This document shows positions 1 through 50,941 of a DNA stretch of 50,941 bases, piece after piece. This DNA comes from an uncultured bacterium (GTDB taxonomy: Bacteria > Cyanobacteriota > Vampirovibrionia > Gastranaerophilales > Gastranaerophilaceae). Within the stretch, counting starts at the first letter, position 1, and each line of letters starts with the position of its first letter. The stretch covers positions 1 through 50,941 of the forward strand of contig CADBNI010000008.1 of NCBI GenBank assembly GCA_902795965.1, given 5' to 3'. A program made the translations under genes and the position numbers. Below the pieces are notes generated by a model. It had not been told where the DNA came from and did not search any database. It saw only the letters and a list, made by a program, of their open reading frames with translations.

Positions 1-60
1 AATTTTATTCTTACCCATCGAATTTCTAATATTCGAGCAAGCTCTCATATTGAAATTCTA

Positions 61-85
61 CCCTCTCCCACAAGGGGAGAGGGGA
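61..85. repeat. GC-rich palindromic repeat, family A (short copy)
   Basis: A short perfect palindrome pairs CCCTCTCCC with GGGGAGAGGG around a small AT loop. It is preceded by a GAATTTCTA / ATTCG-type stretch (about 20-58) that resembles the one at 8190-8230. The same CCCTCTCCC core recurs near 8150, 12353, 44391-44855 and 50906. It is probably a non-autonomous repeat. Confidence 0.6.
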
Positions 86-93
86 TTTTTATT

Positions 94-138
94 GATAAGT
101 TCTTATCGAACTTACCTAACTTACCTCACTTATCAAAC
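94..138. repeat. Tandem 9-nt array, family B
   Basis: A palindromic head (GATAAGTTCTTATC) is followed by successive 9-nt units of the form nnACTTACC or nnACTTATC. The same head-plus-tandem-units layout recurs at about 181-220, 1838-1884, 18577-18614, 43195-43240, 47393-47429 and 50540-50608. No gene is seen here; its function is unknown. Confidence 0.7.
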
Positions 139-140
139 AT

Positions 141-176
141 TAAAAAACGGCACCAAGAAAATCTCAATGCCGTTTA
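141..176 (-). terminator. Rho-independent terminator for the 283-1275 gene
   Basis: Read on the minus strand, AAACGGCA (175-168) and TGCCGTTT (152-145) form an 8-bp stem that runs straight into a T tract (147-141). It lies downstream of the minus-strand pseudopilin gene, with a repeat in between. Confidence 0.55.
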
Positions 177-180
177 TTTA

Positions 181-259
181 CCGATAAGTACTTATCACAC
201 TTACCTTACTTATCGTACTTTTGTCTATACCTCCATACCTCTATACATCCGGACATCCT
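181..259. repeat. Family B array followed by family C (TATACCTCC) units
   Basis: GATAAGTACTTATC is followed by ACTTACC/ACTTATC units (183-220). Then comes a second tandem type built from TATACCTCC, CATACCTC and TATACATCC (223-259). The second type recurs inside the pseudopilin leader at 12405-12445 and near 18917-18985. Confidence 0.65.
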
Positions 260-282
260 TTTGTGGCTTTAGCCCCAAAAGA

Positions 283-1275
283 CTACTTACCTACACAGAG
301 GACCCCGCTTTGGGCAATCTTTTTGTAGTCGTCCGAGTTACCATCGTTAAAGCGCACGTTCCACGCGCTGCCCGTATCGAGCTCTGACGACGACCAAAAC
401 CAGCCGGTAGGTTTGCCTTCCCAACTGTCTCCACTGAGGGACAGCAGCTCATCTTTTGTCGGTAGTTTCATGTCTATGGCTTTACATGCATCTATTGCCC
501 CTTGCCAGTAATCACTGTTTACGCACCAACTATATGCTTCCGAACACGGTGTTGCATAATCTGCTGGGCTATATGATGCAAGTTGATATACGCATTTTCC
601 GTTACCTGTTGTTTTACCTGCACAACCTACACCAAACTTCGCTCCGTTGAAACTTCTTATGTCGTTTTTCTTATCTGTTTCCTGACTGTTCGGACCACCT
701 TTGCCATTAACATCAACTACATAAGCTAAAGCATCAGTTACGCTCGTTGTATAAGCAAATTCTTTTGTCTTACCTCCTCCTACGGGAAGTGATACATTAG
801 ATGCTTTCACTGCATCACCGATATCAAATCCTTTTTTTGTAGGGTCGTAATTTAATATAACTGCTCCACCGTCTGCAAGTACCAAACCTACGTTATTTGT
901 CTCTGTTTTAAGCTGCAAATCTTTTCCTGTTTTAGCTTTACTTACATCATATTCTTTTCCTGTTGTATCAATAACCGTAGATGTTGGCCAGCATTCTGCG
1001 ATATGTGCAGAATCGCAACGCTTTGCAATTTTTAAATGATTTTGAAGTTCATCTACAAATGCCTCTGTTGATGCATAGCTTGAGTTTAAATAACCGAGTG
1101 CGCGCATCTTTTCTACTGCCTGTGTAATCTTGTATGCAATGTTTGCATCACGTTCGGAGTTTGCGCGTTCGTTAACATTCTGAATTAAAATCGGCATGCT
1201 GACCGCTGCAACGACTCCGATAATGCCGAGGGTGATTAAGACCTCTGCTAAAGTGAAACCTGTAAACTTTTTCAT
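283..1275 (-). CDS. Pseudopilin-like protein with Lcl/DUF1566-like C-terminus
   Basis: The 330-residue product is a type IV pilin or type II secretion pseudopilin-like protein. It has a 6-residue leader ending in Gly, then the prepilin block FTLAEVLITLGIIGVVAA, with the canonical G|F cleavage site and Glu at mature position 5. The following hydrophobic helix would anchor it in the inner membrane until assembly. The C-terminal part (about 245-330) has a Cys/Trp-rich pattern (SWCVNSDYWQGAIDAC, LPTKDEL, WFWSSSE, WNVRF) resembling the Lcl/DUF1566 fold of surface proteins. This differs from the other four pseudopilins here, which end in a MLDGW motif. The ribosome binding site AGGA lies just upstream of the ATG. 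Promoter TTGACA-17-TATAAT at 1334-1306. It is divergent from an XRE regulator. The substrate or filament it serves is unknown. Confidence 0.85.
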   Translation of the reverse strand: MKKFTGFTLAEVLITLGIIGVVAAVSMPILIQNVNERANSERDANIAYKITQAVEKMRALGYLNSSYASTEAFVDELQNHLKIAKRCDSAHIAECWPTSTVIDTTGKEYDVSKAKTGKDLQLKTETNNVGLVLADGGAVILNYDPTKKGFDIGDAVKASNVSLPVGGGKTKEFAYTTSVTDALAYVVDVNGKGGPNSQETDKKNDIRSFNGAKFGVGCAGKTTGNGKCVYQLASYSPADYATPCSEAYSWCVNSDYWQGAIDACKAIDMKLPTKDELLSLSGDSWEGKPTGWFWSSSELDTGSAWNVRFNDGNSDDYKKIAQSGVLCVGK

Positions 1276-1305
1276 AAACTATCCTTTCTTGATATGTACT
1301 TTTTT

Positions 1306-1334
1306 ATTATATGACATTAAACAGCATTTGTCAA
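1306..1334 (-). promoter_or_regulatory. Consensus sigma-70 promoter of pseudopilin 283-1275
   Basis: On the minus strand TTGACA (1334-1329), a 17-nt spacer and TATAAT (1311-1306) match the sigma-70 consensus at all 12 positions. It lies in the 138-bp gap shared with the divergent XRE gene. Confidence 0.85.
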
Positions 1335-1413
1335 TATTTATAATAAATATGCTTTTTACAACCGTTAATATACACTCAAACAAAACATATAATTACAAAA
1401 AGGAGTTTTGGTC

Positions 1414-1824
1414 ATGGGGTATTTAAAAAAAGCTCTTGGAGAGAATATAAAACTTATAAGAAAGTCAAAAGGTCTGACGCAGGAAAAACTTGCAGAACTC
1501 ATTGAAATTGATCAGCGTCAGCTTGCAAGAATTGAGGCGGGTGAAAGTTTTGCAACTGCGGAAACTCTTGAAAAAATTTGCAAGCATGCCGAGATTTCTG
1601 TTAAAACACTTTTTAACATTGAAAATAATGAAACTGATAATATGACACTAAAAGTCATTGATGATTATCAAAAAAATTATAAAAAATTGGTAAATATGAT
1701 AAAAAGGACTGCATTGGATGACAAGAAAACCGAATTCTTTCTTTTGGCGGGTGAAGCTCTTGAAAAGCGTATCGCACGTGAAAAACTAAAAGGCTTTCTC
1801 CTTGCCCTTGATATGAAACCATAA
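1414..1824 (+). CDS. XRE-family HTH transcriptional regulator
   Basis: The 136-residue product has an N-terminal Cro/C1-type helix-turn-helix at about residues 3-58 (LGENIKLIRKSKGLTQEKLA, then QRQLARIEAGES). A charged C-terminal region of unknown function follows. The start is set at the ATG with AGGAG 8 nt upstream; a TTG two codons earlier in the same frame has no suitable binding site. The gene is divergent from the pseudopilin at 283-1275, so it probably controls that promoter and perhaps its own; this is inferred from position. It is longer than the 72-105-residue XRE proteins beside the other pseudopilins. Confidence 0.85.
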   Translation: MGYLKKALGENIKLIRKSKGLTQEKLAELIEIDQRQLARIEAGESFATAETLEKICKHAEISVKTLFNIENNETDNMTLKVIDDYQKNYKKLVNMIKRTALDDKKTEFFLLAGEALEKRIAREKLKGFLLALDMKP

Positions 1825-1837
1825 ATTATAAATATTC

Positions 1838-1884
1838 CGATATGTACTTATCTAACTTACCCGACTTATCTTACTTATCAAACT
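1838..1884. repeat. Family B 9-nt array
   Basis: A head TATGTACTTATC is followed by AACTTACC, CGACTTATC and TTACTTATC units, as at 94-138. It fills most of the gap between the XRE gene and the next gene. Confidence 0.65.
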
Positions 1885-1974
1885 TTTTGTTACAAATGTA
1901 AATTTTTTAAAACGCAAGGCAATTTTGAGCTGCAAAAATACTTTATATATATGTGTAGTGAAAGGTGAATTGTA

Positions 1975-2592
1975 GTGTTTAGTGCGACAGCATCAAGTTT
2001 CTTTGCTTTAAGAAACATTGACAAAAGCAAAAATAAAGAAGGCGAAGTCGGCAGAGGCGCGGTAGCTTGGGGTCAGACGGTCGGTGTTGTGCAGGAAGTC
2101 GCTAAATATGACGGGGCTATTGCAAACACTGCAAGAAGTGCTTTGAGCGTTTTCTCGGATTTGGCAAAAGAACACAAAGCGTTTGAATACGCAGGGAAAG
2201 CTACACAATTTGCGGTTAATAACGTTAATCCGCTTATATGTGTTTCGGGGGTTATAAAAACCGCTCTTGCCGATGACAAGGTTCAAACAGGTGTGACGGA
2301 AGCTGCTGCTTTGACGGCTATGTTTGCGGGTGAGGGAATTACAAAAAAATATTACGATAAAGCAGTAGGATCGGAAACTTTTAAAAAAGCATTTAATTAC
2401 CTCTCAAATTCAAGAATGTTAAAACCTTTGTTTAAATATCTTGAAAAAAATAAACTTAACGGAAAAGCAGCAATGATTGCAAAAGGCTTGACTTTTGTTG
2501 CGGCATCAATGACATCATATGCAATCGGAGAGCAGACAGGCGGTGAACTTGCTCCGAAAATTAAAGCGTATTTCGGGGATAATAAAGTTTAA
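1975..2592 (+). CDS. Lineage-specific hypothetical protein, Ala/Gly-rich helices
   Basis: The 205-residue product matches no family I recognise. It is predicted mostly helical, with Ala/Gly-rich, weakly hydrophobic segments at about 75-120 and 160-190. It has no signal peptide. The start is GTG with AGGTG 7 nt upstream. Its style (short N-terminus, amphipathic Ala-rich helices, Lys-rich C-terminus) resembles the proteins at 4214-4867, 4867-5349 and the central part of the 1676-residue protein at 28561, which suggests a shared lineage-specific family. That relation is an impression that needs an alignment. Confidence 0.7.
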   Translation: MFSATASSFFALRNIDKSKNKEGEVGRGAVAWGQTVGVVQEVAKYDGAIANTARSALSVFSDLAKEHKAFEYAGKATQFAVNNVNPLICVSGVIKTALADDKVQTGVTEAAALTAMFAGEGITKKYYDKAVGSETFKKAFNYLSNSRMLKPLFKYLEKNKLNGKAAMIAKGLTFVAASMTSYAIGEQTGGELAPKIKAYFGDNKV

Positions 2593-2633
2593 AAATCAAC
2601 CAAACGGCTTAATAATATTTGTTTGTTGCGTGG

Positions 2634-2639
2634 TATAAT
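2634..2639 (+). promoter_or_regulatory. Extended -10 box of spoIID-like gene
   Basis: TGG-TATAAT lies 8 nt before the ATG and there is no ribosome binding site. A start point at the usual distance gives a leader of about 0-2 nt. Confidence 0.6.
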
Positions 2640-2647
2640 ATATATGT

Positions 2648-3514
2648 ATGAAGAAGTTATTATTTATATTAATAATAATATTGCTTAATGCAGTGCCTTG
2701 TCATGCCATAAAAATCGGGTTGCAAACCGCTGTAATGTCGGCATCTGTCGGAACTTCCGTCAAAGGTACGATTATTGACGCAAATACAAACAAAACCGTT
2801 TGCGAACTTGATGCCATGAAAGGGTATGAAATAAAGCCATATCATAACCTTATGGCAATTCGTTATAATGATGGGAAATATTATAAAATAGATTCCGATA
2901 ATATTGTTATAAAGCCTTTGAGTACGGGGTTTGTCAGTGCAAAAGCAAAATGGTATCACGGAATTATAATGATACAAAATAAAAACGGAAAACTTACCGT
3001 AATAAATAATTTGCCGCTCGAAGAATATATAAAAGGGGTAGTTCCCGCAGAAATGCCTTCCTCTTGGGCTTATGAGGCGCATAAGGCACAGGCGATTGCC
3101 GCAAGGAGTTATGCTCTTGCAAATCTTGGGAAACGCGCTCAGTACGGTTACGATTTGAAAGATACCCCGGAAGATCAGGCATATAACGGAGCTTCTGCCG
3201 AAACCGCAAGCACAAATACCGCTGTAAACGATACAAAAGGTATTGTTTTAACTTATAACATGAAGGTCATAAATGCATATTATTCCGCTTCGGCAGGCGG
3301 ACAAACCAATACAAACAGTTGGGGAGCAAATTTGCCCTATTTGCGTTCCGTTCCGTCATTTGACGAAAATATTAAAAAGAACGGGCATGGTGTGGGCATG
3401 TCACAACATGGCGCAAATAATTTGGCAAAACAAGGGTACAATGCATATCAAATTCTTAACTATTTTTATAAAGATGTAAAATTTGCAAGGATAAATCCTA
3501 ATTCGTATAATTAA
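2648..3514 (+). CDS. SpoIID/LytB-domain protein (murein-modifying amidase enhancer type)
   Basis: The 288-residue product is probably exported: residues 1-20 form a hydrophobic signal peptide ending PCHA. The SpoIID domain spans about 100-285, with LPLEEYIKGVVPAEMPSSW, a KAQAIAARSYAL segment and the terminal signature GHGVGMSQHGANNLAKQGY. SpoIID is a lytic transglycosylase acting on denuded glycan strands; LytB relatives stimulate amidases. Here the stretch between YLRSVPSF and GHGVGMSQ is only about 10 residues, whereas Bacillus SpoIID has many more, so this is a compact variant. No sporulation genes accompany it, and a general cell-wall role is more likely. The transcript is probably leaderless. 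Confidence 0.85.
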   Translation: MKKLLFILIIILLNAVPCHAIKIGLQTAVMSASVGTSVKGTIIDANTNKTVCELDAMKGYEIKPYHNLMAIRYNDGKYYKIDSDNIVIKPLSTGFVSAKAKWYHGIIMIQNKNGKLTVINNLPLEEYIKGVVPAEMPSSWAYEAHKAQAIAARSYALANLGKRAQYGYDLKDTPEDQAYNGASAETASTNTAVNDTKGIVLTYNMKVINAYYSASAGGQTNTNSWGANLPYLRSVPSFDENIKKNGHGVGMSQHGANNLAKQGYNAYQILNYFYKDVKFARINPNSYN

Positions 3515-3607
3515 CCAAAATTCTTGTAATACAGTACTTTTTGCCGTATTATTACGCTGAAATGCAGACTGTATTTTGTGTGTATAAAAAAATTTTTCCA
3601 AAAATAC

Positions 3608-3635
3608 TTGCCAAATTAAAATAAAATGCTATAAT
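3608..3635 (+). promoter_or_regulatory. Promoter of the HU gene
   Basis: TTGCCA (3608-3613), a 16-nt spacer and TATAAT (3630-3635) with an upstream TGC form a strong extended -10 promoter. The leader of about 60 nt contains a small GCATGC...GTATGC hairpin before the binding site AAAGGAGG (3691-3698). Confidence 0.75.
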
Positions 3636-3704
3636 AAACTCGTCGATAGAAGAAGAGCATGCAGAAAATGGTTTCGGTATGCACAAGTTAAAAGGAGGTT
3701 CGTA

Positions 3705-3977
3705 ATGAACAAAGAAGAATTGGTAAAAGAAGTATCAAAAAAAGCAAAAGTTTCTCAAAAAGCTACTGCTGACATTATCGCAGCAACTTTAGAAACAATC
3801 GAAAAAACAGTTTCAAAAGGTAAAAAAGTTACTTTGGTAGGCTTTGGTACTTTTGAACCGCGCAAAAGAGCAGCAAGAACAGGCAGAAATCCTCAAACAG
3901 GTGCTCCTTTGAAAATCGCTGCTAAAACAGTTCCCGCTTTCTCAGCAGGTAAAAAATTCAAAGAACTCGTAAAATAG
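3705..3977 (+). CDS. hup: HU-family DNA-binding protein
   Basis: The 90-residue product has the full length and pattern of bacterial HU: an N-terminal helical dimerisation part (MNKEELVKEVSKKAKVSQ), the VTLVGFGTFEPRKRAARTGR beta arm, and the NPQTG segment with the Pro that intercalates DNA. It is a nucleoid protein that bends and compacts DNA without strict sequence preference. The gene stands alone with a strong promoter, a textbook binding site (AAAGGAGG) and its own terminator, as expected for an abundant protein. Confidence 0.97.
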   Translation: MNKEELVKEVSKKAKVSQKATADIIAATLETIEKTVSKGKKVTLVGFGTFEPRKRAARTGRNPQTGAPLKIAAKTVPAFSAGKKFKELVK

Positions 3978-3993
3978 TTTTTGAAAAATAAAT

Positions 3994-4030
3994 AAAAAAC
4001 GGAAATCCGAAAGGGTTTCCGTTTTTTTTT
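3994..4030 (+). terminator. Rho-independent terminator after HU
   Basis: AAAAAACGGAAA (3994-4005) pairs with TTTCCGTTTTTT (4016-4027) and is followed by more T residues. Confidence 0.92.
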
Positions 4031-4213
4031 ATGCAATACGCTATGGCATTTTTATGCCCCACATTTTAATTTATTGTAAAGATTTTGGAATATTGTTTAC
4101 TAAAACGTATGTGTGTGAGATAATTAGGTGTAACATTTGTTTACATTTTTTTGTTTCAGTAGCAAAAAATTTTTTGAGGTTTGTTATATTAATGAAACAA
4201 AACGGAGAAAATT

Positions 4214-4867
4214 ATGCTTACAATCCAACCAAAATTTAACAAAACTGCATTTGAGGCTAAAAAACCCACTCCCGAAGAGATAAGACGTCGCAGGGAAGAA
4301 AGGGAAATACAGAAAAGGCAGGATGAATTCTTAGATTCTCAGGAAGAACTTGAAAGTATTGCCGAAAAATCACCAAGCATGGCTAAAAAAGTGTTTAAAA
4401 CCGGTGCCGTTGTCGCAGGTGCGGGTGCAGTTGCAGTATCAACAGGTTACGGTGCAAAATTAATGATTGAGGGAATGAAAAAATTCTATAAAACCGGATT
4501 TATGATTTCCGTCAGAAAACATTTTAATGCAACTATGCAATTTATTAAGGATTCCGCAAAAACAATTAAAACTAAATTTTTGGAATCGGATGCATATAAA
4601 ATGCCCGCAAATTCAATAAAGAAAAATTATAAAAAATTTGGTGAAACAAAAATCGGCGAACCGATTGTAAAAGTTTTAAATTCAATCGGACGCGGTATAA
4701 AAATCGTTTATAACAAAATTGCAGACGGTGCAAGATATGTTAAAAACAAAATTACGGGTGTAAAACAGGAAACCTGGGAAAAAGGTACGATAAATACGGT
4801 AGGCGGTGCAAGCGGTACTGCTGCTGCGGTAAACGGTTACAGAGAATCTCAAGAGGTTGAAGAATAA
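4214..4867 (+). CDS. Lineage-specific hypothetical protein with one hydrophobic segment
   Basis: This 217-residue product belongs to no family I recognise. Residues 15-55 are very charged (Glu/Arg/Lys heptad-like, probably coiled coil). An Ala/Gly/Val-rich segment at about 62-80 (GAVVAGAGAVAVSTGYGAK) could insert in a membrane. A Lys-rich helical region follows. The ATG has GGAG upstream. The stop codon overlaps the start of the next gene by 1 nt, so the two are translated as a pair. The N-terminus (MLTIQPKFNKTAFEAK) resembles the start of the partner (MAVTFNTVNIAFTGTEK): both have a short beta-like lead into an aFxx motif, perhaps a shared sorting or docking tag. That is inference. Confidence 0.75.
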   Translation: MLTIQPKFNKTAFEAKKPTPEEIRRRREEREIQKRQDEFLDSQEELESIAEKSPSMAKKVFKTGAVVAGAGAVAVSTGYGAKLMIEGMKKFYKTGFMISVRKHFNATMQFIKDSAKTIKTKFLESDAYKMPANSIKKNYKKFGETKIGEPIVKVLNSIGRGIKIVYNKIADGARYVKNKITGVKQETWEKGTINTVGGASGTAAAVNGYRESQEVEE

Positions 4868-5349
4868 TGGCAGTTACGTTTAATACCGTAAATATTGCAT
4901 TTACAGGCACAGAAAAAGACGAAAAGAAAGATGCCGAAAAGAAAATCGTAACAGGTACGGGTGCAACGGCTGCGGCGGCAAAGGCTGCAACAACCGCAAA
5001 AAAATCCAAATCCGCGTTTGACGTTTTTGAATCTTCAAAAAAACTTTCTCAAAATCTGAAAACTGTTTCAAATACTTCAAAAGCAGTTACCGATATTTCG
5101 ACAAAAAGTGTCGGGCTTTGGGCTAAAGTTAAGGACAGTTTCAAATGGGCAAGAGATTCCGTTCTTAAATGGGGTTCAAAATTCAAAAACATGAAATACG
5201 TCAAGCCGTTAATTGAAAGCCCTCTCTTTAGAGGTGTTGCAAGTGTATTAGGTTTCGGATTTGGTGTTGTCACCTTGATTTCGGGCGGTGCTGAGATTAT
5301 GAAAGCCGCTACCGATACCGCTAATAATACGTTTGCGAAAGAAAATTAA
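4867..5349 (+). CDS. Lineage-specific hypothetical protein, C-terminal hydrophobic segment
   Basis: This 160-residue protein is translationally coupled to the gene before it (TAATG overlap). It has a short N-terminal motif NIAFTGTEKD, an Ala/Lys-rich low-complexity stretch (about 30-50), a basic helical middle and a hydrophobic C-terminal segment at about 120-145 (GVASVLGFGFGVVTLISGGA). This layout suggests membrane association through the C-terminus. No enzymatic motif is visible. Confidence 0.75.
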   Translation: MAVTFNTVNIAFTGTEKDEKKDAEKKIVTGTGATAAAAKAATTAKKSKSAFDVFESSKKLSQNLKTVSNTSKAVTDISTKSVGLWAKVKDSFKWARDSVLKWGSKFKNMKYVKPLIESPLFRGVASVLGFGFGVVTLISGGAEIMKAATDTANNTFAKEN

Positions 5350-5379
5350 ATTATAATTGTTAAATAAATAAAATCGTGC

Positions 5380-5385
5380 TAAATT
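5380..5385 (+). promoter_or_regulatory. -10 box of folP, leaderless geometry
   Basis: TGC-TAAATT, an extended -10, ends 6 nt before the ATG. No Shine-Dalgarno sequence is present, so the mRNA should begin at or next to the start codon. Confidence 0.6.
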
Positions 5386-5391
5386 AAAGTT

Positions 5392-6597
5392 ATGCACGAT
5401 TTTGTTTTGCGAGAAATTAAAGACTGTGATATTGAAGCAGAAATTCTGAAAACAGGATTTGATGCTTCTTATGCACATAAAGCCGTTGAAAAATTCGATT
5501 ATAAAAATATAAAAATATATAATCTTTCACCCGCGCAGGCAAATATAATTAAACAAACGGCACTTTCATGCGGTGCGGATTGCGCAACGCACAGAGAAGT
5601 TATTACGGGCAAAATCGAACAATCCGACTGTATATTGGGCGGAAGTGTTTCAGAGATAAAAAAGATTGCTGAAAAGCTGAAATTTCAACCGTTCGGATTG
5701 AAAATATTGTCTGAAAAATTATCCGTAATTTGTTCAGCCATTTCGATAACCTCACCCCAACCCATATTAGGAGAGGGAGTCGTTGTTAACGAGCTTGCGA
5801 GTGATACAAAGGCGGGTGAGGTAACAAAATCTAAGATTGTCGGTATTCTGAATATTACGGAAAATTCTTTTTCTGACGGCGGATTGTATAACGATTTTGA
5901 AAGTGCGAAAAATCATCTTTTGCAAATGATTGATGAAGGTGCGGATATTATTGATATAGGTGCGGAAAGTACTAAACCGTATTCAGCTCCCGTAAACGAA
6001 AATGAGCAGATTGAAAAACTTTTGCCGATTGTTGATTTTGCAAAAGATAAAATTCCTTTGAGCATAGACACCCGCAGTGCAAAAGTTGCGCAAGCCAGTC
6101 TTGAAGCGGGTGCATACATGATAAATGATGTTTCGGGGCTTTGTTATGATGAGGGCATAGCTGATGTTGTCGCAAAATTTAACTGTCCCGTTGTTATTCA
6201 GCATTCCAAAGGTACACCGGAAAATATGCAGGATAATCCGAAATATGATGATTTGATTGAGGAAATTTTCTTTGATTTACGCAAAAAAATTGAATTTGCC
6301 AAAACAAAAGGAATAGAAAATATTATTGTTGATGCGGGTATAGGGTTTGGCAAATCCCGCAGTGATAATTTTGAGATAATAAGACGTGTTGAAGAATTTA
6401 AATCACTCGGATATCCCGTAATGCTCGGCATTTCGCGTAAAAGTTTTTTGGGATTGGACGATAATCTTGAGCGTGATATTTATACGACTATTTTTAATGC
6501 GCTTGCCGTTGAACGTAAGGTTGATTACATTCGTGTTCATAATGTAAAGATGCACAAAACTATGATTGATTTGATGAATATGTTTGTGATAAGATAA
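5392..6597 (+). CDS. folP: Dihydropteroate synthase with repeat-derived in-frame insertion
   Basis: Dihydropteroate synthase condenses 7,8-dihydropterin pyrophosphate with p-aminobenzoate in folate synthesis. The 401-residue protein has the catalytic TIM barrel at about 145-400: KIVGILNITENSFSDGG, ADIIDIGAESTKP, LSIDTRSAKVAQ, MINDVSG, IGFGKS, and MLGISRKSFLG near the end. Residues 1-118 form an extra N-terminal domain (including SPAQANIIKQTALSCGADCATHRE and KLKFQPFGLK) as in long clostridial and archaeal forms. Between the two lies a stretch of about 25 residues encoded by a repeat (5748-5825). It falls in the linker, so the enzyme can remain functional. The second NITPDSFSDGG position carries Glu-Asn instead of Pro-Asp. 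Leaderless promoter. Confidence 0.93.
   Translation: MHDFVLREIKDCDIEAEILKTGFDASYAHKAVEKFDYKNIKIYNLSPAQANIIKQTALSCGADCATHREVITGKIEQSDCILGGSVSEIKKIAEKLKFQPFGLKILSEKLSVICSAISITSPQPILGEGVVVNELASDTKAGEVTKSKIVGILNITENSFSDGGLYNDFESAKNHLLQMIDEGADIIDIGAESTKPYSAPVNENEQIEKLLPIVDFAKDKIPLSIDTRSAKVAQASLEAGAYMINDVSGLCYDEGIADVVAKFNCPVVIQHSKGTPENMQDNPKYDDLIEEIFFDLRKKIEFAKTKGIENIIVDAGIGFGKSRSDNFEIIRRVEEFKSLGYPVMLGISRKSFLGLDDNLERDIYTTIFNALAVERKVDYIRVHNVKMHKTMIDLMNMFVIR
5748..5825. repeat. Family A-type repeat inserted in frame in folP
   Basis: CCTCACCC at the left and GGGTGAGG at the right are inverted copies. Between them lie an AACCCATATTAGGAGAGGGAG core and a CGAGCTTGCGAG stretch that also occurs near 50670. 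Removing about 24-25 codons joins SAISIT to KSKIVGILN without changing the frame. The repeat therefore adds a short peptide to the linker. Confidence 0.65.
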
Positions 6598-6610
6598 AAT
6601 GAGAAGATAT

Positions 6611-6684
6611 TGTCATTCTGAGGCGATAAAATTATGAGATTCTTCGCTGCGCTCGGAATGACGTATAAGCCGAAGAATCTCATA
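6611..6684. repeat. Palindromic repeat, family E
   Basis: GTCATTCTGAGG, then GAGATTCTTCGC, then CGGAATGAC, then GCCGAAGAATCTCATA. Nearly the same order of blocks occurs at 45909-45981, and a fragment lies inside the pseudopilin at 16515-16546. The outer and inner blocks are inverted copies, so the RNA could fold into a long hairpin. Confidence 0.75.
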
Positions 6685-6701
6685 TATTCGGAGAAAAGTT
6701 T

Positions 6702-8144
6702 ATGGACGATTTAAGAGATAAATACGAAGTTGTTATAGGTTTGGAAGTGCATGCCCAACTGAAAACTAAATCAAAGATTTTTGCCCCTGACGGTACTGAA
6801 TTCGGGAAAGAACCGAATTCGGAAACAAGCCCGATTACTCTCGGTATGCCCGGAGTTTTGCCCGTATTGAACAAAGAAGCTGTTAATATGGGAATTTTGA
6901 CGGGGCTTGCATTGAATTGCGAAATTCCCGAAAGATGCAAATTTGACAGAAAACAATATTTCTATCCCGATTTGCCGAAAGGTTATCAAATTTCTCAATA
7001 TGATGAACCCATCTGTGTAAACGGTTATCTTGATATAAAAGGTAAAAGAATCGGCATTACACGTGCGCATTTGGAAGAAGATGCAGGTAAATTGGTTCAC
7101 GCAGGTGCTGACGGAATTGCAGGTTCAAGCTATTCGCTTGTTGACTTAAATCGTGCAGGTACTCCGCTTTTGGAAATCGTATCCGAACCCGACATGAGAA
7201 GTTCCGAAGAAGCAAGAAATTATATGGAAGAACTCAGAAATATCGTCAGATATATCGGAGTTTGTGACGGAAACCTCGAAGAAGGCTCAATGAGATGTGA
7301 TGCCAATATTTCAATTATGCCGAAAGGCTCAAAAACATTCGGTACGCGCGCAGAAATCAAAAACGTAAACAGTTTTTCCGCACTTCAACGTGCTATTGAA
7401 TACGAAATTGACAGACAAATTGAAATTGTTGAAGAAGGCGGCGAAGTTGTTCAAGAAACAAGACTTTGGGATGACAATGCCCGCGAAACCAAATCAATGC
7501 GCGGTAAAGAAGATGCCCACGATTACAGATATTTTCCCGAACCCGATTTGATGCCTTTGAAAATTTCAAGGGAATGGGTTGAAGAAATTAAAAATAAAAT
7601 GCCCGAACTTCCCCAACAAAAACGTGAACGCTATATGAGCCTCGGTTTGAGCGAATATGACGCGTCGGTAATTGTTGAACAAATGGGACTTGCGCTTTTC
7701 TTTGATGAAGTTTTGAAATCGGGTGCATCTCCGAAAATTGCCGTAAACTTTATTATGGGCGAAATTGCGGCTTACTTGAAAGAAGAAAAATTGGAAATTA
7801 CCGATACAAAATTAACACCCGAAAATTTGACCGAATTAATTTCTCTGATTGAAAAAAATACAATTTCAAACAATATCGGAAAACAAATTATCATTGATAT
7901 GATGAAAGACGGTACAAAGGCTTCCAAAATCGTTGAAGAAAGAGGTCTGAGCCAAATCTCCGATACGGGTGCGATAAAAGAAATTGCTCAAAAAGTTGTG
8001 GAAGCTCACCCGAATGAAGTTTCAGCATACAAAAACGGAAAAGTCCAACTTTTGGGATTTTTTGTCGGTCAGGTAATGAAAGAAACCAAAGGCAGAGCTA
8101 ATCCGAAATCGGTTAACGAAATTTTGAAAGAAATTTTAGGATAA
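6702..8144 (+). CDS. gatB: Aspartyl/glutamyl-tRNA(Asn/Gln) amidotransferase subunit B
   Basis: The 480-residue product is the kinase and tRNA-binding subunit of GatCAB, which converts mischarged Glu-tRNA(Gln) or Asp-tRNA(Asn) to the correct aminoacyl-tRNA. It has the GatB signature from the start (YEVVIGLEVHAQLKTKSKIF), the CDRKQYFYPDLPKGYQISQ-like segment here written KFDRKQYFYPDLPKGYQ, EEDAGKLVH, the LVDLNRAGTPLLEIV block and a C-terminal YqeY-like helical tail (about 330-480) ending in KANPKSVNEIL-type sequence. Length is normal. GatA and GatC are not in the window. The start follows GGAG at a good distance. Confidence 0.97.
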   Translation: MDDLRDKYEVVIGLEVHAQLKTKSKIFAPDGTEFGKEPNSETSPITLGMPGVLPVLNKEAVNMGILTGLALNCEIPERCKFDRKQYFYPDLPKGYQISQYDEPICVNGYLDIKGKRIGITRAHLEEDAGKLVHAGADGIAGSSYSLVDLNRAGTPLLEIVSEPDMRSSEEARNYMEELRNIVRYIGVCDGNLEEGSMRCDANISIMPKGSKTFGTRAEIKNVNSFSALQRAIEYEIDRQIEIVEEGGEVVQETRLWDDNARETKSMRGKEDAHDYRYFPEPDLMPLKISREWVEEIKNKMPELPQQKRERYMSLGLSEYDASVIVEQMGLALFFDEVLKSGASPKIAVNFIMGEIAAYLKEEKLEITDTKLTPENLTELISLIEKNTISNNIGKQIIIDMMKDGTKASKIVEERGLSQISDTGAIKEIAQKVVEAHPNEVSAYKNGKVQLLGFFVGQVMKETKGRANPKSVNEILKEILG

Positions 8145-8147
8145 GAT

Positions 8148-8240
8148 GTAACTCCCTCTCCAAGGGGGAGGGTTGGGGGATTAAACCCCCTCTTGAATTT
8201 CTAAGCTCATTATATTCGCTAAGAAATTCTTTCTCTTAGC
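8148..8240. repeat. Composite family A repeat between gatB and the SIS gene
   Basis: CTCCCTCTCC AAGGGGGAGGG is a GC-rich palindrome followed by GTTGGGGGATTAAACCCCC. A second, AT-rich inverted pair follows, GAATTTCTAAG and CTAAGAAATTC, as seen in part at 8-58. No gene is present. Confidence 0.6.
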
Positions 8241-8252
8241 AGGAGAGAATAA

Positions 8253-9314
8253 ATGTTATTCAAACAAAAACAAAAATCGAGTATGGAATGTGAAATCTTT
8301 GAACAGGCGAATGTTCTGGATAACCTTTTGCAAACTCATGTTAACGATAACAACTATATTCTTTTTGATATTCCTGTTGATATAAATAAAGTCGTGCTTG
8401 TTGCAAGCGGTTCGTCTTATCATTGCGCAAGATTTACGGCTGATTTGTTCGGAAATGTTGCACAAATAGAGGCGCGCGCGATTTATTCGAGCGAATTTCT
8501 GTTAAAATCGGTTGTTCCTCATAACAACGATATTTTGTATGTTTTTATTACGCAGTCGGGAGAAACTTCCGATACGAATTCAGCATTGAAAAAAGCTAAA
8601 GAGTTAGGAATGCGTACTCTATGTATTACGAATAAAAAAGGCTCTACGATTTGGGAGGCTTCGGATTTCAAGATAGATTGCCATGCTGGAGAAGAAAAAA
8701 GTATTGCCGCAACAAAGTCACTGACTGCACAAATGCTTTGCTGCACGCTTTTGGTTTTGAAATATGCGGCTCATAAGGGAATTGATATTTCAAAATATAT
8801 TGAGGAGCTGAAAACTCTCGGAGAGTTTGTTAACAAGACTTATGAACTTTATCCGCAGATTAAAAAAGCCGCAAAATTTTTGAGAAAGTATAAAAATATA
8901 GTTGTAACGGCAGACGGAATTTCTTACGCGCTTGCTAAAGAGGCTTCGTTAAAGATTAAAGAAACTTCTTATATCAATGTTTATTCAAATATTTTGGGAG
9001 AATTTATGCACGGTCATGTCGCAGTGTTGAATAACAAACCTGCAATGATTCATATTTCACTTGAAGAATTGAGTTATACCGCTATAAAAAATTTGAATAA
9101 AATCGCCGAGGATTACAATCCGCCATTGACGATTTTGGGGTATTCAAATGAAAAAATTAATACTAAATTTCATATTGATATAAATTGTGAAAGTTCGATT
9201 GTTAAGTCATTTTGCCTTGTGGTTGCTGCGCAAATATTGGCATTGGAGATTGCACTCGCGCTCGGACGTAACGTCGATAAACCCCACGGATTGAATAAAG
9301 TCGTGAAGGTTTAA
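8253..9314 (+). CDS. SIS-domain sugar-phosphate isomerase (GlmS C-terminal-like)
   Basis: The 353-residue protein contains two SIS domains (about 30-160 and 195-340) like the isomerase half of glucosamine-6-phosphate synthase. The phosphate-binding loop is ITQSGETSDT, followed by GEEKSIAATKSLTAQ; the second half has ASLKIKETSYI, GEFMHGHVAVL and the terminal LGRNVDKPHGLNKVVKV. The glutaminase domain is absent, so it should use free ammonia or act as a deaminase or isomerase, like AgaS/FrlB-type proteins. The exact amino sugar cannot be told from sequence. Its stop codon overlaps the convergent pseudopilin stop (TTAA). Confidence 0.85.
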   Translation: MLFKQKQKSSMECEIFEQANVLDNLLQTHVNDNNYILFDIPVDINKVVLVASGSSYHCARFTADLFGNVAQIEARAIYSSEFLLKSVVPHNNDILYVFITQSGETSDTNSALKKAKELGMRTLCITNKKGSTIWEASDFKIDCHAGEEKSIAATKSLTAQMLCCTLLVLKYAAHKGIDISKYIEELKTLGEFVNKTYELYPQIKKAAKFLRKYKNIVVTADGISYALAKEASLKIKETSYINVYSNILGEFMHGHVAVLNNKPAMIHISLEELSYTAIKNLNKIAEDYNPPLTILGYSNEKINTKFHIDINCESSIVKSFCLVVAAQILALEIALALGRNVDKPHGLNKVVKV

Positions 9315-10048
9315 TACGGATAATCTTTTTTCATTTCCCAACCGTCAAGCATTAATAATGCCGTACACCCGTGACGATTAAGTTCATGGCTGTTATTCAA
9401 ATCAGTTTTTGATTTTTTGCATTCAACAGTATTGCCGTCAAAACTGTATCCGTTTAGAATATCTTCGCGTTTTATTCCTTCTATCCAACCGTAAGGCATT
9501 AACTTACCTAATTTTGTATCAAAATAAAAATCACTTTTCCCCATTATACCTTTTTTATTTACTCTAAATAAAACCGCCATGTTATTTCCACCAATAGCAA
9601 AGGCAATGGACACCCCATTAGTTAAATAATATCTTTTGTCGCTTGATGTAATAGCTGCACCGCAATTTCTAACCCCTTCCGAATTTGCTTTACATTCAGT
9701 CATACCTTTAAAATACGGTTCAAGATATTTCTGCATAAAAAGCTCTGTATTTTCTTTATTATTTGCACTTAATGCAAAATCCCAAGATGCAAATTCTCCG
9801 TTATCAACTTCCGAAAGTTGTATCGCCTGCAATATTTGAGAATATGCTTGTTTAGCGCGTGTTGCTGTTACTTTTTTTTGATAATTGTTAATCAGTACGG
9901 GCATGGTTACTGCTGCAACTACACCGATAATACCGAGGGTGATTAGGACTTCGGCTAACGTGAAAGCGACCTTCTTGCCTTCCTGACCTCTGTTCCTACT
10001 GTCTTCACTTAGCTTCTTAGCTGCTTTTTGCTTAGCTTCTTTGTCCAT
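9311..10048 (-). CDS. Pseudopilin-like protein with 28-residue leader
   Basis: This 245-residue protein has an N-terminal basic leader (AKQKAAKKLS, then RGQEGKKVA) followed by FTLAEVLITLGIIGVVAA. The residue before the cleavage point is Ala rather than the usual Gly. The mature part ends with CTALLMLDGWEMKKDYPY, a motif shared with three other pseudopilins here. The final 73 nt of the gene are an exact inverted copy of the end of the 12259-13116 gene. GGAGG precedes the ATG. The promoter is a full sigma-70 consensus. It runs divergently from a MerR-like gene and convergently overlaps the SIS gene by 4 nt. Confidence 0.85.
   Translation of the reverse strand: MDKEAKQKAAKKLSEDSRNRGQEGKKVAFTLAEVLITLGIIGVVAAVTMPVLINNYQKKVTATRAKQAYSQILQAIQLSEVDNGEFASWDFALSANNKENTELFMQKYLEPYFKGMTECKANSEGVRNCGAAITSSDKRYYLTNGVSIAFAIGGNNMAVLFRVNKKGIMGKSDFYFDTKLGKLMPYGWIEGIKREDILNGYSFDGNTVECKKSKTDLNNSHELNRHGCTALLMLDGWEMKKDYPY
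9315..9387 (-). repeat. 73-bp exact inverted repeat (copy 1)
   Basis: The reverse complement of this stretch is identical to 13040-13112. Homology continues less exactly further into both genes. Both copies encode the conserved C-terminus of a pseudopilin, from the Met-, Glu- or Leu-Asn-Arg-His-Gly stretch to the final Pro codons. Confidence 0.9.
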
Positions 10049-10067
10049 AATCTGTCCTCCATATCTT

Positions 10068-10103
10068 AGTTATAATTATAACTAATTAATTTAAACTTGT
10101 CAA
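10068..10103 (-). promoter_or_regulatory. Consensus promoter plus 16-bp palindrome of pseudopilin 9311-10048
   Basis: On the minus strand TTGACA (10103-10098), 17 nt, TATAAT (10080-10075). A perfect 16-bp palindrome, AGTTATAATTATAACT (10068-10083), covers the -10 box and is a good candidate operator. Confidence 0.8.
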
Positions 10104-10182
10104 TATTTTTATAAAAAATATTAATTTACCTAATTTATTAACATGTAAAAATCTCGTAAAATAGCAGAAACAGGAAAATTTT

Positions 10183-10554
10183 ATGTTAATTGATGAAAAC
10201 AAACCGTTTTATAGCGTTGTTCAGGTTGCAGAGTTGTTGGGTATCAGTGCCGACAGACTCAGAACTTATGATGAAGAATATCTTGTGGCTCCTTCAAGAG
10301 AAAAAAATAACAAAAGGTTATATTCTCAGCTTGATATTGAATGGCTTCAAAATCTCAGGAAACTTATTTCCAAAAATAAAATGAATATTTTTGCATTCAA
10401 AATTGTTTTGACTATGTTGTATAATATGTCCGATAATGAGTTTGATAAAATTTTACGCAGCGAAAAAGACGAAGTTTGGAGTGTTTTAAACGAAATGAAA
10501 CAAAACCCGAATTACGAAAAATTGAAAAATTATTATCACCCCGTTACCTACTAA
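10183..10554 (+). CDS. MerR-family transcriptional regulator
   Basis: The 123-residue product has an N-terminal MerR winged helix (about 8-75): YSVVQVAELLGISADRLRTY, then RLYSQLDIEWLQNLRKLI. The C-terminal part is short and lacks the metal-binding cysteines of MerR or CueR. The start has AGGA a few bases upstream. It is divergent from the pseudopilin at 9311-10048, as XRE genes are at the other pseudopilin loci, and directly upstream of the S41 protease. Either could be its target. Confidence 0.85.
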   Translation: MLIDENKPFYSVVQVAELLGISADRLRTYDEEYLVAPSREKNNKRLYSQLDIEWLQNLRKLISKNKMNIFAFKIVLTMLYNMSDNEFDKILRSEKDEVWSVLNEMKQNPNYEKLKNYYHPVTY

Positions 10555-10583
10555 AAAAGTATATTGATTATGAAAATTCCTTG

Positions 10584-11828
10584 ATGTTAAATATTCGTAT
10601 GAAACGTTACAAGTTGTTTATTTTCATATTTATTGTTGCGGCTTTGTTTGCTTTGAACAAGCTGTTTTTGAATAACGGTATTGTCGAGGTTCAGGACGAA
10701 ATGACCGATCATACTCAGGTTTCGTCACAAAAACTCTTTGATAATACGTGGAAAACAATTCGCGATAATTATTATGATGCGGATTTGAATAAACAAAACT
10801 GGTATCGTTGGAAAGACAGATATCACGGTAAAATTAAGACCGATGAAGACGCTAAAGTCGCTATTGATACCATGCTTTCAAGTCTTAACGATCCGTATTC
10901 AAGATATATGAACAAATCCGAATATCTTGATCAAAATAATTCAATAAATTCCAAAATTACGGGTATCGGTGTAAATATTGCCTCCGTTGCGGGAAAAATT
11001 CATGTTGTGAACGTTATGGAAGGTACTCCCGCACAGTTTGCAAATATTTTGCCTGATGATATTATTCTTTCGGTTGACGGAAAAGAGGTTAACGGGCTTT
11101 CACTTTCAGAAGTTGCAAATCTCGTCAGAGGCCCTGAAAACAGCTTTGTTAATATTACTGTTTTGCGCAGTAACGACAAGTTGACAAAACGTGTTATGCG
11201 AAAAGAAATAAAAATTAAAACCGTAAAAAGTTCGGTTATTGATAAAAATATCGGTTATATTAGAATTTCAAGTTTTATCGGCTCTACAACTCCGAACGAG
11301 TTTTTGGAGGCTCTTGAAAAAACTAAAAATACCGCGGGGTTAATCCTTGATTTGCGCGGAAATACGGGCGGGCTTTTGCCGAATGCGGTGTTTATTGCAA
11401 ATTTGTTTATTCCGAGCGGGAATATTGTCAGTATTGTTGGCAGAAACGGCTATAAATACGATATAAACGCGCAGGATACCGAATTTAGTATAAACAAACC
11501 CACTATCGTTCTTGTTGACGGAAGTTCGGCAAGTGCAAGCGAAATCCTTTCCGGTGCTTTGAAAGATTATAATAAGGCAAAACTTTTGGGTACAAGAACC
11601 TACGGAAAAGGTATGGTTCAAAAGATTATTCCGATGCCGAACGAAACGGGTTTGAATTTGACGATTGCAAAATATTTGACCCCGAACGGTAATGATATTA
11701 ATAAAAAAGGGATTGAACCCGATATCCCCGTTGAATTTAGTATAAAAGACGTTAAAACAAATAATGATGCTCAGCTCCAAGCGGCAAAAACAGCACTGCA
11801 AAAAATGACTTTGGGTAATAATCAGTAA
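10584..11828 (+). CDS. S41-family C-terminal processing protease (CtpA/Prc type)
   Basis: This is a periplasmic or membrane-anchored serine protease that cleaves near the C-termini of substrates. A single N-terminal membrane segment (FIFIFIVAALFALNKLFL) is followed by a helical region with LNDPYSRYMNKSEY, a PDZ domain (about residues 120-200, with GIGVNIA and DDIILSVDGKEV), and the S41 catalytic domain: GLILDLRGNTGGLL, then VDGSSASASEI containing the catalytic Ser, then TYGKGMVQ with the Lys. The length is about 415 residues. The start is uncertain: 10584 and 10599 are both in frame and have no clear binding site. An upstream TTG at 10476 lies within the MerR gene and is unlikely. Confidence 0.92.
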   Translation: MLNIRMKRYKLFIFIFIVAALFALNKLFLNNGIVEVQDEMTDHTQVSSQKLFDNTWKTIRDNYYDADLNKQNWYRWKDRYHGKIKTDEDAKVAIDTMLSSLNDPYSRYMNKSEYLDQNNSINSKITGIGVNIASVAGKIHVVNVMEGTPAQFANILPDDIILSVDGKEVNGLSLSEVANLVRGPENSFVNITVLRSNDKLTKRVMRKEIKIKTVKSSVIDKNIGYIRISSFIGSTTPNEFLEALEKTKNTAGLILDLRGNTGGLLPNAVFIANLFIPSGNIVSIVGRNGYKYDINAQDTEFSINKPTIVLVDGSSASASEILSGALKDYNKAKLLGTRTYGKGMVQKIIPMPNETGLNLTIAKYLTPNGNDINKKGIEPDIPVEFSIKDVKTNNDAQLQAAKTALQKMTLGNNQ

Positions 11829-12139
11829 TCTTCAATAATTGCACTCAAAATTTTGTGGAATGTGCCTATGTGTTTAGGATTTTGTGTAAGCATTGTTATG
11901 ATTTTGTTCAAATTTTCATCTGCGGGAAACAAAAACAATTCTGTCGGAGATATGTCAAAATAATTAATTATTTTTATAACGGTTTTCAGTTGAGGAAAAC
12001 TTTTTCCGTTTTCTATCCTGTTAAGGTTATGAGGCTCTAAATCAATAGCCTCTGCAAGCTCACTTTGAGTAAGTTTTCGCATTTTTCTGAGATTTTTAAT
12101 GCTTTTGCCAAATTCCGTTTTAAAATCTTCCTCTTGCAT
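11822..12139 (-). CDS. XRE-family HTH regulator beside pseudopilin 12259
   Basis: The 105-residue protein has a Cro/C1-type HTH at about 8-65: FGKSIKNLRKMRKLTQSELA, then LEPHNLNRIENGKSFP. The C-terminus is short and helical. The gene has a TAAAAT -10 box exactly 6 nt before the ATG and no binding site. It ends in a 7-nt convergent overlap with the protease gene and is divergent from the pseudopilin at 12259, which it probably regulates. Confidence 0.88.
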   Translation of the reverse strand: MQEEDFKTEFGKSIKNLRKMRKLTQSELAEAIDLEPHNLNRIENGKSFPQLKTVIKIINYFDISPTELFLFPADENLNKIITMLTQNPKHIGTFHKILSAIIEDY

Positions 12140-12145
12140 AAGAAA

Positions 12146-12151
12146 ATTTTA
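12146..12151 (-). promoter_or_regulatory. -10 box of XRE gene, leaderless geometry
   Basis: Minus-strand TAAAAT, then 6 nt, then ATG (12139-12137). No Shine-Dalgarno sequence. Confidence 0.6.
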
Positions 12152-12205
12152 GAGAACATAAAAATAAATATAAATACCGAATAACGATAATATAAAAGCA
12201 TAATC

Positions 12206-12235
12206 TTGACAAATAATACTGTTATATGGTATAAT
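12206..12235 (+). promoter_or_regulatory. Consensus sigma-70 promoter of pseudopilin 12259
   Basis: TTGACA (12206-12211), an 18-nt spacer and TATAAT (12230-12235) with TGG before the -10. Confidence 0.85.
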
Positions 12236-12258
12236 GAAATAAAATGGAGGATAAATTT

Positions 12259-13116
12259 ATGCGTAAATTAAATGAGATTACTACGCGTTCTGCGAACGCT
12301 CGTAATGACAATAATATCTTGTGCACCGGTAACAGACATACTTCTAAAACAAATTCCTCCCCTATGGGGAGGTTAGGTGGGGGTTCAATTTTACCTGATA
12401 ATAGCTATACCTCTATACATCCTTACCTCTATACCTCTAAAAAGAAAGCTGCCTTCACCCTCGCCGAAGTCCTAATCACCCTCGGTATTATCGGTGTAGT
12501 TGCGGCTATGACAATTCCGACACTTATTCAAAATTACAATAAAAAGGTTGCTGCGGTTCGTGCCAAAAAAGCGTACAATGAATTGAGTCAGGCTATTGAA
12601 TTATCAAAAATTGATAACGGTGAAATGAGTACATGGGATTACCCGCAAGATTATGCTATTCAATCAACCAAAGATTTTGTTGACAAATATATAAAACCTT
12701 ACTATAAAGATTTACGTCCGTGTTCTGAAGGTCTTGATGATAAATGCGGATCTACCGTCGCAGCACTTGGGGCAAATTATATTTTGTCTAACGGTACAAG
12801 TATTGCAATTCGTGCTACATTTCCTAATAGGCATTATTTTATTGTTGTTATTGATACAAATAATGCGACCAAGCCCAATGTGTTAGGGAAAGATGCATTC
12901 AGCTTTGACACGAAAACAGGAAAATTAATGCCGCAAGGGTGGTTTAACGGATTAAAAAAAGAAGATATTTTAAACGGATACAGTTTTGAGGGATATACTT
13001 TTGAATGCAAAAAATCAAAAACGGACTTGAATAATAGCTATGAACTTAATCGTCACGGGTGTACGGCATTATTAATGCTTGACGGTTGGGAAATGAAAAA
13101 AGATTATCCGTACTAA
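12259..13116 (+). CDS. Pseudopilin-like protein with 65-residue repeat-derived leader
   Basis: The start is the ATG at 12259 because GGAGG (12246-12250) lies 8 nt upstream; an in-frame ATG at 12244 overlaps that site. The 285-residue product has 65 residues before FTLAEVLITLGIIGVVAA, with Ala at -1 of the predicted cleavage point. This leader is built from three intergenic repeat types: NEITTRSANARND (family D), a GC-rich family A palindrome (NSSPMGRLGGG) and a family C tandem (YTSIHPYLYTS). The mature part ends CTALLMLDGWEMKKDYPY and closely matches the 9311 gene over its last 100 nt. The gene pairs with a divergent XRE regulator. Confidence 0.85.
   Translation: MRKLNEITTRSANARNDNNILCTGNRHTSKTNSSPMGRLGGGSILPDNSYTSIHPYLYTSKKKAAFTLAEVLITLGIIGVVAAMTIPTLIQNYNKKVAAVRAKKAYNELSQAIELSKIDNGEMSTWDYPQDYAIQSTKDFVDKYIKPYYKDLRPCSEGLDDKCGSTVAALGANYILSNGTSIAIRATFPNRHYFIVVIDTNNATKPNVLGKDAFSFDTKTGKLMPQGWFNGLKKEDILNGYSFEGYTFECKKSKTDLNNSYELNRHGCTALLMLDGWEMKKDYPY
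12268..12450. repeat. Repeat mosaic inside pseudopilin leader
   Basis: Three repeat families lie in succession and in frame. A family D stretch around GAGATTACTACGCG comes first (also 16555-16600). A family A palindrome, CCTCCCCTATGGGGAGG, is at about 12356-12373. Family C TATACCTC units are at about 12405-12445. All also occur outside genes in this window. Confidence 0.75.
13040..13112 (+). repeat. 73-bp exact inverted repeat (copy 2)
   Basis: Identical to the reverse complement of 9315-9387. The two copies face each other across a 3.65-kb segment holding the rest of both pseudopilin genes, MerR, the protease and XRE. Confidence 0.9.
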
Positions 13117-13189
13117 TTAAATTTATGTAAAGATAGTGGCAATAAAATATTTATAATGTATAATTATCTCGTTAGATTGAGGATAAATT

Positions 13190-13981
13190 ATGCAGGATTC
13201 TGATAAAAGAGCAATAAAAAACATAGATTTTAATATTGATTTGGCGCAAAGTTTCGGAATATACAAGAATACGAGCGAATTTGACCTTTTGGATTATGCA
13301 AGTTCCGTTAATATTTCCTGCGGATTTCATGCGGGCGATCCGATGACAATTCGCAATGCGCTTTTAAGGGCTAAGGAACGAAATGTAGTTGTCGGGGCGC
13401 ATATCGGATTTGACGATATTCAAGGGTTCGGGTATCACGATATGGAGCTTGATGAAGATGAAATTGAGGCGCTTGTTGTTTATCAGGTCGGTGCTTTAAT
13501 GTCGTTTGCAAAGACTTTTAATATGGAAATCGAACATGTTCGTCCGCACGGTGCTATGTACAAAAAATGTGCAACGGATTTCGGGTTTGCATGTTCAGTT
13601 GCAAATGCGATAAAAAAATGTTCAAAATGGCTTGTATATTATGGTGCTTCGGGTGAAATTACCGAAAAAACGGGAGAACTTATTAATATTCCCGTTGCGC
13701 ATGAAATATGCCTCGAAAAAATGTATAACGTTGACGGTACGGTAAATACCGTTGCGCGTGACAGTGAAAATACGGAAATGGAAATTCAAAGGCTTAAACA
13801 ACTCCTTCAATATTCGCAAGTATCAAATGTTGAGGGCGGAAAAACGGTTGTAAAAGCCGATACAATTCATTTTACAAACAGACTTTCAAATTCTTTGGAA
13901 CTGATAAAACAGGCAAAAGGGGTTGTTGAACCCGTTCCCGTTAATTACAAAAACGCTTGTTTGTCAGGCTGGGTGGAGTAA
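13190..13981 (+). CDS. pxpA: LamB/YcsF family protein, 5-oxoprolinase subunit A-like
   Basis: The 263-residue product matches the PxpA family: FNIDLAQSFG in place of DLNCDLGESFG, NISCGFHAGDPMTIRNAL, VVVGAHIGFDDIQGFG, VVYQVGALMSFAK and EHVRPHGAMYKKC. PxpA, with PxpB and PxpC, hydrolyses 5-oxoproline to glutamate using ATP. Neither PxpB nor PxpC lies nearby, and the first Asp-Cys-Asp-Leu-Gly-Glu block is altered, so activity on 5-oxoproline cannot be taken for granted. GAGG precedes the ATG. The gene is only 3 nt from yvcK and probably co-transcribed. Confidence 0.85.
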   Translation: MQDSDKRAIKNIDFNIDLAQSFGIYKNTSEFDLLDYASSVNISCGFHAGDPMTIRNALLRAKERNVVVGAHIGFDDIQGFGYHDMELDEDEIEALVVYQVGALMSFAKTFNMEIEHVRPHGAMYKKCATDFGFACSVANAIKKCSKWLVYYGASGEITEKTGELINIPVAHEICLEKMYNVDGTVNTVARDSENTEMEIQRLKQLLQYSQVSNVEGGKTVVKADTIHFTNRLSNSLELIKQAKGVVEPVPVNYKNACLSGWVE

Positions 13982-13984
13982 ATT

Positions 13985-15340
13985 ATGGTGATTAAAAATA
14001 TAAGAAAAAGTATGAAAATGCCTGAAGATATGATGTGGCTTGTCCCCGGATTACAGGTAAAAAGATGGTTCGCATTGATATTTTTGGGTGCGGTTATGAT
14101 GACACTCGGTATATTGATATTGTTTGATATCAAGCCGATTTTTTATACAATGGAATTTATCCGAAAAATTGCAATGAATATTTCAACCGAATGGCTTGCT
14201 TTTGCTATTGTTATGTTCGGGGCGGGATTTTTCTTTAAAGGCTGGCAAAAAACCAACCTTTCCATGCTTGATGAAACCAATAATCATTCGTTATTGGAAA
14301 ATCTTTACAGACGCAGAAAACTTAATCGCGGGCCGAAAATTGTTGCGGTTGGCGGAGGTACGGGACTTTCAATGCTTCTTCGCGGAATAAAACATATTAC
14401 GAATAATATTACCGCAGTTGTTACCGTTGGTGATGACGGCGGAAGTTCGGGCAGATTGCGTGAAGAAATGGGTGTTTTGCCACCCGGAGATATAAGAAAC
14501 TGTATCGCGGCACTTGCTGATGATGAAGATTTGATTACCAAGCTGTTTCAGTATCGTTTTAAAGCAGGTGAAGGGCTTGAGGGTCACAGTTTCGGAAACC
14601 TCTTTTTGACAGCTCTTTGTGCAATTACCGGTGATTTGGTTCGTGCGGTAAAAGAATCCTCAAATGTTCTTTCCATTCGCGGACGCGTTTTGCCTTCAAC
14701 TCTTGACGATATGAAGTTGGTTGCCGAAATGGAGGACGGAAGAATTATTCATGGGGAATCTAATATCCCCGAGGCTAACGGTAAGATTAAAAGATTGTTT
14801 ACCGATCCGCAAAATTGTAAGGCACTTGATGATGTTCTTACCGCAATAAAAGATGCGGATTTGATTATTTTAGGACCGGGAAGCCTTTATACAAGTGTTA
14901 TTCCAAATCTTTTGATAAGTGAGATTTCACAAGAAATTTCAAAATCGAATGCAAAAAAGATTTATGTCTGCAATATTATGACCCAGCCGGGAGAAACTGA
15001 CGGTTATGCTGTTTCCGATCACGTAAACGCATTGATGCGCCATGCGGGCAGTCGTAATATTATTGATACGGTTTTGGTTAATGACTTTTTACCTGCCAAT
15101 CCTTCGCAGAAATATCAAATGTCGGGTTCTTATCCCGTAAAACTTGATGTTGAAAATGTTAAAAAAGCAGGTGTTAAAATATTCTCCAAAAAACTTATTG
15201 AAGATAATAAAGAAGGTTTGATAAGACACAGTTCAAATCGTGTTGCGCGTGCAATTTACTACTGGTACAGAAAAGAGCTTAAGAGCGAAAAAGGATTTTT
15301 TCGTAAAGAGGCGGAAAAAGAATTATGCCTAAAAAAATAA
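13985..15340 (+). CDS. yvcK: YvcK/CofD-like protein with N-terminal membrane anchor
   Basis: The 451-residue protein is a member of the gluconeogenesis-factor family (CofD-like fold, binds UDP-sugars in Bacillus and affects cell-wall metabolism). Two N-terminal hydrophobic segments (about 28-48 and 68-86) precede the domain; the domain begins GPKIVAVGGGTGLSMLLRG and continues TVGDDGGSSGRLR, LPPGDIRNC, GHSFGNLFLTAL, ILGPGSLYTSVIPNLL and MTQPGETDGY. Cyanobacterial relatives also carry such membrane parts. GGAG lies upstream. It overlaps panB by 16 nt. Confidence 0.92.
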   Translation: MVIKNIRKSMKMPEDMMWLVPGLQVKRWFALIFLGAVMMTLGILILFDIKPIFYTMEFIRKIAMNISTEWLAFAIVMFGAGFFFKGWQKTNLSMLDETNNHSLLENLYRRRKLNRGPKIVAVGGGTGLSMLLRGIKHITNNITAVVTVGDDGGSSGRLREEMGVLPPGDIRNCIAALADDEDLITKLFQYRFKAGEGLEGHSFGNLFLTALCAITGDLVRAVKESSNVLSIRGRVLPSTLDDMKLVAEMEDGRIIHGESNIPEANGKIKRLFTDPQNCKALDDVLTAIKDADLIILGPGSLYTSVIPNLLISEISQEISKSNAKKIYVCNIMTQPGETDGYAVSDHVNALMRHAGSRNIIDTVLVNDFLPANPSQKYQMSGSYPVKLDVENVKKAGVKIFSKKLIEDNKEGLIRHSSNRVARAIYYWYRKELKSEKGFFRKEAEKELCLKK

Positions 15341-16125
15341 CCGTAAATACTTTGCAAAAGGTTAAAGATGAGGGCGGAAAGTTTTCCGTATTGACGGCTT
15401 ACGACTATTCAACCGCAAAATATATTGATGAGGCGGGTGTTGATGTCGTTTTAATCGGTGACAGTTTGGCAATGGTGGCTTTGGGTTATGAAACTACGCA
15501 TTCCGTTGGTGTTGATGAAATGGCGATTTTTACAAAAGCCGTTGCTAAAGGTGTCAATCACGCTATGGTTGTGACTGATATGCCGTTTTTGAGCTATCAT
15601 ACGGATATTTCGACCGCGGTAAAAAATTGCGGTGAAATGATACGTTTGGGTGCAAATGCGGTTAAGATTGAAGGGTATAGCGATTATATTCTTGATGTTG
15701 TGAAAAGACTTGTTAGTACGGGGATTCCCGTAATGGCTCACTTGGGTTTTACACCACAATTCTTGAATACATTGGGCGGTTATAAAATTCAAGGCAAGAC
15801 AGAAGATTCCGCACGTGAAATTTTGCGTCAGGCAAAAGAATTGGAAAAGGCGGGTGCATTTTCGGTTGTTTTGGAAATGGTTCCCGAACAGTCAGCAAAA
15901 TTAATAACGGAAAATTTGAACATTCCGACAATTTCTTGCGGTGCGGGGAGATATTGTACAGCGCAGGTTTTGGTTAGTGATGATGTTTTCGGAAAATATT
16001 GTGAATTTACTCCGAAATTTGCAAGAAAATACGGAGATATGAAATCTCTGATTTTTGATTGCGCCAAAAAATTTGATGAAGATGTTAAATCAGGCGCGTT
16101 TCCCTCGGATAATGAAGTTTTTTAG
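15325..16125 (+). CDS. panB: 3-methyl-2-oxobutanoate hydroxymethyltransferase
   Basis: This enzyme transfers a hydroxymethyl group from 5,10-methylene-THF to 2-oxoisovalerate, the first step of pantothenate synthesis. The 266-residue protein has SVLTAYDYSTAKYIDEAG, VVLIGDSLAMVALGYETT, VVTDMPFLSY, AVKIEGYSDY, VMAHLGFTPQ and VLEMVPEQSAKLIT, which match PanB throughout. coaD and coaBC lie within 9 kb but are separated by pseudopilin cassettes. The TAG stop overlaps the convergent XRE stop. Confidence 0.96.
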   Translation: MPKKITVNTLQKVKDEGGKFSVLTAYDYSTAKYIDEAGVDVVLIGDSLAMVALGYETTHSVGVDEMAIFTKAVAKGVNHAMVVTDMPFLSYHTDISTAVKNCGEMIRLGANAVKIEGYSDYILDVVKRLVSTGIPVMAHLGFTPQFLNTLGGYKIQGKTEDSAREILRQAKELEKAGAFSVVLEMVPEQSAKLITENLNIPTISCGAGRYCTAQVLVSDDVFGKYCEFTPKFARKYGDMKSLIFDCAKKFDEDVKSGAFPSDNEVF

Positions 16126-16343
16126 GCTTTTTCTGTCAAAAGATAATCAAGTGATTTTTGATAAAATTTTGCGAATTTTTCGGCATTAACTAATGATACA
16201 TTGTGTTTTCCGCCTTCTACGTTTGAAATATAAACCGAGCTGAAATTAAGACTTTCCGCAACTTTCTCCTGTGACAGTCCTGCTTTCAAGCGTTCAATTT
16301 TAATGTTTAAACCGAAAGTTTTTAATAATTTTTCATTATCCAT
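16122..16343 (-). CDS. Small XRE-family HTH regulator beside pseudopilin 16432
   Basis: At 73 residues this is little more than a Cro-type HTH (about 5-62): FGLNIKIERLKAGLSQEKVA, then FSSVYISNVEGGKHN. A TAAATT -10 box lies 6 nt before the ATG and there is no binding site. The gene is convergent with panB (overlapping stops) and divergent from the pseudopilin, with 88 bp between. Confidence 0.88.
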   Translation of the reverse strand: MDNEKLLKTFGLNIKIERLKAGLSQEKVAESLNFSSVYISNVEGGKHNVSLVNAEKFAKFYQKSLDYLLTEKA

Positions 16344-16349
16344 AGTTTA

Positions 16350-16355
16350 AATTTA
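16350..16355 (-). promoter_or_regulatory. -10 box of XRE gene, leaderless geometry
   Basis: Minus-strand TAAATT, 6 nt, ATG (16343-16341). It lies just left of the divergent pseudopilin -35, so one bound regulator could block both promoters. Confidence 0.55.
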
Positions 16356-16360
16356 TATGC

Positions 16361-16389
16361 TTGACTTTATTAATACAATAAGTTATAAT
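16361..16389 (+). promoter_or_regulatory. Near-consensus promoter of pseudopilin 16432
   Basis: TTGACT (16361-16366), a 17-nt spacer and TATAAT (16384-16389); AAAAGGAG follows before the ATG. Confidence 0.85.
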
Positions 16390-16431
16390 TTAAATATATA
16401 AATTGTAGTTTATAAATAAAAGGAGCGGATT

Positions 16432-17367
16432 ATGAATGAAACTAAGCAAAAAGCGGCAAAGAAGCTGAGTTTAGAGGGCGGGAAGAACGAAAGGCAAGAA
16501 GGCAGGCATTTGGTAAGTCATTCTGAGCAAAGCGAAGAATCTCATTATATTAAATTAAATGAGATTACTACGCGTTCTGCGAACGCTCGTAATGACATGA
16601 ATAATATTTCGTGTGCAAGCACCGATAACAACTATACCTCCAAAAAGAAAGCTGCTTTCACCCTCGCCGAAGTCCTCATCACTCTCGGGATTATCGGAGT
16701 CGTTGCGGCAGTAACAATGCCAATATTGATTACGAATTATCAAAAGCATGTGACGGTTACTCAGCTTAAAAAAGCATACACGGATTTTGCTCAGGCAATG
16801 CAAAAAGCGGAGAGTGACCATGGAATAATGGAGACTTGGAATTTTGCCGATTTTGATACTGCGCAAGACAGAGCAACTTATTTTGGTGAAAATTATTTAT
16901 TCCCATATATAAAAACAATTAAAAAATGTATTCCGACATCAAACGAATGTTGGGCTGATAATGTAATGGCACTTGGTACAAGTACTGCAAACAGTTTGGT
17001 AAACTCAGATAATGCCCACGTTTCCTTTGTAACTGCAAGCGGGTATTCGGGGTATTACTGGTTACACGCAAGCGGAACAGGATTGGCTTATTGGGTTGAT
17101 TTAAACGGTAAAAAAGGTCCAAATCGAGTGGGCAAAGATATATTTTATTTTCAAGCGAATTGGGGAAATACCGGATATAAACAGGGATGTTATCCTGTAG
17201 GAGCACATGAAAAAACTTCATATACACGCGAGCAATTATTAAGCGGTTTGGGGTTGTCAAACAACAGATTAGCTTGTAAAAAATCAACTTCATATTACAA
17301 CGGATATGTATGTTCTGCACTTATTATGCTTGACGGTTGGAAAATTGAAAAAGATTATCCTTGGTAA
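16432..17367 (+). CDS. Pseudopilin-like protein with 75-residue repeat-derived leader
   Basis: The 311-residue product starts like the 9311 protein (TKQKAAKKLS, then RQEG). About 45 residues then come from repeats: SHSEQSEESHYI (family E), NEITTRSANARND (family D) and NYTS (end of family C). FTLAEVLITLGIIGVVAA follows, with Ala at -1. Direct comparison with the 9311 leader shows that the repeats were inserted just before KKAAFTL. The mature region is aromatic and Gly-rich (about 190-250) and ends CSALIMLDGWKIEKDYPW. AAAAGGAG sets the start. A strong promoter and a divergent XRE gene are present, as in the other copies. Confidence 0.85.
   Translation: MNETKQKAAKKLSLEGGKNERQEGRHLVSHSEQSEESHYIKLNEITTRSANARNDMNNISCASTDNNYTSKKKAAFTLAEVLITLGIIGVVAAVTMPILITNYQKHVTVTQLKKAYTDFAQAMQKAESDHGIMETWNFADFDTAQDRATYFGENYLFPYIKTIKKCIPTSNECWADNVMALGTSTANSLVNSDNAHVSFVTASGYSGYYWLHASGTGLAYWVDLNGKKGPNRVGKDIFYFQANWGNTGYKQGCYPVGAHEKTSYTREQLLSGLGLSNNRLACKKSTSYYNGYVCSALIMLDGWKIEKDYPW
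16515..16610. repeat. Families E and D repeat fragments inside pseudopilin
   Basis: CATTCTGAGCAAAGCGAAGA followed by ATCTCATTA matches family E (6611-6684, 45909-45981) in part. The next 45 nt, around GAGATTACTACGCG, match 12268-12315 almost exactly. Both are read in frame. Confidence 0.75.
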
Positions 17368-17378
17368 TTTTTTTGTAA

Positions 17379-17384
17379 TATAAT
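17379..17384 (+). promoter_or_regulatory. -10 box of coaD, leaderless geometry
   Basis: TATAAT, 6 nt (AGTTTT), ATG at 17391. No Shine-Dalgarno sequence. The upstream pseudopilin ends only 23 nt before the ATG. Confidence 0.65.
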
Positions 17385-17390
17385 AGTTTT

Positions 17391-17879
17391 ATGAAAATAG
17401 CAATTTATCCGGGGAGTTTTGACCCGATTACCAAAGGACATCTTGATATATTGGAAACCGCGTCAGGCATGTTTGACAAGGTTATTATTGCGGTTGCACA
17501 CAATTCTCAAAAACATGGGTTTTTGCCCGTTGATAAAAGAGTCGAATTGATTGAAAAAAGTGTTAAAAATTTTGAGAATGTTAAGGTTGATGCGTTTGAA
17601 GGGCTTACGATAAATTATGCTCACAAAAAAGGGGCTACGGTTTTGATAAGAGGGCTTCGTGCGGTTTCGGATTTTGAATACGAAATGCAGCTGTCACAGG
17701 CAAACAGTGCTTTAGCACCTGATGTAAAGACCGTATTTTTGACGACAAAACCTAAATACAATTTTATTTCATCAAGTACAATTAAAGAAATATTTCTTAA
17801 TAACGGTGATATTTCAAAATTTGTTCCCGAGCCTGTTTTTGAATATCTTAACAACTCTCAAAATTTATTTGACAATTAA
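17391..17879 (+). CDS. coaD: Phosphopantetheine adenylyltransferase
   Basis: This is the penultimate step of CoA synthesis: 4'-phosphopantetheine + ATP to dephospho-CoA. The 162-residue protein has the nucleotidyltransferase motif YPGSFDPITKGHLDIL (T/HxGH), VLIRGLRAVSDFEYEMQL and FISSSTIKEI. Its length is typical. With panB and coaBC it covers a large part of the pantothenate/CoA route in this region. Confidence 0.97.
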   Translation: MKIAIYPGSFDPITKGHLDILETASGMFDKVIIAVAHNSQKHGFLPVDKRVELIEKSVKNFENVKVDAFEGLTINYAHKKGATVLIRGLRAVSDFEYEMQLSQANSALAPDVKTVFLTTKPKYNFISSSTIKEIFLNNGDISKFVPEPVFEYLNNSQNLFDN

Positions 17880-17919
17880 TATTCGCTTATGTAGAATGTA
17901 ATCAGAAAGGGATATTGTT

Positions 17920-18522
17920 ATGCAGCAACAAAACGGAGTATATGATTTATTAAAGATGCTGGAGATTTCTTTGGAGGAAGGTTTCCCTATTATTCCGCGT
18001 AAATTTACCGTAGTAAAAACAAAAGAAATTGAAACATTAATAGATAGAATTTATGCGTCGTTGCCTGTTGAAGTTCAAGAGGCAAGGGCATTTTTAAGAC
18101 GCAGAGAAGAATTACAGATTGAGGCTCAACAAAAAGCCGAAAAAATTGTTCAAGATGCTCAGCGTGAGGCAGACAGAAAATTGTCCGAATCTAATTACAA
18201 AAAAGATTTGGAAAGAGAAGGGGCAAGAATTGTCGCTCAGGTTCAGCAGGAATGCGAAGAAATCAAGCGCAAAGCAATGGAGGAAGCCGAAAGCATAAGA
18301 GTTCAAGCGACCGAAGAAGCCATGAAAACAAAAGAGGGTGCAGAACTTTATGCCGAACAGGTTTTGACAAATCTTGAAAAGAACTTGACTCAGCAGCAGC
18401 AAATTGTTAAAAACGGTCAGGTTTATATGGAAAAACTCAGATCGGATTCTTTCGGAAGTTATGACATGCCGACTTCTTATTCGGCTGACAGGCAGAATAT
18501 GGCTGATTATTCAATCAGATAA
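17920..18522 (+). CDS. Coiled-coil protein downstream of coaD (DivIVA-like style)
   Basis: The 200-residue product has a short N-terminal domain (VYDLLKMLEISLEEGFPIIP, about 1-60) followed by a long Gln/Glu/Ala/Arg-rich coiled coil (about 60-170) resembling ATP synthase b or DivIVA-type helices. The family is uncertain; similar coiled-coil genes are found next to coaD in some Firmicutes. AAAGGG precedes the ATG. A terminator follows the gene. Confidence 0.75.
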   Translation: MQQQNGVYDLLKMLEISLEEGFPIIPRKFTVVKTKEIETLIDRIYASLPVEVQEARAFLRRREELQIEAQQKAEKIVQDAQREADRKLSESNYKKDLEREGARIVAQVQQECEEIKRKAMEEAESIRVQATEEAMKTKEGAELYAEQVLTNLEKNLTQQQQIVKNGQVYMEKLRSDSFGSYDMPTSYSADRQNMADYSIR

Positions 18523-18543
18523 GTATAAATATTTTATTAAAGA

Positions 18544-18575
18544 TTGGGGAACTTTTTTAAGTTTCTCAATTTTTA
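18544..18575 (+). terminator. Rho-independent terminator
   Basis: TTGGGGAACTT (18544-18554) pairs with AAGTTTCTCAA (18559-18569), including two G-U pairs, and a T run follows. Confidence 0.75.
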
Positions 18576-18576
18576 T

Positions 18577-18614
18577 ACGTACTTATCAAACCTATCTTAC
18601 TTATCAAACTTTTA
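18577..18614. repeat. Family B array (short)
   Basis: CGTACTTATC is followed by AAACCTATC and TTACTTATC units, directly after the terminator. Confidence 0.55.
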
Positions 18615-18637
18615 CATTAATTTATTTTAACATTTGT

Positions 18638-18666
18638 TTGCAATTTAATTTTGTTTGGTTTATTAT
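18638..18666 (+). promoter_or_regulatory. Promoter of the rpmG-tRNA-secE-nusG-rplKA operon
   Basis: TTGCAA (18638-18643), 17 nt, TATTAT (18661-18666). Confidence 0.7.
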
Positions 18667-18686
18667 AGAATGGTAAGCCGAAAATG

Positions 18687-18711
18687 TAGAATGTGATGAG
18701 TTCACATTCTA
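18687..18711 (+). promoter_or_regulatory. Leader hairpin before rpmG
   Basis: TAGAATGTGA and TCACATTCTA form a perfect 10-bp stem with a 5-nt loop, followed by TTTTA. It lies between the promoter and L33. It could be an attenuator or a stabilising 5' structure. Confidence 0.5.
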
Positions 18712-18744
18712 TTTTAAAAAGGTCAAAAATAAAGGAAAAATAAA

Positions 18745-18912
18745 ATGGGTATCAAAGGAAAAAATGACAGAATGGTAGTTTTAGCTTGTGAAGATTGCAA
18801 GGAAAGAAACTACACAACGACAAAAAACAAAAAAAATATTAAAGAAAGACTTGAGTTGAACAAATATTGTCCGACTTGCAAAAAACACACAGCGCATAAG
18901 GAAACGAAGTAA
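18745..18912 (+). CDS. rpmG: 50S ribosomal protein L33
   Basis: The 55-residue protein (starts [18 protein letters not shown]) is L33 of the zinc-binding type: two Cys-x-x-Cys pairs (CEDC near residue 15 and CPTC near residue 42) and a basic middle with [18 protein letters not shown]. The ATG follows AAAGGA. As in many bacteria it heads the secE-nusG-rplK cluster. Confidence 0.95.
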
Positions 18913-18916
18913 GACG

Positions 18917-18985
18917 TATGGAGGTATAGATGTATAGAGGTATAGCGATAATTATCAGCCATACATACGAACTTCCATACATCCT
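18917..18985. repeat. Family C repeat between rpmG and tRNA-Trp
   Basis: TATGGAGGTATAGATG, TATAGAGGTATAG and, after a gap, CCATACATACG and TTCCATACATCC. The two halves are inverted versions of the TATACCTCC-type unit, so the transcript would form a hairpin just before the tRNA. Confidence 0.6.
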
Positions 18986-18998
18986 GCCCTCCGACTTG

Positions 18999-19071
18999 CG
19001 TCCTTAGTTCAGTTGGTAGAACGTCGGTCTCCAAAACCGGATGTCGAGGGTTCGAGTCCTTCAGGGCGCGA
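18999..19071 (+). tRNA. trnW: tRNA-Trp (CCA)
   Basis: The 73-nt sequence folds fully. The acceptor stem GCGTCCT pairs with AGGGCGC (one G-U). The D stem is GTTC/GAAC, the anticodon stem TCGGT/ACCGG with loop CTCCAAA (anticodon CCA), and the T stem GAGGG/CCTTC with loop TTCGAGT. The discriminator is G, and CCA is not encoded. It sits inside the ribosomal operon between rpmG and secE, a common place for tRNA-Trp. Confidence 0.97.
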
Positions 19072-19091
19072 TTTATAAAAAGGAAATAAAA

Positions 19092-19310
19092 ATGATAGAA
19101 TCAGATACTCCTTCTTGGATTGAAAACACAACAAATTCCGTAAAAACCTATTTTCGCGGTGTAAGAACCGAATGGGGCAAAATAAGCTGGCCCGAAAGAC
19201 GTCAGGTTGTTGCGGAAACAGTTTTTGTTATTGCTATTGTTTTTGTTTTTACCGTAGCGGTTTATTTAATGGATATAATTTTTAAAGGTATTCTCGGACT
19301 AATCAAATAG
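19092..19310 (+). CDS. secE: Preprotein translocase subunit SecE
   Basis: The 72-residue single-pass form of SecE, part of the SecYEG channel. It has the amphipathic segment and WGKISWPERRQVV motif before one membrane helix (about 43-66). GGAAA precedes the ATG at 19092; upstream in-frame codons lie in the tRNA and are not used. nusG follows. Confidence 0.96.
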   Translation: MIESDTPSWIENTTNSVKTYFRGVRTEWGKISWPERRQVVAETVFVIAIVFVFTVAVYLMDIIFKGILGLIK

Positions 19311-19327
19311 TCGGAAAAAGGTGGCTT

Positions 19328-19966
19328 ATGACTAAAAAAGAAAAATCTATGGCAGAAGAATTGAATGAAGATAAGGCTTTGGAAGCTCAACAGGCTCAGA
19401 TTGAAGCCGATGCTCAAGCAGAGAAAGCTAAAGCTAAAAAAAGTGAAAAACGCTGGTATATAGTTCATACGTATTCGGGTTACGAAAACAAAGTAAAAGT
19501 TAACCTTGAAAAACGTATTGAATATATGAACATGAGCGACAAAATCTTTAGAATTGAAGTTCCTCAAAAAACTGTTACCCAGTTGAAAAACGGTAAAAAA
19601 CAGGAACGCGAAGAAAAAGTATTCCCCGGCTATGTTCTTGTCGAAATGATTATGGACGAAGACGGCTGGTATGTTGTAAGACATACTTCGGGTGTTACGA
19701 AGTTTGTCGGTTCGGAAAAACGTCCGATACCTGCCCGCGAAAGTGAAATCAAAAAGATTATTAACCGCTCAACTTCAACAACTCAAAAAATTGAACTTGA
19801 TGTTAAAGCAGGCGACAAAGTCAGAATTACTTCAGGGCCTTTCGCAGACTTTATCGCGGATATTATCGAAGTTTATCCCGACAAATCAAAACTTCGTGCA
19901 AATGTTTCAATCTTCGGTCGTGAAACGCCCGTTGAGCTGGAATACAAACAGATACAAAAATTATAA
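19328..19966 (+). CDS. nusG: Transcription termination/antitermination factor NusG
   Basis: The 212-residue product has an NGN domain (about 35-145: [49 protein letters not shown]) and a C-terminal KOW domain (about 160-212: [34 protein letters not shown]). It binds RNA polymerase and links it to Rho or the ribosome. An N-terminal Glu/Ala/Lys-rich extension of about 35 residues precedes it. AAAGGTGG sets the start. Confidence 0.97.
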
Positions 19967-20006
19967 AGATTTTGTTAGTCGGAATATCCGACAGATGTAC
20001 AAACAA

Positions 20007-20036
20007 TGTGGAAGGGACGCCCCCGTTATTACCACA
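20007..20036 (+). promoter_or_regulatory. Probable L1-binding operator in the rplK leader
   Basis: TGTGG ... CCACA forms the outer stem. The inner part holds AGGGACGCCCCCGTTATTA, which resembles the GUGGGAGGG...CCCGUUA..ACCAC element found upstream of rplK in many bacteria, where L1 represses L11-L1 translation. The rplK binding site (AAAAGGAG) follows at once. Confidence 0.65.
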
Positions 20037-20049
20037 AAAGGAGAAAAAA

Positions 20050-20478
20050 ATGGCAAAGAAAGTAGTAGGAAAAATCAAGCTTCAAATTGAAGCAGGAAAA
20101 GCAAATCCGTCACCCCCGGTAGGTCCGGCTTTGGGTCAGCACGGTGTTAACATCATGGATTTCTGTAAGCAATTCAACGCTAAAACAGAATCTCAAGCAG
20201 GATACATTATTCCGGTTGTTATTGATGTTTACGAAGACAGAAGTTTTTCTTTTATCGTAAAATCGCCTCCGGCTCCTGTTCTTATCAAAAAGGCTTTAAA
20301 CTTGCCTAAAGGATCTTCGACTCCTAACAAGGATAAAGTCGGTGAAATTACTCAGGCTCAGCTTGAAGAAATCGCAAAAATCAAAATGAACGACTTGAAT
20401 GCAACATCTATGGAAGCTGCAGTGAACATGATTAAAGGTTCTTGCAGAGCTATGGGTGTTACTGTAAAAGCAGAATAA
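20050..20478 (+). CDS. rplK: 50S ribosomal protein L11
   Basis: A 142-residue protein starting [20 protein letters not shown]. It has the L11 features [45 protein letters not shown] and the C-terminal RNA-binding part ([20 protein letters not shown]). It organises the GTPase-associated centre of 23S rRNA. The start is the ATG after AAAAGGAG; an upstream in-frame ATG lies in the leader. Confidence 0.97.
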
Positions 20479-20555
20479 CCGCTTTCCTCTCCCTTGTAGG
20501 GTCAGGGTAAAAAATGGAAGGACATTTGTCCGCAAATACCATGAAAGGAATAAAA

Positions 20556-21281
20556 ATGAGTAAATTAACTAAAAAACAACAAAAAATGCAGGAAATGTTG
20601 GCTGACTTTGCTCAACCCGCAACTGCAGTTGATTCTATTAAAAAATTGAAAGAAATTTCTAAAGAAGTTTCTAAGTTCAATGAAACGGTTGAATGCCACA
20701 TGAGATTAGGTATTGACGTTCGTCAAGCCGATCAGCAAATCAGATCTACCGTTGTATTGCCCGCAGGTTTGGGTAAAACGGTTAAAGTTTGTGTTATTGC
20801 AAAGGGTGCTAAAGCAACTGAAGCAAAAGATGCCGGCGCAGATTTTGCAGGAGCTGAAGAAATCATTGATAAGATTTCAGGCGGTTGGTTTGATTTTGAT
20901 ACCTTGATTGCAACACCTGATTGTATGGGTATGTTGGGTAAATTGGGTCGTGTTTTAGGACCTAAAGGCTTGATGCCGAACCCGAAAACAGGAACCGTTA
21001 CAATGGACGTAGCTAAAGCCGTTAAAGATGCTAAAGCAGGTAAAGTTGAATACAGAGCCGACAAACAGGGCATGATTCACTGCCCCGTTGGTAAAATCGA
21101 ATTTTCCGAAGAAGATTTGTTGAAAAACTACGCAACTCTTGCAGATGCAGTTTTGAGAGCAAAACCGTCTTCAGCAAAAGGTACTTTTGTAAAATCGGTT
21201 TACTTGTCAACAACAATGGGCCCCGGAATTAAACTTGATCCCAAAAACTTTGCCGCAGAAGTAAAAGAACTTATGGCTTAG
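20556..21281 (+). CDS. rplA: 50S ribosomal protein L1
   Basis: The 241-residue protein starts [15 protein letters not shown]. It contains [15 protein letters not shown]-type sequence (here [15 protein letters not shown]), [40 protein letters not shown] and the TMGPGIKLD terminus. L1 forms the ribosomal stalk near the E site and represses its own operon. The start is set by AAAGGA 6 nt upstream; in-frame ATG codons further up lie in a repeat-like gap. A terminator follows, so rplJ and rplL, which usually come next, are elsewhere. Confidence 0.97.
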
Positions 21282-21298
21282 TAAATATTCTTAATGAT

Positions 21299-21332
21299 AA
21301 AGAGGCATTCCGTAAGGGGTGCCTCTTTTTTG
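21299..21332 (+). terminator. Rho-independent terminator after rplA
   Basis: AAAGAGGCA (21299-21307) pairs with TGCCTCTTT (21320-21328) and is followed by a T run. Confidence 0.92.
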
Positions 21333-21348
21333 TTACGATAAATCGTTA

Positions 21349-21567
21349 TTAGAACTCTTTAAAAAATTCATTTAAATCAATATCAAGAGCGCGCGCCATT
21401 TTAAGGAATTGAAAAACTGTCGGGCACTGCTTTCCTCTTTCAATGTATCCGATATGCACGGAAGAACAATCCACCAATTCCGCTAATTGTTCCTGTGTCA
21501 TTTTGTGTCTGACTCGGGCAACTTTCAAATCAAGCCCGTATTTTTCCTGAAACTCTTGCTTATCCAT
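21349..21567 (-). CDS. Small XRE-family HTH regulator beside pseudopilin 21678
   Basis: A 72-residue protein, essentially one HTH domain: YGLDLKVARVRHKMTQEQLA, then CSSVHIGYIERGKQCP. It has a TATAAT box 6 nt before the ATG and no binding site. The divergent pseudopilin promoter starts only 5 bp to its right, so regulator and pilin promoters overlap. Confidence 0.88.
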   Translation of the reverse strand: MDKQEFQEKYGLDLKVARVRHKMTQEQLAELVDCSSVHIGYIERGKQCPTVFQFLKMARALDIDLNEFFKEF

Positions 21568-21573
21568 TTGCTT

Positions 21574-21579
21574 ATTATA
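21574..21579 (-). promoter_or_regulatory. -10 box of XRE gene, leaderless geometry
   Basis: Minus-strand TATAAT, 6 nt (TTGCTT on the plus strand), ATG complement at 21565-21567. Confidence 0.65.
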
Positions 21580-21583
21580 ACTC

Positions 21584-21612
21584 TTGACAATACTCCAACA
21601 ATATTGTATAAT
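21584..21612 (+). promoter_or_regulatory. Consensus sigma-70 promoter of pseudopilin 21678
   Basis: TTGACA (21584-21589), 17 nt, TATAAT (21607-21612). A long AT-rich near-palindrome (about 21612-21655) lies downstream, between promoter and gene. Confidence 0.87.
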
Positions 21613-21677
21613 TAGTATATATAATTATTATTAGTTTTTATAATAATAATTATATTATGTATAGAAATGGAGGTATT

Positions 21678-22415
21678 ATGATATTAAAGTTAATAAGAGG
21701 TTTTACTTTGGCCGAAGTTTTAATCACACTTGGTGTTATCGGAGTAGTTTCGGCAGTGACTTTGCCGACATTGATAAAAAACTACCAAAAGCATGAAACC
21801 GTAAACCGCCTTAAACAAACATACAGTATACTTTATCAGGCAGTTCGCATGTCAGAAACCGAAAATGGACTTTTGGAAACTTGGGAGATACCTGATATCG
21901 CTTGGAATTCTGAGGAACAATATTCAAAGGGTAAAATATTTGCGGAAAAATATTTGTTGCCGTATCTCAAAACAGCAGTTAGCGATTGTGGTATTGATGC
22001 GAGCAAGTGTATTCCCGATAAAATATATAATATGGATAAATCAGAAAATGATATGGGAACGTACAGCAAATACCGCTTTGTTTTGGTAAACGGTGTTGTG
22101 GTTCAAATGGTTTCTGAAAATAACGGAACTGTTGTATCATTTATTGTGGATTTGAATGGCAAATCCAATCCAAATACCATTGGGAAAGATATATTTATGA
22201 TTTATGCTGCAAAAAACGGTACAAGCGGCAGTTGGTACGGTAAAGTAAATAAATCGGGATTATATTTTGCAGGACAAGGATTTAGCAGGAATGAGCTGTC
22301 AGGTTTGAGCGGAACTTATGTTGCAAGAGGGTGCAAGCCGACAGGTAAGGGTCAATTTTGCGGAGCACTTATAATGCTTGACGGTTGGAAAATTGCACCT
22401 GATTACCCTTGGTAA
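21678..22415 (+). CDS. Pseudopilin-like protein with canonical short leader
   Basis: The ATG at 21678 is preceded by TGGAGGT; an in-frame ATG at 21657 lies upstream of that site. The 245-residue protein has an 8-residue leader (MILKLIRG) with Gly at -1, then FTLAEVLITLGVIGVVSA. No repeats lie in the leader, unlike 12259 and 16432. The C-terminal half is Gly/Lys-rich and ends CGALIMLDGWKIAPDYPW. The last 13 nt overlap the convergent Nif3-like gene. Confidence 0.87.
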   Translation: MILKLIRGFTLAEVLITLGVIGVVSAVTLPTLIKNYQKHETVNRLKQTYSILYQAVRMSETENGLLETWEIPDIAWNSEEQYSKGKIFAEKYLLPYLKTAVSDCGIDASKCIPDKIYNMDKSENDMGTYSKYRFVLVNGVVVQMVSENNGTVVSFIVDLNGKSNPNTIGKDIFMIYAAKNGTSGSWYGKVNKSGLYFAGQGFSRNELSGLSGTYVARGCKPTGKGQFCGALIMLDGWKIAPDYPW

Positions 22416-23086
22416 TACATAAACGGACTTTGTTCGCTTGCGAACAAAACTTCCGCATCACCGTTTATCAAGCGTTCAAAAACTTTCAACACCATAATTT
22501 CGCTTTCAAAATGTCCGATATCAAACAACAAAATCGGGCATTCAAGCGCGGTATGAAATTTTACATCTCCCGTAATAAAAGCGTCCGCACCATTCTCGAC
22601 TGCTTGAGAAATAAATTCTGATCCGCTCCCCGCGCAAAACGCGATTTTATGCACTGATTTTTGCCCGTTATTATTTGTATACCTGAGGTTTGGCGAAATT
22701 TTTTTCAAAATTTTCAAAAGCTCCTCAACCGTCAAATCTTTTTGAACATATCTTAAAAATCCGTCAGTTTTACGTTCAATATTGCCGAACAACGCGTCAA
22801 CAAGCGTATCTGTTGTTCCGCCCTGCGCCAAATCAAGATTTGTGTGTGCGCAATAAATATCAATACCTTTAAAATCGAGCGGGACAAAAAACAACGGGTG
22901 GTGAGAAATTATCATATCGCAATTTTTTGCCTGTTTTATAATATCCTCTGTAACCGTAAGGCAAAGCATAACGCGATTGACATCTTTCTTATCCGTTTCA
23001 ACAAGCCAACCCGAACAGTCCCATTTTTCCTGAGTTTCAGGCGGTGCAAATTGTTCAATTTTTTTTATCAATTCGTATTTATTCAT
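22403..23086 (-). CDS. Nif3-like dinuclear metal centre protein
   Basis: The 227-residue product belongs to the NIF3/YqfO (GTP cyclohydrolase I type 2-like) family. Metal-binding residues are visible in MIISHHPLFF, CAHTNLDLAQGGTTD and FDIGHFESE near the C-terminus; the N-terminal KWDCSGWLVE matches the WDNxGL motif. The molecular function of the family is unresolved. AAAGGA precedes the ATG. It is convergent with the pseudopilin. Confidence 0.92.
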   Translation of the reverse strand: MNKYELIKKIEQFAPPETQEKWDCSGWLVETDKKDVNRVMLCLTVTEDIIKQAKNCDMIISHHPLFFVPLDFKGIDIYCAHTNLDLAQGGTTDTLVDALFGNIERKTDGFLRYVQKDLTVEELLKILKKISPNLRYTNNNGQKSVHKIAFCAGSGSEFISQAVENGADAFITGDVKFHTALECPILLFDIGHFESEIMVLKVFERLINGDAEVLFASEQSPFMYYQG

Positions 23087-23121
23087 TAATATTATTCCTT
23101 TATGCTCTGTTTAGATAAATT

Positions 23122-23186
23122 TGTCATCCCGAACTTGTTTCGGGATCTTATCGGAGTTAGACCCTGAAACGAGTTCAGGGTGACAT
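23122..23186. repeat. Inverted repeat, family F
   Basis: TGTCATCCCGAACTTGTTTC, then GGGATC; after a spacer GACCCTGAAACGAGTTCAGG and GTGACA. The two halves are imperfect inverted copies. Related blocks occur at about 50640-50895. Confidence 0.65.
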
Positions 23187-23219
23187 TGCTTATTGAAATT
23201 AATTGTATGTATAATTGTG

Positions 23220-24380
23220 TTAATTAATATAATCCAAAATCCGTTTTGCAATCGACATTTTGTCGGCACGTTCAAGTTGTTTTATACCGCCGTTTTTGTC
23301 CAAAATTGTAACCTCGTTATAATCGCTCGAAAAACCGATATCTTTGCGTGAAATATCGTTTGCGATTAAATAGTCGCAACCCTTTGAGGCAATTTTTTCT
23401 TTAGCGTTTTCAAGCAGATTTTCGCTTTCCGCACAAAATCCGACAATGGTTTGTGATGTTTTTTGGGCGGAAATTTCTTTTAAAATATCGGGATTTTTGA
23501 CGAATGTAAGAGTTATTTCATCATCTTGAGATTTTTTGAGTTTTTGCGGGGAAATTTCTTTTGCCCTGTAATCCGCTACTGCCGCCGCCATAATCACGAT
23601 ATCAGCTTTATCAAATTTCTTTTCGACTTCGGATTTCATATCAAGTGCGGATTTAACTTTTATAACTTCATAATCTCTTTTGGTATCTTTTGTGGTAATC
23701 AAAGTAACGTCAGCCCCGAAACTTTTTGCGGTATCAGCAAGCGCAAGTCCCATTTTGCCCGAAGAATAGTTTGAAATGTATCTCACAGGGTCTATTTCTT
23801 CAATCGTTCCACCCGAGGTTATAATGATTTTTTTACCGTTAAGCGGTTTATAGTTTAATAATTCAACGGTTTTGTCAAAAATTTTATCCAGAGAACACAA
23901 CCTGCCTTTGCCCTTGTAACCGCAAGCCAAAAATCCCGTTTCTGGTTCTAAAATTGTATGATGAAGTTTTTTTAGATTTTGTTGAACAATGGGATTTTCC
24001 CACATATTGCAATTCATTGCCGGTGCAATGATTACGGGTTTTTTAAACGCGCATGCGATTGATGTCAAAAGGTTATCGCAAATACCGTTGGCAATTTTTG
24101 AGATTGTGTTTGCGGTTGCGGGAGCAATTACCATAATATCCGCCTCATCAGCAAGCGAAATATGTTCGGGATTGAAATCTTTAACCTCAAATTCCTGAAC
24201 GTAAACATTGTTTTTACACAAATTTTGCAGGGTTAATTTAGTTACAAAATTCATTGCATTCGGAGTACAAACCACTTTTACCGTTGCGTTTGCGCGTTTG
24301 TACATTCGGATAAGTTCGCAAATTTTGTATGCCGCAATTCCGCCCGTAATTCCCAAAAGAATGGTTTTTCCGCTCAGCAT
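23220..24380 (-). CDS. coaBC: Bifunctional phosphopantothenoylcysteine decarboxylase / phosphopantothenate-cysteine ligase
   Basis: The 386-residue protein joins two domains. CoaC (1-180, flavoprotein) has LLGITGGIAAYK, MVIAPATANTISKIANGICD and PAMNCNMWENP with the key Asn-Met-x-x-x-Met-x region. CoaB (about 185-386) has KIIITSGGTIEEIDPVRYIS, NYSSGKMGLALAD, MAAAVADYRA, and VGFCAESENL. It makes 4'-phosphopantetheine with coaD downstream in the pathway. It overlaps gmk by 7 nt and is expressed with it. Confidence 0.97.
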   Translation of the reverse strand: MLSGKTILLGITGGIAAYKICELIRMYKRANATVKVVCTPNAMNFVTKLTLQNLCKNNVYVQEFEVKDFNPEHISLADEADIMVIAPATANTISKIANGICDNLLTSIACAFKKPVIIAPAMNCNMWENPIVQQNLKKLHHTILEPETGFLACGYKGKGRLCSLDKIFDKTVELLNYKPLNGKKIIITSGGTIEEIDPVRYISNYSSGKMGLALADTAKSFGADVTLITTKDTKRDYEVIKVKSALDMKSEVEKKFDKADIVIMAAAVADYRAKEISPQKLKKSQDDEITLTFVKNPDILKEISAQKTSQTIVGFCAESENLLENAKEKIASKGCDYLIANDISRKDIGFSSDYNEVTILDKNGGIKQLERADKMSIAKRILDYIN

Positions 24381-24931
24381 TTGGTATCTCCGATAATTTT
24401 TTCAAGTTCGCAAATTGCTCTTTCCAAATCGTCATTAATTATTTTATAGTCAAAGTTTTCGGCACGTTTAAGTTCTTCTTTTACTTCGTCAAGCCTTTTT
24501 TGGATAGTAGCTTCGTCCTCGGTATGACGTCCTCTCAGACGATTTTCGAGCGTTGAAAGTGAAGGAGGGGCTATAAAAATCAGCACAGCTTCCTTCATTT
24601 GTTCTTTTACCTGAAGTGCGCCTTGGGTGTCGATTTCAAGGATTAAATTTTTACCTTCCTCAAGGCATTGTTCAATATATTTTTTCTTTGTGCCGTAACG
24701 ATTTCCCGCAAATTCCGCCCATTCGAGAAATTTGTTTTCATCAATACAATTTTGAAATTCTTCTTTTGACAGGAAAAAATAATTTTTCCCGTCGACTTCG
24801 CCTTCGCGCGGAAGTCTTGTTGTGCAGGATACTGACAGTATAAACTCCGGATTTCTGTTTAAAAATCCTTTTATAACAGTGCCTTTTCCGACACCTGACG
24901 AACCTGATATTACATATAATTTTTTATTCAT
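24374..24931 (-). CDS. gmk: Guanylate kinase
   Basis: GMP + ATP to GDP + ADP. The 185-residue protein has the P-loop GSSGVGKGTV, the GMP-binding SVSCTTRLPREGEVDGKNYFF-type region, LILEIDTQGALQVKE and FIAPPSLSTLENRLRGR. The -10 box TATAAT lies 6 nt before the ATG with no binding site, so the mRNA is probably leaderless. Confidence 0.97.
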   Translation of the reverse strand: MNKKLYVISGSSGVGKGTVIKGFLNRNPEFILSVSCTTRLPREGEVDGKNYFFLSKEEFQNCIDENKFLEWAEFAGNRYGTKKKYIEQCLEEGKNLILEIDTQGALQVKEQMKEAVLIFIAPPSLSTLENRLRGRHTEDEATIQKRLDEVKEELKRAENFDYKIINDDLERAICELEKIIGDTKC

Positions 24932-24937
24932 AGAAAG

Positions 24938-24943
24938 ATTATA
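24938..24943 (-). promoter_or_regulatory. -10 box of gmk-coaBC, leaderless geometry
   Basis: Minus-strand TATAAT, 6 nt (CTTTCT), ATG. No Shine-Dalgarno sequence. Confidence 0.68.
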
Positions 24944-24984
24944 CTATAAAAAAAATACTTATGTATTTTTTATAATGATACTTC

Positions 24985-25295
24985 TGTCTTATATGTGGGG
25001 CTGTGAGCCATCACGCCCCTCACCAATATTCTTTCTTTTTCATTGCGACGGAAAAAGAAAGAATATTGGATAAGAAAGAAAAACACGCATATAACTTAAT
25101 CACCACTAAACTCAACCAGAAGCGAATTAACTCGCTATACTTTAGTATCATTGCGAGAACGAACGTTAGTGAGGACGTAGCAATCTCATCATGTTATCAA
25201 GACTTTACCGCTCAGACAAAATTCGCTTTGTTGCTGTTTCGTTAAGTGGTGATTATAAGAAGTTTTGATGCGCCACAAACGCACATTATAATAAT
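24985..25295. repeat. Gene-free nested inverted-repeat region
   Basis: No convincing gene lies in the 408 bases between gmk and the transporter. The region holds a 19-bp perfect hairpin (25023-25041 with 25051-25069). It also holds a 159-bp element with 14-bp terminal inverted repeats TAATCACCACTAAA (25097-25110) and its near-exact inverse (25242-25255). Inside this lies a family D-like block (ATTGCGAGAACGAACG, then GTAGCAATCTCATCA). The outer edges (about 24991 and 25290) are also weakly inverted. It looks like several miniature elements nested in one another. Confidence 0.65.
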
Positions 25296-25339
25296 TTCCC
25301 TTTTTTAAAAGTTAGATACAATAAACTGATTTGTAATTA

Positions 25340-26737
25340 TCAAACTTTAACTTTTTTCCGTGCCTTTTCGTAAATCAAGAGGATTGTGCAGATGACAACG
25401 CAAATCATTGTTGAAACCATCCAAAATCCTATTGCACCGTTCCAGCCGAATTTGTCAACAACAAAACCCGTACCGCCCGAAGAAAGTGCAGCACCTACGT
25501 AGCCGAAAATTCCCGTAAATCCGATAGATGCCGAGGCAACTTTTTTGGAACTGCTTTCGACTGCGCAAAGCCCGCCGATAAGCATTTGCGGACCTGCCGT
25601 AAACATACCTATCATAGCCGCATAAATGTAATCCATATATCCGCGTGATGCGGGGTTTGCAGCAAATGCAAGCAAACTCATAATCAAACAGATTAAAAAT
25701 ACAATGTTAATCGGAGTCCTGTTGCCTTTGTAAATTTTATCGGAAATAATCCCCGCAAGTATTGCCCCGAATGCTCCGACAAGCGCAAGCGAACTGAGTT
25801 TTGAACTTGCAACCGTCAAGGAGTTTCCTTTTACTTCAACAAGATATTTTACAAGCCAATCTTCCGTTCCAAATCTGATTATATAAACAAAAATGTATGC
25901 AATCGCAAGCATCCATATAATCGGGTTGCACAAAATATGTTCTTTGAAAATTTGGAAATATGAACGTTTGTCCTCGTCCTCTGCGGGTTCGTCACATTTA
26001 ACGGGTTCTTCTCTGAATTTTTCAACATCGGGAAGCCCCAAACTCTGCGGTTTATCGCGAAGTCTGTCGAACAACCAGATACCGACAACAATACAAATTA
26101 TTGCAGGAATATAAAATGCAGCCATCCAACCGAATTTGTCAATTACGATACCCGAAATCATTACAGCGGCAAATACCCCAATCTGGTGTGAAGTTGACCA
26201 AATTGACCATTTTGTTCCGCGTTCCGAGTTTGAAAACCAATAGGACAAACTCTTTGCAACCGGCGGAAATCCGCAGGATTGAAACCAGCCGTTAGCACCC
26301 CAAAAGAAAGCCATTACCCACAATAAAACGGTTGCGGAAGGCAACCCGAAAAATGATACGTGACCCGGAGTTATGAATAATGCACTCAAAACAAAGCAAA
26401 TATTACATATTGCCGATAAAATCAATGCCGTAGGTAAAAATGTTCTTACGTTTGATTTATCCGCAATAACGCCGTTGATAAATTTTCCGATACCGTAAGT
26501 TACGTAAAGCGTTGACCCTAAAATACCCAATTCGGTATTTGAAAGATGCAGCGCTTCACCCATTGAAGGCAGTGCTACCGCAATGTTTTTACGACAAATG
26601 TGGAATACTACGTAAGCTATAAAACTTGAGTAAAAAATTCTCCATCTGAAATGTGCATAAGTCTTTTTTACTTCTTCCTCGCTCATTGTAACCGGTTTTG
26701 ACGGCGGTTCTTTAAAAAATTCAATAAATTTATTCAT
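25340..26737 (-). CDS. Organophosphate:phosphate antiporter family transporter (UhpC/UhpT/GlpT-like)
   Basis: The 465-residue protein is an MFS transporter of the OPA family with 12 membrane segments. Family features: FHICRKNIAVALPSMGEAL after helix 1, LGSTLYVTYGIGKFINGVIA, FWGANGWFQSCGFPPVAKSL, KWSIWSTSHQIG and a long cytosolic loop (about 220-255) rich in Glu and Asp. The substrate is probably a sugar phosphate or glycerol phosphate; the motif order is closest to UhpC/UhpT in my judgement. The gene starts on the stop codon of the exonuclease gene, so the two are co-transcribed. Confidence 0.9.
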   Translation of the reverse strand: MNKFIEFFKEPPSKPVTMSEEEVKKTYAHFRWRIFYSSFIAYVVFHICRKNIAVALPSMGEALHLSNTELGILGSTLYVTYGIGKFINGVIADKSNVRTFLPTALILSAICNICFVLSALFITPGHVSFFGLPSATVLLWVMAFFWGANGWFQSCGFPPVAKSLSYWFSNSERGTKWSIWSTSHQIGVFAAVMISGIVIDKFGWMAAFYIPAIICIVVGIWLFDRLRDKPQSLGLPDVEKFREEPVKCDEPAEDEDKRSYFQIFKEHILCNPIIWMLAIAYIFVYIIRFGTEDWLVKYLVEVKGNSLTVASSKLSSLALVGAFGAILAGIISDKIYKGNRTPINIVFLICLIMSLLAFAANPASRGYMDYIYAAMIGMFTAGPQMLIGGLCAVESSSKKVASASIGFTGIFGYVGAALSSGGTGFVVDKFGWNGAIGFWMVSTMICVVICTILLIYEKARKKVKV

Positions 26738-27654
26738 TATTTTCCTGCCTTTATAATCTGAATATTTCGCGTTTCGGTGATTTCCTGACGTGCGTCTTTG
26801 ATGATTTCTTTCTTTTCTTCATCAAGTCTGCAGCCGCCGACAAGTCTGTCAATAAAACCTGTATTGACTTTTACCGCTTTATCCAAAGCACCGACTTCTT
26901 CCAAGACATCTTTTATCTGATGTAAATCGTATCCGAACGATTGTTTTGTGTTATAAACAAGAGTTTCACCCGATTGAGAGCAGATTGGTTTTCCGCCCTG
27001 TTCAAAATACAGTTTGAATACGGATTTCAAATCCTGTAGTTCGGATTGAAGAGTTGTTACGGTCTGTTGTATTCTTAAAAATCTTTCAAAAAGATATTCG
27101 ATATTGTCTAACTGTTTGACTTCCCAATCGTATTTTTGCAAATATAATTTTTTAAGTTTCGGGTAAGCAAGCGCAAGCCCCATTGTATCAGCCATTGCTC
27201 TGTGATGATTGTTAAGTTCGACTTTGAACTTTTCCGTTAATGCTTCCAATCCGTGAGAAAAAAGATCGGGATATATTTCTTTGAACATTTGTTGAGAATC
27301 AATTCTCGGGTTTTCAATTTCTTTTCCCGTTGTTCTGAGGCTTGCTTCGTTTAAGAACGAATAGTCAAAAATACAGTTGTGCGCAACAATCGGATAATCG
27401 CCGATAAATTCCAAAATTTTGGGCATGATTTCCGCTTCCGTCGGTGCATCTGCAACCATTTCGGGTGTAATCCCGTGGATTGCGATACTGGATTTTCTGA
27501 TATGTTGTTCGGGGTTTATAAGAGTTTGAAATTCATCTTTTATTTTGCCGTTTTCAAGTCTGACAGCGGCAAATTCAACCATTCTCTCCTTCGTATAGTC
27601 CAAACCTGTAGTTTCCGTATCGAGGACTATTTCTATTACTTTTTTCCTAACCAT
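26737..27654 (-). CDS. DnaQ/DEDDh-family 3'-5' exonuclease
   Basis: Residues 1-175 form an epsilon-type exonuclease: LDTETTGLDY (Exo I, Asp and Glu), HNCIFDYSFL (Exo II) and HRAMADTMG (Exo III, His and Asp). The C-terminal 130 residues (about 180-305), with a helical start, are not a family I know; they may mediate binding to DNA or a partner. It could be the proofreading subunit of polymerase III or a related nuclease such as those acting on RNA ends. It precedes the transporter with no gap. Confidence 0.88.
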   Translation of the reverse strand: MVRKKVIEIVLDTETTGLDYTKERMVEFAAVRLENGKIKDEFQTLINPEQHIRKSSIAIHGITPEMVADAPTEAEIMPKILEFIGDYPIVAHNCIFDYSFLNEASLRTTGKEIENPRIDSQQMFKEIYPDLFSHGLEALTEKFKVELNNHHRAMADTMGLALAYPKLKKLYLQKYDWEVKQLDNIEYLFERFLRIQQTVTTLQSELQDLKSVFKLYFEQGGKPICSQSGETLVYNTKQSFGYDLHQIKDVLEEVGALDKAVKVNTGFIDRLVGGCRLDEEKKEIIKDARQEITETRNIQIIKAGK

Positions 27655-27738
27655 TTTTTTATCCTATAAGAATTCTGTTAAGATAATAGCATAAAAATAA
27701 ATTATATGGTATTATATCAAAAGCAAAAGGAGAAGAAA

Positions 27739-28056
27739 ATGGCAATAGACATTAATGATGCAAGTTTTGAGACCGAAGTTTTGAATTGTGAACAACCGGT
27801 AGTTGTGGATTTTTGGGCACCTTGGTGCGGTCCATGCCGTAAATTGGGACCGATTTTGGAAGAAGTTGCGGGAGAATTTGCAGGCAAAGTAAAATTTGTA
27901 AAGGTTAATACCGACGAAAATTTGCAAACCGCACAAAACTATTCAATCAGCGGACTTCCGAGTTTGTTGGTTTTCAAAAACGGCAAAGCCCTCGAAAGAC
28001 TTGTCGGCTTGATGCCAAAATCAACGATTATTTCAAATATCGAAAAACATTTATAA
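27739..28056 (+). CDS. trxA: Thioredoxin
   Basis: The 105-residue protein has the active site WAPWCGPCRKLGPILE, cis-Pro in SGLPSLLVFKNG and the full thioredoxin length. The start is the ATG after AAAGGAG. A terminator follows directly. Confidence 0.97.
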   Translation: MAIDINDASFETEVLNCEQPVVVDFWAPWCGPCRKLGPILEEVAGEFAGKVKFVKVNTDENLQTAQNYSISGLPSLLVFKNGKALERLVGLMPKSTIISNIEKHL

Positions 28057-28083
28057 AAAAACTCCCTTTAAGGGAGTTTTTTT
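28055..28083 (+). terminator. Rho-independent terminator after trxA
   Basis: AAAAAACTCCCTT and AAGGGAGTTTTTTT form a short stem with a T run. It is symmetrical enough to work for the minus-strand small gene at 28082-28201 as well. Confidence 0.92.
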
Positions 28084-28201
28084 ATTGATTGTTTTTAGGT
28101 TTTCTGAATTCGGCGGGCGGTTGAGTCATTCTGTTAATAGCCCAAATCAGAACAATACAAACAAAAGCAAGTAATATATCTTGCAAAATTTCCGTTGTCA
28201 T
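28082..28201 (-). CDS. 39-residue single-pass membrane protein
   Basis: The product starts MTTEILQDILLAFVCIVLIW and continues AINRMTQPPAEFRKPKNNQ: one membrane helix (about 5-22) and a short basic tail. GGAGG sits 8 nt before the ATG, within the end of the upstream gene, and the two genes overlap by ATGA. The strong binding site and coupling support a real gene. Its function is unknown. Confidence 0.75.
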   Translation of the reverse strand: MTTEILQDILLAFVCIVLIWAINRMTQPPAEFRKPKNNQ

Positions 28202-28431
28202 TTATTTACCTCCAATGATTTAATATTATTATCAATTAATTTGTCCAAAATTATATAATTGTTTATCAGTATAAATGCCGTATATATTCCTGCAATCAAA
28301 AACAGTACCGACTTGACGGATATCGGCATAAATATTAAACCGATTATACCCGCCGCAACTATTCCGAACATCTGTATCGCTAATTGTCTTTTGTTAATAA
28401 GATTGTCTATTTTTATTTTTACAATTTCCAT
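28198..28431 (-). CDS. Small two-helix membrane protein
   Basis: The 77-residue protein has a charged N-terminus (MEIVKIKIDNLINKRQLAIQ) followed by two hydrophobic helices (about 21-37 and 39-58) and a Lys/Asn-rich tail. No family is recognised. A TAAAAT -10 box lies 6 nt before the ATG with no binding site. It is coupled to the 39-residue membrane protein by a 4-nt overlap, so the pair may act together. Confidence 0.7.
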   Translation of the reverse strand: MEIVKIKIDNLINKRQLAIQMFGIVAAGIIGLIFMPISVKSVLFLIAGIYTAFILINNYIILDKLIDNNIKSLEVNK

Positions 28432-28437
28432 ATTAAA

Positions 28438-28443
28438 ATTTTA
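28438..28443 (-). promoter_or_regulatory. -10 box of small membrane gene pair, leaderless geometry
   Basis: Minus-strand TAAAAT, 6 nt (TTTAAT), ATG at 28431. Confidence 0.5.
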
Positions 28444-28560
28444 TTCTTTATTTTTATATTAATCAAATTGTAACACTTTGTAAATTTTATTTACAAAAGT
28501 ATTCTATTTGTTAAAGTAAACCCCCTTAAAAGCCGATAAAACTATTAAGGAAACAAGGGT

Positions 28561-31500
28561 ATGCGAATAAACGGTTTACAAAATAAATTTGAAATGTTTC
28601 AAGACTTTTACTACGAAGTAAAAGGCATACAAATTTCGTATAAAGAAGCATTGCGTCTTTATGCGTTGATGGACAGAGCTACCAAAAATTCCTTTTTAAA
28701 GTATTGTGCAGATAAAGTTGATTATGAAATTATTTATGAAAAAGATGAATGCGGCAATTTCCTTTTAGATGACAACGGAGATAAAATTCGTCACAATGCC
28801 GCACCTTTCGTTACAACAAACGCATACAACCTTAAACATGACGTCAAACTGGAAGAAACCGGCGAAACAAAAAAAGTAAAGAGAAAAGAAAAGCAGCCTG
28901 ACGGTTCAATCAAATATGTTGAAAAAGAAGTAAAATGTTATACTTCAAACCTTACAGAATTGAATAAACATTTTATCGGTACTAAATCTTCTATAGAAGC
29001 ATATGCTGTTCGAAACGGTTTGAAACTTGATCCTGTTTGGGGAAAATATTCTCCCGAAGAAATTATCCAAATGGAAAATGAAGGGGTTAATATTCCTCAG
29101 GATATTATTGATATTGCACATTCAATTATCGAATCTTCAGGGGCTAACTATGAAGGCGGAGAAGATGAAGAAGGTACGGGTGAAACCACTACGGAAAAAG
29201 AACCGTTCCTTGAACTTGTTCCGAAAGCTCAAAAACATATTGAAAAATGCGAAGAAAAAAGAGAAAAAATTGATGATAAAATTCAAGATATGCTTGGTGA
29301 AACCGCTAAGAACAAAAAAAGTTTTCTTGAAAGCCGGCAAAGCAAACTTGATGAATTAAAAGAATACGAAGAAAAAATCAGAGAATGGCGTCATTTACAG
29401 GATAAAATTAATAACGGTGAAGAATTAACCGATTCTGAAGCTCGTAAATATGCTCAAATAACAGGCATGCTTCAGGAAAAAAATCACAAATCTTCTGATT
29501 TTACTATGGACAAAAACAAAATTGCAATGTCTTTGAATGATATCAATATTCTTGCGGTTTTGGGCGAAAAACTTGCCGATGAAACGATAGAAATTGCCGA
29601 TACACTTGCTGATTATACATCAGAAGCAAATTACAAATCTACACGCGATACGGTTACTCAAGAAATGGGATTTTTGAGAGCTATCGTTGCTATGGCTAAC
29701 GGTAAAGCAGTTGCTCAGGAAGCAAGTAAAATCGGTAATGAAACAAAAGAATACACCGAACAAACCTCGGGAAGCGTAAATGATATTGCATCAGTTTTGG
29801 GTGTTGAATCCATGCTTGCAAATCCTAACAGCGGTGAGTGCGAAGCAACCGAAGAAACGGGCGAAATGAAAACAGCCGAAACTCAAGCCTCCGAAGGTAC
29901 TGATGCAGGTGCAGGAAATGTTCCCGATACCGATAACAATGCCGAAGACAAAAATGCCGCAGAACAAAAAAATACAACACAAGAAGATGATTTTATCGTA
30001 AATGACGAAAATGTTTTGGGTTTGATTAAAGATGCGGGTGAAATTAACAATGACCTTCTCAACGAAGTTAAAACATCTGCTCAAAATCTTAAAATGTCTG
30101 CTGATGATAAGGATTTTGCAGAAAGTGCAGAAAAACTTGTTGCTAAAATGGTTAAAGAATACAAAGAAGAAGAAGCAAGACGTCAGCAGGAAATCAGTAC
30201 AAAAGAACAGGAAATTAAACAGGCTCAAGAAAAAATTGATGAACTCCAGGGCGGTAAAGAAGCCGAAGAACTTGCCGAACAATTCGGTGTTGAAAATAAT
30301 GATGAACAAACCCCCGAAAACAAAAAAGAAATTGAAACTAATAAACAAATTATAGAACAAAACACAAGTGCTATTGAGGCTCTTAAAGCTGAACAAGCAC
30401 AGGATACCGAAACTTTCAAAGCTGCAGTTGCTCCGCAAAAATCACAAATTGCAAAAGCATTGCCTGAAGAAATGGAAGCTCTTGAAAACGATACAAAATA
30501 TAAAGATGAAATTATTCCCGAAGATGTTGAAAAATTAGCATTTACAGGTGCAAACGGCGGTACTTTGTTCAAAATGGGTAAATACCGTATAACGGTAGGT
30601 TTGGAATATCTTGCAGCAGGCATGTTTGTACCTCCTTTGAGAGTTTTGGGTATGTGGCATATTGCAAGAGGCGGAATAAGTGCAGCAATAGGTGCAGAAG
30701 CACAGGCGGCAGCAAAAACTCCTTTGCCTGAAGTTGCATTAAAATCTGTTGATGCTTCAACCGCTAACGAAGAAGTCGCTATTAACGGAATGAACTCTAT
30801 TGATGCTCAAATCTCGGAAATTACGGGCGAACAAACAGAAGCTGAAAAATACGAATCCGCAAATGCAGATGAAAATGATGATGCAAACAACGAAGTTACC
30901 GAAACTACCGAAGAACAAACCGTAGAAGGCAGCGAAGGACAACCCGTTGTTGAAAACAATAATGAATCTGTTACGGGCGGAGCTGCTCAGATTAGTGAAA
31001 GTGATGCGAAAGCAGTTGAAGAAACTCCGGCTGATGAAGATAGTAAAACTGTTAAAAATGTAAAAGAAAGCGAAGAAAAACAAAAAACTTCCGAAACAAA
31101 TCCTGAAAAAGCTATCGAAAATGACGACGAAATTAAAAAAGAAACTAAAACTTCAGGTAAAAGTGCAAAATCCGAAAAGAAACAGGATATGGATACCGAC
31201 AAAGCTCAGGATACAGTTGACGATATAGCTGCTGACGGTGAAGAAACCGGTAAAGATTCGGAAAAAGTTCTTAAAGATACCGATAAAGATGAAAAGCAAC
31301 TTGAAAAAGAAACTAAAAAATTAATGAAACAAATGAAATCTGATGAAAAAGAAATTATCAGAATGACAAAAGAATCCGAAAGAGCTGCAAAAAAACAGGA
31401 AGAATTACTTGTTCGTTACGAAGAATTGGTTGCCGAAAACGAAAAAATCGAAGCGGAAGAACAACAAAAACAAACAACCGCTCCCGCAGGACAATCGCAA

Positions 31501-33591
31501 GAACAAACAGGCACACAAGGCGGAGCATCTAACGGTTTTAAAATGACCGACAGTTCTCAAACTTCAACGGCTGATAATGTTAAAAAATTGTCCGATAACG
31601 ATCAGCAGATTACTATGTTGAGCGGTGAGTTTAAAGTTCTCGGCAGCAAAATTAACAGAAACAGGACAAGAGTTGTAAGACTTCAAAAAGTTACCAAAGT
31701 AAATAACAAAAAATTTGAGAAAAAGAGCAAAATCAGACAAACCAAAATCAAAGAGGCTGAAAAGAAAGAACAGGATAAACAGAAAAAATTAGCAAAACAG
31801 TTGGGTATTGTCGGTGTTCAAGAAAATCTTTTCTCAATGACCGCATCCGTAGGTTCTATCATGATGATGAGCGTATGGCCCGCAACGGTTGCAGCAGGTA
31901 CGGTATTATTCAATATCGGTACTTACGGAGTTGCAACATGCGGTGTTACAAAATCAATTATCAATCTTGCAAACGGTAATGCAATGGGCGCATTGATGGG
32001 TCTTGGAACTGCTGCAATCAGTGTTGCAGGTGCAATGGTCGGTGCAGGCGGAGCCGCAAACAATGTTATGGGTGCGGTTAGCGCAGGCTTGTCTATTGTT
32101 GCATCTTCTGCCGAAATGGTTAACAACGTAAGAGCTATTCAAGGTAAAGAAGCAAACGGATTGATGAGCAAAATTTCCGTAGTTGCAGGTGCAGCTTCTG
32201 CTGTTACAAATATTGCTTCAGGATTAATGAAAACAAGAGTCACGGATCTTGCAACCAAATCCGTAAGCTATGCTGATAGTGCATTCAAATCCGCATCTTC
32301 TTTCGGCAAAGTTACTCAAATTGCAAGTGCGGTTGGTCAAACAATGTCCTCTGCAAGTCAAATTATGACGGAATTTAATCTTGCTGATGAAAATACCGCA
32401 CAAATGATTGGTACAATCGGCAGTGCAATAAGTACAATTTCAAGTGTTGCTCAGTTGGCTTCATCTAAAAAAAGCAATGAAGAAAATAAAGAAGGCTCAG
32501 ATAACAATTCCAATAAAGATAAAGCAAAAGTCGGTTCTACTGATGAAAACGGTAAAGTAAAATCTAAAGATGCCGACGGTACAATTCACTATGAAGACGG
32601 AACCGTTAAAAAACCCGATGGTACCGTTCAATACCCTGACGGCACTTCCAAAAAGAACGGTGTATATTATACAAAAGACGGTAAAGTAGATAAAGCAAGA
32701 AATAAATTGGCTGCAGCTAAAGCAAAAGCTGATAAAAAAGAACAGGATAAAAAACTTAAAGAACAACAAAAAGCCGAAAAAGCCCAAAAGAAAGCTGAAG
32801 AAAAACAGAAAAAAGCTGAAGCCAAACAACGCAAATCAAAAGCAGAACAAAATAAATCAACTCAACCCGATGAACAACCAAAACAGGCTAAAACGGATAA
32901 ACCGCTTGAAGAAATGTCATCGGAAGAACTCGTACAAACTACCCGTGAAGCTGATGCACAACAAAAGCAGGGCGGTATTGTCGGCGGTGAAAACGGCTTT
33001 GTATCAGGCACGGTAAATGTTACTAATGCCGATACCGTTCAAAACGCGGAAATGAGAAATGCGGTTGAACAATCTGCTCAAAGTACTCAACAGCTCGAAG
33101 CACTTGAAGCTAAAAATAATACCCAAGAACATCAAGAACTTTTGGCAAGTCAAGGTGAAGCCGAAGAACCGGGCAAAATCAAACCTGTTGAACTTGAAAA
33201 ACTCGGTTCAATCAGCGAAACACAAGAACAAATGAGAGAAAGACTTTTTGGACCTGAAGCGCAAGAAAAAATGAAAATTCAAATGGAAGAAATCGCTAAA
33301 AAGGTTCAAGAACAACAACTTGCCGAATACAAAGCGAATAAAGAATCAAATCGCAAAGATACTGTACACGATATTCTTAATGCCGGCGGTACTTTGTTGA
33401 CGGTTGTCGGTGCCGCATTACAGGGTGGTGAAGATGCTACCGATACTAAACAGAAAAAATTTGCAGGCAGCGGTAAAGAATACTTAAAAGGTTCACCTTA
33501 CAAAAATGCCGTTTCCTACCACGCAAACAACGATAACCGCCAAGATGACGAACAACATAAACGCCGTTTCAAAAGATTTGCAAGAGTATAA
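28561..33591 (+). CDS. Giant lineage-specific coiled-coil/membrane-helix protein
   Basis: This 1676-residue protein belongs to no family I recognise. Residues 1-190 look folded (FYYEVKGIQISYKEALRLYA; DPVWGKYSPEEIIQMENEG). Acidic and Lys-rich coiled coils and low-complexity stretches cover about 200-640. A hydrophobic patch at about 672-720 contains VGLEYLAAGMFVPPLRVLGM. A second very acidic region covers 740-1080. About 1088-1300 is a long Ala/Gly/Ser/Val-rich set of helices (MMMSVWPATVAAGTVLF; AAISVAGAMVGAGGAA) resembling pore-forming or phage tail tape-measure-like proteins. Near 1335-1375 are tandem DGTxxYxDGT units. The C-terminus is a coiled coil then basic (HKRRFKRFARV). There is no signal peptide. 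Its size suggests a structural or secreted surface role, possibly with the next gene. Its base composition matches its neighbours. Confidence 0.8.
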   Translation: MRINGLQNKFEMFQDFYYEVKGIQISYKEALRLYALMDRATKNSFLKYCADKVDYEIIYEKDECGNFLLDDNGDKIRHNAAPFVTTNAYNLKHDVKLEETGETKKVKRKEKQPDGSIKYVEKEVKCYTSNLTELNKHFIGTKSSIEAYAVRNGLKLDPVWGKYSPEEIIQMENEGVNIPQDIIDIAHSIIESSGANYEGGEDEEGTGETTTEKEPFLELVPKAQKHIEKCEEKREKIDDKIQDMLGETAKNKKSFLESRQSKLDELKEYEEKIREWRHLQDKINNGEELTDSEARKYAQITGMLQEKNHKSSDFTMDKNKIAMSLNDINILAVLGEKLADETIEIADTLADYTSEANYKSTRDTVTQEMGFLRAIVAMANGKAVAQEASKIGNETKEYTEQTSGSVNDIASVLGVESMLANPNSGECEATEETGEMKTAETQASEGTDAGAGNVPDTDNNAEDKNAAEQKNTTQEDDFIVNDENVLGLIKDAGEINNDLLNEVKTSAQNLKMSADDKDFAESAEKLVAKMVKEYKEEEARRQQEISTKEQEIKQAQEKIDELQGGKEAEELAEQFGVENNDEQTPENKKEIETNKQIIEQNTSAIEALKAEQAQDTETFKAAVAPQKSQIAKALPEEMEALENDTKYKDEIIPEDVEKLAFTGANGGTLFKMGKYRITVGLEYLAAGMFVPPLRVLGMWHIARGGISAAIGAEAQAAAKTPLPEVALKSVDASTANEEVAINGMNSIDAQISEITGEQTEAEKYESANADENDDANNEVTETTEEQTVEGSEGQPVVENNNESVTGGAAQISESDAKAVEETPADEDSKTVKNVKESEEKQKTSETNPEKAIENDDEIKKETKTSGKSAKSEKKQDMDTDKAQDTVDDIAADGEETGKDSEKVLKDTDKDEKQLEKETKKLMKQMKSDEKEIIRMTKESERAAKKQEELLVRYEELVAENEKIEAEEQQKQTTAPAGQSQEQTGTQGGASNGFKMTDSSQTSTADNVKKLSDNDQQITMLSGEFKVLGSKINRNRTRVVRLQKVTKVNNKKFEKKSKIRQTKIKEAEKKEQDKQKKLAKQLGIVGVQENLFSMTASVGSIMMMSVWPATVAAGTVLFNIGTYGVATCGVTKSIINLANGNAMGALMGLGTAAISVAGAMVGAGGAANNVMGAVSAGLSIVASSAEMVNNVRAIQGKEANGLMSKISVVAGAASAVTNIASGLMKTRVTDLATKSVSYADSAFKSASSFGKVTQIASAVGQTMSSASQIMTEFNLADENTAQMIGTIGSAISTISSVAQLASSKKSNEENKEGSDNNSNKDKAKVGSTDENGKVKSKDADGTIHYEDGTVKKPDGTVQYPDGTSKKNGVYYTKDGKVDKARNKLAAAKAKADKKEQDKKLKEQQKAEKAQKKAEEKQKKAEAKQRKSKAEQNKSTQPDEQPKQAKTDKPLEEMSSEELVQTTREADAQQKQGGIVGGENGFVSGTVNVTNADTVQNAEMRNAVEQSAQSTQQLEALEAKNNTQEHQELLASQGEAEEPGKIKPVELEKLGSISETQEQMRERLFGPEAQEKMKIQMEEIAKKVQEQQLAEYKANKESNRKDTVHDILNAGGTLLTVVGAALQGGEDATDTKQKKFAGSGKEYLKGSPYKNAVSYHANNDNRQDDEQHKRRFKRFARV

Positions 33592-33647
33592 TGTTAAGAT
33601 TTGTAAATAGTGCTAAAACCTTTGTAAACTAAGGGCTTTGGCCTGTT

Positions 33648-33684
33648 ATTGCATGGAAAATTCAGTTGTTTCATGCAATTTTTT
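33648..33684 (+). terminator. Rho-independent terminator after the giant gene
   Basis: ATTGCATG (33648-33655) pairs with CATGCAAT (33672-33679) and T residues follow. The next gene therefore has its own promoter. Confidence 0.8.
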
Positions 33685-33736
33685 ATAACAAAAAAACTTT
33701 ATATAAGTACGGGGAACAATTAAGGAGTAAATCGAA

Positions 33737-35248
33737 ATGACTTGGGGGAATTTGGGAATTTCATCTATGTACGGACCGGGTGTCTTGAATGATACTATCG
33801 TTCCCGGTTATGGCGTAACAAAATTTCCTGTTAATCTTACCGCATTTAATTATTTAAAAGACGGTACGACAAGAAATTTCGGCGAATCCACACAATATGT
33901 TCAATATGGTCAACCGATGATGACTGATTTGGAACGTTATCTTGCTTATAAATTTACCGATCCTAATCATATCAGTCAATGGAATCCGCTTTTGCTCGGT
34001 TTTGACTTGACACAAGGTACTACAAATCCGATTGCTCAGCAAATGGGTGTTCAAAACGCTTGGGAAATGGGTAACCAAATGAGAATTGAAGCTCAAATTC
34101 AATCTGATATTCAATCAGTTGCTCAGCTTTTGGGTTCAATGGAAAACAGCCTCACAAATATTCTCACAAATTATGATAAACAATTAACAAACAAACAAAA
34201 ATCAGATTTGAAAAAACTTGTTGAAACAATTCAAGCTAAAAAAGACGAAATCTTGAAACGTATGCAGGAAAAGAAACTTACTCAAGAAGACGTTGAAGCA
34301 ATTAAAGGTGAAGTCCTTCAGATTAAAGAAAATGTTTCAAAAGTCGCAGAAAGAATTACAAACGAAATTAAAGGCGAAAAAACAAATAACGATCAGGGTT
34401 CTCAAGGTTCACAAGGAACTTCAAACGAAAACTCCGGTGAAGTAGACACTAATACAGGCAAACCTTCCAATCTTTCAACTCCAAAAGAATCCGAATGTGA
34501 AGATGTTTGCAGCAAAATTTACAATTCGGTAGAAATCTTGGGTACAAATACTGATGATTTGGAAGCAGGTTTGCAGGAATTGAAACCTGACAACGTAATC
34601 GAAATCATTAAACACTGGGAAGATAACTATGGTAAACACACCGCTGACGGAAACAGTGGTTTCTTCGCAAGAATATTTGATGATATTGACGACAGCCTTC
34701 AAACAAAATATATTCAAAACTATATGCTGCCCGCTCTTGTTGGACGTGCAGAAGCATTGGGTATCTATGACGAAATCAAACAAAATGTAGCTAATATTAA
34801 CAAAGGTTTGTCACGTACGACATTCTTAGGATTGATAGGATGGCAGGCCGATCATCAGTTGGCAAACGATTTGATGGCAATTTATGACAAAATTGTTGCA
34901 AAAGAAGCAGCCAATGCTGCAGGTGCTAAAAAGACCGAAGCAACCGACAAAAAAGATGATGCTAAAAAAGTAAACGAAAGAAAAGCCGAAGTAGTTGCGG
35001 AAAAAACTCAGGAATTTCAAAACGAATTGAGAAAAAATCTTGAGTTAGGTAAAGAATTACCCGAATTAACTCCGTCTTTCTCGGTAGAAACAGATGAAAA
35101 AGGTGAATTTGCGGGATATAAAGTAACAATCGCAGGTTATCCGGTACCTTTCAAAGGGTTGACATACGCTGAAATAATCAAAAAATTGGAAGACTACGGT
35201 CTTGATCCTAAAGAATGTTTGATTAAACAAGCAGCGACAAAAGCATAA
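33737..35248 (+). CDS. Lineage-specific 503-residue protein next to the giant gene
   Basis: No family is recognised. Residues 1-115 are Gly/Tyr/Pro-rich, with MYGPGVLNDTIVPGYGVTKF and FTDPNHISQWNPLLLGFDLT. A long coiled coil follows (about 117-212), then a Ser/Gln/Asn linker with QGSQGSQG (about 213-250). A folded helical domain (about 250-385) holds two Cys (ECEDVCSK) and FDDIDDSLQTKYIQNYMLPA. An Ala/Lys linker and a C-terminal domain (about 430-503) end the protein. AAGGAG precedes the ATG. The modular layout (head, coiled coil, linker, head) fits a structural or scaffold protein. It lies 146 bp downstream of the giant gene and is probably functionally linked to it. Confidence 0.8.
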   Translation: MTWGNLGISSMYGPGVLNDTIVPGYGVTKFPVNLTAFNYLKDGTTRNFGESTQYVQYGQPMMTDLERYLAYKFTDPNHISQWNPLLLGFDLTQGTTNPIAQQMGVQNAWEMGNQMRIEAQIQSDIQSVAQLLGSMENSLTNILTNYDKQLTNKQKSDLKKLVETIQAKKDEILKRMQEKKLTQEDVEAIKGEVLQIKENVSKVAERITNEIKGEKTNNDQGSQGSQGTSNENSGEVDTNTGKPSNLSTPKESECEDVCSKIYNSVEILGTNTDDLEAGLQELKPDNVIEIIKHWEDNYGKHTADGNSGFFARIFDDIDDSLQTKYIQNYMLPALVGRAEALGIYDEIKQNVANINKGLSRTTFLGLIGWQADHQLANDLMAIYDKIVAKEAANAAGAKKTEATDKKDDAKKVNERKAEVVAEKTQEFQNELRKNLELGKELPELTPSFSVETDEKGEFAGYKVTIAGYPVPFKGLTYAEIIKKLEDYGLDPKECLIKQAATKA

Positions 35249-35293
35249 TGTAATGATTCCTCATATTTGGTAAAATGTAGGTTAGTAGTAGTA

Positions 35294-35327
35294 AAAAGAC
35301 CATGAATTTTTCATGGTCATTTTTTTA
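35294..35327. terminator. Bidirectional terminator
   Basis: GACCATGA (35298-35305) and TCATGGTC (35311-35318) form a perfect stem flanked by A and T runs. It serves the 33737 gene on the plus strand and ispD on the minus strand; the ispD stop codon lies in the T run. Confidence 0.88.
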
Positions 35328-35978
35328 TTTTAAATAAATTTTTGCAATATCAAGGTCGTTTTGGGTTGTGATTTTGATATTTTTGTAGCTTCCGTTAAGG
35401 ATATAAACATCAATTCCTTGTGCCTCAAGCATTCCCGCATCATCCGTAAAATTTTGTCCGAAAAGTTTTTTATGTGCATTTAAAATCATTTCATACTCAA
35501 ATGCCTGTGGGGTTTGAGTATTATACAACTTTGAACGGTCAATCGTGCGAATAATTTTGCCGTCAACAACTTCTTTTATCGTGTCGATTGTTTTTGTCGC
35601 AACGGTTAGAGCTTTTTTATCCTTAACCATTTCTATTGTTTGATTGATTAAATCGGTTGATATCATTGGTCTTGCACCGTCATGGATTAAAATGTAATCG
35701 CAGTTTTCTGCCTGTAATCCTTTGAAAACAGACTCCTGACGGGTAGCTCCGCCTTCAATTATTTTTATATTTTTATAATCGGCAAATATTTTTTTCAATT
35801 CTTCCATTATTGAAATGTTTGCGCAAATTATTATGTTGTCAACATTTGAGGCGTTAAATGCATCAACGGTGTATTTTATAACTTCTTTTCCGTTGATTTT
35901 TTCAAGAAGTTTGTTAGTGTTTCCGAAACGCGAAGATGTTCCGCCAGCGGGGATTATGGCATTTATTTTATAATTCAT
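35325..35978 (-). CDS. ispD: 2-C-methyl-D-erythritol 4-phosphate cytidylyltransferase
   Basis: Third step of MEP isoprenoid synthesis: CTP + MEP to CDP-ME. The 217-residue protein has IIPAGGTSSRFG, NKLLEKINGKEVI, GGATRQESVFKGL, ILIHDGARPMIST, TIKEVV, and NTQTPQAFEYEMI, and ends with the KITTQNDLDIAK block. It is the last gene of the operon and overlaps thiL by 4 nt. Confidence 0.97.
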   Translation of the reverse strand: MNYKINAIIPAGGTSSRFGNTNKLLEKINGKEVIKYTVDAFNASNVDNIIICANISIMEELKKIFADYKNIKIIEGGATRQESVFKGLQAENCDYILIHDGARPMISTDLINQTIEMVKDKKALTVATKTIDTIKEVVDGKIIRTIDRSKLYNTQTPQAFEYEMILNAHKKLFGQNFTDDAGMLEAQGIDVYILNGSYKNIKITTQNDLDIAKIYLK

Positions 35979-36868
35979 TTTTTCTCCTCAAAATGGTTGT
36001 ATATTTTTTTGTCAATATCATTTATTTCTTTTCCGTCAATTATGAGTTTGAAACCGTTATTTGTGACTTTTCCGATAATTGTGTAATCTGAAATTTTCGA
36101 TAAAATTTCTTCGGGTACGACTGCGACAAGCTGATAATCTTCTCCGCCATACAAAACGGTTTCCAAATCGACCGAAGGGTCGTGCGGAATTTTTGAAGTT
36201 TTGACGGAAATCGTTACATCACTTGATTTTGCAATTTGTATTAAAGCATCTGCCAAACCGTCTGAGGTATCCATCATTGCATAATCACAATTTATGTTTT
36301 CGGCAATTTCTTTTGAAAATTTTAATTGCGGAAGCGGCGTGAGATGTGCATCAGTAAATTTATTCCTGTCTTTTTCACCTTTCAAAAGAAGTTTTAAGCC
36401 TTGCGCACTGTTTCCGTGTTCGCCCGAAACAATTACTGTATAACCTTTTTTAGCATTACTTCTTGATGAAATTTTTCTTTTTGTGCAATTTCCTATTGCG
36501 CATACGGAAATATAAATTTTGTCGCTCCCCGTAATATCTCCTCCGACAATTTTTGCATTTTGTGCGGCATCTTTTGCCCCTTCATAAAAATTTTTTACAA
36601 AATTTTCATTAACATAATTTGGCAAAGATAAGGAAATTGTGAGATATTCGGGTTCAGCTCCGGAGGCGCAAATATCGCTGATATTGACAGCAACGGATTT
36701 GAAACCTAATTGATAAGGCGTAATAAAATCAAGTGAAAAATGAACACCTTCCACAAGACTGTCCTGAGTCACAACGATACCCAAATCCTTTAAATAAGCA
36801 CAGTCATCTCCTATGTATTCGGAATTAACCGTTGATTTTATTAGCGTTATCAGTTCTTTTTCATTCAT
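35975..36868 (-). CDS. thiL: Thiamine-monophosphate kinase
   Basis: ATP + thiamine monophosphate to thiamine diphosphate. The 297-residue protein has the Mg/ATP-binding YIGDDCAYL and VVTQDSLVEGVHF, then SVAVNISDICASGAEPEYL, GGDITGSDK, GENGNSAQGLK-like GEHGNSAQGLKLL, and MMDTSDGLADAL and LYGGEDYQLV. It overlaps the neighbours on both sides by 1-4 nt. Confidence 0.96.
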   Translation of the reverse strand: MNEKELITLIKSTVNSEYIGDDCAYLKDLGIVVTQDSLVEGVHFSLDFITPYQLGFKSVAVNISDICASGAEPEYLTISLSLPNYVNENFVKNFYEGAKDAAQNAKIVGGDITGSDKIYISVCAIGNCTKRKISSRSNAKKGYTVIVSGEHGNSAQGLKLLLKGEKDRNKFTDAHLTPLPQLKFSKEIAENINCDYAMMDTSDGLADALIQIAKSSDVTISVKTSKIPHDPSVDLETVLYGGEDYQLVAVVPEEILSKISDYTIIGKVTNNGFKLIIDGKEINDIDKKIYNHFEEKK

Positions 36869-38757
36869 CAGGTATCAATGTCGATTAGTGTAATAAATTC
36901 TTGCACAAGTGCTGAGTTCCATTTTTTACCCGCATCACGTTTTATGACATCAATGGCTTGTTTCGGAGTAAGTTCCGCTCTGTATGTTCTTGGTTCGGTC
37001 AAAGCGTAGTATGCATCTACGATAAGAACAATTTGTGAAGTCATTGGAATTTCTTCTCGAGCAATGTGTGCGGGATATCCCGTTCCGTCCCAATTTTCGT
37101 GGTGATGTTCAATGATTGGAATAACATCTTGTATTGCGCTTATCGGTTTTAAAATTTCTCTTGCCGCTATAATCGGGTGGGTTTTTATACGATTTTTTTC
37201 ATCTTCCGTAAGCGGAGTTGTTTTTTGTAAAAGTTCTTGCGGAAGCATAAGGTTTCCAATATCGTACAAAAGCATTGCGATTCTCAAGTTGTCGATTTCT
37301 TCTTTTGGAAGATCAAAACGTTTTGCAAGGCTTACCGCAAGCAGGACTTTTGATTTCATAACACCGTTATGATGTAGCGGGTTGTAAGTTTGGGTTAACA
37401 TATCCGCTACCATATAAAGAGCGTCTTTTGAGCCGTCATCAGCGTTCAATATTTGTCTTAATTCATCTGCGGTATTTTGATTAATCGGAATATTATGTTT
37501 TGAAAGTATGTCAAAGAAAGTGTTAACGGCGATTTCCTGCCAGCTTGTTTCGTTAATCGGTTTTGCAAGCGTAACTTGGTTTCTGCCGTTTCGTTTTGAC
37601 TGGTACATAGCTTGATCCGTTAGTTCAAGAATATCTTCTATGCTGTCGGAATGTTCCAAAAATGTTGCTACTCCTATACTTGCGGTTACGTGATCTATTG
37701 TATCCAATTTTACGGATTCAAGGGCTTTTCTGATTCTTTCCGCCGCAATCATTGCACCTTTTGAATCTACTGCCGGAAGTATCACGTTAAATTCTTCACC
37801 GCCCATTCTTGCTGCCGTATCAATAGAACGAGCATTTTTTTTCAGAACATCCGCAACCGTTTTTATTGCCAAATCTCCGAATGCGTGACCGTATTGATCG
37901 TTAATTTGTTTCAAATGATCCAAATCAAGTCCGATTATACTGAAAGGTTGTCGCTGACGAACAGCACGCGTAACTTCTTTTTTCAGATATTCTTCAAAAT
38001 ATCTTCTGTTATAAAGTCCCGTCAGACCGTCAGTAACGGCTTGAGCTTTTACTTCTTCAAACAGTCCTGCGATTGTGATTGCCATTTCTATTTGCTGAGC
38101 AAAGATTGTTAAAAAGTCTGTTTCTCCTTCTGTAAGTTCATCTCTTGATGAAAATACGTTGAACCAGCCGAAATGATTGTTTCTTGTAAAAAGAGGAACA
38201 TTTATAATTGAACGGCTCGGACTTCCGTCAACAATTTCTTTTATTATTTCGTCGGAAACATCAGGAACAACCGATTTTAATGTCCCTCCGATATCCAATG
38301 TTAATTCTATATTTTTTGACTGAGCCGTTCTTGCGTAAACGCTTTGGGTGTTAAAAGCCAATTTTCTGGCAGTGAGAGGAATTTTTATGAGATTTTCTAC
38401 ACGTTTAATCGAAACATCGTTTGATTGTGCCAAAACCGTCATATATATTCCGTTTTCGTCCTCACATCTTTTGATAATGTTGCAATGAAGATATCCCAAC
38501 TCTCCCTGAATACTGTTTACAATGGTTTCAAGTACGCTTTGCAAAGGGCGTGAAGCGTTCATCATATCCCAAATATGCTGTAATGTAAGCATTCTTTTGT
38601 TTGCAATATTCAGTTCTTTTGTACGTTCTTCAATTTCTTTTTCAAGCTGGAGGTTACGCTCATATATTTCGAGATAATCTTGTTTTTCCGCATATATTGA
38701 GCTTTCCACTTCGGAAACTTTTTTATAAATATCTTTTATGTTTTTAAATAAACCCAT
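36868..38757 (-). CDS. GAF-GGDEF-HD-GYP signalling protein with degenerate HD pair
   Basis: Cyclic di-GMP signalling protein of about 629 residues. Coiled coil (about 20-60), GAF-like sensor (about 75-235), diguanylate cyclase (about 245-405) with DLDHLKQINDQYGHAFGD and the signature GGEEF near 318, then an HD-GYP domain (about 430-629) with HHHENWDGTGYP near 551. The usual HDxGK metal motif reads LLYDIGN (near 497): His is Tyr and Lys is Asn, so phosphodiesterase activity is doubtful and the domain may only bind or sense. The start is ATG 38757, since TATAAT lies 6 nt upstream; a GTG at 38772 in frame has no binding site. It lies in the ispD operon after the GT9 gene. Confidence 0.9.
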   Translation of the reverse strand: MGLFKNIKDIYKKVSEVESSIYAEKQDYLEIYERNLQLEKEIEERTKELNIANKRMLTLQHIWDMMNASRPLQSVLETIVNSIQGELGYLHCNIIKRCEDENGIYMTVLAQSNDVSIKRVENLIKIPLTARKLAFNTQSVYARTAQSKNIELTLDIGGTLKSVVPDVSDEIIKEIVDGSPSRSIINVPLFTRNNHFGWFNVFSSRDELTEGETDFLTIFAQQIEMAITIAGLFEEVKAQAVTDGLTGLYNRRYFEEYLKKEVTRAVRQRQPFSIIGLDLDHLKQINDQYGHAFGDLAIKTVADVLKKNARSIDTAARMGGEEFNVILPAVDSKGAMIAAERIRKALESVKLDTIDHVTASIGVATFLEHSDSIEDILELTDQAMYQSKRNGRNQVTLAKPINETSWQEIAVNTFFDILSKHNIPINQNTADELRQILNADDGSKDALYMVADMLTQTYNPLHHNGVMKSKVLLAVSLAKRFDLPKEEIDNLRIAMLLYDIGNLMLPQELLQKTTPLTEDEKNRIKTHPIIAAREILKPISAIQDVIPIIEHHHENWDGTGYPAHIAREEIPMTSQIVLIVDAYYALTEPRTYRAELTPKQAIDVIKRDAGKKWNSALVQEFITLIDIDT

Positions 38758-38763
38758 GCCTTT

Positions 38764-38769
38764 ATTATA
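38764..38769 (-). promoter_or_regulatory. -10 box of the GGDEF gene, leaderless geometry
   Basis: Minus-strand TATAAT, 6 nt (AAAGGC), ATG at 38757-38755. It sits between the GT9 stop and the GGDEF start, so an internal operon promoter is likely. Confidence 0.55.
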
Positions 38770-38775
38770 CACAAT

Positions 38776-39816
38776 CTAATCGTTTTGTAACACCTTATTT
38801 ACAATATTTATTATTTCATCAGGTTCCGGAGTGTTTGTACAGACATCTTGATTTTCTTCAAGCGGACATTTTTTCATATAGCAGGGACTGCATTTTGCAC
38901 TGCTTTTCGGCGAAAAATATTTTTCATTATTTCCGAAAGGTCCGAACAGATTTGACGGAGTGCAGCAAAAAATTGAGATTACCGCGGGTTTTCCCGTCGC
39001 TCTTGCAAGGTGCGCACTCCCTGAATCGGGAGCTATAACCAATTTTGCGCGGGAAAAAATTTCTATCAAATCTTTTATTTCGGTTTTGCCTGCAAGATTT
39101 ATAAAATTATCTCCGCCGATGTATGAGATAAGTTCTTTGTCGCGCTCGTTGCCTGTAAACACAAGTGAGCATTTATCTTTTATTGAATTGATGACTTTTA
39201 TCCAGTTATCTTTGTTCCAATGTTTTGCGCGCCAGGTCGTTGCGGGTGCAATTACAACCGTTGGTTTTGATTTGTCGAGATTTTTCAAAAGCTCGTCAAC
39301 CTTTTCCACCGTTTCTTTTTTTGAAGGCGGAAGGGTGTATTTGACTTCGTCCGCTCCGTCTAAATTCAAATATTTTGCGTAATACAGATATTTAAATACG
39401 ATATTTTTTTCACCGTCTTTGAATGGAATTGTAAATCTTTCGTTTCCGCCGTATTGTGCGCCTTCCACCCCGTCCGTACGAACGATTCGCCTTTTAGCTT
39501 TGCAAAACGGCATAAACATGAAACTTTTAAACATCATTTGAGTATCTATTGCAATATCAAAGTTTTCTTTTCTTATTTGTCTTATGATTTTCAGATATTC
39601 AATAATATTTTTGAAAGAAAATCCGCGATTTTGCCATTTGTAAAGCGGTACGAATATAGTATTGTCAACGCAAGGATTATCTTTTATTACGTCAATACCT
39701 TTTTCCGTAACAAGCCATGTAACTTCAAACCCGTTCTTTTTTAAAACGTTTGCAAGCGGAATATTGAAAATTATGTCCCCCAAAGATGACATTCTTACTA
39801 AAAGTATTTTTTTCAT
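38776..39816 (-). CDS. Glycosyltransferase family 9 (heptosyltransferase-like)
   Basis: The 346-residue protein resembles WaaC/WaaF/WaaQ-type heptosyltransferases that build the lipopolysaccharide core. It has the start MKKILLVRMSSLGDIIFNIP, ATTWRAKHWNKDNW, VFTGNERDKELI, FINLAGKTEIKDLIEIF and the donor-binding VIAPDSGSAHLARATGKPAV. The C-terminus has a CSPCYMKKCPLEENQDVC cysteine cluster common in the family. It overlaps the ROK gene by 4 nt. An LPS-like outer envelope is implied. Confidence 0.92.
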   Translation of the reverse strand: MKKILLVRMSSLGDIIFNIPLANVLKKNGFEVTWLVTEKGIDVIKDNPCVDNTIFVPLYKWQNRGFSFKNIIEYLKIIRQIRKENFDIAIDTQMMFKSFMFMPFCKAKRRIVRTDGVEGAQYGGNERFTIPFKDGEKNIVFKYLYYAKYLNLDGADEVKYTLPPSKKETVEKVDELLKNLDKSKPTVVIAPATTWRAKHWNKDNWIKVINSIKDKCSLVFTGNERDKELISYIGGDNFINLAGKTEIKDLIEIFSRAKLVIAPDSGSAHLARATGKPAVISIFCCTPSNLFGPFGNNEKYFSPKSSAKCSPCYMKKCPLEENQDVCTNTPEPDEIINIVNKVLQND

Positions 39817-40772
39817 AATTGGTTTTCCTCCAAAAATGCAGCTCCTATGACTCCCGAAAAATCGCCTAATTGTGCTTTTTTAAATATTATTTTTTCGGCA
39901 GGTACGGGAAGTGATTTTGTTCTTGCCAATTTTATGGTTTTTTGATAGAAATAATCAACCGCATCAATCAACCCGCCGCCTAAGATAATCATTTCGGGAT
40001 TTATAAAATTAATAACACTTGCAATTCCGCCGGAAAGATATTCTGCGGCTTCCGTTACGCATTGGATAACAAGTTCGTCCTCACGTTCTATTGATTTTTG
40101 AATCATGCTTGATTTTATGGATTTGCCGTCCTCAAGAAAATCCGAAATTACGGATTTTCGCCCTTTTTTTAACGCGCCTTCAATTCTTTTTTCTATTGCC
40201 GAACGTGACGCGTATGCCTCAAGACAACCGTGCGCTCCGCAGGCGCATGCTCTGCCGTTTAAATCTACCGCAATGTGTCCGATTTCGCCTGCTGTACCTG
40301 TTGCCCCGTAAATGATTTTACCGTTTTTGATTATGGAAGATCCGATACCCGTTCCGACAAACACGCACACAAAATCGTCACAACCTTTTCCCGCTCCGAA
40401 TTTTTGTTCGCCCATTGCGGCTGTTTCGACATCATTACCGATAAAAACGGGAAGATTAAAATATTTGTACAGAAATTCTTTTATATTGAAATCAAAACAA
40501 TCCAAATTCGGAGCTCCGATAATAATCCCTTTTTTACGGTCAATTTGTCCCGCAGCTCCAACTCCGATTGAACTTATTTCATCTTTGGAAACCTTACATA
40601 TATCAAGAAGTTCTTCTATACCTTCAACGAGTTTTTTTGATATATTTTTTTTGCCATTTTCTTTTTTTGTCTTTTTCTTTACGAAATTTATAATTTTGCC
40701 GCTACTTTTATCAACAAGTGCAAAAAGGATTTTTGTTCCGCCTAAATCAATACCGATTGAATACTTTTTCAT
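39813..40772 (-). CDS. ROK-family sugar kinase (glucokinase-like)
   Basis: The 319-residue protein has the ATP-binding SIGIDLGGTKILFALVD, the sugar-site GNDVETAAMGEQ and FVGTGIGSSII, and the ROK motif GEIGHIAVD followed by the zinc-binding CACGAHGCLEAYAS. It phosphorylates glucose or a similar hexose or N-acetylhexosamine; the substrate cannot be set from sequence alone. It is the first gene of the operon. TATAAT lies 8 nt before the ATG without a binding site. It is divergent from the GH13-like gene. Confidence 0.93.
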   Translation of the reverse strand: MKKYSIGIDLGGTKILFALVDKSSGKIINFVKKKTKKENGKKNISKKLVEGIEELLDICKVSKDEISSIGVGAAGQIDRKKGIIIGAPNLDCFDFNIKEFLYKYFNLPVFIGNDVETAAMGEQKFGAGKGCDDFVCVFVGTGIGSSIIKNGKIIYGATGTAGEIGHIAVDLNGRACACGAHGCLEAYASRSAIEKRIEGALKKGRKSVISDFLEDGKSIKSSMIQKSIEREDELVIQCVTEAAEYLSGGIASVINFINPEMIILGGGLIDAVDYFYQKTIKLARTKSLPVPAEKIIFKKAQLGDFSGVIGAAFLEENQL

Positions 40773-40780
40773 ACAATTTG

Positions 40781-40786
40781 ATTATA
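40781..40786 (-). promoter_or_regulatory. -10 box of the ROK-GT9 operon
   Basis: Minus-strand TATAAT, 8 nt, ATG at 40772. It implies a leader of at most 1-2 nt. Confidence 0.5.
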
Positions 40787-40849
40787 TATAAAAAATCTCA
40801 TAATTGCAAAAAATATAATTATCTGTTAGCATAGGTTTAGGAGAGGGAT

Positions 40850-42397
40850 ATGAATTTGATAAAAAAACTTTTTGTATTGACGGTTGTATCGTTTATGTTT
40901 GCACAGGATGCGTTTTCCGCAAATATGTGGATAAATGATTTGAGAAAATTATTTTTGACAAACGGTGCAATAATTTACGAGATAAATTTAAGAACCTTTG
41001 GAGCTGAAGATTCTAATCATAACGGCATTATTGACTTTGACGAAGCGGAAGAAAGCGGAAATTTCTTAAATGCAATTCAAAGACTTGATGAACTTTCGCA
41101 AAAAGGAATAAATACAATTCATGTGTTGCCGATTACGCCCGTAGGGAAAACAAAAGCTCTCGGTACTGCAGGTTCTTTGTATGCGGCATCATCTTTTGAT
41201 ACGTTAAATCCTCAGCTTGCAAGCAAACATACGGCATTGCCGATAAAAACTCAGGCTTTAAAGTTTATTAATGAGGCTCACATCAGAAATATAAGAGTAA
41301 TTATTGATTTGCCGTCCTGCGGTTCTTATGATTTGTATTTGGAACGTCCGGAGCTTTTTGTAAAAGATAAATCGGGTCAGCCCGTTATTCCTGCGGATTG
41401 GACGGACGTAAGACTTTTAAATTCGGGAACGGAAACTGCCGTAAATAAGGATGTATTTAATCTTTATAAGGGATTTGTCGATATGGTGCTTGATCTTGGA
41501 GCAGACGGTATAAGGGCTGATGTTGCAACAAACAAACCCGCAAAATTTTGGAAAGATTTGATTTCTTATTCACGTGCAAAAGATCCTCAGTTTTTGTGGC
41601 TTGCGGAATCTTCCGACAGTTGGACGGAAGGTGTTAGTCCATATGCGGTTTTTACCCCTTACAACAAACTTTTGGAGGCGGGATTTGACGGATTTTACGG
41701 AAGTTATTTCAAACTTAAAGATTTTAAAAACGGCAAAGAATTGATTAACTTGGTTGCAAATACAAAAAATATTACATCAAAGTATAATGAACCAAAAGCC
41801 GTTATAGGAAGTTTTACGACACATGATGAAATGAGTCCGATACTCGTAAACGGTGTAAAATTATCTCAAATGATTATGTGGCTTGATGCTACACTGCCCG
41901 TAAATTCTTATTTTGTTGACGGTTTTGATACGGGTGACAGTTATCTGTATATGTGGGCAAACAAAGAGGCTTTCAAAACTTTTACCGATGACGATATTTA
42001 TTTTGTTCACAGGGGCAAAATTGATATATTCAATTTTTCAAGACGTCCGGGTGGTACTCTTGACAAATTGGCAGCGGAGTTTGCGGCTTCAAACAGAATA
42101 AAAAATACATTTTTGCCTTTCATAAACAAAGGTAAATATGTGACACTCAAAACAACATCTCCGTCAGTTTTTGCATACGGTTACGGATACGAAGGCAAAA
42201 GTGTTGTTGTATTTGGAAACCTTGATTTTAAAAATGACATTGATGCGGAAATTTTTGTTCCAAAGTTTAACAAAGATAATTCTGTAATACCCGTAAAAAT
42301 AGAAAGTATACCGATTGCACAAAAAAACGGGTTTAAAATAAATTTAAAAGCGGGCGAGATTATTGTTTTGCTTTTGAACGATACGGAAATAAAATGA
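40850..42397 (+). CDS. Exported GH13-like alpha-amylase family protein
   Basis: The 515-residue protein has a signal peptide (about 1-24) and an EF-hand-like loop DSNHNGIIDFDE (54-65) inserted in the first barrel loop. The GH13 (beta/alpha)8 barrel keeps the three carboxylates: GIRADVATN (Asp224, nucleophile), LWLAESSDS (Glu253, acid/base) and THDEMS (Asp326). The first conserved region, usually ending Asn-His, reads VIIDLPSCGS, so the -1 subsite differs. A C-terminal beta domain follows (about 420-515). It may act on oligosaccharides in the periplasm, or it may be an altered member with a different activity. GGAGAGGG precedes the ATG. Confidence 0.85.
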   Translation: MNLIKKLFVLTVVSFMFAQDAFSANMWINDLRKLFLTNGAIIYEINLRTFGAEDSNHNGIIDFDEAEESGNFLNAIQRLDELSQKGINTIHVLPITPVGKTKALGTAGSLYAASSFDTLNPQLASKHTALPIKTQALKFINEAHIRNIRVIIDLPSCGSYDLYLERPELFVKDKSGQPVIPADWTDVRLLNSGTETAVNKDVFNLYKGFVDMVLDLGADGIRADVATNKPAKFWKDLISYSRAKDPQFLWLAESSDSWTEGVSPYAVFTPYNKLLEAGFDGFYGSYFKLKDFKNGKELINLVANTKNITSKYNEPKAVIGSFTTHDEMSPILVNGVKLSQMIMWLDATLPVNSYFVDGFDTGDSYLYMWANKEAFKTFTDDDIYFVHRGKIDIFNFSRRPGGTLDKLAAEFAASNRIKNTFLPFINKGKYVTLKTTSPSVFAYGYGYEGKSVVVFGNLDFKNDIDAEIFVPKFNKDNSVIPVKIESIPIAQKNGFKINLKAGEIIVLLLNDTEIK

Positions 42398-42455
42398 TTG
42401 CGGATAAAATCTTTTTATGCTAATATTCTGCTTGTAGAATTTATGAGGTGAATAT

Positions 42456-43115
42456 ATGCAAGCGCGCAGAGCAGCCAGAGAATTGGCGTTTATACTGTTT
42501 TCACAGTTTGACAAAAAGATAACTAATTATTCGAGAGAAGATTTACAAAATATTATTCTAAAATCCGTCAGAATTTTGACGAGCAGTGCAAGTGACGAAC
42601 TTAAAACAGCTTTGGGTTCGTTGATTGCGATGAGAGATCAAATCGAAACTTTTGAAGCCGAATCGGAAATTAATTTGAAAAGACCTATAGGTGCGGCAAA
42701 TATTCCCGTACCTTTGCCTATGACTTCCGATATGACCGGCAGAATTAACGAGATGATTGATATTGCGGAAAAGTCACTTCTTGCTTTGGAAATTGCCGAG
42801 TTTACAACTCTTGATTCGCAGCATGAGGTTAAAAATTATGCCGTAGAAATTGCGGAATTTTTCCAGAAAAACCACGAAGAAATTGACAATATTATTCAAA
42901 AATATGCAAAAAATTGGGATTTGGGACGTCTTGTTAAGATGGACAAAGATATTTTGCGTATTGCAATCGTTGAGCTTTTGTACATCAAAGATGCTCCTAT
43001 GAAAGTTGTTGTTGATGAAGCACTTGAGTTGGCGAAAAAATATTCGACGGACGACAGTGCCTCATTTATCAACGGGATTTTGGCAAAAATTATTGTTGAT
43101 TATGGGGTGAAATGA
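42456..43115 (+). CDS. nusB: Transcription antitermination factor NusB
   Basis: The 219-residue protein begins ARRAARELAFILFSQFDK and ends with the NusB helices DKDILRIAIVELLYIKDAPM, VVVDEALELAKKYSTDDSASF and INGILAKI. NusB with NusE (S10) binds boxA RNA and promotes antitermination in rRNA operons. A middle insertion (about 55-105) makes it longer than the E. coli protein, as in cyanobacteria. GAGGTG precedes the ATG. Confidence 0.94.
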   Translation: MQARRAARELAFILFSQFDKKITNYSREDLQNIILKSVRILTSSASDELKTALGSLIAMRDQIETFEAESEINLKRPIGAANIPVPLPMTSDMTGRINEMIDIAEKSLLALEIAEFTTLDSQHEVKNYAVEIAEFFQKNHEEIDNIIQKYAKNWDLGRLVKMDKDILRIAIVELLYIKDAPMKVVVDEALELAKKYSTDDSASFINGILAKIIVDYGVK

Positions 43116-43125
43116 GTTTGCGGAG

Positions 43126-43240
43126 TAAGCTAAGTTTGATAAGTACATTTCAATAGCGGCACTCGCTAAATTTCACTAAATTATAATAAACGTAAAGTAC
43201 TTACCCGACTTACCAAACTTACCTTACTTATCAAACCTGT
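43126..43240. repeat. Two family B arrays between nusB and ftsY
   Basis: A first short array in one direction (about 43126-43154, with TTTGATAAGTACA) is followed by a larger one in the opposite direction (43195-43240, GTACTTACC, CGACTTACC, AAACTTACC, TTACTTATC). Between them is a GCGGCACTCGC hairpin-like stretch. Confidence 0.65.
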
Positions 43241-43263
43241 TTCCCTATTTGTCTTTTTTATGA

Positions 43264-43269
43264 TATTAT
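43264..43269 (+). promoter_or_regulatory. Extended -10 box of ftsY, leaderless geometry
   Basis: TGA-TATTAT, 6 nt (ATGGTT), ATG at 43276. This spacing favours ATG 43276 over the ATG at 43270. Confidence 0.55.
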
Positions 43270-43275
43270 ATGGTT

Positions 43276-44187
43276 ATGTTCGGCTTTTTTAAAGAAAAAT
43301 TTAATAATCTGAAAGAAGTTGTTTCAAATACCGCACAAAATCTTGTCGGTAACGTAGTTAATGCCGTAGGACAAGAGGAAGAATTTTCCGAATTTGTGCT
43401 TGATGATATGGAAGATACGCTTATCAGTGCGGATTTGGGTGTGGGATATGCGGCGGAGTTGGTCGACAATTTGAGAAATCAAGACAAAATTAAACCTGCT
43501 CAGGTAAAAGATTATTTGAAAACCGAGTTTTTAAAAACCTTAAATGAAGCAGGCAGTAATGTTTTAAATTTTGAGAACGGCCTAAATATCTACTTTATTA
43601 CCGGTGTTAACGGTGTAGGAAAAACCACTCTTATCGGAAAACTTGCGTACAAATTTAAAAACGAGGGGAAAAAAGTTCTTATTGCTGCGGGGGATACTTT
43701 CCGTGCGGCTGCGGAAGAACAGTTGGATATCTGGTCAAAACGTGCGGGTGCAGATATTGTAAGACGTGATAAAGCAGATCCTGCATCTGTTGTTTTTGAA
43801 GCTATTGACAAGGCAAAAGCCGAAGGCTATGATGTCATTCTTGTCGATACTGCGGGTCGTTTGCAAAATAAATTTAACCTGATGGAAGAACTCAAAAAAA
43901 TTAAATCCGTTATAGATAAAAAAGCCCCCGAATCTTTGCGGGAATGTATGCTTGTTTTGGACGCAAATACCGGTCAAAACGGATTGCAACAGGCAAAAGT
44001 CTTTTCGGAAGCGGTAAATCTGACTTCCGTTGCTTTGACAAAACTTGACGGTTCTGCAAAAGGGGCGATAGTTCTTGCTGTTGCACGCGAAATGAAATTG
44101 CCCGTAAAACTTGTCGGTGTCGGTGAAAAAATGGAAGATTTAAAAACATTTAATTCCGATGAATTTATCGAGGCGATTTTTCAATAA
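43276..44187 (+). CDS. ftsY: Signal recognition particle receptor FtsY
   Basis: The 303-residue protein is an SRP GTPase receptor that docks ribosome-SRP complexes to the membrane. It has the N domain (about 1-85) and the G domain: FITGVNGVGKTTLIGKLAYK (P-loop), AAGDTFRAAAEEQLDIW, VDTAGRLQNKFNLMEEL, LDANTGQNGLQQAKVF, TKLDGSAKGAIVL and LVGVGEKMEDL. The long acidic N-terminal A domain of E. coli is missing, as in many bacteria. ATG 43276 is preferred. Confidence 0.96.
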   Translation: MFGFFKEKFNNLKEVVSNTAQNLVGNVVNAVGQEEEFSEFVLDDMEDTLISADLGVGYAAELVDNLRNQDKIKPAQVKDYLKTEFLKTLNEAGSNVLNFENGLNIYFITGVNGVGKTTLIGKLAYKFKNEGKKVLIAAGDTFRAAAEEQLDIWSKRAGADIVRRDKADPASVVFEAIDKAKAEGYDVILVDTAGRLQNKFNLMEELKKIKSVIDKKAPESLRECMLVLDANTGQNGLQQAKVFSEAVNLTSVALTKLDGSAKGAIVLAVAREMKLPVKLVGVGEKMEDLKTFNSDEFIEAIFQ

Positions 44188-44201
44188 GTGAGACGTAAAA
44201 A

Positions 44202-45323
44202 GTGAAAAGTGAAAATTTCGTTACGTTAAAAAAAATAAAAACCAAGTCAGATAATGAAATAGAACTAATCGGTTTATCTTCAGATGAGGAAAAATTTTCG
44301 CATTGTCCGCTTGTTATCGGTGTTTTTCACGGTGATGAACCGCAGGGTAAATATTTGATTGAGGAGTATTTGAAAAATTTGTCGGGAGAACCCCCTCTCC
44401 CCTGCCCTCCCCCTCGAGGGGGGAGGGAGTATAAGAAATGTCAATACTCTCGATTTTCGTTAATAAAAGCAAAAGAATTGCGAAAAAATTGTACAGATGC
44501 TGAAAAAATTATGTGGGAAATTTTGCGAGCAAAAAATTTGTTCGGCTTAAAGTTCAGAAGGCAACAACCTATTGGTAAATATGTAGTTGATTTTGTTTGT
44601 TTTGACAAAAAACTTATAATTGAACTTGATGGCGGGCAGCATGGGGAGGAACAAAACAGATTAAAAGATGATGAGAGAACAAAGTATCTTGAACATTTAG
44701 GATATAAAGTTTTAAGATTTTGGAATAATGATGTATTACACAATATAGATGGTGTAACAGATGTAATTCTTAGTTCCGTTTTTGTCGGAGAGTATGTAAG
44801 ATGGGCTGAAAATAGTTCCCTCCCCCCTTTGAGGGGGAGGGTTAGGGAGAGGGGGATTTTATTTATCCCCTGTTTAAACCCCGACGGAATGGCGCAAAAT
44901 ACCCGCACAAACGCTAACGGAGTTGATTTAAACAGGAATTTTCCGACAAAAAATTGGGGCGAAGATACGAGTACGGCAGGGGAAAATCCTTCTGATTATT
45001 TTGGCGGAAAATCACCCGCAAGCGAGATTGAAACACAATTTGTCATTGATGTGATTGAAAAATACAATCCGTTCGTTATCTTGACTCTTCATGCTCCTTA
45101 TAAGGTGGTGAATTATGACGGACCTGCGCGTGAAATTTCCGAAGAAATTTCAAAAATAATCGGTTATCCCGTAGAAGAAAGTATCGGATATCCGACCCCG
45201 GGAAGTTTCGGAACTTATGCGGGTGTGGAAAGAAATATCCCTGTCATAACTCTTGAATTGGACGAAAAAATATCGGTCGAAGAATTGTCCCGACCGATAT
45301 TTGAAATTTTTGAGATGTTATAA
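44202..45323 (+). CDS. M14 peptidase (murein peptide amidase-like) interrupted in frame by a DUF559 domain
   Basis: The 373-residue product is two proteins in one. Residues 1-63 and 219-373 form an M14 zinc carboxypeptidase: Zn ligands in GVFHGDEPQG (His43, Glu46) and TLHAPYKVV, LNPDG, NANGVDLNRNFPT, and the catalytic Glu in TLELDE. This resembles MpaA, which cleaves the gamma-D-Glu-diaminopimelate bond in murein recycling. Residues 64-218 are an inserted DUF559 nuclease-like domain (AEKIMWEILRAKNLFGLKFR, QQPIGKYVVDFVCFDKKLII, ELDGGQHGEEQ) between GC-rich inverted repeats. Taking it out joins LSGE to ILFIPCLNPDG and gives a normal-length M14 (218 residues). The start is GTG at 44202 without a clear binding site. 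Whether the fused product keeps either activity is unknown. Confidence 0.88.
   Translation: MKSENFVTLKKIKTKSDNEIELIGLSSDEEKFSHCPLVIGVFHGDEPQGKYLIEEYLKNLSGEPPLPCPPPRGGREYKKCQYSRFSLIKAKELRKNCTDAEKIMWEILRAKNLFGLKFRRQQPIGKYVVDFVCFDKKLIIELDGGQHGEEQNRLKDDERTKYLEHLGYKVLRFWNNDVLHNIDGVTDVILSSVFVGEYVRWAENSSLPPLRGRVRERGILFIPCLNPDGMAQNTRTNANGVDLNRNFPTKNWGEDTSTAGENPSDYFGGKSPASEIETQFVIDVIEKYNPFVILTLHAPYKVVNYDGPAREISEEISKIIGYPVEESIGYPTPGSFGTYAGVERNIPVITLELDEKISVEELSRPIFEIFEML
44391..44855 (+). mobile_element. DUF559-encoding insertion element with 25-bp terminal inverted repeats
   Basis: The left end 44391-44415 (CCCCCTCTCCCCTGCCCTCC, then CCCTC) and the right end 44831-44855 are inverted copies with 22 of 25 matches. 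The element is 465 bp, exactly 155 codons, open in the frame of the host gene throughout. It encodes a PD-(D/E)XK-like DUF559 domain (DFVCFDKKLIIELDGGQH). The terminal sequences look like the short GC-rich family A repeats in this window. No target-site duplication is clear. I infer that this is the autonomous, nuclease-bearing form. Confidence 0.8.
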
Positions 45324-45324
45324 T

Positions 45325-45771
45325 TTATTCGTCAATTTCTACGTTATAAAAAGCATCCGTGTTTTCATTCCTGAATACAACTCCGCCTGTACCTTTGGAA
45401 ACTCCCGCATCGGAATAAAATCCGTTAAATTTAACGTAGTAGTTTGTTATACCTTTTTGATTTAAAGCTCTGTTAATTTTTGGTGCAAGATTTCCATTTG
45501 TATCTTGAGTATCAATTTTTCCGTCACCGTTAACATCCATATGTCCAAGTGCTAATCCGAGCATTTCAAAGCCTTTTTCACCTTTTTCACCCGTAAAAAC
45601 AATTTCATTATTTTTACCTTTACTCGGATCATATTCCTGACCGTTTAGTGTAATCTTTTTTCCTACAGGTACAAAATAAGTGCCTGTAACTTTTTTCGTG
45701 TTTGTATCAAACAGTTTAATTGCAGTATAACCTTTTGGTACGCCTCCGGCTTTTTTAGGTCCGTCAACCAT
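45325..45771 (-). CDS. Small protein with EF-hand/dockerin-like calcium loop
   Basis: The 148-residue protein has no signal peptide (start MVDGPKKAGGVPKGYTAIKL). Its centre has MDVNGDGKIDTQDTNG (about 88-102), an EF-hand or dockerin-type calcium loop. The first half is beta-rich, with TNTKKVTGTYFVPVGKKITL. The last part is Gly/Asn-rich. AAAGGAG precedes the ATG. No family is recognised; the stop is next to the convergent M14 gene. Confidence 0.75.
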   Translation of the reverse strand: MVDGPKKAGGVPKGYTAIKLFDTNTKKVTGTYFVPVGKKITLNGQEYDPSKGKNNEIVFTGEKGEKGFEMLGLALGHMDVNGDGKIDTQDTNGNLAPKINRALNQKGITNYYVKFNGFYSDAGVSKGTGGVVFRNENTDAFYNVEIDE

Positions 45772-45908
45772 TGTATGTTCTCCTTTCTTTATTGCACGTA
45801 TATATTAATTAAATATTTTTTATATACAAAATTGCGCATATTTTTATTTTTTTTACATTTGTTAACATTTTATTTTTTTTGTAATAGTATAAAAATATTA
45901 ACAATATT

Positions 45909-45981
45909 TGTCATTCTGAGGCTGACAAATTATGAGATTCTTCGCTTTGCTCAGAATGACAAACAGCCGAAGAATCTCATA
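45909..45981. repeat. Palindromic repeat, family E
   Basis: TGTCATTCTGAGGCTGACAA, then ATTATGAGATTCTTCGC, TCAGAATGACA and GCCGAAGAATCTCATA: nearly the same as 6611-6684. It lies just upstream of cysS. The rest of the 224-bp gap is AT-rich without a visible gene. Confidence 0.78.
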
Positions 45982-46015
45982 AAAACTAAATAACTTGCAT
46001 ATAGAGGGATTTGAA

Positions 46016-47389
46016 ATGAAATTGCACAATTCTTATACGAATACTACCGAAGAATTTAAACCTATTGACGGAAATAAAGTCAAGATGTATGTTTGCGGAC
46101 CTACGGTTTATGATTTTGCACACCTCGGGCATGCACGCTGCTATATTACGTGGGACGTTTTGTATCGTTACTTAAAATTCAGAGGGTATGACGTTACATA
46201 TTGCCGTAATGTTACTGATGTTGACGATAAAATTTTGAAAAAAGCGGAGAAAGAAGGAAAAACTCCAGAAGAAGTTTCGCAGTATTGGTATAAGCAGTTT
46301 GATAATTCAATGAAAGCGTTGAATAATTTAAAACCCGATATTGAACCTTTTGCAACAAAAACTCTCGGTGAAATGATTTCGATTGTAAAAGATTTGATTA
46401 ATAAAGGTTATGCTTACGAAGTTAACGGAGATGTTTATTTCAGGGTTAAAAAATTCGGCAGATACGGAAGCCTTTCAGGTCAGCCGATTGATAAACTTGA
46501 AAGCGGTGCAAGGATTGAGGTCGGAGAGCAAAAAGAAGATCCGCTCGATTTTGCATTATGGAAAAAAGATGACAAATTCGGTTACAATTCTCCTTGGGGT
46601 GTAGGTCGTCCGGGCTGGCATATTGAATGCTCGGCAATGAGCAGAAAATATTTGGGCAAAACTATTGATATTCACGCGGGCGGAGCGGATTTGATTTTCC
46701 CTCATCACGAAAATGAAATTGCTCAATCCGAATGTGCAAACGGTTGCAAGTTCGTAAATTATTGGCTTCATAACGGGTTTGTAACCATTAATAAAGAAAA
46801 AATGTCGAAATCTCTCGGCAATTTTCTGACTATTGACGATTTACTCAAAAAATATGATGCAAATACGATAAGATTTTTCATTTTGACAAATCATTACAGA
46901 ATGCCTGTCGAATTTTCGGACGAAGCTCTTACTTCTGCTCAGGCAGGTGTAAAACGTTTATTGAACGCTAAGCAGACTAAAGTTGATGAAATTTTTGACA
47001 TTTCTCAAACCGAAGAATACAAAAAATTTGTTGAGGCTATGGACGACGATTTGAACACTTCAAAGGCACTCGCAGTTCTCTTTGAGCTTACAAACAAAGC
47101 TAATAAAGATGAAAAAGAGGCATTCACTGTTCTTTATAAATTGGCATCTGTTTTAGGTTTTACTTTTGAAAAACAAGGGCTTTCCGAGGAAGAAACCGAA
47201 AATGCAATAAAACATGTGTCCGAAGTTTTGGGTAAGACCTTTAATTCAATGGACGAGATTATTGCTTGCAGAAAAGAGGCTCGTGAGGCGAAAAACTGGG
47301 ATATCGCAGACAAAATCAGAATTGCGCTTGACGAGGTTAATATCGTATTGAAAGATTCCAAAGACGGCACGATAATTGAGAAAAAGTGA
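46016..47389 (+). CDS. cysS: Cysteinyl-tRNA synthetase
   Basis: The 457-residue protein is a class I synthetase charging tRNA-Cys. It has MYVCGPTVYDFAHLGHAR (zinc Cys and the HIGH-type motif), the second zinc ligands in GWHIECSAMS and HAGGADLIFPHHENEIAQSE, the KMSKSLGNF signature and the C-terminal anticodon-binding helices. The ATG at 46016 is chosen because AGAGGGA lies just upstream; a TTG at 45995 in frame lies before it. Confidence 0.97.
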   Translation: MKLHNSYTNTTEEFKPIDGNKVKMYVCGPTVYDFAHLGHARCYITWDVLYRYLKFRGYDVTYCRNVTDVDDKILKKAEKEGKTPEEVSQYWYKQFDNSMKALNNLKPDIEPFATKTLGEMISIVKDLINKGYAYEVNGDVYFRVKKFGRYGSLSGQPIDKLESGARIEVGEQKEDPLDFALWKKDDKFGYNSPWGVGRPGWHIECSAMSRKYLGKTIDIHAGGADLIFPHHENEIAQSECANGCKFVNYWLHNGFVTINKEKMSKSLGNFLTIDDLLKKYDANTIRFFILTNHYRMPVEFSDEALTSAQAGVKRLLNAKQTKVDEIFDISQTEEYKKFVEAMDDDLNTSKALAVLFELTNKANKDEKEAFTVLYKLASVLGFTFEKQGLSEEETENAIKHVSEVLGKTFNSMDEIIACRKEAREAKNWDIADKIRIALDEVNIVLKDSKDGTIIEKK

Positions 47390-47392
47390 GAA

Positions 47393-47429
47393 GTTGGGTA
47401 AGTAAGATAAGTTTGATAAGTACTTATCT
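47393..47429. repeat. Family B array after cysS
   Basis: GGGTAAGTAAGATAAGTTTG followed by ATAAGTACTTATC: the inverted orientation of the 94-138 array. Confidence 0.65.
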
Positions 47430-47446
47430 GAAGAATATATGTGCTG

Positions 47447-48373
47447 TTAGAGTTTCGTTATCTTTATCCCCTGATAAGTATTTCTTTTTTCAAATTCTTT
47501 GTCAATGTTATTGAGGCATCTGAATTTGCCGTTAATCCATTGCGGAGCAATAAGGGTTTTACTGTATCCGCTTCCCGCAAGTCGATGGATAGTTGTTTCG
47601 GGCGGTAAATATTCCAAAAAATCGCAGACTGTTTTTATATATTCTTCTTCGCTCATAAATTCAATTTCGCCCGCTGAATACATTTGAGCTAATTTTGTAT
47701 TTTCAAGTGCGCAGAGCATGTGGATTTTTACCCCGTCAACTTTCAGCCTTGCAAGTTCTTTTGCTGTTTCCATAATTTCGTCATGTGTTTCCCAAAGTCC
47801 GAAAATAACGTGAACACATACATTAATCCCCGCTTCTTTTGTCTTTTCATAAGCTCTTAGAAAACAGTCGTAATCGTGTCCTCTGTTAATTTTTTTTAAT
47901 GTTTTATTGTGAATTGACTGCAAACCGTACTCAATCCAAGTGTAATAATCGTCTTTGAATGAAGAAATAAGTTTAATTTTTTCATCATCAATACAGTCGG
48001 GGCGTGTTCCGATTGAAATTCCTATTATATCGGGGTCGCAAAGTGATGATTTATAAATTTTTTCAAGTTCGTTTACGGGTTTGTAGGTGTTTGAAAACGC
48101 TTGAAAATACGACATAAATTTTTGTGCCTTAAACCGTTTTTTCAAATATTCCGTATCGGCTTTGAGTTGTTCTTCTATCGTTAAGAGATTTGAATGCGAA
48201 TTTGAAAAACTCCCGCCGTCGTCACAAAAAATACAACCGCCCGAAGAAATTGTTCCGTCGCGATTTGGACACGAAAAACCGGCGTCAAGAGTGATTTTGT
48301 AAACCTTAACACCGAATTTATTTTTCAGATATACGCCAAATTGGTTGTAGCGTTTATCGGTATTGTTAAACAT
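47447..48373 (-). CDS. Radical SAM protein, YhcC/TIGR01212 family
   Basis: The 308-residue protein has the iron-sulphur cluster Cys residues in CPNRDGTISSGGCIFC, GISIGTRPDCI and the EYGLQSIHNKTLKKINRGH segment. It ends with HRLAGSGYSKTLIAPQW. The family is widespread and of uncertain function, with a suggested tRNA- or protein-modification role. The small zinc-ribbon gene upstream ends 2-3 nt before the ATG, and no separate binding site is seen, so translation is probably coupled. Confidence 0.9.
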   Translation of the reverse strand: MFNNTDKRYNQFGVYLKNKFGVKVYKITLDAGFSCPNRDGTISSGGCIFCDDGGSFSNSHSNLLTIEEQLKADTEYLKKRFKAQKFMSYFQAFSNTYKPVNELEKIYKSSLCDPDIIGISIGTRPDCIDDEKIKLISSFKDDYYTWIEYGLQSIHNKTLKKINRGHDYDCFLRAYEKTKEAGINVCVHVIFGLWETHDEIMETAKELARLKVDGVKIHMLCALENTKLAQMYSAGEIEFMSEEEYIKTVCDFLEYLPPETTIHRLAGSGYSKTLIAPQWINGKFRCLNNIDKEFEKRNTYQGIKITKL

Positions 48374-48375
48374 TA

Positions 48376-48540
48376 TTATTTTTGTTCTTCTTCCAAAATC
48401 GGATAAACGTAGTGTTCACCGCAGTTGGGACAAACAACCTCCTGTTGTTTTCCGTCTTCAAGCTGTGCTACTTCAAACAATGTTTTACAACCCGATTGTA
48501 CACATCTGATTGCCCAAGTGGGTCTTATTAATCTTGCCAT
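48376..48540 (-). CDS. 54-residue zinc-ribbon protein
   Basis: Starting MARLIRPTWAIRCVQSGCKT, it contains the two Cys pairs of a zinc ribbon (CVQSGC and CPNCGEHYVYP). AAAGGGAG lies before the ATG. It is coupled to the radical SAM gene. Its function is unknown; a small metal-binding or RNA-associated role would fit. Confidence 0.8.
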   Translation of the reverse strand: MARLIRPTWAIRCVQSGCKTLFEVAQLEDGKQQEVVCPNCGEHYVYPILEEEQK

Positions 48541-48651
48541 AATTATCTCCCTTTCAAGTATATTTTATCATCTTAAACATATTTGTGCAAGTTCGTAAAG
48601 ATTGCCTTTAGGTTTAATTTAATTTTTTTGTAAAAAGGATAGAATAACGGT

Positions 48652-48933
48652 ATGAAAAATTTTTTAATCTTTTTATCAATATTTACGATTGCTTTGATAG
48701 CTTTTTATGATGCTAAAGAAAGGTTTGCCGAGCTTGATGAAGTGGCTTCCAAGACTCCCGCACAGGTTGAAATTAAGCCTCAAATTAATACAAAAGGGCA
48801 TTCTTCTCACAGTTTGCAGATGCAAAAATATTCACAGAATGATTATAACAACCAATCTCATCATCAAAATCATTTGCAAAACAGTATTGATGATATGAAT
48901 AAGCGCAATAACGAAAAGAAACAAAACCGCTAA
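48652..48933 (+). CDS. Small exported or anchored His/Gln/Asn-rich protein
   Basis: The 93-residue protein starts with a hydrophobic segment (MKNFLIFLSIFTIALIAF), without a clear cleavage site, then a charged region and a tail with many His, Gln and Asn residues (HSSHSLQMQKYSQ; NQSHHQNHLQN). The His-rich tail suggests metal binding. AAAGGA precedes the ATG. No homologous family is recognised. Confidence 0.65.
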   Translation: MKNFLIFLSIFTIALIAFYDAKERFAELDEVASKTPAQVEIKPQINTKGHSSHSLQMQKYSQNDYNNQSHHQNHLQNSIDDMNKRNNEKKQNR

Positions 48934-48992
48934 GGTTTTATTTTATGCGCCTTTGGCACAAATAATATTCTTCATTAGTTAGCAACAATTTC

Positions 48993-49793
48993 CTAAAAAT
49001 CGTAAAGCAAATCACCAGTATAAGGAACATCATCAGCTTTGTTGTGTCTGCGGGGGTTTTCGGGCAATGTTCGATCATAACGCAATGCTCCGCCCGTATC
49101 TTGAACTTCCGTTTGAACGGGGTTTATTGTTTTCGGGAAAAATCGAAGTGTTATGTTTTGTGCTGCGGAAGGCGCAACAACGGAGCTTGAATACAGTTTG
49201 ATTTTTTCGTATTCACCGTTAGCTTGTGCAAAGTTTTTTGCCGCAAATATATTGTCGTTTGCACCTATTTTTGATGAATAATTATTGCTCCACATAACGA
49301 GATTGTTTACGTTATCCAAAAGAACAACAGATGTCTCAAGTCTGTAAGGATAATTTATGTCAAAAGCGGTTGATACTTCCAAAACCTCCCATACACCGCG
49401 TTTTATTGCGTTTTTGTTTGTTACGACAGAACTTGAAACCAAGATTATTGATTTGCAGTTAAAATCGTCACTGACTGATTTGAAAGCATTGTAGTCAATA
49501 TTGCCCGAATTTTTATATTTGTTTAAGGCTGACTGTAATGTTTGTTTCAGTTGCTGGTTTTGGTTCAGTTTTGCGCGAACTTCGTAAAGGTCGGGGGATT
49601 TAATTTTTCCGTTTGATTTGTTAAAATTTTTAATCAGGTCGTTTGAGACAATTTCCGACACTTCATCAAACCCGTAGTAATTTTGCTGAGGTTTGAATAT
49701 GTCCGCAGGCAAAACCAATACGTCAAAACTTACGGCTTTTGCCGTTGATATTAAAAGCGTAAATATAATAAAAAGTCTGAATAAATTTTTCAT
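48993..49793 (-). CDS. Hypothetical exported protein
   Basis: The 266-residue protein has a signal peptide (about 1-20, ending STAKA) and begins FDVLVLPADIFKPQQNYYGF. The fold may resemble periplasmic lipoprotein components such as LpoB or CsgG-like proteins (VSEIVSNDLIKNFNKSNGKI; CKSIILVSSSVVTNKN), but this is a guess. The C-terminus is Arg/Asn-rich and unstructured. TATAAT lies 6 nt before the ATG with no binding site. Confidence 0.75.
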   Translation of the reverse strand: MKNLFRLFIIFTLLISTAKAVSFDVLVLPADIFKPQQNYYGFDEVSEIVSNDLIKNFNKSNGKIKSPDLYEVRAKLNQNQQLKQTLQSALNKYKNSGNIDYNAFKSVSDDFNCKSIILVSSSVVTNKNAIKRGVWEVLEVSTAFDINYPYRLETSVVLLDNVNNLVMWSNNYSSKIGANDNIFAAKNFAQANGEYEKIKLYSSSVVAPSAAQNITLRFFPKTINPVQTEVQDTGGALRYDRTLPENPRRHNKADDVPYTGDLLYDF

Positions 49794-49799
49794 AACTTT

Positions 49800-49805
49800 A
49801 TTATA
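49800..49805 (-). promoter_or_regulatory. -10 box, leaderless geometry
   Basis: Minus-strand TATAAT, 6 nt (AAAGTT), ATG at 49793-49791. Confidence 0.65.
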
Positions 49806-49851
49806 TCACAATTTCATATAATTAACGGATTTAAAATAGTATAAAAAAGTT

Positions 49852-49857
49852 TAAATT
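49852..49857 (+). promoter_or_regulatory. Possible -10 box of cdd, leaderless geometry
   Basis: TAAATT, 6 nt (AGGATT), ATG at 49864. Less certain than the others because AGGA could act as a weak binding site and an upstream TATAAA box exists. Confidence 0.4.
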
Positions 49858-49863
49858 AGGATT

Positions 49864-50247
49864 ATGAATTATGATGAAATGATAAATCTGGCTGAAAGGG
49901 CCTCAAAAAACGCTTATGCACCGTATTCAAAGTTTAAAGTCGGGGCTTGTGTTTTGACAGACAGCGGAAAAGTTTATACTGGTTGTAATTTTGAAAATTC
50001 AAGTTTCGGTATGACGATTTGTGCGGAACGCAATGCGGTAGGCTCTGCCGTTGCTGACGGTGAAAGAAAGATTAAAGCGGTTGCAATTTTTTCTCCGAAT
50101 ATGAAAAATTGTACTCCTTGCGGAGCATGCAGACAGGTTTTGAGTGAATTCAAAAGTGATGACGGGCTTGATGTGATTGTTCAAGGGGAGGACGGTGTTA
50201 AGGTTTATCCGATTGAAAAACTTTTGCCCGAAACCTTTGCGTTGTAA
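49864..50247 (+). CDS. cdd: Cytidine deaminase
   Basis: Cytidine or deoxycytidine to uridine. The 127-residue protein has YAPYSKFKVGACVLT, the zinc-binding CAERNAV (catalytic Glu) and PCGACRQVLSEF. Its length is typical of the homotetrameric family. The next gene starts 2 nt after its stop. Confidence 0.97.
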   Translation: MNYDEMINLAERASKNAYAPYSKFKVGACVLTDSGKVYTGCNFENSSFGMTICAERNAVGSAVADGERKIKAVAIFSPNMKNCTPCGACRQVLSEFKSDDGLDVIVQGEDGVKVYPIEKLLPETFAL

Positions 50248-50249
50248 TT

Positions 50250-50480
50250 ATGTACTTGATTGAATTGATAGTAAAATGGATTAATCCAAAGAAAAAATAT
50301 TTGCCGAAAAAACAATATGATCCGTTTGCTCAGGAAAATTTGCAAGACGATTCGGATTGCAGGCATGTTTTTTTGCCCGTCGACAGCACGGGAGAAATCC
50401 TTGCCTGCTCCAAGTGCGGACTTTTGGTTAATAAAAAAGATTTGAAAGATGAGAATATTTTTAAGAGGTCGGATAAGTAA
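50250..50480 (+). CDS. Small Cys/His zinc-ribbon-like protein downstream of cdd
   Basis: The 76-residue product has a Cys-x-His pair (CRHVFLPVD) and a Cys-x-x-Cys-Gly knuckle (CSKCGLLV), which suggests a zinc finger. A hydrophobic start (MYLIELIVKWINP) and a Lys-rich stretch precede it. It lies directly behind cdd and is probably co-transcribed. Its function is unknown. Confidence 0.75.
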   Translation: MYLIELIVKWINPKKKYLPKKQYDPFAQENLQDDSDCRHVFLPVDSTGEILACSKCGLLVNKKDLKDENIFKRSDK

Positions 50481-50610
50481 GATAAGTTTGGTACTATCGG
50501 AGGAGGAACGAAGGGCTGAAGCAGCTAAGAAGTTGAGAAGTTAGGTGGCTAAGATAAAAGTTCGATAAGTAAGGTAAGTTGGATAAGTGTGATAAGTACT
50601 TATCGGTAAA
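50471..50610. repeat. Family B arrays and a KQKAAKKL-type coding repeat
   Basis: ATAAGTAAGATAAGTTTGG (about 50474) is followed by a GAGGAGGAACGAAGG / GCAGCTAAGAAGTTGAGAAG stretch. That stretch resembles the DNA coding the AKQKAAKKLS leader of the pseudopilins at 9311 and 16432. Then comes a long array of AAGTAAGGTAAGTTGGATAAG-type units ending GATAAGTACTTATC. Confidence 0.55.
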
Positions 50611-50941
50611 AATCTCCCTCGCTCCTTGCGGGAATATTTCTGTCATGCTGAACTTGACAAAGCGAACATTCGAGCTTGCGAGAATTGTGAGCCTGTCTGC
50701 CTTGTGCTGTTTCAGCATCTTACCAAAGTGGCTCACATGCATCTTTCCGTCACCCTGAATTTATTTCAGGGTCTATCAGTTTAATTAACATTGATAGATT
50801 CCGTGTCAAGCACGGAATGACATTATTTAATGAGATTGCGACATCGTGCTATGCACTCCTCGCAATGACAGAACGGTTGTCAAGCACGGAATGACGTAAA
50901 ACAAACCTCTCCCATAAGAGGAGAGGTCTGTTATATCTTAG
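50611..50941. repeat. Repeat cluster at the window end (families F, D, A)
   Basis: No gene is seen. Family F-type inverted blocks (GTCATGCTGAACTTG near 50642, GTCACCCTGAATTTA near 50749, CGTGTCAAGCACGGAATGAC near 50802) are followed by a family D-like block (TAATGAGATTGCGACATCG, then CTCGCAATGACA). A family A palindrome, CCTCTCCCATAAGAGGAGAGG, lies at about 50907-50928. Confidence 0.6.

Follow-up and report, generated by a model that had tools for sequence, protein, structure and literature searches.

In-frame, palindrome-ended DUF559 nuclease domains in conserved genes of Gastranaerophilaceae: candidate homing elements that would stay in the mature protein

In the window, a stretch of 50,941 nucleotides from an uncultured bacterium of the Gastranaerophilaceae, an M14 peptidase gene is interrupted by a block of 465 bp that is read in frame, ends in GC-rich inverted palindromes and encodes a DUF559 nuclease domain. 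We propose, with a probability of roughly 0.6, that this block and its relatives are homing-type selfish elements in which residence in frame takes the place of splicing. We favor a homing endonuclease because the blocks are bound to particular sites, patchy, apparently renewed horizontally, equipped with a conserved nuclease and housed in conserved genes. The unusual feature of the element is the absence of any splicing device.

Anatomy of the fused M14 gene

The gene is a single open reading frame on the forward strand (44202-45323, as are all features given here) that runs through 373 residues without an internal stop. Pfam recognizes Peptidase_M14 (PF00246, 1e-16) and, at residues 89-192, DUF559 (9e-41), which sits between the N-terminal part of the peptidase and its remainder. 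Aligned with orthologues, the N-terminal part with HGDE occupies 44202-44390 and the C-terminal part, with the NPDG, NRNFP, LHAPY and TLELDE motifs, 44856-45323. The inserted element between them (44391-44855) is absent from clean-empty orthologues and joined in frame at both junctions; as its 465 nt make 155 codons, deleting it leaves an M14 protein of 218 aa. Besides the PF00246 match, the peptidase has H43, E46 and H297, which are invariant in 37 homologues; H43 and E46 are presumably zinc ligands of the M14 part. In a Foldseek search, the nearest structure to the host part was E. coli MpaA, a murein-tripeptide amidase (best matches 5hxd and 4axv).

The ends of the block form a 33-nt inverted repeat (44391-44423 and 44823-44855) that is 85% complementary and matches at 22 of the outermost 25 nt; the 5′ end is REP-like and has an inner palindrome, or hairpin, at 44402-44429. 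The 5′ repeat encodes part of a Pro-rich linker, and the 3′ repeat part of an Arg/Gly-rich one (LPPLRGRVRERG). An AF2 model, for which 37 proteins from the window and from public loci were aligned, has two ordered domains (mean pLDDT 83). In the peptidase, the insert follows helix 48-61 and precedes strand 220-222. Both linkers (residues 63-79 and 197-215), which include the palindrome-encoded stretches, have a pLDDT below 50. The palindromic ends are thereby predicted by the model to encode disordered, flexible linkers.

The DUF559 domain (PF04480, 44466-44777) scores 138.5 bits against a curated cut-off of 20.6 over nearly its full length, and the weaker, related profile MTES_1575 is the sole other Pfam match in the insert. 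By sequence it matches PDB entry 3HRL strongly (E 8e-27) and 3R3P, a mobile intron protein, weakly (E 0.045); we attribute the other low-scoring PDB matches to chance. A putative active site can be read directly, consisting of D130 (VDF) and E141-x-D143-G-G-Q-H147 (44589-44642), and the corresponding motif D...E-x-D-[GC]-[SG]-x-H is present in 106 of 106 DUF559 copies (56 in frame, 50 free). The motif has the conserved E, D and H of EDxHD nucleases with their PD-(D/E)XK-type fold, the match to 3R3P standing at E 0.045 only, and DUF559 has been assigned to the EDxHD homing endonuclease family (PMC9403480). In I-Bth0305I, an extra DNA-binding part gives a long target (PMC3943268); the DUF559 domain alone (~105 aa) has no part of that type, which counts against the homing reading.

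These results bear out the initial annotation, which had described a 465-bp in-frame block with 22 of 25 matching end positions (ORF, Pfam and repeat search), a 218-residue M14 protein upon its deletion, and a DUF559 domain with a PD-(D/E)XK-like core, whose active-site motif is kept. It had also held that the block is not an intein. In agreement with this, Pfam detects no Hint or other splicing domain in the insert and the junction residues (PPLP... and ...RERG/ILF) are unsuited, showing neither the Cys/Ser nor the His-Asn of inteins, and we reject an intein on both grounds. A group I or II intron is likewise rejected, given that no Rfam intron lies within the window. More generally, removal of the insert before the protein works, be it by intein-like splicing, a self-splicing intron or ribosome bypassing, is very improbable. 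An intein-like position beside functional motifs in essential genes (Walker A in PriA) would suit it, and the insert ends could pair in the mRNA; besides the missing intein domain and Rfam intron, it is opposed by insert boundaries that differ by several codons among orthologues and by the conservation of the insert's frame and protein sequence, needless for an intron or a bypassed segment.

The in-frame DUF559 domains are under purifying selection, with dN/dS between 0.04 and 0.24 in the 17 pairs that gave a measurable value. Among 48 copies that lie well within a host frame, 39 are without a Met in the 39 residues ahead of the domain, while such a Met is found in 36 of the 38 other copies. 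Since embedded copies mostly lack a start of their own, the fused chain is most likely the only form in which they are made, as judged from sequence. The host genes are themselves strongly constrained while filled (in PriA, for example, pN is 0.03 at a pS of 0.66), which, together with the open frame, substantiates the earlier suggestion of a translation-tolerant element.

Recurrent sites, empty alleles and palindromes

Reading of open frames revealed palindrome-flanked DUF559 domains in frame at a few recurrent positions across the Gastranaerophilaceae (Melainabacteria). The M14 site lies before [IL]LFIPCLNPDG, and the PriA site in the linker before LLHGVTASGKTEVY, the Walker A motif. IspE has two sites, one at the N-terminus and one internal, before NDLEWA, both of them in one 577-residue ORF, and a radical-SAM protein has one at its C-terminus; in-frame DUF559 also occurs in PrmA and in a UvrD-like helicase (host names other than M14 come from motifs, not from a database search). 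Outside the Melainabacteria, a true cyanobacterium (G378) has a DUF559 domain with REP-like ends in frame in a host that resembles a restriction-modification enzyme (L230). In-frame copies were sought as long open frames around DUF559, a search confined to in-frame insertions in the sense direction, and the sense orientation of all in-frame copies is partly due to this. In a survey of 386 genomes from the phylum, Gastranaerophilaceae were rich in DUF559 copies, and among 58 relatives nearly all full-length copies fall in the genus of the window.

The named records with M14 relatives are gut metagenome-assembled genomes (MAGs) of Candidatus Gastranaerophilales or Melainabacteria, which raises the matter of an assembly or binning artefact. 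Such an artefact has a negligible chance of being the explanation: the same architecture appears in dozens of genomes that were obtained independently, in different studies and from different hosts, the inserts are internal to contigs, and the flanking host sequence has the expected divergence.

At the M14 site, 6 of 31 orthologues in the window's genus are filled, in the same loop and in frame, about 20 are clean-empty, and others carry short in-frame palindrome scars (e.g., PPSSKSNISRRG). Two M14 genes (L268 and L269) have kept window-type palindromes without the nuclease, and that of G027 has a second insert that is palindrome-only. Several end types and several DUF559 lineages occur in this loop in closely related hosts. 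A family-wide search found, among the frames listed, seven M14 frames long enough for an insert. The empty sites that the initial annotation suggested looking for are thus found in relatives, and the outcome that it had named as speaking for a stable fusion, namely an insertion in all orthologues, is not what we see, as 25 of the 31 congeners are without the domain at the M14 site.

Scarring extends to PriA, where G015 has a scarred allele. In other congeners (L153 of G007, L150 of G031, L151 of G009 and L152 of G021), the PriA linker and C-terminal region contain different in-frame inserts of low-complexity or palindromic sequence, such as repeated RQEDKPVSDEEEQ; PriA is therefore a hot spot for tolerated insertions. 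We also observed that a KsgA-like upstream gene and IspE share a single frame in L167 (G020) and L219 (G375), with a palindrome-only scar in G020 and an additional DUF559 insert in the ORF of G375. In L163 (G008) and L166 (G003), the N-terminus of IspE has another palindromic repeat in frame, one that is unrelated to the first (IAGQARND; TCATTGCGGG...), and a PrmA-like ORF (L232, G205) has a tandem array of linker units (YPTLEGGSKSSISGWGENN) ahead of its DUF559 insert.

The genome of the window (G000; 1.8 Mb in 85 contigs, of which the window is contig C8) gives eight DUF559 matches. One is an ordinary Vsr-like endonuclease gene adjoining a DNA cytosine methyltransferase gene (L008, C21:2901-3023). 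The other seven, which include the window's block, show GC-rich palindromes of the form CCCCTCACCCTAACCCTCTCCCC..GGGG..GAGGGG at every readable end, three of them being broken by contig ends. Further DUF559 copies with the same kind of ends, which the initial annotation suggested searching for, thus exist, with six more in this genome and many in related ones. A second in-frame copy lies inside PriA, in a frame of 943 residues. With up to three mismatches allowed, a search of the genome gives 15 occurrences of the consensus CCCCTCACCCTAACCCTCTCCCC and 0 of the reversed control. Without a nuclease, the palindrome (SPSPQPSPQRGEG, EEVNLSPSPQPSPQRGEGMKH) is found in frame in a 520-aa ORF, apparently an oxidoreductase (L041, C44:1381), in-frame palindromes genome-wide having been counted from pattern matches only. 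As a separate observation, window-type palindromes are fused in frame to prepilin-like leaders (FPRPLRERVRERGQKCAFTLAEV) in L043, L045 and L049 (C21, C59 and C80); such fusions recur at several places, and many of them lie at contig ends.

The association of palindromes with DUF559 is wide, since similar palindromes, judged by eye, adjoin DUF559 at 9 of 9 plasmid loci of unrelated bacteria (Azospirillum, Sinorhizobium, Shinella, Sphingomonas, Deinococcus and cyanobacteria). In two species of Deinococcus, plasmids (L333 and L336) carry the DUF559 gene inside the hpaB-hpaE (4-hydroxyphenylacetate) region, flanked by inverted GC-rich palindromes.

Trees and synonymous divergence of inserts and hosts

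In a tree of 106 DUF559 domains, the copies group mainly by site and not by genome. Single clades are formed by all 13 PriA copies (support 98/89), by all radical-SAM copies (96/85) and by the UvrD copies (100/99), the last being neighbors of the PriA clade, while M14 and IspE copies fall into several groups; the site-specific lineages occur across genera. As a rule, a copy is most closely related to the one that occupies the same position in a different species. Free transposition within a genome is rejected on this clustering by site.

A transposon-like REP or MITE element that lands at many places, with the in-frame copies as survivors in permissive loops, is on the whole improbable. Much about the palindromes would be expected of it: they are GC-rich and inverted at the ends, accompany DUF559 at all nine unrelated loci and exist alone elsewhere, in some cases in frame (L041 and the second M14 insert of G027), and free intergenic DUF559 copies exist as well. 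It would not predict that nearest copies share a site across species, with no recent burst within a genome, and no Y1/RAYT transposase was found in G000, nor was any target-site duplication noticed at the junctions read. We infer that the element recurs at fixed sites in a homing-like rather than a transposon-like manner. The initial annotation had called it a selfish element that spreads without killing its host gene, and this stands in part: the element is in frame and tolerated, and the phylogeny suggests that it spreads. It does not land just anywhere and happen to be tolerated, given site-specific lineages across genera.

Host trees were compared with insert trees by AU tests, for which the clade groups were chosen after the trees had been seen. 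Placing all filled M14 hosts in one clade was rejected (p 5e-9), as was the same for filled PriA hosts (p 2e-54), and a single ancestral M14 insertion with purely vertical descent is rejected on the former value. The M14 inserts of G030, G003, G029, G375 and G154 cluster (95/86), and a clade of their hosts was rejected (p 3e-22); forcing the M14 inserts of G000 and G029 together was not rejected (p 0.15), the insert alignment being short. On the 5′ side of its PriA insert, G020 shares about 36 nt with G024 and the scarred G015, and in this flank it is unlike its closer host relatives G022, G031 and G017.

The strongest evidence for spread of the inserts is synonymous divergence. Across 224 pairs compared within sites, and where host pS is above 0.5, inserts have a median pS of 0.69 and hosts one of 0.72; inserts are therefore not intrinsically slow. 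A handful of these non-independent pairs have inserts far less diverged than their hosts, with p values that are indications rather than exact probabilities because of that non-independence: the radical-SAM insert of G173/G098 (pS 0.07 vs. 0.58 in the host, p 1e-13), the PriA insert of the same pair (0.18 vs. 0.66, p 6e-12), the PriA insert of G024/G020 (0.13 vs. 0.56, p 8e-10) and further pairs with p from 4e-5 to 4e-4. The third insert of G173/G098, in IspE, serves as an internal control, with pS 0.75 for the insert and 0.59 for the host; as the three inserts thus give 0.07, 0.18 and 0.75 with hosts between 0.58 and 0.66, the low values cannot be put down to the species pair as such. When 100-codon windows of host sequence were taken as a null, 5 of 682 reached p < 1e-4, versus 5 of 198 inserts, and at least two of those five host windows (radical-SAM G173/G098 and IspC G132/G371) come from pairs that also have low-divergence inserts.

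A pattern in keeping with co-conversion of flanking sequence is seen in part of these pairs. In the radical-SAM gene of G173/G098, host pS drops from 0.91 to 0.29 on approaching the insert (near 0.23 vs. far 0.73, p 3e-9), and in IspC of G128/G341 it is 0.36 near and 0.68 far (p 4e-4). Such a gradient is significant in two to three of seven low-divergence pairs and absent in four; 8 of 120 controls had p < 0.01. Taken together with the host trees, the patterns of synonymous divergence suggest that inserts have moved horizontally between species into equivalent positions. For the window's own insert, no low-divergence pair was found among the within-site pairs compared, and recent movement therefore applies to its relatives and not to this copy.

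Some of this would fit a history of ancient domain insertions that persist because they benefit the host and are inherited vertically, with many losses and no active homing. Insert and host divergence are equal in most pairs (e.g., PriA G345/G245, M14 G030/G003 and UvrD G225/G269), which means long vertical inheritance there; site-specific clades, purifying selection on the nuclease and decay scars such as those of PriA in G015 and M14 in L268 and L269 would also be in keeping with it. We nevertheless consider this explanation unlikely, as it does not account for insert pS many-fold under that of the host in some pairs, for filled hosts scattered among empty ones, for several end types and DUF559 lineages in the same M14 loop of close hosts, or for the lack of an M14 insert in most congeners.

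Comparison with known elements and a model of residence in the protein

Inteins with a homing endonuclease domain are similar in being translated in frame in conserved genes near functional motifs, in their patchy occurrence and site-specific alleles, and in having a nuclease. The present element differs in that it has no splicing domain, apparently stays in the protein, has REP-like palindromic ends and is not bounded with residue exactness. EDxHD-type members reportedly come from introns, from beside inteins or as free-standing genes, as is said to have been described by Dassa in 2009. The EDxHD or Vsr-like homing endonucleases (I-Bth0305I, PDB 3R3P; “fractured genes”) share with DUF559 the nuclease fold, a motif of E-D-x-H-D type and the weak match noted above (E 0.045); known members have extra DNA-binding parts (PMC3943268), whereas DUF559 is here an in-frame domain of a host enzyme.

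Rickettsia palindromic elements are palindromic selfish DNA tolerated in frame in protein-coding genes (PMC10969869). They are about 150 bp long and not described as encoding a nuclease, and we reject this identity for the present element on account of its full conserved nuclease domain, although palindrome-only in-frame copies do exist. Yeast WHO elements home into the housekeeping gene FBA1 without protein splicing (PMC7282813), as separate genes that take the place of the 3′ end of that gene, whereas the present insert is internal and fused. In fungal mitochondrial rps3, a LAGLIDADG homing endonuclease coding sequence is fused in frame to the host gene (PMC10448965); unlike the present element, these fusions are intron-encoded ORFs of a different nuclease family and have no REP ends. 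REPIN/RAYT systems likewise tie GC-rich inverted palindromes to one enzyme gene and have palindrome-only derivatives (PMC3116915). The RAYT enzyme is a Y1 tyrosine transposase, and a REPIN/RAYT system is rejected here, as the Y1 (IS200-like) profile PF01797 has 0 matches in G000, which is 97% complete. We found no description of in-frame DUF559 elements in the literature mentioning DUF559, of which our coverage is incomplete.

Based on the homing reading, we suggest the following model. The body of the element would encode a small endonuclease of the EDxHD or Vsr-like kind, and its GC-rich palindromic ends, stop-free in the nuclease frame, would encode flexible linkers; as the palindromes would thus also serve as disordered linkers, the element could remain in the protein. 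At the DNA level, the palindromes may be recognition sites or recombination substrates, or they may be linkers only. The nuclease, translated only within the fused chain, would then be an additional domain tethered to a surface loop of its host, a conserved enzyme that still works. When DNA of a relative meets it, the fused nuclease or a proteolytic fragment might cut the insert-less allele, and repair by homologous recombination would copy the insert and a short flank into the empty site. Loss of the element would leave short palindrome scars. Within this scheme, we infer cleavage of DNA, recognition of the empty site and a single-chain product from the sequence comparisons above. We give even odds to the broader notion of “splice-less inteins,” by which palindrome-ended endonuclease domains would invade conserved genes of bacteria by homing and then remain tethered within the mature protein for good, with palindromes that double as linkers and a REP-DUF559 association across several bacterial phyla.

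A selfish element that sits in an essential gene is thought to require an exit via RNA or protein splicing. The present elements appear to get around this need as a harmless additional domain held by a flexible tether, which makes testable how much insertion essential enzymes such as PriA and IspE tolerate. The finding also offers a possible function for DUF559, a large family of “unknown function,” and for the GC-rich palindromes that surround it, and suggests a route by which domain insertions in proteins may arise.
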